Shown: piece by piece, positions 1-54,203 of the stretch
How the letters are laid out: each line of letters begins with the position of its first letter
Numbering within the stretch: position 1 is the stretch's first letter
Assembly (NCBI GenBank): GCA_031291955.1
Contig: JARLIA010000015.1
Location: forward strand, 1-54,203
Length of the DNA: 54,203 nucleotides
Direction of reading: 5' to 3'
Source of the DNA: Minisyncoccota bacterium
GTDB lineage: Bacteria; Patescibacteriota; Minisyncoccia; Moranbacterales; UBA2206
Translations under genes and position numbers: made by a program
The notes under the pieces: generated by a model
The model's input: the letters and a program-made list of their open reading frames with translations, nothing else
What the model was told of the DNA's origin: nothing
Database searches by the model: none

Positions 1-160
1 ATTTTCAATTTTCAATTTTCAATTTTTCTGGCTGCGCCAGATCTCGCATAGCGAGACAAACAATTCAATAATTTTTCAAGTTATTAAACGTTTGGAAATT
101 TAGTCATTGAAGCATTGGAAATTGTTTAGAAATTATAAATTGAAAATTGGAAATTATATG
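1..160. repeat. Family A palindromic spacer repeat, copy 1
   Basis: AT-rich dispersed repeat downstream of the HypA gene. The left arm is reiterated TTTTCAA units (1-27); the right arm (about 120-157) is the matching AAATTGAAAATT type, so the ends can pair. Between them lie two tiny perfect hairpins, CTGGC-TGC-GCCAG at 29-41 and TCTCGC-ATA-GCGAGA at 42-56. The same arrangement recurs at 15478-15640, and partial relatives lie at 7971-8093 and 10890-11030. No reading frame is supported here. Confidence 0.75.
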
Positions 161-164
161 TTTA

Positions 165-440
165 TTATACCTCAATATCCGTTATTTTCCAGCTCTCACC
201 GGCCGTTTTGCGGATAAAGAATTGCGTGTCTCTGTAGGGCGTGTCTTTGGCAATATTCTCCAGCCCGAACTGGAGATTTTCCTCTGAGATATCTTCCAGG
301 TGCTCCGGGTGGCCGTCATGAGCCATCGCCACCTGGCCAAGTTCAATGTAAACTTTTTTGACCTTAACGGAAAGTTTCTGTTCAAAAACAATCCGGTCCA
401 GCTGTTTAATTATTTCTTTGGCTAACAAAAAATCATGCAT
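165..440 (-). CDS. hypA: HypA-like nickel delivery protein lacking the zinc domain
   Basis: 91 residues, versus roughly 110-120 for usual HypA, the accessory protein that delivers nickel to the [NiFe] hydrogenase large subunit. The protein starts Met-His-Asp, so the N-terminal nickel-binding His2 of the family is kept, followed by a helix (LLAKEIIKQLD) and the strand region ending in IELGQ. The C-terminal half should carry a four-cysteine zinc domain, but this protein has no cysteine at all and ends soon after a short beta segment. It is the last gene of the small-subunit/large-subunit operon, 17 bases after the superoxide reductase gene. The identification rests on the N-terminus and the context. 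It could be a divergent HypA whose zinc site has been lost, or an unrelated short protein. Confidence 0.7.
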   Translation of the reverse strand: MHDFLLAKEIIKQLDRIVFEQKLSVKVKKVYIELGQVAMAHDGHPEHLEDISEENLQFGLENIAKDTPYRDTQFFIRKTAGESWKITDIEV

Positions 441-457
441 ATTTCGACCTGGATTGA

Positions 458-850
458 TTATAAATTAATAACTTCTTCGCTACTCCACAGTCCGTGGACA
501 TTACAATAAGCCCGTGCCTTAATATGCTCGGCCTCCAGAAAAAATTCCGCCCATGGATCCTGGTTGATATCGATCTTTTTCCGATACACCCGGTGCTCCG
601 TAATCACTTCGATCCATTCGATATAGTGAGCCGACTCCATCGGATGCGGCACGCTGCCGACTTTCACAATCACGCCAGAATCGGTCCGCTCGATAACCGG
701 TTTATGTTTTTCCATCCCTTCGTCATCGTTTTTTTCTTGCTTCCACTCCATGTTCTGTCCGCAGCAGACCAATTCTCCCGCTCCGGTATGAACCATTTCG
801 ACCATATTCCCGCAGATATTACACTTATAAATTTGTTTTTGCTCTGTCAT
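458..850 (-). CDS. dfx: Desulfoferrodoxin-type superoxide reductase
   Basis: 130 residues. Superoxide reductase converts superoxide to hydrogen peroxide without making O2, using a square-pyramidal Fe(His)4Cys centre. The N-terminal desulforedoxin domain has Cys10, Cys13, Cys29 and Cys30 for a Fe(Cys)4 site. The catalytic domain shows the family ligands: His49 in EKHKPV with Glu47 beside it, His69 in VPHPM, His75 in AHYIEWIE, Cys116 and His119 in CNVHGLW. Length and motif order match two-iron (class I) enzymes. It lies between the hydrogenase large subunit and HypA on the same strand, which suggests protection of oxygen-sensitive metal centres. A cytoplasmic location is expected, as no signal peptide is seen. 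Confidence 0.95.
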   Translation of the reverse strand: MTEQKQIYKCNICGNMVEMVHTGAGELVCCGQNMEWKQEKNDDEGMEKHKPVIERTDSGVIVKVGSVPHPMESAHYIEWIEVITEHRVYRKKIDINQDPWAEFFLEAEHIKARAYCNVHGLWSSEEVINL

Positions 851-941
851 TTTTTTGTTATTACTTATTATAAAAAATAATTTTCAAGACCCCTTCAGTG
901 AAATCACGTGTAAATCAATGATGATTAATGGTTCTGACTTT

Positions 942-2201
942 TCAATGCACCGCGCAACTGATGCATGGATCATAAGCCCGGATAAAGGCGCGCAACTTCC
1001 TTTCCCGCTCCTTATCGGAAAGATTCATGATGTGCGGAATATATTCTACCACATCATCTTCCAGGTTGGACAGAGACTGAGCGGTCGGAGTGATAATATT
1101 GACATTCTTGATATAACCTTTCAGATCAATATCAACATGATAATAAAGCGTTCCTCGCGGCGCTTCCACCGCCGCGCATCCCGCGCCGGCTTTTATCTCA
1201 TATTCTTTCGTGATTACCTGGTTAAGATCGGATTGTAGAAGCTGTTTGATGAGCAGCTGCGATTCCTCGATCGCGTGAATAACCTCCACCATCTGGGCCA
1301 GAATATTGTCAAAAGGATTGTAGTTGGGAAATTTCCAATTCAACTTGGAAAGATATTCAAAAGCCCGCGGTTTCAATTTGTCACGATTGAGATTGACGCG
1401 GGCAATCGCGCCGATGAGGTAACTCTTTCCATTGTGTTCCACCCGCTTCACCACCTCATGCTGTTTTTGCAGTTCCAAAAAATTTGACTCGAAAGCTGAA
1501 ACCGGAATATGAAGACCGCGATTGGAAATGATGTCGCCGTCGTAAATAGCATAATGATTGTTTTGATAAAGACTGACGTATTCCGTTTCCCGCGAAAAAT
1601 CAGGCAGTTTTATCCCGCGAAAAAATTCCCCGAGTGCCAAGGCATCATTCAACACTCTCGGCGAGTCAGCCACCAATTTCTTGAGCGCTTCCGCATCCGG
1701 CGCCTTTTTGAATCCGCCCGGCTCGTTGGTGAGCGGATGGACCACCCGGCCGCCGATTACTTTAACGATTTCCATGCCGTATTCCCGAAGACGAATAGCT
1801 TTTTTCGTCTCCTCCGGATATTCCTGGACAAGTTTTATATCGTTATCAATATCCAAAAAATCAGCCAGCGAGAGGAAAAAAAGATGGAGAGCGTGGGAAT
1901 GAATGATCTGTCCCAACTCCATCACTTCCCGAAGTTTCTCCGACTCCTCGCTCGGCTGGATTCCCAGCGCGTTTTCGATGGATTTTATGGCAGTCAGATT
2001 GTGCACTACCGGACAGATGCCGCAGATCCGCTGGGCCACGATCGGCATGTCCTTGAAATTGCGGCCGATGAGCACTCCTTCGATGAGCCGGATCCCTTCC
2101 TGCACTTCGAGCTTGGCCGACGCGACATCGCCAGAGAGAACACTGGCCATAAAACCGGTATGACCTTCCATTTTAGCAATGTGATTGATTTTTATCAGCA
2201 T
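942..2201 (-). CDS. [NiFe] hydrogenase large (catalytic) subunit, group 3-like
   Basis: 419 residues. It carries the Ni-Fe(CN)2CO centre that interconverts H2 with protons and electrons. Motif L1 is seen as RICGIC followed by VVH (Cys60, Cys63, His67), and motif L2 at the extreme C-terminus as DPCISC-A-V-H (Cys413, Cys416, His419). Conserved MEGH (10-14), GGRVVHP and EAPRGTLYYH segments are present. The stop codon TGA comes directly after His419, the residue at which maturation proteases normally cut, so there is no C-terminal peptide to remove. The compact size and cytoplasmic character fit group 3 enzymes. It is separated from its small subunit by a matrixin gene, which is unusual. The subgroup is not resolved by eye. 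Confidence 0.95.
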   Translation of the reverse strand: MLIKINHIAKMEGHTGFMASVLSGDVASAKLEVQEGIRLIEGVLIGRNFKDMPIVAQRICGICPVVHNLTAIKSIENALGIQPSEESEKLREVMELGQIIHSHALHLFFLSLADFLDIDNDIKLVQEYPEETKKAIRLREYGMEIVKVIGGRVVHPLTNEPGGFKKAPDAEALKKLVADSPRVLNDALALGEFFRGIKLPDFSRETEYVSLYQNNHYAIYDGDIISNRGLHIPVSAFESNFLELQKQHEVVKRVEHNGKSYLIGAIARVNLNRDKLKPRAFEYLSKLNWKFPNYNPFDNILAQMVEVIHAIEESQLLIKQLLQSDLNQVITKEYEIKAGAGCAAVEAPRGTLYYHVDIDLKGYIKNVNIITPTAQSLSNLEDDVVEYIPHIMNLSDKERERKLRAFIRAYDPCISCAVH

Positions 2202-2252
2202 AATTTTTATTTTAGTTTACCCTAAAACCTCTAAATTTCCCAATTCTTAAAC

Positions 2253-3206
2253 TTAGTTAAAAGCGCAGACCTTGTCCAACTCTGCCAGATCTTCAGCTGT
2301 CGGCTGGATATTGTTCATATTCTGGTCGCCCAGGAGATAATACATGATCGATTTGGAATTTTGGACGTGCTCCATGCCAAGATAGTGTCCCAGTTCGTGC
2401 GTCAGCGTCAGCTCCAGATCAGCGGGAGCCCGGTATTCATAAATGTTTATCTCCTTGCCATCAAACACTCCTTTTTCAAATTCCTGAGTTCCGCCGTATT
2501 GACTGGTATAAGTCTCGACGCTGCTGTTGTAACTTTTAACCGCCTGATTCTCTTGGGTCGCCACTCCGTTCGTCTGGCTAGCCAACTTATTTATCGCCTG
2601 CCGTTCCTTATCAAGATTCTTGTATTCGTCATCCAGCTGGCTCTTTTCTTTTTTAAGCTTATTGTATTCTTCCTCCGGCGCCCCGCCATAGCTGTTCCAG
2701 CGATCCACCTCGGAATTATATTTGTCCAAATCTTTTTTATAATTCGACAGATCTTTATTGTAATTATCCACCTTTTGTTTGTAGGCAGTGCTCAAGGAAT
2801 TATATCGCCCGGTCAAATCAGTATCGGTCGCCTTGAGGTTTTGGTAGTTCTGATCCAATTGGGCGGCCGCGTCGGATTGCTGCTGGCGGCTGTCATAAAT
2901 CATATTGATTTTGAAAGTGGAATTCGGGTCATAAGCCAGCACCGTCCTTCCGGCCGCCTTATTCCAGACATCCGCCGCCTGTCCGGCCGATTGCGCGAGT
3001 TGATCTTTGGATATGCCAAATTTCGGATCAACATTTCCGATAGCAAACGAGCGCGATTGACCACAGGGATGATAGAGTCCGAGTTTGCTCGCCACGGTTG
3101 TCTCGGCTTGCTGGAAGACAGGACGCGCTTGATCCTGATGGGTCAAAATTATGCCCGCCGCCGCGAAAAGAACGACGATTAAAAGATACCCGAAAAATTT
3201 CTTCAT
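2253..3206 (-). CDS. Membrane-anchored matrixin-like zinc metalloprotease with coiled-coil insert
   Basis: 317 residues. An N-terminal hydrophobic segment (about 4-21) is a signal anchor, so the protein is probably outside the membrane. The zinc motif HELGHYLGMEH (270-280) fits HExxHxxGxxH of M10/M12 metzincins, and Met288 in SIMYY fits the Met-turn. A substrate-side strand (about 97-107, FKINMIYDSR) is separated from the catalytic helix by roughly 110 residues rich in Lys, Asp, Tyr, Asn and Gln (about 110-220) that look like a long coiled coil. The usual pro-domain cysteine switch is not evident. It lies between the hydrogenase subunit genes with about 50-base gaps on each side. A role in hydrogenase maturation is unlikely because it appears exported; co-transcription may be incidental. 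Confidence 0.85.
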   Translation of the reverse strand: MKKFFGYLLIVVLFAAAGIILTHQDQARPVFQQAETTVASKLGLYHPCGQSRSFAIGNVDPKFGISKDQLAQSAGQAADVWNKAAGRTVLAYDPNSTFKINMIYDSRQQQSDAAAQLDQNYQNLKATDTDLTGRYNSLSTAYKQKVDNYNKDLSNYKKDLDKYNSEVDRWNSYGGAPEEEYNKLKKEKSQLDDEYKNLDKERQAINKLASQTNGVATQENQAVKSYNSSVETYTSQYGGTQEFEKGVFDGKEINIYEYRAPADLELTLTHELGHYLGMEHVQNSKSIMYYLLGDQNMNNIQPTAEDLAELDKVCAFN

Positions 3207-3290
3207 GTGTCTACAAATTACGAATAACTCCTGAGTTTTTTATTTTTATTTGTATATTTGTATTTAATTTGTAGTTCGTAGAGATTCTTC
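3207..3290. repeat. Family E spacer (acgaa/tacaaat repeats) running into small-subunit gene end
   Basis: AT-rich spacer containing reiterated ACAAATTACGAA-type text and its complement (ATTTGTATTTAATTTGTAGTTCGTAG). The arms can pair into a hairpin. The right arm overlaps the last codons of the small-subunit gene. A related spacer lies upstream of rpsJ at 26498-26652. Confidence 0.55.
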
Positions 3291-4241
3291 AACGTCATCC
3301 CTCAATCCATAAATCTCTGTCGTATTCTCAAATTCCTCGTCCGTCATCATGGTCTTAAGAGTAGCCCGCATCGCTTTAATGTTAGCGCCCGGGCGCAATC
3401 CCCGACAGCCCTGACAAGTCATCCGGGCTGTGGGACACACCGCGTCGCACCCGCCCAAAATCATCGGACCAAAACACGGCTTCTTGTCTAACAGCAAGCA
3501 ACGATTGCCGGCTTTCTTGCACTCGACGCAGACAGGGCTATCGGGAATGGTCGGAATGTTGCCTAGGAGAAGTTCGGGAGCGTAGCGCAAGAACTCCTCG
3601 CCGTTTATCGGACAGCCCGGGAAATAGAAATCTACTTTCACGAAATTGTCGATTTCTTTGATTTCTGGATTGCTAATGCCCTGGATATATTTATAGACAT
3701 GTTTTATCGTATTGGCTCCTTCGTGATAATTTTTGATTTCGGGAATGCCGCCCATGGCCGCGCAATTCCCGAGAGCCGCCAGCACTCGGCTTCTTTTCCG
3801 AACCGATTGCAATAATTTCAGGTTATCTTCCGTTACCGGATTTCCCTCCACTAACACCAAGTCCAATTTCGTCCCCGGATCTTCTTCCTCCTCAATCAGG
3901 CGAAAATCAACCATCTCAACGGAAGAAGCAAAATCCAAGAATTTCTCGCCCAGATCCAAAAGAGCGAACTGACAGCCTTCACAAGATGTTAGGCTGACAA
4001 TGGCCATTTTCGGTTTCCGGCCGCCTGTTTTGGCTCTCGGCGCCGCGACCGGGCTTGAAACAGTCTTGAATTTAGGCGGGGCATTCTGGACTCTCACTGG
4101 AATATTCTGCGCTTCCGCAGCTGACGCCGCCCCCGGCGCGTTTTTTCGCGTGGCGGTTTTTTTTATTTTTACCGTTCCGACAGTTTTTTTGGTTGTTGTT
4201 TTTTTGACGGCTTTCCCCGCCGCTTTTTTTGTAATTGTCAT
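3264..4241 (-). CDS. [NiFe] hydrogenase small subunit with Lys/Ala-rich N-terminal tail
   Basis: 325 residues. This electron-transfer subunit pairs with the large subunit. The hydrogenase body starts near residue 78. Proximal cluster ligands are Cys87 and Cys90 (CEGC), Cys160 (LGNCAAMGG) and Cys210 (FPGCP). Further cysteines at 238, 241, 248 and 256 and at 265, 269, 276 and 279 (GGCDAVCP, CQGCRG) fit two more clusters, as in group 3 small subunits of the sulfhydrogenase/Mvh kind. The first 77 residues are low-complexity Lys, Thr, Ala and Pro, like a histone H1 tail; no Tat or Sec signal is seen, which fits a cytoplasmic enzyme. The ATG lies 6 bases after a TATAAT box, which supports this start and implies a leaderless message. 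Confidence 0.93.
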   Translation of the reverse strand: MTITKKAAGKAVKKTTTKKTVGTVKIKKTATRKNAPGAASAAEAQNIPVRVQNAPPKFKTVSSPVAAPRAKTGGRKPKMAIVSLTSCEGCQFALLDLGEKFLDFASSVEMVDFRLIEEEEDPGTKLDLVLVEGNPVTEDNLKLLQSVRKRSRVLAALGNCAAMGGIPEIKNYHEGANTIKHVYKYIQGISNPEIKEIDNFVKVDFYFPGCPINGEEFLRYAPELLLGNIPTIPDSPVCVECKKAGNRCLLLDKKPCFGPMILGGCDAVCPTARMTCQGCRGLRPGANIKAMRATLKTMMTDEEFENTTEIYGLRDDVEESLRTTN

Positions 4242-4247
4242 GATCTG

Positions 4248-4276
4248 ATTATATCATAAAAATTACTTTCTGTTTA
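4248..4276 (-). promoter_or_regulatory. Promoter for hydrogenase small-subunit operon, leaderless type
   Basis: On the minus strand a perfect TATAAT (4248-4253) follows a 17-base spacer and a TAAACA -35-like hexamer (4271-4276, 4 of 6 match to TTGACA). The -10 box ends 6 bases before the ATG at 4241, so initiation would fall at or next to the start codon. It directly follows the terminator of the upstream unit, as expected for an independent promoter. Confidence 0.7.
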
Positions 4277-4310
4277 TGCGTTTGGATTTGCAAATACATC
4301 CCAAGCTTAC

Positions 4311-4349
4311 AAAAAATAAGCGGAGTGGTTCCAATGAAACCGCTCCGCT
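4311..4349 (-). terminator. Rho-independent terminator ending the diaphorase/hypC unit
   Basis: Perfect 12-base inverted repeat AGCGGAGCGGTT / AACCACTCCGCT type (4319-4330 with 4338-4349, 7-base loop), followed on the minus strand by TTATTTTTT (4311-4318). It overlaps the stop codon of the 225-residue gene and separates the two hydrogenase transcription units. Confidence 0.9.
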
Positions 4350-5025
4350 AAAACAAACACTTCCAGAAGTCCTTGGTCCATTCATGAACATTCCAAAAAG
4401 ATCGATAGTCTATTTCCTTGATAGCTCCGGCCGCCTCCATGAATTCTTTGGACTTTGCCTGCCTATCTTTGAATAAACGCCGAGTTTGATTACTGATGCC
4501 GATCTCCACTATTGTGGCGAAGTGAATGAGAGCAACTCCTTTTTTTGGAATATCCCCCTTGAGCCAAGGATGGGGCAGTAACCCATTGATGGCCACATGC
4601 ACCTTACCATTGACGTAACTTGCCCGAAATTCTTCCCCATCCCGATATAGTGTTACGGGAACCAACAAATGGGAGAAAAGAAATTTATCCGCGAACTTCG
4701 GATTCCTTTTCCGGAGTTCTTGGGCCGCGATTTGGTCCAGGGTAAAATCCACGTGCTCTTGCTCGGAAAAGAAGCTATGGATAATTCCACTATGAATTTT
4801 TTCCCAACCGCGCATTCTGGCGAATACCTCCAGAGCTTTATAGGTGAAGCTTTTTTGGGGTAAATTTCTCACCAACTCCGCATAGTCGAGCGTCTCCTGG
4901 GAATTCTCCATTCGCTTGACCACGTCTATCAAATAGCGGGTATTGTCGGCTTTTTTTTCTCCGAATACCCGGCAGCTAGTGTTGAGGATGACCAATTTCT
5001 CCAAAGCTCCCTTGTTAATGATCAT
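4348..5025 (-). CDS. Unrecognised 225-residue protein in hydrogenase maturation context
   Basis: I do not recognise this family. The protein is soluble, mixed alpha/beta, without signal peptide or membrane helix. Visible features are a central beta-rich stretch (LLVPVTLYRDGEEFRASYVN, about 120-140), a following GLLPHPWLKGD segment, and a C-terminal WNVHEWTKDFWKC segment rich in Trp. There are only two cysteines and no CxxC. Its start overlaps the end of hypC by 4 bases (ATGA), a sign of translational coupling, and the gene ends in the operon terminator. The tight pairing with HypC suggests a maturation or assembly role, but that is inference from position only. It is not HypB, D, E or F: no GTPase, CxxC-cluster or acylphosphatase motifs are seen. 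Confidence 0.8.
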   Translation of the reverse strand: MIINKGALEKLVILNTSCRVFGEKKADNTRYLIDVVKRMENSQETLDYAELVRNLPQKSFTYKALEVFARMRGWEKIHSGIIHSFFSEQEHVDFTLDQIAAQELRKRNPKFADKFLFSHLLVPVTLYRDGEEFRASYVNGKVHVAINGLLPHPWLKGDIPKKGVALIHFATIVEIGISNQTRRLFKDRQAKSKEFMEAAGAIKEIDYRSFWNVHEWTKDFWKCLF

Positions 5026-5246
5026 AATATTTCCTCCTTTTCTTTTATCCGGCGTATCTCTTTAATCAAGTCCTGAGCATCACTTTTGTCCATTTTATCA
5101 ATAACGACATTCTGCTGCGTTAAGCAGAAGTCGCCGGGTTTTAATTCTACTATCGTTTTCATTTCCTGTCTATCGCCGTTCGGATTTTCTACTATAACTA
5201 CGCCGCCATTGATTGATATTACTTTTTTGGGAATTGTTAGGCACAT
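5022..5246 (-). CDS. hypC: HypC/HupF hydrogenase assembly chaperone
   Basis: 74 residues, the usual HypC size. It begins MCLTIP, with the catalytic Cys2 that carries the Fe(CN)2CO unit with HypD and hands it to the large subunit. Family features VISINGGVVIVE (barrel strand) and LKPGDFCL (normally GDYVLVH) follow, then a charged C-terminal helix with DAQDLIKEI. The stop overlaps the start of the 225-residue gene. HypD, HypE and HypF, which it needs, are not in the window. Confidence 0.92.
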   Translation of the reverse strand: MCLTIPKKVISINGGVVIVENPNGDRQEMKTIVELKPGDFCLTQQNVVIDKMDKSDAQDLIKEIRRIKEKEEIL

Positions 5247-5268
5247 GGATGCAATTTTAAATTGAAAA

Positions 5269-6711
5269 TTAGAAATTAGAAATTTTCATACTTTGTCCGC
5301 CACCATTCCCGCATCCTTCCGGGCAGACCATCACTTCCAGAAAATCGCATTCTAATTCACGCTTTTGGATATCCTCCAAAACTTTTTTTATCTCCAGAAC
5401 GCCATTGGCTTTTTGTATCGCCAAATCTGATTTTAATATTTCCGAGAGATTGCCGAAACGCGTCATTTTTTCATATTTTTCATCATAACCATTGAGAAAT
5501 TTGTCCGCCTGAACTTCTTTTATATTTTTCGGATTATATTTTTTGAGTCTGACCAGGCGACCCAGTTCGCGAACGGTAATGATACAATCCAAAGTGCTAC
5601 TCTTCAATTTTTTTCTGGCCGTGCAAGCCGAAATCAGAACGGTGCGAATATTGCCGGAATCGATTTTTTCCTGGCGGGCATATTCGTTTTTCACGGCCGC
5701 CGCCATCAATTCCTCCGGCCGCAAGGTTTTAGCGATATGTCCAGATAGTTCCGGAAAATATTTTCGGATATAGAGTTCGGCCGACGGGCAGAAACTAGAA
5801 ATGATCAACTGATGTTTATTATTTTTATTTTTTTGGAAAAGCCACCGACGCGGATGAATCTCTTGTTCCAAAGCTTCGACGTATTTTTCATATCCCCAAC
5901 CCGAATCAAACACCTTTTCAAAGCCTAGCTCGCGAAGCAGGCTGGCCAGTTTTTCCTTACTATCAACGCCGGGAAATTCATTGCCAATACTTTCCAATAC
6001 CGCCGGATCAATGACCGCCACCGCCAAAATATTCATATTGTCTAAATCTTTTACGATATTCTCCAGATCGCCTTGATCAGTGAGCGCCGCCGTCGGGCAA
6101 TGCTTGACACAGGCTCCGCAGAAAATGCAATCAAGCGGTTCGTTGTAGGCCGTTCCGACCACCGAAGCGCCGCCCCGATGGTTAAAGCCATAGGACTTCA
6201 CCGGACAGATATTGATGCACCGCCGGCATTCCACGCAATATTCGGTCGTCCGAGCGATGACCGGATTTTCCTCGTCTACTACTACTCGCGCCCAGTTGTC
6301 GCGCACTAAATTCAATTCTTCGTCCGAAGTAATTTCAACTCTGCGTGGCACGAAATGGAAATTCTCTATTTTATATTCCTCGGCCAATTTTTGGAATTCG
6401 CATTGCCGGTTTTTCTTGCAGGAAATACATTTCCCGGCGTGATCCGACCAGAGCAGTTCCAAATTTATTTCCCTGGCTTTCTTAATCTTTTCCGATTCTG
6501 TTATTATTTCCAGGCCGTTGCTCACTTTGGTCGTGCAAGATGTCACCAATTTTCCGCCGATTTCCACCAAACACAAACGGCAAACCGCCTCGCGCTTCAA
6601 TTTTCCGTGTTGGCATAAAGTTGGAACGGGAATATTTTCCCGCCGGCAAACATCCAGGACTGTCTCGCCTTCACTGGCTGCGTATTTTTTTCCGTTTATT
6701 TTAATTTCCAT
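5269..6711 (-). CDS. HydA/NuoG-like iron-sulfur subunit with decayed [FeFe]-hydrogenase domain
   Basis: 480 residues from the ATG at 6711 (an in-frame TTG lies three codons upstream). Domains in order: 2Fe-2S ferredoxin (Cys33, 44, 47, 59); His-ligated 4Fe-4S (His91, Cys95, 98, 104); two 4Fe-4S ferredoxin motifs (Cys159, 162, 165, 169 and 195, 198, 201, 205); then an [FeFe]-hydrogenase-like domain. The H-cluster motifs are altered. TSCCP reads SSFCP, losing the proton-relay Cys (Phe307) but keeping Cys308. MPCTxKK reads SACTARK, keeping Cys363 but with Arg366 for the Lys. The third motif EVMVCPEGCGNGGGQ keeps Cys463 and Cys467. The segment with GGVMEAA is missing. So it probably binds a cubane cluster but not an active diiron site, and works as the electron conduit between the diaphorase and the [NiFe] subunits. 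The last residues (KISNF) are coded by spacer repeat. Confidence 0.9.
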   Translation of the reverse strand: MEIKINGKKYAASEGETVLDVCRRENIPVPTLCQHGKLKREAVCRLCLVEIGGKLVTSCTTKVSNGLEIITESEKIKKAREINLELLWSDHAGKCISCKKNRQCEFQKLAEEYKIENFHFVPRRVEITSDEELNLVRDNWARVVVDEENPVIARTTEYCVECRRCINICPVKSYGFNHRGGASVVGTAYNEPLDCIFCGACVKHCPTAALTDQGDLENIVKDLDNMNILAVAVIDPAVLESIGNEFPGVDSKEKLASLLRELGFEKVFDSGWGYEKYVEALEQEIHPRRWLFQKNKNNKHQLIISSFCPSAELYIRKYFPELSGHIAKTLRPEELMAAAVKNEYARQEKIDSGNIRTVLISACTARKKLKSSTLDCIITVRELGRLVRLKKYNPKNIKEVQADKFLNGYDEKYEKMTRFGNLSEILKSDLAIQKANGVLEIKKVLEDIQKRELECDFLEVMVCPEGCGNGGGQSMKISNF

Positions 6712-6735
6712 ATTTTTCAAATTTCCCCAATAACC

Positions 6736-7968
6736 CTAATCTCCCAAAATTTTTAATTTAGAAATTGCGTCCGAAAACGCCGTCGCGGCGAATTTTCCCA
6801 ACGGACAAAAGGTCGTGTTATTTAATGTCCAGAGGATATCATAAACAGCCTGTTTGTCCCGGTCGGAAATTTTTCCGTCTTTCAGCCGGCCGGCGATTTC
6901 GTCCAAGCGAAACGTCCCTTCCCGGCACGGCACGCATTTGCCACAAGACTCGCGGCGAAAAAATCCGGTCCAGGACAAAATCAAATCATGAATGTCGACT
7001 GATTTATCGACGACCAGCACCGCGCCCGAGCCCAAAGGAATCGGGCAATCGCGCGAGAATGTAAGCGGGATATCCAATTCGTTTTCCACGACCAATTTCC
7101 CGGACGCCCCGCCGATCTGAGCGAACCAAAAATCTTTCCCCTCCGGCAGCCCGCCGCCAAAATCGTAAATAAGCTCGCGAATGGTAATGCCGGTCGGCGC
7201 TTCGACCACGCCCGGATTTTTCACTGTGCCACCCAAAATATAGAGTTTTGTCCCTGGCGAACAGGCCGCTCCGATTTTGGCATATTTTTCGCCGCCCTGA
7301 GAAATAATCCAAGGAATATTGGCGATGGTTTCGGCATTGTTGACTGCCGTCGGTTTCCCAAAGAGTCCAGCATCGGTCGGATAAGGCGGACGCAGCTTCG
7401 GCTCGCCACGGTTGCCTTCGATGGAATTGATAAGCGCCGTCTCTTCCCCGCAAATATAAGCGCCGGCGCCGGAAAAAATTTCAATCTCCAGATCATATTC
7501 GGAACCGAGAATGCCCGCCCCCCAGAAATTTTTTTCTCGCGCCTGAGCAAGAGCAATTTCTAAAATATCCTTCTGCTTTTTGTAATTGCCATTGATGTAA
7601 ATATAGGCTTTGTACGCGCCAACAGAAAGCGCGACAATAATTACGCCTTCAATGAGAAGATGCGGATCATAATCAACCAGCATTCGATCTTTGTAAGTAC
7701 CCGGTTCCGATTCGTCCAAATTGCAGATGAAATATTTTTCCGTTGCTCCGCTTACCCCAACCATTTCCAGCTTTTGCCCGGTAGGATATCCCGCCCCGCC
7801 CCGCCCGCAAAGTCCCGATTTTTTTATTTCTTCAATCGCTTGGCGCGGCGACATCTTCTTTACAAACCGATGAAGTGCCTTATATCCGCCGACATTTAAA
7901 TAATCCTCAATTTTCAAAGGATTGATATCGTTCCAGTGTTGGGTAATGATTTTGGTACTATTTTGCAT
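6736..7968 (-). CDS. NuoF/HydB-like NADH-binding flavoprotein subunit
   Basis: 410 residues. FMN-containing diaphorase subunit that exchanges electrons with NAD(H). Motifs: GRGGAGYPTG (55-64, NADH/FMN), CNLDESEPGTYKDR (82-95), GAGAYICGEETALINSIEG (167-185) and the 4Fe-4S site SCGKCVPCREG plus TFCPLG (Cys342, 345, 348, 388). It lacks the N-terminal thioredoxin-like 2Fe-2S domain and the C-terminal ferredoxin domain found in many HydB and HndC proteins, so it is the short, NuoF-core form. It lies between the NuoE-like and HydA-like genes, the order known from hydrogenase HydC-HydB-HydA operons. Bifurcation cannot be judged from this subunit alone. Confidence 0.95.
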   Translation of the reverse strand: MQNSTKIITQHWNDINPLKIEDYLNVGGYKALHRFVKKMSPRQAIEEIKKSGLCGRGGAGYPTGQKLEMVGVSGATEKYFICNLDESEPGTYKDRMLVDYDPHLLIEGVIIVALSVGAYKAYIYINGNYKKQKDILEIALAQAREKNFWGAGILGSEYDLEIEIFSGAGAYICGEETALINSIEGNRGEPKLRPPYPTDAGLFGKPTAVNNAETIANIPWIISQGGEKYAKIGAACSPGTKLYILGGTVKNPGVVEAPTGITIRELIYDFGGGLPEGKDFWFAQIGGASGKLVVENELDIPLTFSRDCPIPLGSGAVLVVDKSVDIHDLILSWTGFFRRESCGKCVPCREGTFRLDEIAGRLKDGKISDRDKQAVYDILWTLNNTTFCPLGKFAATAFSDAISKLKILGD

Positions 7969-7970
7969 CT

Positions 7971-8093
7971 AATTTTCAATTTTCAATTTCTAATTTTCAA
8001 ACAAGTTCCAATGATTTAATTTTCAATTATATTCATTAGAAAATTATAGAATTGTTTAGAAATTGAAAATTATAATATAGAAATTATAAATTT
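7971..8093. repeat. Family A spacer repeat, partial copy
   Basis: Spacer between the NuoE-like and NuoF-like genes made of TTTTCAATTT units on the left and GAATTGTTTAGAAATTGAAAATT on the right, able to fold back. It shares the TTGTTTAGAAATT word with the copies at 1-160, 10890-11030 and 15478-15640 but lacks the two mini-hairpins. Confidence 0.65.
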
Positions 8094-8540
8094 CTATATC
8101 CATTCTTCCAGTATCTCCCCCACTCCGCCCGCCGTCACTCTTTCGTAAACCTTATCATTAATAACCGCCACTGGTCCTTCGCCACACCGCCCGAGACAAC
8201 TGATAATTTCCAATTTGACCCGCGGATTGTTTTCATCTCCGGCTTTTATATGCAGCTTATTTTCTATCTCTTCTACGATCTTTCGCGAGTCCGAAACCGC
8301 ACAATGTGTTCCCGAGCAAACTTTTATAATTAAATTTGGTTGTTTTTTTATGTTGACCAAATCATAAAAACTAGCCGTTTCATAAACCTTGCTCTCCGGC
8401 AATGAGAAATAATCCGCCACCTTCCGGGCGTTCTCCCGAGAGACATATCCGAAAACGGCGCTGATCTTCTCCAGCGCCGGCAAAAGATTCTTCGCCTCCG
8501 GATCATATTCCAAAAGAATTTTTTCTAAAGTGATAAGCAT
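8094..8540 (-). CDS. NuoE/HydC-like 2Fe-2S diaphorase subunit
   Basis: 148 residues, the normal size for NuoE/HydC/HoxE. Thioredoxin-fold 2Fe-2S domain with Cys75 and Cys80 (CSGTHC) and Cys115 and Cys119 (CLGRC). The N-terminal helical bundle includes ALEKISAVFGYVSRE and the ETASFYDLV segment typical of the family. It partners the NuoF-like protein at the flavin end of the complex. It is the first gene of the diaphorase unit. An 11-base inverted repeat (CATATTAACAT / ATGTTAATATG) fills the 61-base gap to fba upstream; no clear U-run follows it, so read-through from fba is possible. Confidence 0.93.
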   Translation of the reverse strand: MLITLEKILLEYDPEAKNLLPALEKISAVFGYVSRENARKVADYFSLPESKVYETASFYDLVNIKKQPNLIIKVCSGTHCAVSDSRKIVEEIENKLHIKAGDENNPRVKLEIISCLGRCGEGPVAVINDKVYERVTAGGVGEILEEWI

Positions 8541-8601
8541 TTTAACATTTCAGCATATTAACATATTAGCAATTGTTAAAATGTTAATATGTTTTTTGTT
8601 C

Positions 8602-9465
8602 TTACACTTGTCCTTCCCCGCCGAAAAGCCTGATCTTTTCCTTGACGGACTCCTGGACAGCCTGACGGGCTTTCCCCAGGATGTCACGGACGTCGAATCC
8701 CGGATCCTCGTCACCCCGGAAAATCGTGCTCAAAGTGTTGACAAATGCCAAGCGTGTGTTGGTATCGACATTAAAGCAACTCGCCCCGCGCTTCACCGCT
8801 TCCGGCGCCTTGTCTTCCCCCCAATCGGACGCCCCGTGAATGATGATCGGGATATCGATAAGTTCTCTTATTTTGGACAACCGTTCCCAGTCTGGCACTG
8901 CCCGCTCCTTGAAAAAGTCATGGGCGTTGCCGATGGCCACTGCCAGAGCATCGATGCCAGTTTCCTCCACGAAATATTTAGCCTGCTCCGGGTCGGTCAT
9001 ATATTTGTCCCAATTCACTTCGCCCATTTTCTGCTCGGAAAGATAAGGAACATTTCCCAATTCCGCCTGCACGTCCACGCCTTTGTCGCGACAGAATTCC
9101 ACCACTTTTTTAGTCACTTCCAAATTATCCTCAAATTTCTTCCGAGAACCGTCATACATCACCGAAGTGAAACCATTACTTATCACCCGCTGCACAATCT
9201 CAAAGCTGTGCCCGTGATCCAGATGGATGCCGATCGGAATTTCCGGCGCGTAAAATTCGGCAATATTTTTTATCATGTGGAAAATATTCCGGCCGCCGGC
9301 ATATTCCAACGTTTTCTCAGAAGCTTGGATGATGACCGGGGCGCGCAATTCTTCAGCTGCCTCCACGATCGCCTGAGTCACTTCCATATTGACAGTATTA
9401 AACGCTCCAACGGCATATCCGCCTTCTTTGGCATTCTCCAAAATTTCTTTGACTGAAGTAATCAT
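8602..9465 (-). CDS. fba: Class II fructose-bisphosphate aldolase
   Basis: 287 residues. Zinc-dependent cleavage of fructose 1,6-bisphosphate to dihydroxyacetone phosphate and glyceraldehyde 3-phosphate. The catalytic/zinc segment HLDHGHS lies at 81-87 (Asp83, His84). Later zinc and phosphate loops appear as AIGNAHDFF and IIHGASDW, and FNVDTNTRLAF matches the family C-terminal phosphate site. Length is right for the short class IIB form. It is followed by the NuoE-like gene and preceded by tpiA with a 9-base gap, so the two glycolytic genes form one unit just upstream of the hydrogenase genes. Confidence 0.95.
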   Translation of the reverse strand: MITSVKEILENAKEGGYAVGAFNTVNMEVTQAIVEAAEELRAPVIIQASEKTLEYAGGRNIFHMIKNIAEFYAPEIPIGIHLDHGHSFEIVQRVISNGFTSVMYDGSRKKFEDNLEVTKKVVEFCRDKGVDVQAELGNVPYLSEQKMGEVNWDKYMTDPEQAKYFVEETGIDALAVAIGNAHDFFKERAVPDWERLSKIRELIDIPIIIHGASDWGEDKAPEAVKRGASCFNVDTNTRLAFVNTLSTIFRGDEDPGFDVRDILGKARQAVQESVKEKIRLFGGEGQV

Positions 9466-9474
9466 ATTAAATTT

Positions 9475-10239
9475 CTAATTATTATTTATAATCTCCACTA
9501 TTTTAATAAACTCATGCGGCGCCAAACTTGCCCTGCCCACCAACGCTCCATCCAACCCTGGCTCTAAACACGTTTCCTTAGTCGTCTGAGGAGTAACATT
9601 GCCGCCATAAATAATCTTGACCATGTTGGCATATTTTTTCCCGAAAATTTCCACCAGGATTTTTCGAACAAGAACTTTCACTTCCATAATCTCATGTGCC
9701 GTCGGTGTCACGTCGGCTCCGATAGCCCAAACCGGCTCATAGGCGATGGTCAAATTTTCCGCTTTTGCCCGCGACAAATCAATCAAAGCGCTTTTGACCT
9801 GCCGCCCGATCACCCGGGCCGCCTGGCCACTGTTTCTTTCAACTCTGGTTTCACCCACACACAAAATCGGCTTCAGCCCGATTTTAAAAGCTGCGGCAAT
9901 TTTCATCTTCACTTCTTCGTCACTTTCCGAAAAATATCTTCGCCGCTCGCTATGACCAACAACGACAAATTCGCAGCCGAAATTCTTGAGCATGGCCGGC
10001 GAGATTTCACCGGTAAACGACCCACTTCTTTCCCAAAACATATCCTGCGCCCCGAGAGCCGTCTCGCCCAAACGCGCTTTTTGAAAAGCTTCCAGATGGA
10101 CGAAGGGCGGACAAAGCACCATCCCGGCCTTGGACATTTTTTTCCCTTTGATTTCTTTTTTAAACGCTTTCAAATATTGCTCCCGCTCAACGAGAGACAG
10201 AAGATTCATCTTGAGATTGGCAACGACGAGTTTTTCCAT
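9475..10239 (-). CDS. tpiA: Triose-phosphate isomerase
   Basis: 254 residues, standard TIM length. Interconverts the two triose phosphates made by the neighbouring aldolase. The active-site Asn and Lys are in VANLKMN near the start, the electrophilic His in VVGHSERRRYF (near 96), the base Glu in IAYEPVWAIG, and the phosphate loops in YGGNVTP and DGALVGRASL. The C-terminal IINNN is AT-rich and abuts the spacer. Confidence 0.96.
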   Translation of the reverse strand: MEKLVVANLKMNLLSLVEREQYLKAFKKEIKGKKMSKAGMVLCPPFVHLEAFQKARLGETALGAQDMFWERSGSFTGEISPAMLKNFGCEFVVVGHSERRRYFSESDEEVKMKIAAAFKIGLKPILCVGETRVERNSGQAARVIGRQVKSALIDLSRAKAENLTIAYEPVWAIGADVTPTAHEIMEVKVLVRKILVEIFGKKYANMVKIIYGGNVTPQTTKETCLEPGLDGALVGRASLAPHEFIKIVEIINNN

Positions 10240-10250
10240 ATTCTTATTGT

Positions 10251-10886
10251 CTACTTTTTAATTCCAAACCTTCTTTTTATCATTCCAAAATGCCGTTCCA
10301 AAAACCAAGCCGCCCCGATGATTATCAAGATACCGATAATCGCATCAAATTTATGGAAATAAGCGCCCAGCGTATCCCAATTATCGCCCATCTTCTGGCC
10401 GGCGTACCCGAGCGCCAAACACCAAGGCAAAGAGCCCAAAAAAGTATAGGCGGCGAATTTTTTAAAATTCATCCGAGAAATTCCGGCCGGAAGTGAAATG
10501 AAAGTGCGCACCACCGGCAGCATCCGGGAGAAAAAAATGGCCGCGTCACCGTAACGCCCGAAGAATTTTTCCGCCGCGTCCAAATCGTGATGAGTGATGA
10601 AAATATATTTTCCGTATTTCAAAAGATAATCTTTCTCCAGCCACCAGCCGACCCAGTAGGCCGCGACTGAACCGATAAGCGAGCCGACCGCGCCCGCCAA
10701 AGTTATTCCCAACAAAGTAAATTGCCCCTGCGAAACCAGATAGCCGGAAAACGGCATAATGATCTCACTCGGCAGCGGAACACACATCGACTCGATCGCC
10801 ATCATCAGTGCCACACCGGAATAACCGAGGGTGGATATGCCACCGATTATAAATCCTGCCAGTAAAGACAATATCTTTCCAGTCAT
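10251..10886 (-). CDS. DedA/SNARE-associated family membrane protein
   Basis: 211 residues with about five hydrophobic segments. Family signs are the EIIMPFSGYLV region after a re-entrant helix (ESMCVPLPSE), an acidic residue followed by FGRYGDAAIFFSRMLPVVRT and the SLPAGISRM motif. DedA proteins are undecaprenyl phosphate or phospholipid transporters linked to proton gradient and envelope stress. The gene is 11 bases upstream of tpiA on the same strand, and a family A repeat lies before it. Confidence 0.9.
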   Translation of the reverse strand: MTGKILSLLAGFIIGGISTLGYSGVALMMAIESMCVPLPSEIIMPFSGYLVSQGQFTLLGITLAGAVGSLIGSVAAYWVGWWLEKDYLLKYGKYIFITHHDLDAAEKFFGRYGDAAIFFSRMLPVVRTFISLPAGISRMNFKKFAAYTFLGSLPWCLALGYAGQKMGDNWDTLGAYFHKFDAIIGILIIIGAAWFLERHFGMIKRRFGIKK

Positions 10887-10889
10887 GCC

Positions 10890-11030
10890 TGTCGTGAATT
10901 TTCAATTTTCAATTTTCAATTTTAAAACAATTTAATAATTTGTCAATTTATCAAACGTTTGAAAATTTAATCATTAAAACATTGGAAATTGTTTAGAAAT
11001 TAGAAATTGAAAATTATAAATTTCTCAAGA
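10890..11030. repeat. Family A spacer repeat, copy without mini-hairpins
   Basis: Spacer between galT and the DedA gene. Left arm of three TTTTCAA units, right arm GAAATTGAAAATTATAAATT; the middle carries ATCAAACGTTTGAAAATTTAATCATT, closely matching the middle of the copy at 1-160. The right arm overlaps the last codons of galT. Confidence 0.7.
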
Positions 11031-12030
11031 ATTCCGCCGCGTCTTCCGGACTAATTGTGATAATGTCGATGCCGGTTGATATTTCAAATCCCGCCCAGAC
11101 ATTCAATTTCGGCACGATTTCGATGTGCCAATGGAAATGCGGATAGTCCTGCCCATCGCAGGGAGAAGTGTGGATAAAGAAGTTCAAATCCGGATCATTG
11201 AGTTTGTCGCTCAAGCGACGGATGGCTTCATGAAGAGCCTCTCCTGCCGCCACTTTTTCCTCATCAGTTATTCTTTCAAAATAGGGTTTGTGTTTTTTTG
11301 GCGCCAAGCACATCTCGAAATCGGCACGCGAAGCGAACGGACAATAAACCACGAAATCATCGTTTTCAAAAACTATCCGTTTTCCATTTTCCTGCTCCCA
11401 GGCGATCATGGCGCAAAAAACGCAATGTTTGTTCTGGCGATAATAAACTTCCGCGCCGTCAAGTTCGGCTTTCACGAATGGCGAGACAACCGGAACGGCC
11501 ATCAGTTGCGAGTGCGGATGCGGAATGGACGCCCCAGCACTCGGTCCGTGATTATGAAAGATGTCGATATAATTCACGGATTTTTTGTTCATGAGATCGA
11601 TGTAGCGCGACTGAAAAGCGTCCAGAAGTTCCGCCACCGCCAGAGGCTCCATCCGTCCGATATGCTTCCAGTGGTCCCGCGTCACAATCACCTCATGATA
11701 GCCGATTGCGTCCATCCAAAAATACGGTCCTTCCTCTTGATGACGCACCGCTCCGCCTTTCGGGCGGGCAAAGGCCGGAAACTTATTGGGAAAAACCCTA
11801 AGGCTCCAATCGCCGTCGGCCGTTTCATAGATCAAGACATCCTTTTCCTGCTTGCTTTTCTCCGGATCGCAAAACAAACAAGCGTCCGTATTGGAATCAA
11901 TCAACGGCTCTTTCTGCGCGAACTCATCTGGCCGCTTTCCTCGGATTGCCGACACCACCATCCACTCGCCGGTCACCAGGTCCTGTCTCAATTCGCTGTT
12001 TTTTAAATTTTCTTTTTGTGTTTCCTCCAT
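11014..12030 (-). CDS. galT: Galactose-1-phosphate uridylyltransferase
   Basis: 338 residues, HIT superfamily. Transfers UMP between UDP-glucose and galactose 1-phosphate, or a related nucleotidyl transfer. The catalytic motif HPHSQ follows HNHGPSAGASI near the middle; zinc-type cysteines occur in ACLFCDPE near the N-terminus and in HCVFCAM. The C-terminal part has FHWHIEIVP. The start MEETQKEN is followed by a typical RQDLVTGEWMVV opening. It precedes dedA on the same strand and follows a glycosyltransferase gene, so a role in sugar nucleotide supply for surface glycans is plausible. Confidence 0.93.
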   Translation of the reverse strand: MEETQKENLKNSELRQDLVTGEWMVVSAIRGKRPDEFAQKEPLIDSNTDACLFCDPEKSKQEKDVLIYETADGDWSLRVFPNKFPAFARPKGGAVRHQEEGPYFWMDAIGYHEVIVTRDHWKHIGRMEPLAVAELLDAFQSRYIDLMNKKSVNYIDIFHNHGPSAGASIPHPHSQLMAVPVVSPFVKAELDGAEVYYRQNKHCVFCAMIAWEQENGKRIVFENDDFVVYCPFASRADFEMCLAPKKHKPYFERITDEEKVAAGEALHEAIRRLSDKLNDPDLNFFIHTSPCDGQDYPHFHWHIEIVPKLNVWAGFEISTGIDIITISPEDAAEFLRNL

Positions 12031-12065
12031 TTTGCAAGTTACTTAAGTTTCTCAAGCTACTTAAG
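12031..12065. repeat. Family D spacer (ttacttaag reiterations)
   Basis: Short spacer of repeated AAGTTACTTAAG and CAAGCTACTTAAG words between the glycosyltransferase and galT. Related CTTAGTTTCTTAGTTTC spacers lie at 17405-17434 and 23220-23282. Confidence 0.5.
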
Positions 12066-12812
12066 TTACTTAATTTTATACGCTCCGCTCCACAATCGCA
12101 TTCTGGTTTTGCATAAATCACGCAGCACCTGAAAATATCCATTCGGTCCGGTTAGTTTGACAGTTGAGCCATCTTCATTCAACCAACGGACCGGCATTTG
12201 CTCAATTTTAAAACCCAGTTTCTTGGCAAGAATGACCAGCTCAAAATCAAAACCGAAACGGTCGACAACCATTCTCTTGGCAATCTCGTCCGCCGCTTTG
12301 CCGGTCATCATTTTAAAACCGCACTGGGTGTCCGGATATTGCCAAAGTCCTAAGAGAATCCGAATAGCCCAATTGCCCATATCACCCATGACTTCTTTGT
12401 ATTTAGCTTGATGAACCTGAATAAAAGATCCTTCAATATCACGCGAACCAATCACCACGTCGTAGCCTTTTTCAAATTCCGGCAAAAAAGCGTCCAGATG
12501 ATTGATGGCAGTCGAGCCGTCGGCATCGAAAAATAATCTGTATTCGCCCTTAGACTCCAGCAGTCCTTGGCGAACAACATAACCCTTGCCATGGTTTTCT
12601 TTGTTTTCGATCACCCGCAGATTTTTTAGTTTGTCTTTGTAGCTCCGGGCGATTTCGGCCGTGTCGTCGGGCGAACCGTCCACCACGATTACGAATTCAT
12701 ATTCGTAAGTCTTGTCGGAAAAATATTTGATGCATTCCTCCAAATTATCGCTGATCCTTTTCCCCTCTTTATAAGCTGGGATAATGACGGACAAATAGGG
12801 TTTCTGCTCCAT
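12066..12812 (-). CDS. Family 2 glycosyltransferase, dolichyl-phosphate glucosyltransferase-like
   Basis: 248 residues, GT-A fold. The N-terminal SVIIPAYKEG motif, VVDGSPDDT and LFFDADGST (the DxD-type metal site) are clear; SRDIEGS and QCGFKMM segments resemble the polyprenyl-phosphate glucose/mannose synthases (dolichyl-phosphate beta-glucosyltransferase group). No membrane helix is seen at the C-terminus, unlike many undecaprenyl-phosphate enzymes. A TATAAT box at 12848-12853 (minus strand) lies about 35 bases before the ATG. Probable role: loading sugar on a lipid carrier for the cell surface. Confidence 0.88.
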   Translation of the reverse strand: MEQKPYLSVIIPAYKEGKRISDNLEECIKYFSDKTYEYEFVIVVDGSPDDTAEIARSYKDKLKNLRVIENKENHGKGYVVRQGLLESKGEYRLFFDADGSTAINHLDAFLPEFEKGYDVVIGSRDIEGSFIQVHQAKYKEVMGDMGNWAIRILLGLWQYPDTQCGFKMMTGKAADEIAKRMVVDRFGFDFELVILAKKLGFKIEQMPVRWLNEDGSTVKLTGPNGYFQVLRDLCKTRMRLWSGAYKIK

Positions 12813-12847
12813 AATAACTTCTAAATTTAATTCTTAGCTCTTGCTAG

Positions 12848-12853
12848 ATTATA
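12848..12853 (-). promoter_or_regulatory. -10 box for the glycosyltransferase-galT unit
   Basis: Minus-strand TATAAT about 35 bases upstream of the ATG at 12812; the -35 hexamer is weak. Confidence 0.45.
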
Positions 12854-12874
12854 GCACAAATATGCAAAACGAGA

Positions 12875-13010
12875 AATCCGAAATACCAAGCACGAAATTC
12901 GAAACAATATCAAAATTCAAAATTGTAAATTCAAAACGGTTCTGGGTTTTAATTATTTGAATTTCGGATTTGTTTCGGATTTCGAATTTCGTGCTTCGGA
13001 TTTATCAAGC
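12875..13010. repeat. Family B palindromic spacer (cacgaaattcgaaatccg), overlapping ruvX end
   Basis: The left arm reads GAAATCCGAAATACCAAGCACG and onwards, the right arm GGATTTCGAATTTCGTGCTTCGG. They are complementary over about 35 bases with small shifts. The right arm codes the last residues of RuvX. A sister element is at 33786-33914. Confidence 0.75.
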
Positions 13011-13414
13011 CAGATCTGCAAAATGATCCTGGCCGCTTCCGCATCATCGTGCTTTTTTATGTTTTTATCTCCACGCTCGATTAAATTATTTTGCGCCATC
13101 TTGGTGGTGAACATTTCGTTTTGAAATTCGATTCTTATCTCTGGAAACATTTTCTGGATCGCTTCACCAAATTTTTCGCCCGCCTGCGCGCTCTCGGACT
13201 TGTTTAGATACGCTGGCGCACCGATAATAATTTCCCCGACATTCTCTTTTTCAATTGTTTCGGCCAACTTATCCAAGAAATCTTTATTGTTTTTGAAAGT
13301 ATTATAGACAAAAGCGATTCGCGTCTCGACGTCGGCTAAAGCCAGCCCGATTTTGGCGGTTCCATAATCTATCCCCAATATATGGCTTATTTCAGGCTCA
13401 TTTGACGGTGCCAT
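12953..13414 (-). CDS. ruvX: RuvX/YqgF Holliday-junction resolvase-like protein
   Basis: 153 residues. RNase H-fold protein, acting in 16S rRNA 5' processing or recombination. The first acidic site is in ILGIDYGTAKIGLAL (about 12-26), the second near IIIGAPAYLN, and the last in KKHDDAEAARIILQIWL. The family usually ends about there; here 17 more residues (SEARNSKSETNPKFK-type) are coded by the family B spacer repeat, an apparent low-complexity extension. Divergent to it, a good plus-strand promoter overlaps its start region. Confidence 0.9.
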   Translation of the reverse strand: MAPSNEPEISHILGIDYGTAKIGLALADVETRIAFVYNTFKNNKDFLDKLAETIEKENVGEIIIGAPAYLNKSESAQAGEKFGEAIQKMFPEIRIEFQNEMFTTKMAQNNLIERGDKNIKKHDDAEAARIILQIWLDKSEARNSKSETNPKFK

Positions 13415-13441
13415 TGACTTTTTGGTTAATTGTAGTATAAT
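13414..13441 (+). promoter_or_regulatory. Plus-strand promoter for two small membrane proteins
   Basis: TTGACT (13414-13419), 16-base spacer, TATAAT (13436-13441). It is the first of only a few plus-strand promoters in the window and precedes an SD-equipped pair of small genes. Confidence 0.75.
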
Positions 13442-13491
13442 TACACATTAGTGTCTGAAATGATATTAACATAAATTACAGGAGAATTATT

Positions 13492-13632
13492 GTGTATAAA
13501 AAAAATGATGATAATCCTGAAAAGTACCTTGAAACAAACAGCGAAAACGACTGGCTTATAATAATTGCACTGTTCTTTGGAATGGCGTTACTGGTTGGAG
13601 GAGCGTTAGTTCCGTATTTAACCGGAAAATAA
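13492..13632 (+). CDS. 46-residue single-span membrane protein, GTG start
   Basis: Small gene with a GTG start 7 bases after AGGAG (13480-13484). The protein has an acidic/polar N-terminus (MYKKNDDNPEKYLETNSEND), then one hydrophobic helix (LLIIIALFFGMALLVGG type, about 22-41) and a short tail ending in GK. TAA at 13630-13632 is joined to the SD of the next gene (AAGGAGG). The promoter, SD and coupling make it convincing despite its size. I do not recognise the family. Topology is likely N-in with the charged segment in the cytoplasm. Confidence 0.75.
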   Translation: MYKKNDDNPEKYLETNSENDWLIIIALFFGMALLVGGALVPYLTGK

Positions 13633-13642
13633 GGAGGAACAA

Positions 13643-13954
13643 ATGGGGAAGAATCAGTACAAAAAGATTTGGCCAAAGACTTTGAAAAAAATCATCCAGC
13701 GCGGATTGATTTTTTTGGCAGGAACTTCCTTTATTCTTTGGGGAATATTTTTTCTGCCAATTAACCAGAACCTCAAAGGCGGTGTCATCATTCGCATCTT
13801 CATCGCCTTAATTGGTTGTAGCTGTCTTTGTCGTTTCGGCTATACATGGCTAAAATCTAGCCATCTACTGAAACAACCGGAAAAAATAAGGCTCCCACAC
13901 GCTTTTTCCAAACCTTTTTCTGTTGAATTCGTGCTGAAACACTTGCCCGATTGA
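13643..13954 (+). CDS. 103-residue two-helix membrane protein, unknown family
   Basis: Start ATG preceded at ideal distance by AAGGAGG (13631-13637) that overlaps the stop of the 46-residue gene. The N-terminus is basic (KNQYKKIWPKTLKKIIQR), followed by two hydrophobic spans (about 22-40 and 47-64), a CSCLCRFGYTW stretch and a C-terminal soluble tail. No family recognised. It is the second gene of a plus-strand pair flanked by ruvX and map, both on the opposite strand, and ends before a clear terminator. The base composition is more AT-rich than the flanking minus-strand genes. Confidence 0.75.
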   Translation: MGKNQYKKIWPKTLKKIIQRGLIFLAGTSFILWGIFFLPINQNLKGGVIIRIFIALIGCSCLCRFGYTWLKSSHLLKQPEKIRLPHAFSKPFSVEFVLKHLPD

Positions 13955-13978
13955 AAATCATAACCGATTCGGGCAAAA

Positions 13979-14020
13979 CCCGGACATGCTTGGTGAAAAC
14001 CTCGCATGATCCGGTTTTTT
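13979..14020 (+). terminator. Terminator of the plus-strand membrane protein pair
   Basis: CCGGACATGC and GCATGATCCGG pair with one bulged base and are followed by TTTTTT (14015-14020). A weaker TTGCCCGA/TCGGGCAA hairpin sits just upstream (13943-13976). It also separates the pair from the convergent map gene. Confidence 0.8.
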
Positions 14021-14043
14021 ATTTCCAAAAATCTCCCCTTATT

Positions 14044-14805
14044 TTATATTCTCGTCAGTATCTCACATCCTTTCTTCGTCACCGCCACCGTGTCTTCAAA
14101 ATGCGCGGAGAGTTTCCCGTCCTTGGTCACAAACGTCCAGCCGTCAGTGACCAGCTTGATGTAGCGTGAACCCGCGTTAATCATCGGCTCCAAAGCCAAG
14201 GTCATTCCCTCTTTCAAAACAACATCCCGCCAGCCGGAACGATAGTTGGGAATCTGCGGATCTTCGTGAAGTTTTTTTCCCACGCCATGTCCGACCAGAT
14301 CGCGAATGACGGAATATCCGTCCGCGCGCGCCCGGGCTTCCACTGCTGTCCCATATTCCGAAAGTTTGGCGCCGGCTTTTATTTTGGAAATTCCGGCATC
14401 GAGCGCTTCTCTTGTCGCTCTTACTAATTTATGCGCTTCTTCCGAAACCGATCCCACTTCAAATGTCCGCGCCATATCAGTGATGAAACCGTCAATCTCG
14501 ATCCCCATATCAATCTTCACCAGATCGCCGGCTTTGATTATTTTTTCCGCGCTCGGAATGCTGTGCACGATTTCATTGTTGAGCGACGCGCAAAGGGTGG
14601 CTGGATAGGGATTATCCTTTTCACCCTGGCCCTTGAAAGTCGGTTTTCCCCCATTTGAAAAAACAAGCTCTTCGGCAAGCTTGTCCAATTCTTCCGTGTT
14701 CACGCCGGGCGCGATTTTCCGCCCAACCTCCTCCATAATCAGAGCCAGAATCTTCCCGCTCCGCCGCATTTTTTCTATTTCCTCCTGAGTTTTAATATAT
14801 ATCAT
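14044..14805 (-). CDS. map: Methionine aminopeptidase, type I
   Basis: 253 residues. Removes the initiator Met. Pita-bread fold metal ligands are seen in order: Asp in KIDMGIEID and FITDMART, His in HGVGKKLHEDP, Glu in LALEPM and Glu in HFEDTVAVT. It is 15 bases after adk, the standard secY-adk-map order. The usual infA-rpmJ-rpsM-rpsK-rpoA tail does not follow; the unit ends here against a convergent plus-strand operon. Confidence 0.96.
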   Translation of the reverse strand: MIYIKTQEEIEKMRRSGKILALIMEEVGRKIAPGVNTEELDKLAEELVFSNGGKPTFKGQGEKDNPYPATLCASLNNEIVHSIPSAEKIIKAGDLVKIDMGIEIDGFITDMARTFEVGSVSEEAHKLVRATREALDAGISKIKAGAKLSEYGTAVEARARADGYSVIRDLVGHGVGKKLHEDPQIPNYRSGWRDVVLKEGMTLALEPMINAGSRYIKLVTDGWTFVTKDGKLSAHFEDTVAVTKKGCEILTRI

Positions 14806-14820
14806 AGTGGCTTAATTTTC

Positions 14821-15477
14821 TTAAGAGTCATAAACTCCAAGATTGCTCAAAATATCTTCAAACACTTTCTCGATCGTCTGCGCGCCGTCAATCTCAATAA
14901 TCTTACCCTTATTTTCATAATACGCTACCACCGGTAAAGTTTCTTTCTCAAAAACTTTCAACCTTTTTTCAATTCCTTCTGGCGTATCATCCGTCCGCTG
15001 AGTGATTTTTCCGCCGCAATCCAGACATTTATCTTCCTCGCTTTTAACATCTTTTCCCATAATCCAAACGCTCTTGCATTTCTCGCACACCCACCGTTTA
15101 GAAATTCTTTTGACCGATTCTTCCTTGGACAATTTGATGTAAACAACTGCGTCCGTTTCGCGTCCGAACTCGCGCATCGCATGCTCGAAATATTCCGTCT
15201 GATCCATATTCCGGGGAAAACCGTCAAATACAATACCTTTTTCGCGCGAGATATCATTCAGCTTTATGGTAAAGATTTCTTCTAAAATCCTTTTTGGCAC
15301 CAGCGTCTTAGTAACGTTCTGGATCTGCCAAACTTCTTTCCCGAGCGGCGTATCCATCTTGGCTACTTCCCGCAGGAACTTGCCCATATCGATATGCTCG
15401 AGCTTGAATTTGGCCGCCATTTTTTCCGCCTGCGTCCCCTTGCCGGAACCCTGCGGACCGAGGATTACAATATTCAT
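14821..15477 (-). CDS. adk: Adenylate kinase, zinc-LID form
   Basis: 218 residues, long form. P-loop GPQGSGKGTQ at 8-17, AMP site with GFPRNMDQTEYF, and an expanded LID bearing two CxxC pairs (CEKC and CLDC) expected to bind zinc. It balances AMP, ADP and ATP. Between secY and map as in many bacteria; a family A repeat separates it from secY. Confidence 0.97.
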   Translation of the reverse strand: MNIVILGPQGSGKGTQAEKMAAKFKLEHIDMGKFLREVAKMDTPLGKEVWQIQNVTKTLVPKRILEEIFTIKLNDISREKGIVFDGFPRNMDQTEYFEHAMREFGRETDAVVYIKLSKEESVKRISKRWVCEKCKSVWIMGKDVKSEEDKCLDCGGKITQRTDDTPEGIEKRLKVFEKETLPVVAYYENKGKIIEIDGAQTIEKVFEDILSNLGVYDS

Positions 15478-15640
15478 AAATTTTCAATTTCTAATTTTCA
15501 ATTTTTCTGGCTACGCCAGATCTCGCGAAGCGAGACAAACAATTTTCAATTATTCAATTTTAAAATTCACAGTTTTTTTCATTTGGAAAATTGGAAATTG
15601 TTTAGAAATTATAAATTGAAAATTGAAAATTCGAGCGAAG
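15478..15640. repeat. Family A spacer repeat, copy 2 with conserved mini-hairpins
   Basis: Lies between secY and adk. Same build as at 1-160: TTTTCAATTT arms, then CTGGC-TAC-GCCAG and TCTCGC-GAA-GCGAGA. The stems are identical to copy 1 while the 3-base loops differ (TAC for TGC, GAA for ATA). The shared word GGAAATTGTTTAGAAATTAT follows. This pattern suggests that the hairpin structure is kept. Confidence 0.8.
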
Positions 15641-15648
15641 CAAGGCAT

Positions 15649-16920
15649 TTAAAACCCTTCGTAGTCCCGCATGACCAATTGCCCCTGGACCTGCTGGATG
15701 ATTTCGATGACGACCGCCACCACAATCAAAAGCCCGGTGCCGCCGATCGAAACTGAGCCGATGTTGGTGAAAGCTTGGACGATGAAAGGCAAGACAGCAA
15801 TCAGTCCCAGGAAAATGGCGCCTGAAAGAGTCACCCGATTCATGATCTTATGGAGATATTCCATGGTATTTTTCCCAGGTCGGATGCCAGGAATATAACC
15901 GCCTTGTTTTTGGAGATTCTCGGAAATCTGCTCCGGATCAAAGACGACGGCCGTATAAAAATAAGTAAACGCCACGACCAAAATAAAATAGACAATCCCG
16001 TAAAACCAATGGTTCTGAAAAATATTCCCGACCGTTCGGGCGATGCCGGCCACCGTCGCGTTGGCGGAAGTCGAGAAAAAACTGGCAACCATGCCCGGAA
16101 AAAGCATGATGGAAAGCGCGAAAATGATCGGGATCACGCCGGCCTGATTGATACGCAGCGGCAAATGAGTGGAGGTTCCGCCGTACATTTTGTTGCCGCG
16201 GATCCGTTTGGCATAAGCCACCGGAATGTTCCGCTGTCCTTCCGTCACAAACACAATGGCCGCAATGGCTGCGACAACAATCGCCAGAAAAAATATGTAA
16301 GTAAAAAGTTGGGACGGATCCCAAGTGGCCGCCAATTGCGAAATGGCCGAAGGGAGGCCCGAAACAATTCCAGCAAAGATAATGATCGAAACTCCGTTGC
16401 CAATTTTCTTTTCCGTGATGAGCTCGCCCAACCACATAAGAAAGACGGTCCCGGCCACCGCCACAAAAAGGATAGTAATGATTGCCATTAGATTGGTGGA
16501 AAGTAGGATGTTTTGTGATTTAAAAAGAGCAATCATACCAATCGTCTGAAGTGCCGCCAAGGGCACTGTCAACCACCTCGTCCATTGATTGAATTTCTCT
16601 CGTCCCGCTTCGCCTTCTTCCTTGTACATCTGCTCCAGGCCCGGCACTACCATCGTCAAAAGCTGCATAATGATGGAAGAAGTAATATAAGGACCGACAC
16701 CCAGCATAACAATCGAAATACTGGATAGCCCCCGTCCGGAAAATAGATTGAGAAGTCCGAAAAATTGGTTGTCGGAAAAGAAAACCTTGAGTTTCTCCTG
16801 GTCAATGCCAGGCACCGGAATATTAGCTACCAGCCGGAAAATCAACAAAAGCGCCAGTACAAAAAGAATTTTGTTCCGGAGCTCCTTGACTTTGAAGATT
16901 TGACGAAGCTTTTCAAACAT
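15649..16920 (-). CDS. secY: Preprotein translocase subunit SecY
   Basis: 423 residues, ten membrane spans. Forms the protein-conducting channel. Family signatures include the N-terminal KIxF-type helix (LRNKILFVLALLLIFRLVANI), GVGPYITSSIIMQLLTMVVP in span 2 and GxxLPFSLRI-like text replaced by STHLPLRINQAGVIPIIFA after span 5/6, with the C-terminal cytoplasmic LQKQGGYIPGIRPGK. It follows rplO in the spc operon. Confidence 0.97.
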   Translation of the reverse strand: MFEKLRQIFKVKELRNKILFVLALLLIFRLVANIPVPGIDQEKLKVFFSDNQFFGLLNLFSGRGLSSISIVMLGVGPYITSSIIMQLLTMVVPGLEQMYKEEGEAGREKFNQWTRWLTVPLAALQTIGMIALFKSQNILLSTNLMAIITILFVAVAGTVFLMWLGELITEKKIGNGVSIIIFAGIVSGLPSAISQLAATWDPSQLFTYIFFLAIVVAAIAAIVFVTEGQRNIPVAYAKRIRGNKMYGGTSTHLPLRINQAGVIPIIFALSIMLFPGMVASFFSTSANATVAGIARTVGNIFQNHWFYGIVYFILVVAFTYFYTAVVFDPEQISENLQKQGGYIPGIRPGKNTMEYLHKIMNRVTLSGAIFLGLIAVLPFIVQAFTNIGSVSIGGTGLLIVVAVVIEIIQQVQGQLVMRDYEGF

Positions 16921-16972
16921 AGTTCAGTGAACAAGGACCAGTGATCAGTGCATGTAAACCTCTTGCCAGCTA

Positions 16973-17404
16973 TTATTCACTGCTCTTTGTTTTTTGTTCA
17001 CCGGCAATTGATTTAGAAAGAAGTATTTTTTCCTCAAAAGAAAACTTCTTATCGTCTGATTTCGGTCCCAAAACTTTTACCCCTCGCCGGACGTCGCCCG
17101 CACTGAGAAAATCATTTTTCACCAGCTCGTCGATGGTGATTTTAGCGCCCGCCTCGAATTTTTTCGAAAGCGCTGAATATTTGACCACAACTTTTTTCGG
17201 CTTGAGCGAAGTGAAACCGCGCTTTTTTTTCATGTGATCGATAAGAGTCGAGCGACCACCTTCAAAAAGCGGATCGACATTGCCACCGCTCCGGGCTTTC
17301 TGGCCTTTGTTGCCGCGTCCGGAATAAGTTCCCTTTTTCCCGCCGCGCCCAACAGTTTTCCGCTTCTTCTTTTGGCCGCTTAATTTTAGAGTATTGATCT
17401 GCAT
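16973..17404 (-). CDS. rplO: 50S ribosomal protein L15
   Basis: 143 residues. N-terminal glycine/lysine-rich tail (KKRKTVGRGGKKGTYSGRGNKGQ) that threads into 23S rRNA, then RSGGNVDPLFEGGRSTL and a C-terminal globular domain. It directly follows rpsE after 30 bases, with no L30 gene between them. An extra C-terminal segment is coded near the spacer. Confidence 0.95.
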   Translation of the reverse strand: MQINTLKLSGQKKKRKTVGRGGKKGTYSGRGNKGQKARSGGNVDPLFEGGRSTLIDHMKKKRGFTSLKPKKVVVKYSALSKKFEAGAKITIDELVKNDFLSAGDVRRGVKVLGPKSDDKKFSFEEKILLSKSIAGEQKTKSSE

Positions 17405-17434
17405 ATCTTCTTAGTTTCTTAGTTTCTTAGTTTC
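17405..17434. repeat. Family D spacer (ttagtttc reiterations)
   Basis: Three copies of TTAGTTTC between rpsE and rplO, the place where rpmD (L30) would be in most bacteria. There is no room for a gene. Confidence 0.5.
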
Positions 17435-17962
17435 CTATTTTTTTACTTCCTCAATTTCTTTTTCTGTCTTTTCAGCTCTTGCTTTTCTAGTCTTTGGCAT
17501 ATTAAACGTCGCCAGCGCCTTTACCGTCGCCCGGGCGACATTGATCTTGTTGGAAGTGCCTAGTGATTTTGAAACGATATCCTTAATACCCGCGTAATCA
17601 ACAACCGCTCGCACGGCGCCGCCAGCCACAATTCCGCGCCCTTCCCGGGCCGGTTTCAAAAGCACCTTGGCGCTGCCTGATTTCATAAAGATATCGTGCG
17701 GAATAGTGTTTTTGCTCATCGCGACCGTCACCATATTTTTCTTAGCATCATCAAAGGCCTTCTTGATCGCGTCCGAGACGTCTCCGCCTTTGCCAATGCC
17801 CACGCCCACTTTTCCTTTACGATTGCCGATAACTAAGGTTGCTCTGAAACGAAAACGGCGTCCGCCTTTCACCACTCGAGTCACTCTCGCCAAATCCAAA
17901 AGCTTCTGGTCGTATTCCGGTTTTTCTCTCTTGGTCCTGGGTCTTTTATTATCTCTTGCCAT
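17435..17962 (-). CDS. rpsE: 30S ribosomal protein S5
   Basis: 175 residues. KGGRRFRFRATLVIGNRKGKVGVGIGKG of the dsRBD-like N-domain is clear, with the S5 C-domain AREGRGIVAGGAVRAVVDYAG after it. The C-terminus is extended by a Lys/Glu-rich tail. Located in the spc operon between rplR and rplO. Confidence 0.96.
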   Translation of the reverse strand: MARDNKRPRTKREKPEYDQKLLDLARVTRVVKGGRRFRFRATLVIGNRKGKVGVGIGKGGDVSDAIKKAFDDAKKNMVTVAMSKNTIPHDIFMKSGSAKVLLKPAREGRGIVAGGAVRAVVDYAGIKDIVSKSLGTSNKINVARATVKALATFNMPKTRKARAEKTEKEIEEVKK

Positions 17963-18028
17963 AATAATCGCGAATCGTGGAACGCGTAGCGTGAAACGTT
18001 ATGCGTTGCGCGTTATGCGTTATGCGTT
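17963..18028. repeat. Family C spacer (gcgttatgcgtt reiterations)
   Basis: Spacer between rplR and rpsE with CGTGGAACGCGTAGCGTGAAACG on one side and repeated GTTATGCGTTATGCG on the other; partly self-complementary. Related copies occur at 20979-21034, 35205-35290, 41400-41440 and 47602-47705. Confidence 0.55.
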
Positions 18029-18376
18029 TTAGAATTTTAGTCCACCTTCTCTTGCTCCTTCCGCAAGAGCTTTCACTTTGCCGTGATATTTATATCCGCT
18101 TCGATCAAAAACCACTTCGCTGATTTTCTTCTCCAGACATTTTTTGGCCAGCGCCTCTCCGGCAGCTTTCGCGCCGGCAATATCGTTTTTGGATGCCTTG
18201 ATTTCTTTCGCCTGGACCGTCGCGAGCGTCACGCCTTTCGTGTCATCAATGACTTGGGCGCTGATGTTTTTAAGACTCCGAAAAACCGCCAGTCTCGGCC
18301 GCTCTGGCGTGCCGGAAACTTTGGCCCTAACGCGCCTTTTCCGATGAAGTCTTAATTTGTTACGACTATTTTTCAT
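18029..18376 (-). CDS. rplR: 50S ribosomal protein L18
   Basis: 115 residues, usual bacterial length. 5S rRNA-binding protein: [24 protein letters not shown]-terminal segment and C-terminal [26 protein letters not shown] motif. spc operon between rplF and rpsE. Confidence 0.96.
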
Positions 18377-18405
18377 GATTCTTTCTGAATGGTTAATTTC
18401 TATAT

Positions 18406-18954
18406 CTACTTTGTTCCGGCTTTCTTACCGACTTTCCGCCTGACTTTCTCGCCCTGATATCTGAATCCTTTACCCTTGTAAGGTTCCACTTTTTTGAGCG
18501 CGCGCACAACAGCTGCGAACTGTCCGACTTTCTGTTTGTCGATTCCGGATATGATCAGCACGTTGTTTTCCTTTTCGGCCAGTTTGGCTTCCACGCCCTC
18601 CGGAACAGTAACGTCGACTGGATGAGAAAAGCCCAAGGCCAAATTGATTTTCTTTCCAGCCACCGCCATCCGATAACCTACGCCCTGAAGCTCCAGCTTT
18701 TTCTCATAGCCGTCTTTCACGCCGGTAATCACGTTGTTCACTAATGCCCGGGTGAGCCCCCAAATAGCGCTCGCTTCCTTAGAATTTCTGGCCTTCTCTA
18801 TTGTAATTTCTTTTTCAACAATGTTAACTTTAGCCTGCGGATTGATTTCCAAGCTCAAAGACCCCTTTGGACCCTTAGCTTCCAAGATTCCGTCAGTAAC
18901 TTTCACTTCCACTCCATCTGGAATTGCAATTGGTTTTTTCCCGATCTTTGACAT
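18406..18954 (-). CDS. rplF: 50S ribosomal protein L6
   Basis: 182 residues from the ATG at 18954 (MSKIGKKPI), five codons inside the longest frame. Two L6 domains, with the C-terminal signature [20 protein letters not shown]. Binds the sarcin-ricin region. spc operon between rpsH and rplR. Confidence 0.95.
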
Positions 18955-18990
18955 ACTTTTTTGATTCAAATTAACTTCTTGATTTACGAA

Positions 18991-19392
18991 CTACCAGACC
19001 TCGCAGATATATTCTCCTCCCAGACCGAGCTTCTTCGACTCTTCGCCAGTCATAACGCCTTTGGAGGTGGAAATTATCGCAACGCCATAACTATTCTTAA
19101 CATTCTTAATATCCTTGTTTTTAATATAGATTCTTTGCCCTAAATGGCTGACTTTCTTGAGTCCACTGATAGCCGGCGTTTTTTTAGTATTGTTTTCCCG
19201 GTGATATTTCAAAATTATCCGAATTGCTCTGGCATCCGCGCCCTTATCCGGATAAACCGATTCAACAAAACCTTCACGCTCCAAAATCCTAGCCAAAGCT
19301 AGTTTGAGTTTAGAATGGTCAACCTTAACTTCCGCGTGTCCGGCCATTTGTGCGTTTCGAATTTTAGTTAACATTTCCGATATCTTATCCAT
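18991..19392 (-). CDS. rpsH: 30S ribosomal protein S8
   Basis: 133 residues. The N-terminal MLTKIRNAQMAGHAEV helix and C-terminal ISTSKGVMTGEESKKLGLGGEYICEVW signature are typical. The gene is 115 bases downstream of rpsN, an unusually wide gap for this operon, filled with AT-rich repeats. Confidence 0.96.
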   Translation of the reverse strand: MDKISEMLTKIRNAQMAGHAEVKVDHSKLKLALARILEREGFVESVYPDKGADARAIRIILKYHRENNTKKTPAISGLKKVSHLGQRIYIKNKDIKNVKNSYGVAIISTSKGVMTGEESKKLGLGGEYICEVW

Positions 19393-19508
19393 AATTTGTT
19401 GAGATTAACTTAGTTTTTTCCTGACAAATATACAAATTTAAATACAAATATTACAGAGGGGGAATTTTATTTGCAGTATTTATACTGAAATTCGTACATT
19501 TGCCAGAC
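19393..19508. repeat. Spacer between rpsN and rpsH with tacaaata repeats and a CAGTAT palindrome
   Basis: Contains ACAAATATACAAATTTAAATACAAATATT (family E-like) and a perfect short palindrome CAGTAT-TT-ATACTG near 19472-19486. No coding potential is seen. Confidence 0.45.
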
Positions 19509-19694
19509 TTACCAGGACGCTTTCCTTACTCCAGGAATCTGTCCCGTACTTGCCAACTCACGAAAGCAGATCCGACAAATATCAAATTGCCGCATATACC
19601 CATGCTTCCGTCCGCAACGCCAGCAGCGTCGAACGGTTCGGGATGAAAATTTCGGTTTTTTTCTAGCTCTCGCTTCTACAGACTTCTTAGCCAT
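19509..19694 (-). CDS. rpsN: 30S ribosomal protein S14, zinc-binding type
   Basis: 61 residues, the short S14 form. Two CxxC pairs (CWRC and CRIC) bind zinc; the C-terminal [14 protein letters not shown] is diagnostic. spc operon between rplE and rpsH. Confidence 0.96.
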
Positions 19695-19724
19695 AATCTT
19701 AAAATTTCTTAAGCCTAGTTAAAT

Positions 19725-20264
19725 TTATTTCTCCATCGGAAATCCCAACAACTGAAATAGCTTCAGTCCTTTTTCTCTGTTGCCAGCATTCGTCACCACC
19801 GTCACTTCCAGAGGAAAAGTTGTTTTGACATATTCTGGCAAAATTTCCGGGAAAATCAGGTGTTCGCGGATACCGATATTGAGATTGCCATTCTGATCCA
19901 CGGCCGTTGCCTTTATTCCATGGAAGTCCCGAACGCGAGGCAGAGCCGCCGCAACCAGTCTTTCGATGAAGTCCCACATCCTTCGGCCGCGCATGGTCAC
20001 TTTCATTCCGACTTCCAGCCCTTCCCGAATCTTGAAACCGGCAATCGATTTTTTGGCCTGAGTCGCCATCGGCTTCTGGCCAGTAATAGATGTCAGCGAC
20101 TTGGCCACATCGTCCACTATGCCAGAATCTTTCAGAAACTTCCCAATTCCAACATTAACCACCACTTTCTCAATCCTGGGCACTTCAAAAACATTGCCGA
20201 GCTTGAACTCTTTTTCCATTTCCGCGATAGCTGTCTTATTATATTTTTCCCTTATGCTTGTCAT
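19725..20264 (-). CDS. rplE: 50S ribosomal protein L5
   Basis: 179 residues. 5S rRNA-binding protein with VPRIEKVVVNVGIG, TGQKPMATQAKKSIAGFKIREG and FPLEVTVVTNA segments. Length and position between rplX and rpsN are standard. Confidence 0.96.
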   Translation of the reverse strand: MTSIREKYNKTAIAEMEKEFKLGNVFEVPRIEKVVVNVGIGKFLKDSGIVDDVAKSLTSITGQKPMATQAKKSIAGFKIREGLEVGMKVTMRGRRMWDFIERLVAAALPRVRDFHGIKATAVDQNGNLNIGIREHLIFPEILPEYVKTTFPLEVTVVTNAGNREKGLKLFQLLGFPMEK

Positions 20265-20289
20265 GTTATTTTATTCTAATTTAGTCCTC

Positions 20290-20601
20290 CTAAATTTCTG
20301 CTCCGCATTTTTTGCACACCCGATGCTTGTCCTGTTCCGTTACCTTAAACCCGACGCGCGTACCTTTCCCGCATTTGGGGCAAATAAGAAGCACGTTGGA
20401 AACAGTTATTTTCCGCGGCACTTCCACCCGCTGGCCCTTTTCGCCTTCTTTTCTGGGTCGGGAATGTTTCTTCACTATATTCAAACCCTCAACAATCACT
20501 TTTCTTTCTTGAGGAAACACACGCAGAACTTTCCCGGTTTTGTCCCGATCTTTTCCTGCGAGCATTTTTACATTGTCGTTCTTCTTTATCTTCATATTCA
20601 T
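20290..20601 (-). CDS. rplX: 50S ribosomal protein L24
   Basis: 103 residues. KOW motif at the N-terminus (KKNDNVKMLAGKDRDKTGKV), followed by the KKHSRPRKEGEKGQRV loop and a CPKC...CKKC zinc-type pair near the C-terminus. Start may be Met1 or Met3. spc operon between rplN and rplE. Confidence 0.95.
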   Translation of the reverse strand: MNMKIKKNDNVKMLAGKDRDKTGKVLRVFPQERKVIVEGLNIVKKHSRPRKEGEKGQRVEVPRKITVSNVLLICPKCGKGTRVGFKVTEQDKHRVCKKCGAEI

Positions 20602-20612
20602 CGCTATGTGAT

Positions 20613-20978
20613 TTATAATACTTCCGGCGCGAGCGAAACGATCTTGGAAAATCCCCGGTCACGAATTTCCCGAGCAATCGGCCCGAAGATACGCGTTCCT
20701 TTCGGCTCTTTCCCGTCTATAATCACGGCCGCATTCTCGTCAAAACGGATATAGGAACCGTCTTTCCGGCGAAATTCTTTCCGCTGACGAACAATAACTG
20801 CTCTGACTTTGTCGCCTTTTTTCACCATTCCCCGCGGTTCAGCCGATTTCACCGAAGCGACGACGATATCGCCGATTCCGGCAAAGCGCCGCCGAGTTCC
20901 GCCGAGCACCTTGAAACACTCGATCATCTTGGCGCCGGTATTATCCGCAACTTTTAACCATGTTTCTGCTTGTATCAT
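20613..20978 (-). CDS. rplN: 50S ribosomal protein L14
   Basis: 121 residues. [17 protein letters not shown] start and the signature [11 protein letters not shown] plus [24 protein letters not shown] are classic. spc operon between rpsQ and rplX. Confidence 0.97.
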
Positions 20979-21034
20979 GTCTTCGTGAATCGCGTAACAT
21001 AAAGCGTGAAGCGTTTTACGTTATGCGTTATGCG
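20979..21034. repeat. Family C spacer (gcgttatgcgtt)
   Basis: Between rpsQ and rplN: CGCGTAACATAAAGCGTGAAGCG followed by TTTTACGTTATGCGTTATGCGTTATGC, partly self-complementary. Confidence 0.6.
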
Positions 21035-21283
21035 TTATGCAATCTTGTATTTCTTGCTTTTACTCATCGGCCGGCAGGGAACAATCTCCACTGTATCGCC
21101 AGTCTTATGTTTATTCTCTTCGTCGTGAACCCGGTATCTCTTGGTTGAGGTATATTTCTTCCGGTATTTGGCGTGCGTCTTAAAAGTATCCACTGCCACC
21201 ACTATCGTCTTATCCGCCGCATCACTGACTACGGTTCCTTTTTTCCGGGCTACTATTTTATTGTCATTCAGATTCTTTTCCAT
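21035..21283 (-). CDS. rpsQ: 30S ribosomal protein S17
   Basis: 82 residues. OB-fold protein with KKGTVVSDAADKTIVVAVDTFKTH, KYRKKYTSTKRYRVHDEENKHKTGD and CRPMSKSKKYKI signatures. S10 operon between rpmC and rplN. Confidence 0.96.
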   Translation of the reverse strand: MEKNLNDNKIVARKKGTVVSDAADKTIVVAVDTFKTHAKYRKKYTSTKRYRVHDEENKHKTGDTVEIVPCRPMSKSKKYKIA

Positions 21284-21297
21284 TGATTTAGAATATC

Positions 21298-21486
21298 TTA
21301 TTTATCGCTAGCACCGAGAATAGTGAGGATTTTGGCCACATCCCTTTTCTCATTCCGCGCTTCCCGATTATTCTTTACTTGTTTGGCCGCAATATCAAAC
21401 CGAATATTCCGAATCTTGTCCCTTTTTTCGGCCAACATTTTCTTAAGCTCTTCTATATTTTTATCGCGTAATTCTTTAATTTTCAT
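21298..21486 (-). CDS. rpmC: 50S ribosomal protein L29
   Basis: 62 residues from the ATG at 21486 (MKIKELRDKN); the frame is open 17 codons further upstream but that part overlaps rplP and looks non-coding. Two-helix protein at the exit tunnel, with KNNREARNEKRDVAKILTIL conserved. Between rplP and rpsQ. Confidence 0.92.
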   Translation of the reverse strand: MKIKELRDKNIEELKKMLAEKRDKIRNIRFDIAAKQVKNNREARNEKRDVAKILTILGASDK

Positions 21487-21520
21487 AATATTATTCGCTT
21501 TAATTCGTCTGCTTTCGCAA

Positions 21521-21931
21521 TTATTCTTTCTCGACAAACTTAGTTTTTACATTCAACTTGTATGACGCTAGCCGCATAGCTTCCTTGGCAGTTTCCCTTT
21601 TCACGCCATCCATCTCAAACATAACTGTTCCAGGCCGGACCACGGCTACAAAATGGTCGACTGCGCCTTTTCCTTTTCCCATCGGAGTTTCATCACCTTT
21701 TTTTGTCATAGGTTTGTCCGGAAAAATTCTGATCCAAATCTTACCGCCGCGCTGGATATAGCGGGTCATGGCGCGCCGAGCCGATTCTATCTGCCTGGCC
21801 GAAACCAGATTAGCTTCTTTGGACTTCAAACCGAAAGTGCCGAAATTCAATTCGTTTCCGCGCCCAGCTGTTCCGCGGATTGCTCCGCCGCGCTGGATCT
21901 TCCTGTGTTTTACTTTTTTCGGCATCAACAT
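21521..21931 (-). CDS. rplP: 50S ribosomal protein L16
   Basis: 136 residues; start Met1 or Met3 (MPKKVKHRK, 21925). The signature [28 protein letters not shown] and [17 protein letters not shown] are clear. Binds near the A-site finger. S10 operon between rpsC and rpmC. Confidence 0.96.
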
Positions 21932-21972
21932 AAATTCAATTCAAAGTTCAAAAATTAACAATACAATAACTT

Positions 21973-22629
21973 TTAACTTTTAACTTTTTCAAATACTTCT
22001 CCTTTGTACAGCCAGACCTTTACCCCTAATGTTCCATAAGTCGTAAAAGCGGTGGCTCTCGCGAAATCAATGTCGGAACGCAGAGTATGGAGGGGAATAG
22101 TTCCTTTGGCTGACCATTCGCGTCGGGACATTTCCGCTCCGCCCAACCGACCGGACATTTCTATCTTAACTCCTTTGATATTCTTATTCTTCATCACTTG
22201 ATCCAGCATCGACTTCATCGCTCTCCGGAACGGCATTCTTTTCTCCAGCTGTTCCACGATATTCTGCGCGACAATCATGGCTGATTCTTCAAAATGTTTG
22301 ACTTCCTGCACGTCCAAGCGCAGGTTGATATTTTTGTTCCTGTGAAAAAATTCCCGATGGATGTAGTTCTTGACATCTTCAATGCCGCTGCCGCCCCGTC
22401 CGATCAGCACGCCTGGGCGAGCGGTCTTGATGATAACCTTGATCATCTTGGCCGACCTTTCGATTTCCACGTCCGAAATTAAAGCCGCCTTCCACTTTTT
22501 CATGATGGAATTCCTGATCTCTATATCTTGTCTCAGGTTGAGCTTATATTCTTTTTTGCTGAACCACTTAGACCTCCAGCTTTGCGTAATGCCAATCCGG
22601 AGCCCGATCGGGTTAACTTTATTCCCCAT
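21973..22629 (-). CDS. rpsC: 30S ribosomal protein S3
   Basis: 218 residues. MGNKVNPIGLRIGITQSWRS start, KH-2 domain with RPGVLIGRGGSGIEDVK, and C-terminal MSGRLGGAEMSRREWSAKGTIPL. S10 operon between rplV and rplP. Confidence 0.97.
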   Translation of the reverse strand: MGNKVNPIGLRIGITQSWRSKWFSKKEYKLNLRQDIEIRNSIMKKWKAALISDVEIERSAKMIKVIIKTARPGVLIGRGGSGIEDVKNYIHREFFHRNKNINLRLDVQEVKHFEESAMIVAQNIVEQLEKRMPFRRAMKSMLDQVMKNKNIKGVKIEMSGRLGGAEMSRREWSAKGTIPLHTLRSDIDFARATAFTTYGTLGVKVWLYKGEVFEKVKS

Positions 22630-22652
22630 AAAATAAACTAATTTTTTTATAC

Positions 22653-23219
22653 TTACATTGACTTTCTTCTAAATATCCGATTCTTCCAGGTCTTGTTGTC
22701 TTTCCGGCCTTGTTCCTGATCTTTCGTTTCATGGATCCTTTCCGTCCGTGACTCTTCCAGCTCTTTGCCTTCTTTTTCCTTCTCTTCCCGTTCTTTAGCT
22801 TCGGCTTTTTCGGTTTTCTTTTTCTCTTCCAGCCGCTTCTTTTTTTCCTGTTCCATTTGTTCTTTGGTCTTCCTGCCTTTACCCTCTACTCTTTCTTCGA
22901 GAACGATCTCTATCTTGGAAGTGCGCTTTGCAATCTGCCCCGCCCGACCGAAGGCTTTCGGCATCCAGCGTTTGAGTGTGGGTCCGGCACCAACCAAAAC
23001 ATCATATACGTATAAATTGCTTTTGTCCAGGCCTAAATTATTCTCGCCGTTAGCGATCGCGCTTTCAAGCAACTTCTTCATATATGGATTCGCGCGTTTT
23101 ACGTGCGCTTCCAACTGATCAAGCGCCACGGCCACGTCCATGCCCTTGATCAAATCCGCCACGAGCTTTGTCTTTCGAGGGGCAATTCTTAAATTATTCA
23201 GTTTAGCCGTTACTTTCAT
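22653..23219 (-). CDS. rplV: 50S ribosomal protein L22 with long charged C-terminal tail
   Basis: 188 residues against about 110 in most bacteria. The L22 core (residues 1-110) has NLRIAPRKTKLVADLIKG, the tunnel-lining hairpin around VGAGPTLKRWMPKAFGRAG, and SKIEIVLEE. Residues about 111-188 are almost only Lys, Glu, Arg and Gln, probably a helical, solvent-exposed extension near the exit site. S10 operon between rpsS and rpsC. Confidence 0.94.
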   Translation of the reverse strand: MKVTAKLNNLRIAPRKTKLVADLIKGMDVAVALDQLEAHVKRANPYMKKLLESAIANGENNLGLDKSNLYVYDVLVGAGPTLKRWMPKAFGRAGQIAKRTSKIEIVLEERVEGKGRKTKEQMEQEKKKRLEEKKKTEKAEAKEREEKEKEGKELEESRTERIHETKDQEQGRKDNKTWKNRIFRRKSM

Positions 23220-23282
23220 ATCTTTAAATTTCTTAATTTCTCAATTTCTTAGTTTCTTAGTTTCCAAGATTCTTGGGGAATG
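23220..23282. repeat. Family D spacer (cttagtttc reiterations)
   Basis: AAATTTCTTAATTTCTCAATTTCTTAGTTTCTTAGTTTCC tract between rpsS and rplV. Confidence 0.5.
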
Positions 23283-23627
23283 TTATTTCTTTTTTGCCGT
23301 ATCACTTGCCTTAGCCGCTTTGGCCGCGTCCAATTCTTTCTGTTTGGCGGCGATCTCCAATTCCTTCTGCATCTTTCCGCCATGCCGGAAGAACTTCCGG
23401 GTCGGCGAGAACTCGCCCAAACGATAACCGACCTTCTCTTCCGTCACCAGCACCGGGATAAATTCTTTGCCGTTATGCACCGCGAAAGTAAAGCCGATCA
23501 TCTCCGGCGAAATCATCGAAGCGCGCGACCAAGTCTTGATCGGCGTCCGATCGCCCGGCTTTTTGTCCTGGATTTTTTTGATCAGCCTTTCATCAACATA
23601 AAGGCCTTTCTTCAAACTTCGTGCCAT
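23283..23627 (-). CDS. rpsS: 30S ribosomal protein S19 with Ala/Lys tail
   Basis: 114 residues (about 90 usual). [41 protein letters not shown] and [15 protein letters not shown] are diagnostic. The last 25-30 residues ([20 protein letters not shown] type) are an extra helical tail. Between rplB and rplV. Confidence 0.95.
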
Positions 23628-23643
23628 ATTATTTTATCTATGC

Positions 23644-24477
23644 TTATTTCCTCTTCTGCCGTCTCTTAATTATAAACTTATTGCTATATTTTTTCTTCTT
23701 TCTTGTTTTCTTTCCGAGTGCGGGTTTGCCCCACGGAGTCTTCGGATGTTTGAGTCCTATTCCCTGGCGACCTTCGCCACCACCATGTGGGTGATCCACC
23801 GGATTCATGGCGCTTCCGCGCACTCCCGGCCTCACCCCCATGTGCCTTTTGCGTCCAGCCTTGCCGATTGTAACCGAACTATGTTCGAAATTGCTGACTT
23901 GGCCAACAGTGGCATAACATTCGCTCGAAACCAGCCGGATTTCTCCCGAAGCCAGTTTCACCTGAGCCATTTTCTCATCCACCGCGGTAAGCAGAGCACC
24001 ACCTCCGGCGCTTCGCACCACTTGTCCTCCCTTCCCTGGGAAAAGCTCCAGATTGCAAACAACCGTACCCGAAGGGATATTCTTAATTTTCAAACGGTTA
24101 CCGATCTTTACCGGCGCATTCTCGGCTGTGAGTATTTCTTGGCCAGCCCGCATCCCTTCAGTGGCTAAAATATATCTTTTTTCTCCATCTACATAATTTA
24201 TCAGCGCAATGAAAGCACTCCGCACCGGGTCTCTTTCAATGGCCGCCACCCGGCCAGGAACGCCGAATTTATTCTGCAAAAAATCTACCAATCGATAGCG
24301 CTGTTTATGGCCGCCGCCCTGGTGACGCACCGAAATTTTCCCACCCGAACGACCGGCCTTTTGGGTCAGCTTGGCCAGGAGGGATTTTTCCGGTTTCTTG
24401 TCAGTCAGCATGTCCGATTTCACAATCGACATATTGCGCCGTCCGGCTGTATTTCTTTTGTATACTTTAATTGCCAT
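23644..24477 (-). CDS. rplB: 50S ribosomal protein L2
   Basis: 277 residues. [25 protein letters not shown] and the catalytic-centre segment [20 protein letters not shown] are present. S10 operon between rplW and rpsS. Confidence 0.97.
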
Positions 24478-24489
24478 AATGTCTAAATA

Positions 24490-24801
24490 TTATTTGCCGC
24501 CGAACACGTCAATACTTTCTCCCTCTTTCACTGTTACGATCGCCTTCTTAAATCCCGGCTTCCGGCCGATTACCCGGCCGCGGATCCTTTTCTTGGCAGG
24601 AAGGGTGACTGTTCTGACGGAAAGCACGGTAACTTTATATAATTCCTCAATCGATCTTTTGACTTCGCTTTTGGAGGCGACTTTGGCCACCTTAAAAATA
24701 TATTTATTCATTTGTGCCGCCATGGTCGCCGCTTCCGTTATCCATGGTTCGACCAGGATCCTATATGCGATATTTTCAGTTGTTTTAACTTCCTTTGTCA
24801 T
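24490..24801 (-). CDS. rplW: 50S ribosomal protein L23
   Basis: 103 residues. WITEAATMAAQMNKYIFKVAKVASKSEVKRSIEELYKV and GRVIGRKPGFKKAIVTV are typical. Exit tunnel docking protein. Between rplD and rplB. Confidence 0.95.
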   Translation of the reverse strand: MTKEVKTTENIAYRILVEPWITEAATMAAQMNKYIFKVAKVASKSEVKRSIEELYKVTVLSVRTVTLPAKKRIRGRVIGRKPGFKKAIVTVKEGESIDVFGGK

Positions 24802-24805
24802 ATTT

Positions 24806-25435
24806 TTAATTCGAGGAATATTTTTTCTCTAAAAACTTAACTGACTCTTTTGACATCACCAAGTTCTTGTTGTTCAGCATATCCGCTACATTCAGCTGGT
24901 CAGTCAAGATATTTTCCGTTTTAATGATGTTCCGGCTGACTAATCGCAAATCTTTTTCTTCTCCGGAGAATGCTACCAGCGTCTTACCCTTCACTTTCAA
25001 ATTATTAAAAATTTTGGCCATCTCCTTGGTTTTCTTTTCGGCCAGCTCCAGCTTGTCGACCACGATCAGTTCGTTATCCTTAACTTTTCCGGACAACACT
25101 GTCGCAATCGCCTTGGAATTCATCTTTTTGTTCACTTTTTTGTCAAAATTCCGGTCATTTCTTGGCCCAAAAACGACTCCGCCCTTCCGCCAGACCGGCG
25201 TCCGGACCGAACCGACTCTGGCCCGACCAGTGCCCTTTTGCCGCCAAGGCTTGATGCCGCTACCCGCTCTTTCGCCCCGCGTTTTAGTGTGGGCGAGTAC
25301 CTGGCGATTATTAGCCAGGATAGAAACGAACACTTGATGAACCAGCGCGTCGTTGGCTGGCAAACCGAAAACAGCATCAGAGACGATCATCTCCTCCAAT
25401 TCCTTGCCTTCTTTGTCGTATACTTTCAATTTCAT
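24806..25435 (-). CDS. rplD: 50S ribosomal protein L4
   Basis: 209 residues. The long tunnel loop with RQVLAHTKTRGERAGSGIKPWRQKGTGRARVGSVRTPVWRKGG is conserved. In many bacteria L4 autoregulates the S10 operon. Between rplC and rplW. Confidence 0.96.
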   Translation of the reverse strand: MKLKVYDKEGKELEEMIVSDAVFGLPANDALVHQVFVSILANNRQVLAHTKTRGERAGSGIKPWRQKGTGRARVGSVRTPVWRKGGVVFGPRNDRNFDKKVNKKMNSKAIATVLSGKVKDNELIVVDKLELAEKKTKEMAKIFNNLKVKGKTLVAFSGEEKDLRLVSRNIIKTENILTDQLNVADMLNNKNLVMSKESVKFLEKKYSSN

Positions 25436-25454
25436 ATCTATTTGAAACTAAATT

Positions 25455-26015
25455 CTAATTTCCACTCTTTATTTCCACGATTCCTCCATCATTTCCCGGC
25501 ACCGCACCTTTGAGGCCGAGCAAATTCTTCTCTTTATCTATAAAAACAATCTTGATATTCTCACTAGTCGCTCTGACTCCACCCATCCGACCGGCCATCC
25601 TTTTTCCTTTGATGACGTGTTCCGGAAACCCCGCGCCGATCGAACCGGGAGCGCGGAGATCATGTTTGTGACCATGCGAGGCTGGCGAACCCTTGAAACC
25701 ATGCCGCTTCACCACGCCCTGGAAACCCTTAGCCTTAGTGGTTCCGCTCACCCTGGCTTTTTCACCGATTTCAAATATGGAAACATTTACTTCAGCGCCT
25801 TCCTTAAGATCGCCGGCTTCAATTCGAAATTCTTTCTTAGTCGTCTTTTTCTTGGTCTTTTGGATTTTCAGCTGGACCGCGGCGTATCCGTCCTTTTCCA
25901 CGTTCTTGACGAGCGCTACTTCGTTCGGCAAACATTCAACCAACGTCACATTCTGCGCGCCGTTGTCGGTGTGAAGAGTCGTCATGCCTAATTTTTTTCC
26001 TAAAATAAATTTCAT
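25455..26015 (-). CDS. rplC: 50S ribosomal protein L3
   Basis: 186 residues. MKFILGKKLGMTTL start, the central SGTTKAKGFQGVVKRHGFKGSPASHG loop reaching the peptidyl-transferase centre, and C-terminal GAVPGNDGGIVEI. It is preceded by a 140-base structured gap rather than lying close to rpsJ. Confidence 0.96.
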   Translation of the reverse strand: MKFILGKKLGMTTLHTDNGAQNVTLVECLPNEVALVKNVEKDGYAAVQLKIQKTKKKTTKKEFRIEAGDLKEGAEVNVSIFEIGEKARVSGTTKAKGFQGVVKRHGFKGSPASHGHKHDLRAPGSIGAGFPEHVIKGKRMAGRMGGVRATSENIKIVFIDKEKNLLGLKGAVPGNDGGIVEIKSGN

Positions 26016-26155
26016 CTTTTTGCAAAAAATAAAACTGGTCTCAAGCGCCAGTAATAAACTCTCTTCGAGTAAATTAACATCTCTGGCTAGTTGAGTATCC
26101 GAACAAGAGTAATAATTCTTGATCGGACTTTAACTAGATTAAAACACTGCGATTT
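26016..26155 (-). promoter_or_regulatory. Structured 140-base leader between rpsJ and rplC
   Basis: On the minus strand it holds a stem TCCGA-T-CAAGA / TCTTG-T-TCGGA with a short loop (about 26097-26130), and a small CTGG / CCAG hairpin just before the rplC start (about 26065-26080). It differs from the reiterated spacer families. Possible internal regulatory leader, for instance an r-protein binding site, in a cluster whose other gaps are mostly short. Confidence 0.4.
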
Positions 26156-26485
26156 TTACATTTTTATTTCAATATCCACTCCCGCCGGCAGATCAAGATT
26201 AGTCAGGCTGTCGATGGTCTTGGGCGTCGGACCAGTGATGTCTATGAGCCGCTTGTGGGTACGCATTTCATATTGGTCGCGCGCATCCTTGTGCTTGAAG
26301 GTAGATTTATTCACCGTGTAGCGACGAATCTCAGTCGGCAAAGGCACCGGACCCGAAACTTCCGCTCCGGACCTTCGCACTGTCTCTACAATCAGTTTCG
26401 CGGATTGATCGATGATCTTGTGATCATACGCCTTGATCTTAATCCTGATTCTTGGTTTTACTTCTTCTTCGTTCCTGATAGCCAT
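26156..26485 (-). CDS. rpsJ: 30S ribosomal protein S10
   Basis: 109 residues from the ATG at 26485 (MAIRNEEE); another in-frame ATG lies 4 codons upstream at the edge of the spacer repeat. [40 protein letters not shown] and [21 protein letters not shown] are diagnostic. Also the NusG/NusB antitermination partner. Confidence 0.95.
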
Positions 26486-26497
26486 TTGAATTTTCAA

Positions 26498-26652
26498 TAC
26501 CCTTTACGAACTACGAAATGACCGAAATACGAAACCTTTGCGCTATCCCTTTTCGTACTTTCGTATTTCGTATTTATTTCGTAGTTCGTAAAATTTAAAT
26601 TTACTTTATAGAGCTTGCTTCCTATCAAGAAATACAAGCTCAAAAAGTAAAC
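26498..26652. repeat. Family E palindromic spacer (acgaactacgaaatac)
   Basis: The left arm reads TTTACGAACTACGAAATGACC, the right arm CGTATTTCGTATTTATTTCGTAGTTCGTAAA. They pair over about 20 bases. Lies between tuf and rpsJ; a looser relative is at 3207-3290. The rightmost bases near tuf (CAAGCTCAAAAAG) have no obvious role. Confidence 0.7.
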
Positions 26653-27846
26653 TTATTTCAATATTTTCGTCACCACACCAGCACCAACTGTCCGGCCGCC
26701 TTCGCGGATCGCGAAACGCATTCCGTCTTCCATGGCCACCGGGGCGCCCAATTTCACTTGGAAGCTCACCGTGTCGCCCGGCATAACCATTTCAGTCCCT
26801 TCCGGGAGAATCACCTCACCGGTCACGTCCGTTGTCCGGACATAGAATTGCGGTTTGTAACCTTTGAAAAATGGAGTATGACGTCCGCCTTCTTCTTTGG
26901 TGAGAATGTAAACTTCGCTTTCAAATTCAGTGTGCGGAGTGATTGATCCTGGCTTTGCCAGCACTTGGCCGCGTTCCACATCTTCTTTTTTAGTGCCACG
27001 AAGAAGGACTCCCGCGTTGTCTCCGGCCTGACCCTTGTCAAGTGTTTTGTTGAACATTTCAATTCCAGTCACGGTCGTCTTGGCGGTCGGACGAAGTCCT
27101 ACGATTTCCACTTCTTCACCAACATTGACAATGCCTCTTTCGATCCGGCCGGTCACCACTGTGCCGCGTCCTTCAATGGAGAAGATATCTTCAATCGGCA
27201 TGAGATAAGGTTTGTCAGTGTCGCGAATCGGATCGGGGATTTTTTCATCAAGCGCGTCAATCAAATCCAAAACCGGTTTGGCATCCGCTTCATCGACGCT
27301 CTTGGAGTTCAAAGCCTTGAGAGCCGAGCCACGGATAACTTTGGCGTTATCGCCGTCAAATTCATATTTAGTCAAAAGTTCGCGCACTTCCGCTTCCACC
27401 AGATCAACCAATTCCGGATCATCCACCATATCGACTTTGTTGAGGAACACCACGATTTCCGGCACACCAACTTGCTTGGCCAGAAGAATGTGTTCTCGGG
27501 TCTGTGGCATCGGTCCGTCGGTCGCGGCCACCACCAGGATAGCTCCGTCCATCTGCGCTGCGCCGGTAATCATGTTTTTGATGTAGTCGGCGTGTCCCGG
27601 GCAGTCCACGTGGGCATAGTGACGCTTATCGGATTCGTATTCGCAGTGAGCGGTGGCAATGGTGATTCCGCGCTCTCTTTCTTCCGGCGCTTTGTCAATC
27701 TCGTCCACGCCTTTTTCCTTGGCCTGGCCCTTGAAAGCCAGCACGTGCAAAATAGCCGCCGTCAAAGTGGTTTTGCCGTGGTCGACGTGGCCGATGGTGC
27801 CGACGTTCACGTGCGGTTTAGTTCTTTCGTATTTTTCTGCTGCCAT
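26653..27846 (-). CDS. tuf: Elongation factor Tu
   Basis: 397 residues from the ATG at 27846 ([14 protein letters not shown]), 9 bases after a GGAG; a TTG six codons upstream is less likely. GTPase that delivers aminoacyl-tRNA. G1 GHVDHGKT, G3 DCPGH, G4 NKVD and G5 GSALK motifs are intact, as is the domain III C-terminus [19 protein letters not shown]. It is separated from fusA by about 3.2 kb of other genes, so the str operon is split. Confidence 0.97.
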
Positions 27847-27906
27847 AATTTTCTTCTCCCGCAACTGTCGCGTCTTCCGCCCATGAGGCGGACAAAATCC
27901 GGCAAC

Positions 27907-27912
27907 ATTATA
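27907..27912 (-). promoter_or_regulatory. -10 box upstream of tuf
   Basis: Minus-strand TATAAT about 60 bases before the tuf ATG. The matching -35 is weak (TCGCAA-like). It lies in the 155-base gap with otherwise no notable content. Confidence 0.5.
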
Positions 27913-28019
27913 CCGGATTCGCCGAAAGTTTGCGAATTCTTATTTTTTATTAAATTATATTTACTCCTACGAAGTCCAGTCTAACGTCTTTTTGCTTTTC
28001 TGGCAAGAGATTTGACAGT

Positions 28020-28301
28020 TCAAGCCGCTTTCTCGTAATGAATTTCTTCCTGGTCTTTAATGTCTGTGATTTCCATCGGTTCCAAAGCGCTGATTTGCTC
28101 TTCTTCCTGGGAAAACTTCCAACTGGCAATGTCGTTGTTTATCTTATCAACCAATTCCTGCTTTGTCAAGCCCTCGACACTCGTTTTGGTAATCTTCTTG
28201 AATTCCTTGAGGGACAACAGGACATAATATCCTTCCCCGTCTTTCAAAATGGCCCGTCCGCCCAAAAGTTCCAGCGCTTCCTTGAGTTTCTTGTCAAGCA
28301 T
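28020..28301 (-). CDS. 93-residue hypothetical protein
   Basis: Acidic soluble protein starting MLDKKLKEALELLGG. Residues about 15-35 (AILKDGEGYYVLLSLKEFKKI) resemble the beta-strand/helix opening of Phd/YefM-like antitoxins, but the rest does not. The C-terminal half (about 60-93) is rich in Glu, Gln and Asp and looks disordered. No toxin partner is adjacent. It lies on the minus strand between tuf and the divergent plus-strand secreted operon. An AT-rich TATATAAG stretch about 45 bases upstream may be its promoter. Confidence 0.65.
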   Translation of the reverse strand: MLDKKLKEALELLGGRAILKDGEGYYVLLSLKEFKKITKTSVEGLTKQELVDKINNDIASWKFSQEEEQISALEPMEITDIKDQEEIHYEKAA

Positions 28302-28393
28302 AAGACAGAAAAGAAAATTATTTTTTCATCTACAAAAAAATTTTAGCTTATATAAATTTTCGTGTCAATAGCTTGGGAATTTTTGGCCAGTAC

Positions 28394-28423
28394 TTGACAA
28401 AAAAACAACCCTGGTGCTACCAT
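28394..28423 (+). promoter_or_regulatory. Plus-strand promoter of the secreted peptide operon
   Basis: Perfect TTGACA (28394-28399), 18-base spacer, TACCAT (28418-28423, 4 of 6). A leader of about 135 bases follows, containing a 12-codon reading frame (28476-28514) rich in AGGAGG-like words, before the true SD and ATG at 28565. Confidence 0.65.
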
Positions 28424-28564
28424 CCAAATATCGTCTGCTTTGTTTGTTTTAGTTCGTTCCAAACCCGCCCCAAAAATGAAAGGAGGAAAAAGGAGGAGGG
28501 GCAACCAGGCGTAAAGGTGATTTTTTCATTTTTTCGACTTCTGACAAATAAAGGAGGATTTGAG

Positions 28565-28918
28565 ATGAGAAAGAGTGTAAAACGCTTTTTATTCGCCGCA
28601 TTAATTAGTCTGGGAATGGTCGCCATTCTGGTCGTCGCACCCGTCATCGTCACCCCGGCCCACGCCGGCTGCTGTCCCAACATCAACCTGTGCAGCCCCT
28701 GCGGTGCCGCGAGCGCGATTGCCTCGGTTCCTGTAACGGCAGCTATTTGGGGAGGCGGAGCGGTAGCCTGGGGCGCGGAAACGGCGGTTGGAATTGCCGC
28801 CTACCCGCTAACATTTATCTACAACGCGGTGTTCGCCGGACCATGCGGGTGTGGACAGGCGCTCAGTTATCCATGTTTCACCTGTCCATCAATCCCCGCC
28901 TGCGCCTGTTGCCCGTAA
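28565..28918 (+). CDS. Cysteine-rich secreted peptide with glycine/alanine core
   Basis: 117 residues from the ATG at 28565, which follows AAAGGAGGA (28549-28557) at good distance; the frame is open further upstream but that part covers the promoter leader. Residues 1-34 form a signal peptide (MRKSVKRFLFAALISLGMVA..., ending PAHA). The mature part begins GCCPNINLCSPC, continues with a hydrophobic Gly/Ala/Val/Trp core (AIWGGGAVAWGAETAVGIAAY), and ends in a second cysteine block (CGCG, PCFTCP, CACCP). Eleven cysteines in about 83 residues. I do not recognise the family. It could be a secreted or surface-bound disulfide- or metal-binding peptide, or a bacteriocin-like membrane-active peptide; neither is shown. 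Confidence 0.75.
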   Translation: MRKSVKRFLFAALISLGMVAILVVAPVIVTPAHAGCCPNINLCSPCGAASAIASVPVTAAIWGGGAVAWGAETAVGIAAYPLTFIYNAVFAGPCGCGQALSYPCFTCPSIPACACCP

Positions 28919-28992
28919 TCCACCCAGACCCGCCAGCCTCCAAGACCGTCGTCGGTCTCGAGGCCGACAACAGTATCATCTGTAGTATTTTA

Positions 28993-29029
28993 CCCCATCG
29001 AAACTTCGGTTTCGGTGGGTCGTTTTTTT
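28993..29029 (+). terminator. Terminator after the cysteine-rich peptide gene
   Basis: CCCATCGAAAC-TTCG-GTTTCGGTGGG hairpin with a UUCG tetraloop and one wobble pair, followed by TCGTTTTTTT. Partial read-through would reach the next gene, which has its own SD. Confidence 0.85.
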
Positions 29030-29120
29030 ATTTCAACAACCATTTGACTATTTCCCCAAAACCGACTAAGTTTTAATCAAGAAGGCACAGGAGTCAAACT
29101 TTCAACATAGGAGGGATACG

Positions 29121-29864
29121 ATGAAAGGAAAAACTTTTCGGGCATTGTTGGGCTGCTGCGTCTTCGCGGCAGTTCTTTTTATTATTTTTTCCAGTCGAAC
29201 AGTCAGATCCACCGAGCAAAATGGTTTTCCGTGTATTATTTATGACTTGGGGAAATTAGTCAAAACGCTCCAAGATGAAATTTTCACCGCGCTAAACCAA
29301 GAAAGCGACCAAGCGGAAAAAACCATTGAAACAAACCTGGATAAAATAACCCGCACTTGCCAGCCGAAGAATATTCCACTGGCCATCGAAAAAATGGTTT
29401 CAGCCATAGCTGACAGTAATATTTCCTCCGAGGAAAAAATTAGGCTATATCAAGATATCATCAGGAAAATTATCTGGTTTGATAAGATGGCCAAAAACTC
29501 CCTTGGACGCGACTTCAAGAGCCTAACCGAGGAAGAAAAAAAACAGTACCAAAAAGATTTCCTGATTTATTTCTGCACCCGCGGTCCGTTCATGAAAGTC
29601 CTTAGTAAGATTCCCGGAAAAGAAATCAAAAGACCGCGACAGATCCGAGTCAATGCCAATGAAGTCAGGATTGACTTCGATATAATCGGCGGCAAGACTC
29701 CAGACTATAACGACGTCACCTATCCCGTATCGATCTGGCTTCATTATCAAAATAGGTGGCTAATAGCAGACTACAGTTTCATGGGAGAGCGTTATGTTTT
29801 CAGCAATCTTGAGTTTGCCGGAACGCCGCAGGAAAAAATTCGGCAAATACTTCATGAAAACTAG
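29121..29864 (+). CDS. MlaC/Ttg2-like exported protein
   Basis: 247 residues, SD AGGAGGG upstream. Hydrophobic signal or anchor at about 5-25 (LLGCCVFAAVLFIIF). The region about 110-230 follows the pattern of MlaC (toluene tolerance Ttg2) lipid-binding proteins: IIWFDKMAKNSLGRDFKSLTEEEK, then KDFLIYFCTRG, a strand pair with NEVRIDFDIIGG, and WLHYQNRWLIADYSFMGERYVF. In Gram-negatives MlaC shuttles phospholipid between membranes; here no Mla ABC genes are near. The similarity is from motif reading and needs a profile search. It forms a plus-strand pair with the cysteine-rich peptide gene. Confidence 0.7.
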   Translation: MKGKTFRALLGCCVFAAVLFIIFSSRTVRSTEQNGFPCIIYDLGKLVKTLQDEIFTALNQESDQAEKTIETNLDKITRTCQPKNIPLAIEKMVSAIADSNISSEEKIRLYQDIIRKIIWFDKMAKNSLGRDFKSLTEEEKKQYQKDFLIYFCTRGPFMKVLSKIPGKEIKRPRQIRVNANEVRIDFDIIGGKTPDYNDVTYPVSIWLHYQNRWLIADYSFMGERYVFSNLEFAGTPQEKIRQILHEN

Positions 29865-29910
29865 TCGGTTGTCCCACAAGTCGCTTCCCAGTCAATCAAT
29901 TTTTTCCATC

Positions 29911-29953
29911 GAGGCATCCTTTTCGCGCAAAGGGATGCCTCTTGTTATTTTTA
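29911..29953 (+). terminator. Terminator of the plus-strand secreted operon
   Basis: Perfect 9-base stem GAGGCATCC / GGATGCCTC (29911-29919 and 29933-29941) followed by TTGTTATTTTT. Confidence 0.85.
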
Positions 29954-29957
29954 CCAA

Positions 29958-29992
29958 AAAAAAGACTGCGAATATTCTCACAGTCTTTTTAA
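29958..29992. terminator. Bidirectional terminator between convergent genes
   Basis: AAAAAGACTG / CAGTCTTTTT stem with a 10-base loop, A-run on one side and T-run on the other, so it serves the plus-strand MlaC-like gene and the minus-strand beta-flower gene. Confidence 0.85.
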
Positions 29993-30014
29993 AATTGATA
30001 TCTAATTTTAAAAC

Positions 30015-30296
30015 CTATTCCCCCAACAAAACCCGCACTGCCGCCCGTTGAACATTGTTAAGACTGCCGCCGGACACATCCCAATTATTGTCCTCGATCC
30101 GAATTTTTTGGCTCGAGTCGTGGAAATGAATATAATCGCCTTCAAGATAAGCCACCTTCCGCCCGAAGGAGTTGTAAACTTGATTGCCAAAAAAATAACC
30201 CGCCTTCTTCCCGGAATGGTCATAAATATACTCGCCATTTATCCGCCCGATTTTGGCACCGGCTCTTACGAATTCGTGTCCTTCCACCTTGATCAT
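30015..30296 (-). CDS. 4-fold beta flower-like protein
   Basis: 93 residues. A repeated strand-turn unit is easy to see: GAKIGRINGEYIYDHSGKKAGY, FFGNQVYNSFGRKVAYLEGDYIH and FHDSSQKIRIEDN, each built as G-x-I/V plus Y/D-x-x-G-x-K/R. This fits the small 4-fold beta flower fold found in many bacterial hypothetical proteins; the function is unknown. The C-terminus (NNVQRAAVRVLLGE) is a helix. A TATAAT box at 30350-30355 lies on the minus strand about 53 bases before the ATG. Confidence 0.7.
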   Translation of the reverse strand: MIKVEGHEFVRAGAKIGRINGEYIYDHSGKKAGYFFGNQVYNSFGRKVAYLEGDYIHFHDSSQKIRIEDNNWDVSGGSLNNVQRAAVRVLLGE

Positions 30297-30544
30297 AATT
30301 TTTGTGTTAATGATTATTTTAAACCTGCCGGATGTTCGACGCTTTTTGTATTATAACACAAAAACAGACTTGCCCAGCCAATTTTCCCAAAAAATCACGC
30401 CTTCTATTAAGATTAACACTCGGCGCTTTTCCTTCTTCTTTCTTTTCCGGCCGCTTACCCTTTAAAGAAAGAAGTTTTTATAATCACGTGTCCGATAGCT
30501 CAATGGCTATCAAGACGCGTAGCAGGGTCGGATGTGCTCATTTA

Positions 30545-31003
30545 TTAATACAATTTAGAGCGGTTTTTCGTGTGTTTCGGCCTCTGTTCCAAGTAAAGCT
30601 CAATGAAGATTCGAGCCGAAAAAATAAGATCCATTTCGAGCGCCGCTTGGGGCGTAACCCATTTCAGTTCATCTATTTTATGACCGTCCGAAACAAGCCG
30701 GCCGGATAATTTTCTGGCGCCATAGCAAAAAACCAGCGTATGTTGGAAATGACCCGGCCGTTCCCAATTTTTACAAATGCACTGCGGCAGCAGTTCGCTA
30801 ACCGCGATTTTAAGACCGGATTCCTCCTTGGCTTCCCGGACCAGCGTTTCTTCCGGGCCCTCACCCATTTCGTTTTTTCCGCCGATCAGATCCCACTTCA
30901 AATGCGCCCCCGGAAATTTCGGGTCATTCCGCAGAGAAAGGAGAATTTCCCCTTTTTCGTTTTCGATTATCCCCAAGATTACGACAATGGATTTCTTAAT
31001 CAT
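30545..31003 (-). CDS. Nudix hydrolase
   Basis: 152 residues. The Nudix box fits G-x5-E-x7-REUxEExGU as GGKNEMGEGPEETLVREAKEESGL (about 41-64), so it hydrolyses a nucleoside diphosphate linked to another moiety; the substrate is not inferable. Strand LLSLRNDPKFPGAHLKWDLIGG precedes the box. It follows fusA on the same strand but has its own -10 box ending 6 bases before the ATG (leaderless type). Oxidised nucleotide clean-up is a common role. Confidence 0.92.
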   Translation of the reverse strand: MIKKSIVVILGIIENEKGEILLSLRNDPKFPGAHLKWDLIGGKNEMGEGPEETLVREAKEESGLKIAVSELLPQCICKNWERPGHFQHTLVFCYGARKLSGRLVSDGHKIDELKWVTPQAALEMDLIFSARIFIELYLEQRPKHTKNRSKLY

Positions 31004-31009
31004 AAACCT

Positions 31010-31015
31010 ATTATA
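31010..31015 (-). promoter_or_regulatory. Leaderless-type -10 box of the Nudix gene
   Basis: Minus-strand TATAAT (31010-31015), then AGGTTT and ATG at 31003: the same 6-base spacing as at the hydrogenase small subunit. It lies just after the fusA terminator. The -35 region is not clear. Confidence 0.6.
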
Positions 31016-31031
31016 TTTTATTTCTCAAAAT

Positions 31032-31064
31032 AAAAACAGTCTCGTTTTAGGAGACTGTTTTTTT
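31032..31064 (-). terminator. fusA terminator
   Basis: AAAAACAGTCTC-CTAAAAC-GAGACTGTTTTT type hairpin (31032-31062) immediately after fusA, with T-runs on both strands. Confidence 0.85.
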
Positions 31065-31085
31065 ATTGAAAGTCTAAAACAATTT

Positions 31086-33176
31086 CTACTTCTTCCCGCC
31101 CCCGATGATTTCTTCAGAAACTGACTTTGGTACTTCAGCGTAGTGGGAAAATTCCATGGCATAGTTGGCGCGACCCTGAGACATCGAACGGAGTTGGGTG
31201 GCATAACCGAACATAGCAGCAAGCGGCACTTCGGCGTCAATCACTTTGACTCTAGCATTGCCTTCGCCGCGATCATCCATTTCCTTGATGATGCCGCGTT
31301 TGGAGTTGAGATCGCCCACCACGTCGCCCATGAAATTTTCCGGGGTGGTCACCTGCACTTTCATGATCGGTTCGAGGATGATGGGTTTCGCCCGGCGGCA
31401 AGCCTCCTTGAACGCCATGGATCCCGCGATCTTGAAAGCCGCTTCCGAGGAGTCCACGTCATGGAACGATCCGTCATAAACGACCGCCTTGACGTCCACC
31501 ATCGGATAGCCCGCCAAAACGCCGGAGTCCAGTGCTTCCTTCACGCCTTTGGCAATCGCCGGGATAAATTCAGCCGGAATCAGCCCCCCCTTGATTTCAT
31601 CTTCAAATTCAAAACCAGCACCCGGCTCTTGCGGGAAAACCTTGATCCAGCAATGGCCATATTGGCCGTGACCGCCAGTCTGGCGGATATATTTTCCTTC
31701 CGCTTGCGCTTCCGCTTTGATCGTTTCCCGATAGGCTACTTGCGGCGCGCCGATGTTGGCTTCCACTTTGAATTCCCGCTTCATGCGGTCAACGATAATA
31801 TCCAGATGCAGTTCGCCCATGCCGGAAATGATCGTCTGGCTGGTCTCTTCATCGGTCCGGACTTTAAAAGTCGGGTCTTCTTCGGCTAATTTCCTGAGCG
31901 CCATTCCCATTTTTTCCTGGTCGGCTTTGGTCTTCGGCTCCACCGCGATCGAAATGACCGGCTCGGGGAAAGTGATTGATTCCAGAAGCACCGGGTGCTC
32001 CGGATCGCAAAGTGTGTCGCCGGTAGTTGTAGCTTTCATACCAACTAGCGCCCCAATACCGCCGGTATAAATTTCGGCAATTTCCTCTCGATGATTAGAA
32101 TGCATCTGGAGAATTCGGCCCACCCGTTCTTTTTCTCCTTTGGAAGAATTAAGGATATAGGATCCGGCTTTCAGCATTCCGGAGTAGACCCGGAAAAAAG
32201 TCAACTGACCCACGAACGGATCGGTAGCCACCTTGAAAGCCAAAGCCGCGAACGGCGCGTTATCGTCATATTTGACTTCAATTTCTTTTGTTTCATCTTT
32301 AACGTCTGTTGCCTTAATATTCGGCACGTCGACAGGCGACGGCAGATAATCCACCACTGCATCAAGCACCAGCTGGACACCTTTATTACGAAGCGCCGTC
32401 CCGGTAAAAACAGGCACAAGCTTCACTTCGATCACCGCTTTCCGCAAGACCGCTTTCAGCTCCACTTCGCTGATTTCTTCCCCGCTCAAATATTTTTCCG
32501 TGAGCACATCATCCATCTCGGAAATTTTTTCCACCATCTTTTCCCGCCACTCTTTAGCTTTCGGAAGAAGTTCGGCCGGAATCTCGCTTTCGTTCACCAC
32601 TTCGCCCATTGGGCCGGAAAAAGTATAGGCTTTCATTTTGATCAGATCAATGACGCCGGCAAAATCTCCCCGTTCGCCGATCGGAATCTGGACCGCCACA
32701 GCGTTCGGCGTCAAGCGGTCCCAAATGGTCTGAAGAGCGTAATAGAAATCCGCCCCTTCTTTGTCTATTTTGTTGATAAAGCAAATTCTTGGCACATTAT
32801 ATTTGTCAGCCTGCCGCCAAACCGTTTCCGACTGCGGCTCCACGCCCTCCTTGCCGTCAAACACCACCACGCCGCCGTCAAGCACCCGGAGAGAGCGCTC
32901 CACTTCCACCGTGAAGTCCACATGTCCCGGCGTATCGATGATGTTGATCTGATGGTCTTTCCAAAAGCAGGTTGTGGCGGCCGAAGTAATTGTGATACCG
33001 CGCTCCTTCTCCTGTTCCATCCAGTCCATTGTTGCCGCGCCTTCATGCACCTCGCCGATCTTGTGAGTGATACCGGTATAAAACAAAACCCGCTCAGTCG
33101 TGGTTGTCTTCCCGGCGTCGATGTGAGCGATGATTCCGATATTTCTATATTTTTCGATTGGATATTGTCTTGGCAT
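31086..33176 (-). CDS. fusA: Elongation factor G
   Basis: 696 residues from the ATG at 33176 ([14 protein letters not shown]); the 39 codons upstream in frame are spacer repeat and should not be included. Translocation GTPase: G1 [13 protein letters not shown]3 DTPGHVD, G4 NKID. Domain IV shows [18 protein letters not shown] and the C-terminus has the PMMVQV-like [14 protein letters not shown]. Third gene of the str cluster after rpsL and rpsG. Confidence 0.97.
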
Positions 33177-33317
33177 ATTTTTTTGTAATAAATTAAAAAA
33201 GAATTTCGAATTTAATAATTTTGAATTTTGAAATAATGACCGAATTTCGAATGCTTCAAACATTCTGTCATTCAAAATTGATTCAAAATTCAAAACTAAA
33301 AATTCAAAATTCCAAGA
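33177..33317. repeat. Palindromic spacer of gaattttgaa units
   Basis: Between rpsG and fusA: GAATTTCGAATTTAATAATTTTGAATTTTGAA, then ATGACCGAATTTCGAATGC, then TTCAAAATTGATTCAAAATTCAAAAC. The outer arms are complementary. Related in style to family B. Confidence 0.6.
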
Positions 33318-33785
33318 TTACGCGAAGTGCGCAAAAGCCTTGTTCGCGTCCGCCATCCGGTGCACGTCTTCCCGCTTTTTCATGGCCGCGCCGGTCTTGT
33401 TGGAAGCTTCGATCAGCTCGTCGGCCAATTTTTCCGCCATCTTCTTGCCTTTTTTGGTATTCACCGCATTTTTGATCCAACGGATGGCCAAGGTCGTCCG
33501 CCGCTCGCCGGTCACCGGCACTGGCACCTGATAGTTGGCACCGCCCACCCGACGGGATTTAAGCTCCACTAACGGAGAAACGTTTTTAATGGCTTGCTCA
33601 AAAATATTCAGCCCACCTTTTTTGGTCCGTTCGTGGATGATATCAAAAGCATCATAAACAATTTTTTCCGCGATTGTCCGTTTTCCATCTTTCATGATGT
33701 TGGTCATAAACTTCCCAACCAGCACGTTGCTGTATTTCGGATCCGGTTTGGTTTGCTTGACAAAAATTCTTTTTCTACGTGGCAT
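33318..33785 (-). CDS. rpsG: 30S ribosomal protein S7
   Basis: 155 residues. PDPKYSNVLVGKFMTNIMKDGKRTIAEKIVY, KNVSPLVELKSRRVGGANYQVPVPV and the Arg/Lys-rich helices match. str cluster between rpsL and fusA. Confidence 0.97.
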   Translation of the reverse strand: MPRRKRIFVKQTKPDPKYSNVLVGKFMTNIMKDGKRTIAEKIVYDAFDIIHERTKKGGLNIFEQAIKNVSPLVELKSRRVGGANYQVPVPVTGERRTTLAIRWIKNAVNTKKGKKMAEKLADELIEASNKTGAAMKKREDVHRMADANKAFAHFA

Positions 33786-33914
33786 AATTTATATAAATTC
33801 GAAGCACGAAGCACGAAACTCGAAACAAATTATAATTTTCAAAATTCTAAATGGTTTATGATTTTGAATTTTAGATTGTTTCGGATTTCGAAATTCGGAT
33901 TTCGGATTTTAATT
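33786..33914. repeat. Family B palindromic spacer between rpsL and rpsG
   Basis: AATTCGAAGCACGAAGCACGAAACTCGAAACAAATT on one arm and TTGTTTCGGATTTCGAAATTCGGATTTCGG on the other, with AAAATTCTAAATGG / ATTTTGAATTTTAG in between. Close sister of 12875-13010. Confidence 0.7.
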
Positions 33915-34334
33915 TTATTCTTTCTCCTTCGCTCTCTTGGCTCCATATTTGCTTCTTCCTTGCTTCCGGTTGGCGGTCCCGGCCGCATCCAAAACACCGC
34001 GAACAATGTGGTACCGGACGCCTGGCAAGTCTTTCACCCGGCCGCCGCGAATGGCAACAATGGAGTGTTCCTGAAGATTGTGGCCGATGCCGGGAATGTA
34101 GGCCGTCACTTCCATCCCATTGGTCAGTTTCACCCGCGCGATTTTGCGAAGAGCCGAGTTCGGCTTTTTTGGCGTGGTGGTGCTGACTTTCACGCAGACG
34201 CCGCGTTTGAACGGACTATTAGTTGAGATGGGTTTGTTTTTCAGGCTGTTAAAAACATTCTTAAAAGCCGGAGTCTTGGTTTTCCGTTTGGTCGATTTGC
34301 GCGGTCTTCGTTTCAATTGGTTGACGGTTGGCAT
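33915..34334 (-). CDS. rpsL: 30S ribosomal protein S12
   Basis: 139 residues from the ATG at 34334 ([14 protein letters not shown]). Decoding-centre loops [21 protein letters not shown] and [33 protein letters not shown] are intact, including the Lys residues where streptomycin resistance changes occur in other bacteria. First gene of the str cluster, with a TATAAT box upstream. Confidence 0.97.
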
Positions 34335-34352
34335 AGGTAGTCGTAGTTCGTA

Positions 34353-34358
34353 ATTATA
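34353..34358 (-). promoter_or_regulatory. -10 box of the rpsL-rpsG-fusA unit
   Basis: Minus-strand TATAAT ending 18 bases before the rpsL ATG at 34334; the leader would be short. The -35 match is weak. Confidence 0.5.
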
Positions 34359-34416
34359 ATAAAAAAGCACGCCCAATAGGCTAGCAGAATAATCATAGAG
34401 GATATATTCCTCCTTG

Positions 34417-35106
34417 TCAAATCGCCAACCCCAAAAAGAAGCTTAGGATATAGTTAAGCAATGTTCCGAGTGGCCCAAAAAAGAAAAATAGCAAAATCAA
34501 AAGAATGATAAATCCGAATCGTTCCATCATGGCGACAGTCTCAATCTTAACATCCAGAATGGCAAAGAGGAGTTTTGATCCATCAAGCGGCGGCACCGGA
34601 ATGAGATTAAAAAAGGCCAAAACGACATTAAAAATCACCACGACCACAAGAAGAGTAAAGACTATTGCCCCAACCGAGCCAGACACCAATCCAATAAGAC
34701 TGGTTGGATTCAGAGAATTCCGAATAATGTCCAACTTCAACATTGTCGAAATGGAAATGAAATGCGCGAGAATTATGGCCAGTCCAGCCAGAATAAGATT
34801 GGAAGCTGGTCCGGCCAGCGCCACTATGGCCGGTCCCCATTTTTGATTTTTGAGATTATAGGGATTGTACGGCACGGGTTTCGCCCAGCCAAACGCCAGT
34901 CCCGTGGACATATACATCAGGATCGGCACAATGATGGAACCCAGCGGATCGATATGACTCAGGGGATTCAAATTAAGCCGCCCGGCATATTTAGCCGTCG
35001 TATCACCCAAGAGCAATGCCGCCACTCCGTGCGAAACTTCGTGGATGATGACGGAATAGAGCAGGATTATTATATAAAAGACAATTAATACTATTTCGTT
35101 AAGCAT
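34417..35106 (-). CDS. M50 family site-2-type membrane metalloprotease
   Basis: 229 residues, about six membrane spans. Zinc motif HEVSH (HExxH, about 23-27) lies in the first long helix, and the second site [14 protein letters not shown] matches NPxPPLDG. This is the short, PDZ-less group of site-2 proteases often annotated as YwhC/SpoIVFB-like. A TCTAAT -10-like box (35112-35117) ends 5 bases before the ATG, another near-leaderless start. Substrate unknown. Confidence 0.93.
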
Positions 35107-35204
35107 AAACTATTAGATCTTATTCGCTACAATTCGCTTTGCTTTCGCGAGTTGCTTGCTATTATTACTTTCTTATGCTAACGTATATTTTGTAATAAAT
35201 CAAA

Positions 35205-35290
35205 CAGTCGTGGAACGCAGAACGTGGAACGTGGAACGCAAATCAATTTGCTTTTTATGTTATGCGCTATGCGTTACGCGTTATACGACC
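35205..35290. repeat. Family C spacer upstream of rpmB
   Basis: CGTGGAACGCAGAACGTGGAACGTGGAACGC followed by GTTATGCGCTATGCGTTACGCGTTATACG; arms are partly complementary. It directly precedes the rpmB ATG, so the rpmB message would begin in or before it. Confidence 0.6.
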
Positions 35291-35458
35291 ATGAGTAGAA
35301 CCTGTGAAATTTGCGGACGCGGCTCGGCGACCGGCAACAAGGTCAGTCATTCCAACATCAAAACTCTCCGGAAATTCAGTATCAACCTCCAGACCAAAAA
35401 GATCGATGGGCAAAGGAAGAAAGTCTGCACCAAGTGCATCAAAACGGTCAACAAATAA
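35291..35458 (+). CDS. rpmB: 50S ribosomal protein L28
   Basis: 55 residues from the ATG at 35291 (MSRTCEICGRGS); the open frame upstream is spacer repeat. CEICGRGSATGNKVSHSN and the C-terminal VCTKCIKTV provide two CxxC zinc pairs. Lone plus-strand ribosomal gene, between the site-2 protease and ndk, ended by a strong bidirectional terminator. Confidence 0.95.
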   Translation: MSRTCEICGRGSATGNKVSHSNIKTLRKFSINLQTKKIDGQRKKVCTKCIKTVNK

Positions 35459-35464
35459 CCTTCG

Positions 35465-35506
35465 AAAAAAAATCCCTCCCGCTTTAGCGGGAGGGATTTT
35501 TGTTTT
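35465..35506. terminator. Bidirectional terminator between rpmB and ndk
   Basis: AAAATCCCTCCCGC / GCGGGAGGGATTTT perfect 14-base stem with a TTTA loop, A-run before and T-run after. Confidence 0.92.
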
Positions 35507-35531
35507 CTCTATTTGCCAGCTAACAAATTTT

Positions 35532-36149
35532 CTATTCCAAAATACCGTCCAAATTCACATCGTAAAGAATTTTTTCCTGGATATGATTATAATCTAAAAT
35601 ATCCTTCTTCTCAAACCAAAGCGGGATTTCTTTCTCCGCCTCCTCGACTAGACCGGAAGCGTGGATTAGATTGCGAATGCTCCGTTGGTCGAAATCAGCC
35701 ATCTGATAAGTATCAATGGCATAGTCTCCCCGGATTGTTCCGGTATCGGAACTTAAGGGCTCTGTGCCGCCAGTTAGTTTCCGAACCAAGCCAACCGCCT
35801 GATTGCCTTGCCAGATCATCGCAATTACCGGACCCGCGCTTAGATATTTAGCGTTGGCTTTCATAATAGCGATTCCATTATCCTTAAAAGTGGCATAAGG
35901 AGATTTCAATCCTTTCTTTTCATAAGACGCGGCCGCTTTCCGACCCACTTCTTCCAACCACGCATCGCCGCCAACTTCGTAGTAGTGCCTGGTAGCCATT
36001 TCTTCGGTCGGAATGAGCATTTTCATAGCAACCAGTTTCAGCCCTACCTGCTCATAGCGCTTAATGATTTCCCCGATGAGGCTTCTCTGCACACCGTCCG
36101 GCTTAATAATGACCAGCGTTCTTTCCTTTGAAGGGTGTTGTGCTTCCAT
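35532..36149 (-). CDS. ndk: Nucleoside diphosphate kinase with large insertion
   Basis: 205 residues against about 140 usual. Exchanges phosphate between nucleoside tri- and diphosphates through a phospho-His. N-terminal RTLVIIKPDGVQRSLIGEII, then an insertion of about 40-50 residues (roughly 56-105, including GGDAWLEEVGRKAAASYEKKG), then GPVIAMIWQGNQAVGLVRKLTGGTEP, GTIRGDYAID and the active His163 in RNLIHASG (usually NxxHGSD). The C-terminal extension (about 180-205) is acidic. Key residues are present, so activity is likely. Similar long forms occur in some archaea and CPR genomes. Confidence 0.93.
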   Translation of the reverse strand: MEAQHPSKERTLVIIKPDGVQRSLIGEIIKRYEQVGLKLVAMKMLIPTEEMATRHYYEVGGDAWLEEVGRKAAASYEKKGLKSPYATFKDNGIAIMKANAKYLSAGPVIAMIWQGNQAVGLVRKLTGGTEPLSSDTGTIRGDYAIDTYQMADFDQRSIRNLIHASGLVEEAEKEIPLWFEKKDILDYNHIQEKILYDVNLDGILE

Positions 36150-36168
36150 ATGGATTTTAAATTAGTGA

Positions 36169-36534
36169 TTATTTTTCATACCTTCGTTCGTTGCTTCTGT
36201 ATCCGGTATCGGATGTCCAAAGCAAGAATAATTTTTTCTTGAATCCTCCTTTTCTTTCGTAAGCCATTTCTTGAGCTTTTTTTATCTCATTGGCGGAGAT
36301 TTTCTTCAATCTCTTGATCTCATTAATGACATCAATGACATCCGCTAATTCGGAAATTAATTCTTTCTTGCTCTTGGCAGCCAAAAGACCGCCCGCCTCT
36401 TCTCCGACCTTTTTTATCAATTCTTTTTCATACTCCACTCCTCTTAACTTTTTGATTTCATACTTCCCGCCGCTTTTCTCAATCACTTCGGGAATCTTAT
36501 CTCGGACAAGTTTATTGTAAAAAATTCTTGCCAT
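36169..36534 (-). CDS. MazG/phosphoribosyl-ATP pyrophosphohydrolase-like protein
   Basis: 121 residues, all-alpha NTP pyrophosphohydrolase fold. FYNKLVRDKIPEVIEKSGGK start, then the metal-binding helices KVGEEAGGLLAAKSKKELISELADVIDVINEI (EExx...ExxD pattern, about 43-73). The C-terminus after about 95 is basic. The exact substrate cannot be told; house-cleaning of non-canonical NTPs is typical. Lies between ndk and recA. Confidence 0.82.
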   Translation of the reverse strand: MARIFYNKLVRDKIPEVIEKSGGKYEIKKLRGVEYEKELIKKVGEEAGGLLAAKSKKELISELADVIDVINEIKRLKKISANEIKKAQEMAYERKGGFKKKLFLLWTSDTGYRSNERRYEK

Positions 36535-36543
36535 TTAATTAAT

Positions 36544-36580
36544 AAACCCTTCAAGTTCAAAAGGGTTTTGTTCTTTTTTA
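36544..36580. terminator. Possible hairpin upstream of the pyrophosphohydrolase gene
   Basis: AAACCCTT / AAGGGTTT stem with a 9-base loop followed on the plus strand by TTGTTCTTTTTT. No plus-strand gene precedes it, so it may instead be a leader hairpin for the minus-strand gene. Low certainty. Confidence 0.4.
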
Positions 36581-36611
36581 TCTTATCAAACAAAAATCTT
36601 TTTAGCAAGAT

Positions 36612-36645
36612 CAAACAAAAACCCGCCGGATTTCGACGGGTTTTA
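36612..36645 (-). terminator. recA terminator
   Basis: AAAACCCGTCG / CGGCGGGTTTT-type stem (36617-36644) with a T-run (TTTTTGTTT) on the minus strand just after recA. Confidence 0.85.
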
Positions 36646-36663
36646 ATCTAAATTTTCTAGGAT

Positions 36664-37671
36664 TTATTCCTCGGCCTCTTTCAGCTTCTTAAAAATGCTT
36701 TTCGAAATTTCTTTCATCAGTTTCGGATCAGCCTTGAGAGCGGTCTTGGCAGCTTCGCGGCCGACACCGAGTTTGATTTCGCCGAAAGAATAGGAGTTGC
36801 CTTTCTTCTCAATCAGTTCATATTTCACGCCCGTATCCAAAATGTCGCCGGAAGCACTGACGCCTTCGTTATACATGATGTCAAACTCGGTCGTCTTGAA
36901 TGGCGGCGCCACTTTGTTTTTGACGATTTTCACTTTCACGCGATTCCCCACGATCTCTTCCCCTTTTTTGATCTGGGCCGCCCGGCGCACTTCAATCCGG
37001 ACTGAAGCATAAAATTTCAAAGCGTTGCCGCCAGTGGTCGTTTCGGGATTGCCGAACATCACCCCGATTTTCATCCGAATCTGATTGATGAAAATGACAG
37101 TGCAATTGGAACGAGACATAATAGCCGTTAGTTTCCGAAGAGCCTGCGACATGAGGCGGGCTTGTCGTCCCATATGCGAATCGCCCATCTCGCCTTCAAT
37201 CTCAGCTTTTGGCACCAGCGCGGCGACCGAGTCGACGACAATCACGCTTACCTGTCCGGAATTGACCAAGGTTTCCACGATATCCAAAGCCTGCTCGCCA
37301 TTGTCCGGTTGGGAAATCAAAAGATCATTGATATTCACGCCGATCCGTTTGGCGTATTCAGGATCGAGAGCATGCTCGGCATCAATGAAAGCCGCTGTCC
37401 CGCCAGCCTTTTGAGCGTTGGCAATAATATGAAGAGTTAACGTAGTTTTCCCGGATGATTCCGGCCCATAAATTTCAACCACCCGGCCGCGAGGAATACC
37501 GCCAATTCCGAGCGCGATGTCGAGCGACACCGACCCGGTCTGGATCGATTCCACGTCCACTTTTTTTACGTCCCCCAATTTCATAATCACCCCGTCGCCG
37601 AACTTCTCCCGGATCTGTTCGACCACAGCCTCTAAATTCTGTTCCCCCTTTTTTTCGGTTGCAGTTGCCAT
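36664..37671 (-). CDS. recA: Recombinase A
   Basis: 335 residues. Strand exchange ATPase. Walker [11 protein letters not shown], Walker [13 protein letters not shown], loop 1/loop 2 with [19 protein letters not shown] and [26 protein letters not shown] minus-strand TATTAT with TTGCGC 18 bases further up (about 37707-37736) is a possible promoter. No SOS box is evident by eye. Confidence 0.97.
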
Positions 37672-37760
37672 TGTTTTTTCGTTAGTTATTAAATAGATGT
37701 TACCATATCACCATAATAGCACACCTCTGCTTTTCCGCGCAAGTCCATTGGAATAATCGC

Positions 37761-38858
37761 TTATTTCTTGGTTTTTTTGCCACTGGATGAAGTTGAAGTT
37801 TTGGAAGTATCTGCAGTTCCAGTGGATGCATTGGTGTCCGCGCTTGAGGCAGGCGCAGCCGCGCTGATTTTTCCGTCCGGCGTAATCGTCACTCCGTGCA
37901 CCGCGCCGGACGTCGCGCTCAAAGCACCCAGGTCTTTTCCGTTGAGTTTCACGAATGTCGCGTTGCCAGAACCCGAATCAATAACGATATTATTTTTAGC
38001 GGTAAAAGTTTGGGTCGCGCCGGAAAGCATCGTACCGGAAAAAACTGGACTCCCGTCGGCTTGGACGGAAAGCCACACCGGTCCCGAATTGACCGTCAGC
38101 TCCGCCTGCATCTCACCCGAATTTTGCGTTGGATTATTTTGAGCGGAATTGTTTTGATTTTGATTCTGGTTGATATTTTCTTTATAATCGGAACGAACTG
38201 TAACGGACGCGTCGGATTCTTTTTTGTATTTATTGACCGCCCGGATATTGATCACGTTGACGCCTGATTGCAAAGTAAGATTCTCTTGAAATTTTCCATC
38301 ATCACCCACCAAGACCGGCTGACCATTGATAAACAAGGAATCATCCTTGTCAGTCACGCCCGAAGCAACAGTGAAATTGCCGCTTACCTCGGTGTTATTT
38401 TCAGGAGAAAGCACTGCTAAAAGCGGCGTACTGGCAAATGAACCGATCTCCCGCCAAAGAAAATATAGGCCGGTTAAAACCAAAACGAATACCGCTACTA
38501 CCGCAATTTTTTTAGGAGTAAACACAAAAGAGGAAACATTGACCGGCTTGAGTTTTTTTGGCGGTCCGTTCTTGTCTTTTTCCAAATTTTTCTTGATGCC
38601 CTTTTCTTTATCGTAAAGCTTCAAGAGAATATTTTCATCCACGCCCAAAAAATCGGCATAACTGCGGAGAAATCCCTTAACATAAACATCGGCTGGCAGT
38701 CGATGATATTGACCATCTTCCAAATATTCCAGATATTTCACCTGGATTTTCGTCATACGGGAAACCTCAAGCAATGTCGCCCGACGATCGCTCCTAAGTC
38801 GTTTCAATTTTTCTCCCAGCGTCAAAGTGCCGATGCTTTTTTTCGTAAAGCCAACCAT
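37761..38858 (-). CDS. RodZ-like HTH and membrane protein
   Basis: 365 residues from the ATG at 38858 (MVGFTKKSIGTLTLGEKL); the frame is open 15 codons further up, in spacer repeat. N-terminal XRE/HTH_25 domain (about 10-75, LGEKLKRLRSDRRATLLEVSRMTKI), basic linker, one membrane span (about 120-138), then an extracytoplasmic beta-rich region including a bacterial Ig-like segment (VLSPENNTEVSGNFTVASG) and a DUF4115-like end. Linkers rich in Asn/Gln (about 235-255) and a Ser/Thr/Ala tail. RodZ couples MreB to the cell wall machinery, but no mreB is near. Confidence 0.87.
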   Translation of the reverse strand: MVGFTKKSIGTLTLGEKLKRLRSDRRATLLEVSRMTKIQVKYLEYLEDGQYHRLPADVYVKGFLRSYADFLGVDENILLKLYDKEKGIKKNLEKDKNGPPKKLKPVNVSSFVFTPKKIAVVAVFVLVLTGLYFLWREIGSFASTPLLAVLSPENNTEVSGNFTVASGVTDKDDSLFINGQPVLVGDDGKFQENLTLQSGVNVINIRAVNKYKKESDASVTVRSDYKENINQNQNQNNSAQNNPTQNSGEMQAELTVNSGPVWLSVQADGSPVFSGTMLSGATQTFTAKNNIVIDSGSGNATFVKLNGKDLGALSATSGAVHGVTITPDGKISAAAPASSADTNASTGTADTSKTSTSSSGKKTKK

Positions 38859-38937
38859 ACACAAGGTAAAAGTTAAAAAGTAAAAGTTAAAAGTATAGGC
38901 CACACTTTTACTTTTTAACTTTTACTTTTTAACTAAA
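38859..38937. repeat. Family F palindromic spacer (gttaaaaagtaaaag)
   Basis: AAAGTTAAAAAGTAAAAGTTAAAAG on one arm and CTTTTACTTTTTAACTTTTACTTTTTAAC on the other pair over more than 20 bases across a TATAGGCCACA loop. It lies between ftsK and the RodZ-like gene. Confidence 0.75.
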
Positions 38938-41325
38938 CTAAATTTCCCATTTATCCCTTTTCTCCTGATCTTCAAGTGTATCTTCAAAATTAGTCGCGCT
39001 ATCGTCATTCGTCAAACCATAAATTTCCCGCGGTTTGGCCCCATCGGCCGGACCGACAATTCCCTTTTCTTCCAGGATATCCAAAAGCCTGGCCGCCCGC
39101 GCGTAACCGATCCGCAACCGCCGCTGAAGGAATGAGGCTGAAGCTTTTTTGGAACGCATGATCTCATCCTTGGCCGCGGAAAGCAGATCATCTTCCGCCT
39201 CCGCTCCACCATTGTCCTTGTATTCTAAAATATCGCGCTGGGCATTTTGAGTAATATCCGGCGTCTCGTCCACTTTCTCTTCAAATTTGTCCTTTTGAGC
39301 TTTAATAAATTCCACCACCCTTTTTACTTCCGTCTCACTCACGAAGGCCCCTTGGATCCGTTGCGGTTTCGGGGAGCTGGCACTGAGGTAAAGCATATCA
39401 CCCTGACCCAGGAGCTTTTCAGCTCCACCCATGTCCAAAATAGTCCGGGAATCAATTTGGGTTGCCACTTGAAAAGCGATCCGGGTTGTAATGTTGGCCT
39501 TTATAAGTCCCGTAATGACTTCCACTGATGGCCGTTGAGTGGAGACGATAAGATGAATTCCGACCGCCCGGGCCATTTGCGCTAACCGCACAATTGCTCC
39601 CTCCACTTCTTTCCCGTGACTGCCCATAAGATCAGCCAACTCATCAATCACAATAACAATGTAAGGCAGATCCTTCAACTCCTCTTCAGATGTCTCATTG
39701 GTTTCCGGATCGACGCGGCGGATCATTTCTCCCCGCTGCCTTTTCTCCCGATACGATTCCAAATCGCGCGAGCCACTGTCCTGAAGCAAGCGGTAGCGCC
39801 GCTCCATCTCGCTCACCGCCCACCGGAGAGTGTTGACTACCTTGCCATTCTCCACGATCACGTCCGTCAGAAGATGAGGGATTCCGTTATAGAGCGAGAG
39901 TTCCACCCGCTTGGGATCAACCATGATAAATTTCAAATCCTCTGGGGAATTTTGATAAAGCAGCGCGACAATCACCGAGTTGATCGCAACCGATTTTCCA
40001 GTCCCGGTCGCCCCAGCAATCATTAAGTGAGGCATTTTGGTCAAATCGGCAGTCACTCCTTCCCCGCTGACATTCTCACCCAAAGCCAAAGTCAGGCCGG
40101 AAGTCCGCCGCCGGAAGTCGGCTTTGTCAAACATATCCCGCAGGCGCACTGTTACTTTGGCGGTGTTGGGAATCTCGATTCCAATCAGTGACTGGTTGGG
40201 AATAGGCGCCTCGATCCGGATCGGATGGGCGGCCAGAGCCAAGGCTAAATCATTTTGAAGCGACAAAATTTTCGCGATTTTCACGCCAACGGCCGGCCGG
40301 AAACTATACTGGGTCACAGCCGGACCAATCTTGCAACTCCCTCTTTCCACATCAATTCCGAAATCTTTGAGCGTTTTTTCAATGATGGCGAAGTTCTTTT
40401 CCGTATCTCCCCCTTCCGGCACGCCGGTGCTTTTTTCCAAAAGATCAAAAGGTGGATATACCCAACGCGCCTTCTTTTTATTTTTTACCGCGGATGAATT
40501 TTTTTCTCTTAATTTCGCGATTCGCTGACTGCGACCAGGAAAGCCGCTTCCAGATATCTCGGAAACGTCCTCACTCTCACCGGGTTCCTTGTCGCCATAA
40601 CGATCGGGTCCGTCAACAAATTCAATTTTTCTGATATTTTTTTCAATTTCCAAATCTTCCAGAGCCAACTTCGGTTCAAAATCAGTTTTAACCTCATCCG
40701 GCATCATAGCAACAGCCGACAGGTTGGCCGGGTTTTTTTCCGCTTCCGGAGCGTGCGGAATTTCTTCTCCTTCCAACTCATCGCCTTTTTTGAATTTTGA
40801 AACGGTCCCGGCAATCGAAAAATCAAAAGCCACAATCGCACCCACAAAAAAGAAAGCTAAGATAGCAACCAGGCTGCCGGCACTGCCTACGAATTTATCA
40901 AGAAAAAAATCAATAGCATAACCGGCGTAACCGCCGCCCTGTCCCACCGCCGCGGCCGCCAGCATTTTATCAACCGGATAGAACCAATGGAAGAGAGCAA
41001 TCAGACTCAAAAACATTGCTAGAAGTCCAGCTAATTTTATGATATAAAAAGAAACATTCTTACGAAGCAGCATAATGATTCCCGCCGCGGCCAGAAAAAA
41101 TGGAAAGATAAGTTTCCCCCAACCGACAATTCCGGCAATGAACTTGTTGAGCGCGTCGCCAAAAACGCCGCCACTCCCCAGGAATCCCAAAATCGACAAA
41201 GCCGCCAACGCGAAAAGCAGAACCGCCACGGCGCTCCTTTTGACGTCTCCAGCCAAAGTTCCGACTGGTTTTTCCATTTCAATTTCCTCCTGAAGTTCTT
41301 TTTTCTTTTTCTTTTTTCTGCCCAT
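38938..41325 (-). CDS. ftsK: FtsK/SpoIIIE DNA translocase
   Basis: 795 residues from the ATG at 41325; a GTG two codons upstream is possible. Four or five N-terminal membrane spans (about 30-185), a variable linker, the alpha/beta motor with Walker A GATGTGKSVAINSV and Walker B YIVIVIDELADLM, and a C-terminal gamma winged helix (ASFLQRRLRIGYARAARLLDILEEKGIVGP) that reads KOPS-like sequences. A GATAAT (41336-41341) and TATAAG (41331-41336) lie within about 10 bases of the ATG, so the message leader would be very short. Chromosome segregation at division. Confidence 0.96.
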   Translation of the reverse strand: MGRKKKKKKELQEEIEMEKPVGTLAGDVKRSAVAVLLFALAALSILGFLGSGGVFGDALNKFIAGIVGWGKLIFPFFLAAAGIIMLLRKNVSFYIIKLAGLLAMFLSLIALFHWFYPVDKMLAAAAVGQGGGYAGYAIDFFLDKFVGSAGSLVAILAFFFVGAIVAFDFSIAGTVSKFKKGDELEGEEIPHAPEAEKNPANLSAVAMMPDEVKTDFEPKLALEDLEIEKNIRKIEFVDGPDRYGDKEPGESEDVSEISGSGFPGRSQRIAKLREKNSSAVKNKKKARWVYPPFDLLEKSTGVPEGGDTEKNFAIIEKTLKDFGIDVERGSCKIGPAVTQYSFRPAVGVKIAKILSLQNDLALALAAHPIRIEAPIPNQSLIGIEIPNTAKVTVRLRDMFDKADFRRRTSGLTLALGENVSGEGVTADLTKMPHLMIAGATGTGKSVAINSVIVALLYQNSPEDLKFIMVDPKRVELSLYNGIPHLLTDVIVENGKVVNTLRWAVSEMERRYRLLQDSGSRDLESYREKRQRGEMIRRVDPETNETSEEELKDLPYIVIVIDELADLMGSHGKEVEGAIVRLAQMARAVGIHLIVSTQRPSVEVITGLIKANITTRIAFQVATQIDSRTILDMGGAEKLLGQGDMLYLSASSPKPQRIQGAFVSETEVKRVVEFIKAQKDKFEEKVDETPDITQNAQRDILEYKDNGGAEAEDDLLSAAKDEIMRSKKASASFLQRRLRIGYARAARLLDILEEKGIVGPADGAKPREIYGLTNDDSATNFEDTLEDQEKRDKWEI

Positions 41326-41358
41326 ATGCACTTATATTATCACAAATTGAAGAAAAAT

Positions 41359-41384
41359 AAAAAGAGACCTTGCGATCCCTTTTT
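41359..41384 (-). terminator. Terminator after the 58-residue gene
   Basis: AAAAAGGGA / TCTCTTTTT-type stem with a TCGCAAGG loop on the minus strand, followed by ATTTTTC. Confidence 0.65.
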
Positions 41385-41399
41385 TGTTTTTGTTTTTAT

Positions 41400-41440
41400 G
41401 TTGTTCGTTTCGTGTTTCGCATTATGCGCTACGCGTTTTA
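41400..41440. repeat. Family C spacer fragment
   Basis: TTCGTTTCGTGTTTCGCATTATGCGCTACGCG, the same vocabulary as at 47602-47705. It touches the stop codon of the 58-residue gene. Confidence 0.45.
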
Positions 41441-41614
41441 ATGGAACAACCCGACGCTATTGAACAACGTCAGCGTCAGAACCGGCATGAGAGCAATCAA
41501 CACTGCGAAGTTTAATTCCTCCGACTCGCGATGCTCGCGCGCCCTTTTTTCGCACTCGGGGCAATTGCATGTCCCTTTGTTCTCTTCGCTCATTTTGTTT
41601 TGAGAAGAATCCAT
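41438..41614 (-). CDS. 58-residue small membrane protein with CxCxxC motif
   Basis: Small gene on the minus strand starting ATG at 41614 and ending TAA at 41438-41440. The N-terminus is polar (MDSSQNKMSEENKGT), then CNCPEC (Cys16, 18, 21), a charged helix (EKRAREHRESEELN), and one hydrophobic segment (FAVLIALMPVLTLTLF, about 36-51). It has its own strong promoter, a long leader hairpin and a terminator. Two SD-like words (AAGGAGG at about 41650-41656, AAGGGGAG at about 41632-41639) lie rather far upstream, so the start is uncertain; Met8 is an alternative. Family unknown; a metal- or redox-linked membrane peptide is a guess. Confidence 0.55.
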   Translation of the reverse strand: MDSSQNKMSEENKGTCNCPECEKRAREHRESEELNFAVLIALMPVLTLTLFNSVGLFH

Positions 41615-41667
41615 CAGATAGCCTGACGAGCTCCCCTTAAATTAATTATTACCTCCTTAAAATAAAC

Positions 41668-41736
41668 AAAAAACGGGTTTATCCGCCGAAAATCTTCGCG
41701 TTTGGGAAGATTTTCCGAAGGATACACCCGTTTTTA
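41668..41736 (-). promoter_or_regulatory. Long attenuator-like hairpin in the leader of the 58-residue gene
   Basis: Nested complementary blocks: AAAAACGGGT / ACCCGTTTTT, TATCC / GGATA, GAAAATCTTC / GAAGATTTTC, around a CCAAACGC loop; about 25 pairs in all. On the minus strand the hairpin ends in TTTTTTGTTTATTTT and is followed at once by AAGGAGG. It starts almost at the predicted +1 of the promoter. It could be an intrinsic attenuator, or the 3' end of a short RNA of about 75 bases. Confidence 0.7.
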
Positions 41737-41743
41737 CCTTTCA

Positions 41744-41772
41744 ATTATACACCATCGGAACGGAAAAGTCAA
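41744..41772 (-). promoter_or_regulatory. Strong promoter for the hairpin/58-residue gene unit
   Basis: Minus strand TTGACT (41767-41772), 17-base spacer, perfect TATAAT (41744-41749). Confidence 0.8.
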
Positions 41773-41845
41773 ATTTTTCCCCCGCCCACCGCCAAGACAG
41801 GCACGGAGAAGCTTTATGCTATATGTTATTCGTAGGAGGTAATCA

Positions 41846-41875
41846 AAAAAACAAGAGCCCTTCCAACTATTCAGT
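41846..41875 (-). terminator. Probable terminator of the nucleotide cassette
   Basis: Imperfect GAGTCCTGTTGACT / AGTTGGAAGGGCTC stem followed on the minus strand by TTGTTTTTTT (41846-41855). Confidence 0.55.
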
Positions 41876-41889
41876 CAACAGGACTCGGA

Positions 41890-42315
41890 TTATACAATCT
41901 TCCGCAAATCCCCTTCAATCACCACATCCACCATGGCCTTAATTTCATCCGCATAGGGCAAGGCCTTAGGAACGGGGTTAAGAAGAAATATTTTTTTGTC
42001 ATTGACGTGAGCAAAACCAATTTCCATCAGCGTATTTCCGCCAACATAATTTTTAATGCCATTCTTGTCAAAATTGCAGACTAAGATGGCATCACTACCA
42101 ACAATCAGATTATACCAGAGTTTGATGAAATTATACTTCTTTTTTATTTCGCTGTGGTCAAGCTCAATTCCGCCGATCAGTTCTTTGGCGGTGCCATCAG
42201 CAATGCCAAACATATCTTCATGCATCACTGGTTCGTGACCAAGCGTTTCTAGCTGGCGATAAATATCCACCAGCCTGTCCGCAAATTTTACGCTACCGCA
42301 GATTGTGATTCTCAT
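41890..42315 (-). CDS. Nucleoside 2-deoxyribosyltransferase-like protein
   Basis: 141 residues, Rossmann-like NDT fold. MRITICGSVKFADRLVDIYRQLETLGHEPV opens like NDT/SLOG proteins, and GGNTLMEIGFAHVNDKKIFLLNPVP carries the Glu of the family's nucleophile loop. The enzyme family exchanges or removes bases on deoxyribonucleosides or hydrolyses dNMP glycosidic bonds. It is 4 bases downstream of the HD gene, as part of a lower-GC cassette. Confidence 0.8.
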   Translation of the reverse strand: MRITICGSVKFADRLVDIYRQLETLGHEPVMHEDMFGIADGTAKELIGGIELDHSEIKKKYNFIKLWYNLIVGSDAILVCNFDKNGIKNYVGGNTLMEIGFAHVNDKKIFLLNPVPKALPYADEIKAMVDVVIEGDLRKIV

Positions 42316-42319
42316 ATTG

Positions 42320-43303
42320 TTAATCTGAAAACTTAATAAAATAACCTTTTGGTTCCGATTCTCTTTTCACAATATCTTTCCAGCTTGGTTCAATATCGGA
42401 AACTCTTTTAATTTCCCCCTTATGCTGGCACAGCGGGTCAACAATCCTGGATTTTACAAAAACGTTCACGTCATAGTTGTCAGGAGTACTTTCGTATCCA
42501 CTGCCGTTATTCATCCTCTTCCAAAGCGTTTCTAATTTTTGGTCTTCCGTCAGATGTTTATTAATTTTATCAATCACCTCCTTGTCTGTGGTATATAAAT
42601 CATCTTTGATTATATATTTCTGACCGAGAGCATATTTCAAATAATCGCCAACTCGCCTAAACATCACAGCGGTGGTAATAGCAGAATAATAATCTTTGTT
42701 GAGTACCTCGAAGAGTTTAGCATATTCGTAAGCGGAATCGAAATTTTTGAACACCCACTTTTTATTCTGCACCGTCAGATTTTCCAGTAGTTCCTTTACC
42801 TTATCCAATCCCGCCACCTTATAGGCAAGTAGACCACGCAAGGAATAATCAATCCTATCGGCACATAAATCTGGCAGCTCGGTTTCCTGCAAGGGAAAAT
42901 TGGTTTCATCTATAACATAATTAACGTCAAAGCCGTATTTTTTCAGAATTTTAGGTATGCCTGAATTCAAAACGAACTCTTCAAAATAATTGTCCTGATG
43001 ATTATGTTCTTTTTCCGACCCTTCGAACAAAGCATAATCAACAGCGTGAGAAAAAGCACTGTGAGAAACATCGTGAATCAGTCCAGCAATTTGTTCTTCA
43101 ATAGTAGCTCCGAATTTATTCAACAACAAACAATCTCCCAATGAATGTTCGTATCTTGAATGATTGGTACCTGGATAATATGGCTCATAATAACCAGCCT
43201 GGCTGATTTCTTTTAGCCTTTGCAGTTCTGGACTATTTAGTAAATCGAGAATCACTGGTTCGGTTATTTCAACTTGTCCGTAGGCCCTGTCTTGGCATTT
43301 CAT
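42320..43303 (-). CDS. HD-domain phosphohydrolase (dGTPase/SAMHD1-like)
   Basis: 327 residues. Metal ligands in order: HSRYEHSLG (His...), GLIHDVSHSAFSHAVD (the HD pair), then a later Asp in ELPDLCADRIDYSLRG. This layout belongs to COG1078-type HD hydrolases related to dNTP triphosphohydrolases. Two 60-base samples in the gene show about 35-38 percent GC, versus 52 percent in a sample of rpoC, so recent transfer is possible. Forms a tight cluster with the NDT-like and DUF3850 genes. Confidence 0.88.
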   Translation of the reverse strand: MKCQDRAYGQVEITEPVILDLLNSPELQRLKEISQAGYYEPYYPGTNHSRYEHSLGDCLLLNKFGATIEEQIAGLIHDVSHSAFSHAVDYALFEGSEKEHNHQDNYFEEFVLNSGIPKILKKYGFDVNYVIDETNFPLQETELPDLCADRIDYSLRGLLAYKVAGLDKVKELLENLTVQNKKWVFKNFDSAYEYAKLFEVLNKDYYSAITTAVMFRRVGDYLKYALGQKYIIKDDLYTTDKEVIDKINKHLTEDQKLETLWKRMNNGSGYESTPDNYDVNVFVKSRIVDPLCQHKGEIKRVSDIEPSWKDIVKRESEPKGYFIKFSD

Positions 43304-43313
43304 AACTTTTTAC

Positions 43314-43589
43314 TTATTTTTTAACCTCAAACTGTATCACCTGCAACCCATATTTATCAACATATTCCTGCGACCAGAACGGCGTCATATCTTTTACCTT
43401 GGCGACATACGTGGCGGTAGTTTCGATTTTTCTGCCCGTGTATTCTTTTTTGTCGTTGTCCCATTCTTCCAAAATTAATGTGTCCCCTCCCCTGATTTCA
43501 AAATCAGCGATTCTGACATCAAACTTCTTCTCGCCAGCCAGAACTTTTTCAAAATATTCTTTCCAGGTTTTTTTGCGGATGGTTGCCAT
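43314..43589 (-). CDS. DUF3850/ASCH-like RNA-binding domain protein
   Basis: 91 residues. Pattern KTWKEYFEKVLAGEKKFDVRIADFEIRGGDTLILEEWD then EYTGRKIETTATYV matches the DUF3850 branch of the ASCH/PUA-like fold, commonly found in phage and mobile contexts and thought to bind RNA or modified bases. First gene of the cassette, 10 bases before the HD gene. Confidence 0.82.
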   Translation of the reverse strand: MATIRKKTWKEYFEKVLAGEKKFDVRIADFEIRGGDTLILEEWDNDKKEYTGRKIETTATYVAKVKDMTPFWSQEYVDKYGLQVIQFEVKK

Positions 43590-43612
43590 AATGTTTTCAT
43601 CCCCCTACTTTT

Positions 43613-43903
43613 TTATAAAATTTCACGTTCGAACGTCTTCTTGGTTTTTTCGATGTCGTTCGTATAAACACGGATTTCTTGGATACTGATATTTCCCCTG
43701 ACAACTAGAAGAAGTCCGCCGACCATTTTCTTGATTTTGATTCTTTGTTGTCCCGTCTTGATGCCGGAGGTTATGAAGCCGGCGCTTACTTTCGTCACTT
43801 CGGGCATCTTCTGAGCCAAATCGACAATCGGCTGGGCGGCGTCAATGACCGTCGTGTGTTTTCCGCCCATCTTTCCGCCTTGACGATGATTCTTGGATGC
43901 CAT
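43613..43903 (-). CDS. DUF2103-like small protein
   Basis: 96 residues. KHTTVIDAAQPIVDLAQKMPEVTKVSAGFITSGIKTGQQRIKIKK resembles the DUF2103 pattern (H-S/T-T-V-I, a pair of helices, then a basic beta hairpin). Basic overall and with no cysteines, so the predicted metal binding of some homologues is doubtful; nucleic acid binding is equally plausible. It lies between rpoC and the lower-GC cassette. A minus-strand TATAAT (43929-43934) is upstream. Confidence 0.6.
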   Translation of the reverse strand: MASKNHRQGGKMGGKHTTVIDAAQPIVDLAQKMPEVTKVSAGFITSGIKTGQQRIKIKKMVGGLLLVVRGNISIQEIRVYTNDIEKTKKTFEREIL

Positions 43904-43952
43904 ATTTATAACTCAAATTTGCGTTTTTATTATAACATTATTGAAAGATAAC

Positions 43953-43986
43953 AAAAACAGGCCCGACCGAAGCCGAACCTGTTTTT
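43953..43986 (-). terminator. rpoC terminator
   Basis: AAAAACAGG / CCTGTTTTT stem with an inner GC-rich loop able to pair further, T-run on the minus strand. Confidence 0.85.
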
Positions 43987-44001
43987 CTATCTGAACGTTT
44001 C

Positions 44002-47601
<3,600 letters not shown>

Positions 47602-47705
47602 ATATTATTCACGTAACACGTAGCGCATAACGCGAAACATAAGGTCAAACAATTCTTATGTTCATGTTATTTTTGTTACGTGTTTCGTGTTGTGTGTTAC
47701 GTGAC
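47602..47705. repeat. Family C palindromic spacer between rpoB and rpoC
   Basis: CACGTAACACGTAGCGCATAACGCG on one arm; GTTACGTGTTTCGTGTTGTGTGTTACGTG on the other, with CATAAGG / CTTATG inside. A clear long hairpin within the rpoBC message. Confidence 0.75.
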
Positions 47706-47709
47706 TAAT

Positions 47710-51135
<3,426 letters not shown>

Positions 51136-51275
51136 TGTAATCCGTCTCGCTTATGGTCTTGGAGAACGGATAGGGAATGAGATTATATTAAAGTATTTAA
51201 TTATTCGGTTTGGTCGTTCAAATTTTGAAAACCCGAAAGCAATGTTCCGGGGATGAAAGCTGGATATATAACAGC

Positions 51276-51303
51276 ATTATACACGAACAGAAAAATAATG
51301 CAA
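51276..51303 (-). promoter_or_regulatory. Promoter of rpoBC with a long leader
   Basis: Minus strand TTGCAT (51298-51303), 16-base spacer, TATAAT (51276-51281). It leaves a leader of about 130 bases before the rpoB ATG. A second TATAAT at 51182-51187 lacks a clear -35. Confidence 0.65.
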
Positions 51304-51385
51304 GTGCCATTGCAGTCCCAATCACCCTTTTTAAATTTTTGTCTTATCTTCCTCGTCTGATTCGCTTTTATAATCAAATTATAGC

Positions 51386-51664
51386 TTACTCCGAAATAGT
51401 GTCAACTCTTCCCAATTTCCATGTTTTTGCGACTGTTTGAGCGATTCTTGTCGTGGTAAACGTATCCCCTTGGTCGCTTTCAACCCGTATTTTTTTTACA
51501 TCCCGAGCCGCCAGTTTATTTCGCGCCAAGAGTTTGTCGATCTCAGGAAGAAGTTTTTCGGCCAAACTGCGTTCCTCGGCAATGGTCGCAAAATCAACTT
51601 CCTGATTCTTCTCTTGAAGCGCCAGTCGTATTTTTTTTTCTTTAATAGTAATTGATATTTCCAT
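51386..51664 (-). CDS. TsaB-like N-terminal domain stub
   Basis: 92 residues from the ATG at 51664 (MEISITIKEKK). LAEKLLPEIDKLLARNKLAARDVKKIRVESDQGDTFTTTRIAQTVAKTW follows, in order, the helix and GPGSFTGLRIG region of TsaB/YeaZ, which scaffolds t6A tRNA modification with TsaD. The usual GPGSFTG reads DQGDTFTTT and the protein stops after the first domain (TsaB is about 220 residues). It may be a reduced scaffold partner or a decayed copy; the sequence alone does not decide. Confidence 0.65.
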   Translation of the reverse strand: MEISITIKEKKIRLALQEKNQEVDFATIAEERSLAEKLLPEIDKLLARNKLAARDVKKIRVESDQGDTFTTTRIAQTVAKTWKLGRVDTISE

Positions 51665-51735
51665 AATCTTAAGACATCTGCGCCACTGAGACGCAAGATC
51701 TTGCGTCTCTACAATCGTACAATACAACCACTAAA

Positions 51736-51774
51736 ACGAAAAATCAACCCCGATGCCCGAACCGAGGTTGATAT
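51736..51774 (-). terminator. idi terminator
   Basis: ATCAACCTCGG / CGGGGTTGAT-type stem (51741-51772) followed on the minus strand by TTTTCGTTTT. Confidence 0.7.
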
Positions 51775-51865
51775 TTCGTTGTGCGGTCTGATTTTGCGGT
51801 ACGCCGCCTGAATCGGACGCGCGTTTTTTAATACGCCGGCAAAAAAATTTTATTTCACTCTATCA

Positions 51866-52381
51866 TTACCCGATCAATCCATGCGTCATTCTTTTCACAA
51901 TCAGTCGAAACCAAGGCGTGAATTTTTCCGAAGAAGCTTCTATTTCTTTTTTTAAGTCCGAAACGGAAACCCAGCGCCATCCAGAGGCTTCCTCCGGATT
52001 AATCCTGGGCTCACCATCAAATTTCCCTTGAAAAACATGATCGAACTCATGCTCAACCAGACCGTTTTCAAACTCAGCCCGGTATACAAAGGAAAATATT
52101 TCGCAAAGATCCGAACGCAAGCCCATCTCGGAAAACAACCGCTCCTCGGCTTCATTTTTAATGTCTTTTCCGGGTCGCGGATGGCTGCAGCAAGCGTTGG
52201 TCCACAAGCCGCCGGCGTGATATTTCCCAGTCGCCCTTTTTTGCAGCAGCATTTCCCCCTCAGAATTAAAAATAACAATTGAAAAACAACGATGGAGCAA
52301 GCCCTTTTGATGCACGTCCATCTTTTCTCCCGTTCCCACCTGCTTGTCGTTTTCATCAACTAAAATTATTTCTTCCGACAT
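51866..52381 (-). CDS. idi: Isopentenyl-diphosphate delta-isomerase, type 1
   Basis: 171 residues. Nudix-fold enzyme interconverting IPP and DMAPP. LLHRCFSIVIFN, LLLQKRATGKYHAGGLWTNACCSHP (catalytic Cys in CCSHP) and the Glu-bearing EHEFDHVF are diagnostic. 9 bases after the membrane protein gene 52391-53155, so likely co-transcribed with the sigma factor. No other isoprenoid genes are in the window; the substrate may be made elsewhere or obtained from another cell. Confidence 0.94.
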   Translation of the reverse strand: MSEEIILVDENDKQVGTGEKMDVHQKGLLHRCFSIVIFNSEGEMLLQKRATGKYHAGGLWTNACCSHPRPGKDIKNEAEERLFSEMGLRSDLCEIFSFVYRAEFENGLVEHEFDHVFQGKFDGEPRINPEEASGWRWVSVSDLKKEIEASSEKFTPWFRLIVKRMTHGLIG

Positions 52382-52390
52382 AAAATTATT

Positions 52391-53155
52391 TTAATCCTTG
52401 CCCGGCCGGACTGGCGGCATCGCCCCTTTCAAATCCGGCGGCGGCGGAAGACGCATCATTTCCCCGTCCCAGGGACGGATATCTTCCGCCTTGAAATTGT
52501 GGTCTGCCTGTTTGTCGCCAATGACTTTTATCATCTCGCCCAGAGATTCGCTCACCTGCGGCTCAATTGTAGCTTGGGAATAATCGACATCCCAGCGATT
52601 CGACCGCCAGTCCTCAAGCTCCAATCTGTCCATAACATTGTCATTCTGAACAATCATGCCGGAAAGAAGCCCGTCGGATGGACGCGACCACACGCCTTGA
52701 GGCGTTGCCACGATACGACTATAAAGAGGGAACTGATTTTCTAAATACATCTCAATGGAATCGCAATATCCGAGCGCGTGAAAGACAGCTCCCAGAAAAA
52801 ACATGCCGACAAAAAGCGCGACGCCGATATGAAGCAAACGATATTTATATCCATGGCGCGTCCGGGCGAAATCAGCCAAGGCCAGCACCAAGAAGAAGAC
52901 CACAAAAATGATCCAAAGATAAGGCAAACTCAGAAGTACGACACCCGGACCGCCTGGCCGACCGATAATGCGCGTGATCTCAACCTGGCGGACAATATCG
53001 AAAATTATCCCGAAAGACAGCGCGCCGGCCAAAATGAAAAACGAGAGTCCGGCGAGAACCGCCGCGCGCAACAAGAAAAAATGCCACCCCGATTTTGGCG
53101 CAAGGCGTTCTTTCTTGATTTTATCAATTACCTTTTGACTGACATTAGTGTCCAT
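52391..53155 (-). CDS. Four-helix membrane protein, candidate anti-sigma factor
   Basis: 254 residues from the ATG at 53155 (MDTNVSQKVIDKIKKERLAPKSGWHF); 17 upstream codons overlap the end of the sigma gene and are unlikely. A short cytoplasmic N-terminus is followed by hydrophobic segments at about 28-52, 74-92, 109-131 and a weaker one, then an extracytoplasmic, charged C-terminal domain with a Pro-rich end (PPPPDLKGAMPPVRPG). It lies 19 bases after the sigma gene, the usual place for an anti-sigma factor, but no zinc-type or RskA-type motif is seen. Confidence 0.65.
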   Translation of the reverse strand: MDTNVSQKVIDKIKKERLAPKSGWHFFLLRAAVLAGLSFFILAGALSFGIIFDIVRQVEITRIIGRPGGPGVVLLSLPYLWIIFVVFFLVLALADFARTRHGYKYRLLHIGVALFVGMFFLGAVFHALGYCDSIEMYLENQFPLYSRIVATPQGVWSRPSDGLLSGMIVQNDNVMDRLELEDWRSNRWDVDYSQATIEPQVSESLGEMIKVIGDKQADHNFKAEDIRPWDGEMMRLPPPPDLKGAMPPVRPGKD

Positions 53156-53174
53156 AAGTTCTCTAAACCCGATA

Positions 53175-53831
53175 TTATTTTGAATAAAAATTATTCCCGC
53201 TTTCAATTTCTTTTTTCAATTCTTTCTTGGCCCGCAAAATCAGCGTACCGATAGTGCCGACCGGCTTTTTCAAAATGTCGCCGATCTCGGTATAATCCTT
53301 GTCTTCCATATAGCGGAGAACCAAAACTTCCTTATAGGCCGGCTTGATCTTATCCAAAACCTCGCTCATCCTTTCGGCTGTGATCTTTTTATCCAAATCC
53401 CGGGTCAAATCATCGTCAGACTCAAACATATTCTTGAAACTTTCATCCGCGTCCCAGGAAAGCAGCTTCTCATTTTTATATTTCCGCCAGTGGGAAATCA
53501 CATGATTATGGGCGATCCGATAGAGCCAAGAGGAAAATTTGAGAGTTTCGTCGAAGTCATTTATATTTTCATACGCTTTCAGGAAAATTTCTTGCACAAG
53601 ATCCTCGGAAACCTCCCGTGAAACATTGGCAATCCTCCGCACGTAACGCAAGATCTTCTCCTCATAGCGTTCCATGAGAAAATAATAAAAATCAGGATTA
53701 TCTCTGGTTAATCCTGCCAATTCCTCGTCACTTTTATTTTTCGCGTCAAAATTCGGAACCATTTTGGCAATCTGGCTTATTTTTAAAGCCTTAGTACTTA
53801 TTACGTTTTTGACAGTAAGTGCATTTTCCAC
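53175..53831 (-). CDS. ECF-type sigma-70 family factor
   Basis: 218 residues, GTG start at 53831 after AAAGGA. Region 2: RYVRRIANVSREVSEDLVQEIFLKAYENINDFDETLKFSSWLYRIAHNHVISHWRK. Region 4: KPAYKEVLVLRYMEDKDYTEIGDILKKPVGTIGTLILRAKKEL. No region 1 or 3, so an ECF factor. The N-terminal 35-40 residues are extra. It is followed by a membrane protein gene, the likely regulator. Confidence 0.93.
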   Translation of the reverse strand: MENALTVKNVISTKALKISQIAKMVPNFDAKNKSDEELAGLTRDNPDFYYFLMERYEEKILRYVRRIANVSREVSEDLVQEIFLKAYENINDFDETLKFSSWLYRIAHNHVISHWRKYKNEKLLSWDADESFKNMFESDDDLTRDLDKKITAERMSEVLDKIKPAYKEVLVLRYMEDKDYTEIGDILKKPVGTIGTLILRAKKELKKEIESGNNFYSK

Positions 53832-53875
53832 TTCATTTTTCCTTTCTTATCTTCCTTTCTTAATTCTTCAGCGCT

Positions 53876-54203
53876 TCACTCCATCTTTCCTAATTGTATC
53901 TTGTTCCAATTGAAATTCCAAGGATCGGTCTTTCGACCTGGAGCAATGTCGGAATGGCCCAGGATATGTTTGATGGAATATTTAGCATGTAAATAGTCAA
54001 GCAAGCTGTTAAGCGAAGCGTATTGGGCAGCACTGGGGCTTTCCGACATGGCTTCCACGATCTCAATCCCTAAGGAGAAATTATTAACATTTGTCCGTCC
54101 GTCCGGCAACTTGGACACCCCGGCGTGATAAGCGATATCTTGATCAAGAACTAACCGATAGATGGTTCCATCCCGGCCGATGATGTAGTGGGGCGAGACG
54201 CCA
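53876..54203 (-). CDS. N-acetylmuramoyl-L-alanine amidase (Amidase_2), 5'-truncated
   Basis: Partial: the frame is open to the window edge. The peptide begins with VSPHYIIGRDGTIYRLV and goes on through IAYHAG, VNNFSLGIEIVEA and HILGHSDIAPGRKTDPWNFNW, the zinc ligands and active-site pattern of Amidase_2/AmiD/PGRP proteins. Cleaves the amide between muramic acid and the stem peptide. The N-terminal zinc His and any signal peptide lie beyond 54203. A GTG at 54116-54118 is internal, not a start. Confidence 0.92.
   Translation of the reverse strand, partial: GVSPHYIIGRDGTIYRLVLDQDIAYHAGVSKLPDGRTNVNNFSLGIEIVEAMSESPSAAQYASLNSLLDYLHAKYSIKHILGHSDIAPGRKTDPWNFNWNKIQLGKME

Follow-up and report, generated by a model that had tools for sequence, protein, structure and literature searches.

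A degenerate [FeFe]-hydrogenase domain in the HydA-like subunit of a [NiFe]-hydrogenase locus from a Minisyncoccota bacterium

Although [FeFe]- and [NiFe]-hydrogenases have no common origin, NADH-side modules are found with both. The nearest known enzyme to the one described here is A. mobile NiFe-HydABCSL (NiFe-Bfu, PDB 7T2R/7T30, PMC8880783), which likewise joins a HydABC-like module to a [NiFe] small/large pair, and in which HydA likewise has no H-cluster and carries clusters A1-A4. Electrons from its [NiFe] site are said to enter HydA at A3, and cluster A5, at the H-cluster position, is described as a terminus that lies off the path (PMC8880783, PMC9304861). Its HydB, of 597 residues, carries B2-B5, and the enzyme bifurcates.

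Three subunits and a short HydB are also the plan of the non-bifurcating group A6 [FeFe]-hydrogenases (Syntrophomonas wolfei Hyd1ABC, Syntrophus HydAB; PMC7311640, PMC5626996). The closest known case of an H-domain kept without its H-cluster is Nar1/IOP1/NARF of eukaryotes (PMC12991071), likewise an [FeFe]-hydrogenase relative that has kept cysteines and taken another role. It differs in being a cytosolic Fe-S assembly factor, outside hydrogenase complexes.

Among [NiFe]-hydrogenases, HoxEFUYH/HoxFUYH (group 3d) has a like plan, with HoxEF as diaphorase, HoxU corresponding to the HydA N-terminus, and a [NiFe] dimer. HoxU is not known to bear an H-domain remnant. In archaeal hybrid hydrogenases the [FeFe] part is reportedly active. 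These hybrids likewise consist of joined [FeFe] and [NiFe] parts (Greening et al. 2024, as cited in other papers). The limited set of papers searched contains no report of a [NiFe] operon bearing a true degenerate H-domain. The available portion of PMC10811913 describes group 3b [NiFe] hydrogenases in Moranbacteria and mentions no such HydA subunit.

The locus compared here lies in a window of 54,203 nucleotides, contig JARLIA010000015.1 of assembly GCA_031291955.1. The genome, labelled G000, comprises 1.01 Mb in 15 contigs. Its completeness of 100% was estimated by a tool, and a gene's absence means less in a draft genome than it would in a closed one. The original prediction gave the HydA frame as 5269-6711 and named no strand; the frame is indeed open, reading 6711-5269 on the minus strand for 480 codons plus stop. 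It belongs to a cluster of minus-strand genes in the order HoxE/HydC, HoxF/HydB, HydA, HypC-like, U225, HydS, matrixin-like protease, HydL, desulfoferrodoxin and HypA-like (Table 1).

Table 1. Positions in the window of the hydrogenase genes and of selected HydA residues
Feature	Coordinates	Strand	Basis
HydC/HoxE/NuoE-like, 148 aa, [2Fe-2S] thioredoxin-like	8094..8540	-	PF01257 E 2.3e-35
HydB/HoxF/NuoF-like FMN + NADH subunit, 410 aa	6736..7968	-	PF01512, PF10589
HydA-like subunit, 480 aa	5269..6711	-	ORF, CpI alignment, Pfam
HydA N-terminal wire domain, residues 1-213	6073..6711	-	PF13510, PF10588, Fer4
Wire-domain clusters: A1 [2Fe-2S]; A3 His-Cys3 [4Fe-4S]; A2 and A4 [4Fe-4S]			
Degenerate H-cluster domain, HydA residues 214-480	5272..6072	-	PF02906, residue table, model and fold match
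F307 codon at proton-relay position CpI C299	5791..5793	-	CpI alignment, residue table
C308 codon, cubane ligand CpI C300	5788..5790	-	CpI alignment, residue table
C363 codon, CpI C355	5623..5625	-	CpI alignment, residue table
R366 codon at CpI K358 position, window-specific	5614..5616	-	CpI alignment, residue table
C463 codon, CpI C499	5323..5325	-	CpI alignment, residue table
C467 codon, CpI C503	5311..5313	-	CpI alignment, residue table
Divergent HypC-like, 74 codons, start MCLTIPKKV	5022..5246	-	TIGR00074 E 7.4e-7, 29 bits, below cut-off of 48
U225, 225 aa, putative protein	4348..5025	-	relatives have related ORFs immediately upstream of HydS
[NiFe] small subunit HydS, group 3b delta-like, 325 aa	3264..4241	-	PF01058
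Matrixin-like metalloprotease between HydS and HydL	2253..3206	-	PF00413
[NiFe] large subunit HydL, group 3b alpha-like	942..2201	-	PF00374
Desulfoferrodoxin	458..850	-	
HypA-like nickel chaperone	165..440	-	PF01155 E 2.3e-5, just under cut-off; conserved beside HydL

The Pfam domains of HydA run 2Fe-2S, NuoG-type His-Cys3, two-cluster ferredoxin and Fe_hyd_lg_C; the last (PF02906) spans residues 231-471 with E = 1e-39. The best NCBIfam match is A6 (E 9e-90), scoring 301.6 bits where the curated cut-off is 765. Compared with group A6, the active site is destroyed in the window and [NiFe] genes are linked.

HydB and the HydA N-terminus are homologous to those of A. mobile. The A. mobile HydA, however, has 692 residues, and the window's HydA aligns with it over residues 3-211 only. 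An H-domain profile gives no match to 7t2r_A up to E = 1, which is a sequence search and leaves a shared fold possible. The C-terminal part of the window's HydA is a true H-domain, whereas the profile does not detect one in the A. mobile protein. The small subunits differ in size and type as well. On the HydA and HydB comparisons together, the two were judged not to be the same enzyme.

CpI positions were read in 43 relatives from 42 whole genomes, and in the window. The HydA proteins fall into three classes without intermediates: 24 canonical, 11 mid (the window included) and 9 short. Canonical HydA, of 567-602 aa, occurs in sister families and keeps C299, W303, M353, K358 and the four cubane ligands. 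The mid type, of 464-482 aa, has all four ligands in every member, K358 in ten of eleven, and the relay Cys, E279, W303 and M353 in none. Short HydA (338-353 aa) has lost all four H-cluster ligands while the rest of the complex is kept; these short forms approach HoxU. A search of 384 further genomes of the class, some of them searched before, found only full-length HydA outside the Moranbacteria-like family.

Some sequences were set aside. The HydA of G034, at 220 aa, might have been a HoxU-like fourth stage, but a contig end cuts the gene. G018 has a canonical HydA beside its mid-type one; it groups with G072 of another family, is likely a binning contaminant or a transfer, and was not used. 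In G009, of family f1, HydL is absent and the canonical HydA is distant; this HydA is probably a separate acquisition. As a separate observation, G005, which also has a mid-type HydA, contains elsewhere a second HydA-like stretch (L091:8778-9395, 28% identity over query 254-471, open frame of 287 aa), an extra stand-alone H-domain fragment.

In the alignment of the window's HydA with CpI, from which the CpI numbers were counted, C308, C363, C463 and C467 fall on the cubane ligands C300, C355, C499 and C503. The original prediction had claimed that these four cysteines are kept, and had itself named their failure to superpose as what would overturn it; they do superpose. The P3 motif ExMxCxxGCxxGGGQ is present, as EVMVCPEGCGNGGGQ, and so is the fold of the large-subunit C-terminal domain (PF02906; Z 24.6-28). 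Motif P1, TSCCPxW with the relay Cys, reads SSFCPSA in the window, where F307 aligns with C299; the position is His in seven of the mid-type proteins, and otherwise Phe, Ser, Asn or Tyr. Motif P2, MPCxxKK, reads SACTARK, with S361-A362-C363 on M353-P354-C355, and P354 is lost in ten of the eleven. Both the Phe and the SA had been called correctly. Arg in place of the conserved Lys is right for the window, where R366 aligns with K358, but it is no feature of the class.

The GGVMEAA segment, said earlier to be deleted, survives in the mid type as a GGxxE remnant (GNLSE in the window). The missing parts are the roughly 35 residues that follow GGxxE and a C-terminal segment of about 90. E279, W303 and S319 (kept in 1 of 11), residues of the proton path and pocket, are losses beyond those first listed.

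An AlphaFold2 model of the window's HydA, made from a 19-sequence alignment and without metals, has a moderate mean pLDDT of 69.6; block values are mostly 70-93 across 214-470, and confidence is low at 135-204. VIA-align places the modelled H-domain on DdHydAB, CpI, CbA5H, HDCR HydA2 and CrHydA1 with Z 24.6-28.4 and a fit of about 3-3.6 A over 260-295 residues, or 8 A where both halves are forced together. The region is thus predicted to take the [FeFe]-hydrogenase fold. The model of a short-form HydA is poor (pLDDT 63).

In the mid-type H-domain 31 of 267 positions are invariant (n = 11), and all four ligand cysteines are among them. The hypergeometric chance of this is 1.5e-4, a figure that ignores shared descent. 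The other two H-domain cysteines of the window, 376 and 455, are not invariant among the 11 orthologues. The 16 ligands of A1-A4 are all invariant in the 44 aligned sequences, across the three classes. The original suggestion that the domain is kept for structure or for a 4Fe-4S cluster is supported indirectly, as regards the four H-domain cysteines being kept for a cluster.

The frame is not a pseudogene, given 480 open codons, dN/dS far below 1 and orthologues in 10 further genomes. Sequencing or assembly error is likewise ruled out, since independent genomes show the identical residue pattern.

A tree was made from HoxF and the HydA N-terminus (627 columns, LG+I+G4). All degenerate HydA form one clade (support 88), sister to the canonical HydABC of family f11 (support 100). 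The short forms are a clade (support 73) nested inside the mid types, and branch support within the degenerate clade is weak. The simplest history on this tree would run from canonical to cubane-only to cluster-free.

Selection was estimated from few usable close pairs. In the H-domain dN/dS is 0.04 for canonical proteins, 0.08-0.19 for the mid type and 0.19-0.34 for the short-form remnant, against 0.04-0.10 in the N-terminal domain of all classes. By these sequence estimates, constraint on the H-domain is relaxed stepwise yet still selected. The graded loss that ends in deletion of the site, and the relaxed selection on the short-form remnant, are what one would expect of a purely structural relic, in which the cysteines fold round a cluster or zinc without electron exchange and the domain is in the course of being lost. 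Even so, this reading is quite unlikely. The ligands stay invariant over deep divergence, with mid-type orthologues sharing only 50-56% identity and most other positions changing. A relic would also be expected to lose its ligands piecemeal, yet no HydA with only one to three of them was seen among the 44 sequences.

HydE, HydF and HydG were not found in G000. Together with the loss of the relay Cys, E279, W303 and the MP motif in the mid type, this supports the earlier claim that the domain is inactive for H2 chemistry. The proton path is gone, and no di-iron subsite would be built. It is conceivable that the protein remains an [FeFe]-hydrogenase with unusual chemistry, its di-iron subsite coming from another organism, and the absence of HydE/HydG matches from about 20 related genomes with an intact canonical site could be read that way. 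With the same residues lost and deletions in the pocket in 11 of 11 orthologues, this is extremely improbable. Those genomes (L068-L090, L093; families f4, f7, f9, f10 and f11) are an observation in their own right: only G084 has a HydE-HydF-HydG cluster (L092:4579-8391), and in the others the maturases were either missed or are supplied otherwise.

The [NiFe] side is as follows. The best PDB match of HydS is P. furiosus sulfhydrogenase 1 delta (E 7e-36), and HydL matches sulfhydrogenase 1 alpha across its full length (E 1.3e-65); P. furiosus SHI and group 3b thus supply the nearest solved relatives of the pair. HydS has additional C-terminal cysteines past the proximal-cluster motif. HydL keeps both CxxC ligand pairs of the active site (RICGIC, DPCISC), and is 3b-like, which sets it apart from group 3d. 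The group 3b gamma-subunit domain PF10418 is absent from G000. This makes HydABC the obvious diaphorase, apparently in place of the beta/gamma subunits of P. furiosus SHI.

CISCAVH is the very end of the HydL frame, leaving no C-terminal extension that a maturation protease could remove. The matrixin-like metalloprotease between HydS and HydL recurs in L053, L058, L062, L063, L064, L067, L135, L136 and L147.

HypD and HypE were not found in G000, although the [NiFe] ligands are intact and a HypC-like gene is present. In other f1 genomes HypC, HypD, HypE and HypF are all present. Activity of the [NiFe] site in the window's enzyme is presumed from its sequence; the missing HypD/HypE weigh against the hybrid enzyme proposed below. 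The same combination, intact HydS-HydL with HypD/HypE undetected, is seen in G000, G001, G002, G005, G019, G020, G047, G040 and G015; the loci tied to it besides the window are L057, L063, L064, L133 and L134.

U225, whose start overlaps the stop of the HypC-like gene (ATGA), has no match in Pfam or NCBIfam. Iterated HMM searching gives a family of 7 members, about 220 aa long, found directly upstream of HydS in G000, G001, G005, G019, G040 and G047; G008 has both a member and HypD/HypE. On inspection by eye, the C-terminal part of U225 resembles HypC (VLVHYGFI). U225 could belong to an alternative route for making Fe(CN)2CO.

In G015 (L135:8037-10773) a HypC-HydE fusion and HydG lie immediately upstream of HydS-HydL. 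The fusion matches TIGR00074 at 1-67 and TIGR03956 at 88-393, both over cut-off, and the genome has no HydA match, no HydF over cut-off and no HypD. Possibly the [FeFe] maturases are re-used there for building the [NiFe] site.

The gene after degenerate HydA is HypC in 20 of 20 loci, and after canonical HydA in 0 of 24 (Fisher 5.7e-13, for lineages that are non-independent, degenerate HydA being one clade). No hyp genes lie near canonical HydA in any of the 24 loci. In degenerate loci HypD, HypE and a HypF-like gene usually come after HypC; where the contig is intact, HydS-HydL-HypA often come next. HydS-HydL lies 1 to 7 kb beyond degenerate HydA/HypC in many loci. The link between the domain and a [NiFe] enzyme, as first proposed, is thereby supported.

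HydABC occurs together with the [NiFe] small and large subunit genes in the window and in at least 10 related loci. Of 28 family-f1 genomes with degenerate HydA, 26 carry HydL of the window's type, and the other two are only 70% and 79% complete. In six genomes (G004, G010, G012, G016, G025 and G031) HydABC and HydS-HydL are on separate contigs or tens of kb apart; this, and the occurrence of HydS-HydL without HydABC, speak against a single complex. Either part also occurs without the other: HydS-HydL without HydABC in families f3, f4, f6, f7 and f8 and in G002, G014, G015 and G020, and HydABC without close HydS-HydL in families f9 and f11. The window shares with f7 HydS-HydL loci that have no HydABC a synteny of fructose-bisphosphate aldolase, triosephosphate isomerase, galT, glycosyltransferase and RuvX. 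This points to insertion of HydABC next to a [NiFe] locus already in place.

The window's HydB, at 410 aa, aligns to residues 117-509 of the A. mobile protein. It has neither the N- nor the C-terminal ferredoxin-like domain, including the regions that bear B3-B5 in A. mobile, and so does not have the B2-B5 set of a bifurcating core. It reads SEPGTYKDR where bifurcating enzymes carry GDPGAFMDR (for signature and domains see PMC7311640 and PMC9304861). Length and signature rule out a bifurcating enzyme; judged by sequence, this should therefore be an NADH:acceptor unit without ferredoxin coupling.

On balance, the locus probably encodes an NAD(H)-linked, non-bifurcating hydrogenase of two sources: a group 3b-like [NiFe] core, HydS-HydL, and a captured HydABC module from a group A6-like [FeFe]-hydrogenase, its H-domain a catalytically dead side branch. 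In such an assembly, H2 electrons from the [NiFe] site would reach A3 or A4 of HydA by way of HydS, then go to A2, A1 and HydB (B1, FMN) and on to NAD+, or the reverse. The mid-type H-domain would most likely hold a plain [4Fe-4S] cluster beside A4, a side branch by analogy with A5 of A. mobile, kept for folding and packing and, it may be, for storing an electron. In the derived clade this cluster and most of the H-domain would have been lost and the remainder retained.

The domain was originally called an inactive electron-transfer module. Inactive is supported; for the H-domain, the role of wire would be a possibility, the clear path being A1-A4 in residues 1-213. A wire could run through it if the docking site of HydS is the H-domain or its surroundings, with the cubane relaying electrons on-path between [NiFe] and A4; in the short forms HydS would have moved closer, with electrons passing directly to A4. 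A canonical H-cluster passes electrons to the adjacent [4Fe-4S] cluster, so the distance would be suitable. The ligands invariant in 11 mid-type proteins and the purifying selection on the domain fit this too, as does HydS, which is delta-like and, in its long C-terminal part, differs from the A. mobile small subunit. At 325 aa against 179 aa, this HydS may dock elsewhere, and the off-path argument then carries over less surely. Such a relay is nevertheless unlikely. A5 is a terminus in A. mobile, where electrons enter at A3, and the A3 ligands are fully conserved here. The cluster is dispensed with in the short forms: because nine of them have lost every H-cluster ligand, the cubane is no obligatory relay in all relatives.

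The best reading is that the N-terminal 213 residues of HydA are the wire, and that the H-domain, reduced to its cubane, is a remnant that can be dispensed with and is under purifying selection. A bolder idea is that the mid-type H-domain is a new kind of redox site, in which an [FeFe] active site pared down to the cubane serves again as a functioning one-electron centre of a [NiFe] hydrogenase, halfway in the series and with the [NiFe] site built without HypD/HypE. This is possible, if doubtful. The earlier phrase "direct evidence" of an [FeFe] enzyme becoming a wire is too strong in any case; the evidence is comparative-genomic, made up of sequences, gene order and one predicted fold, though the graded series is good.

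For annotation there is a warning: degenerate HydA scores strongly as [FeFe]-hydrogenase (Pfam 1e-39), and is not to be counted as an H2 enzyme. The proteins also provide a natural test of electron transfer by a lone cubane within an H-domain fold. Hox and HydABCSL show end states only. The living genomes of one small clade show the stages: an active domain, a cubane-only domain and a cluster-free stub. These stages trace how an [FeFe] catalyst was lost and how its NADH arm ended up beside a [NiFe] core, and they make the order of events testable: diaphorase capture, then catalyst loss, then cluster loss.
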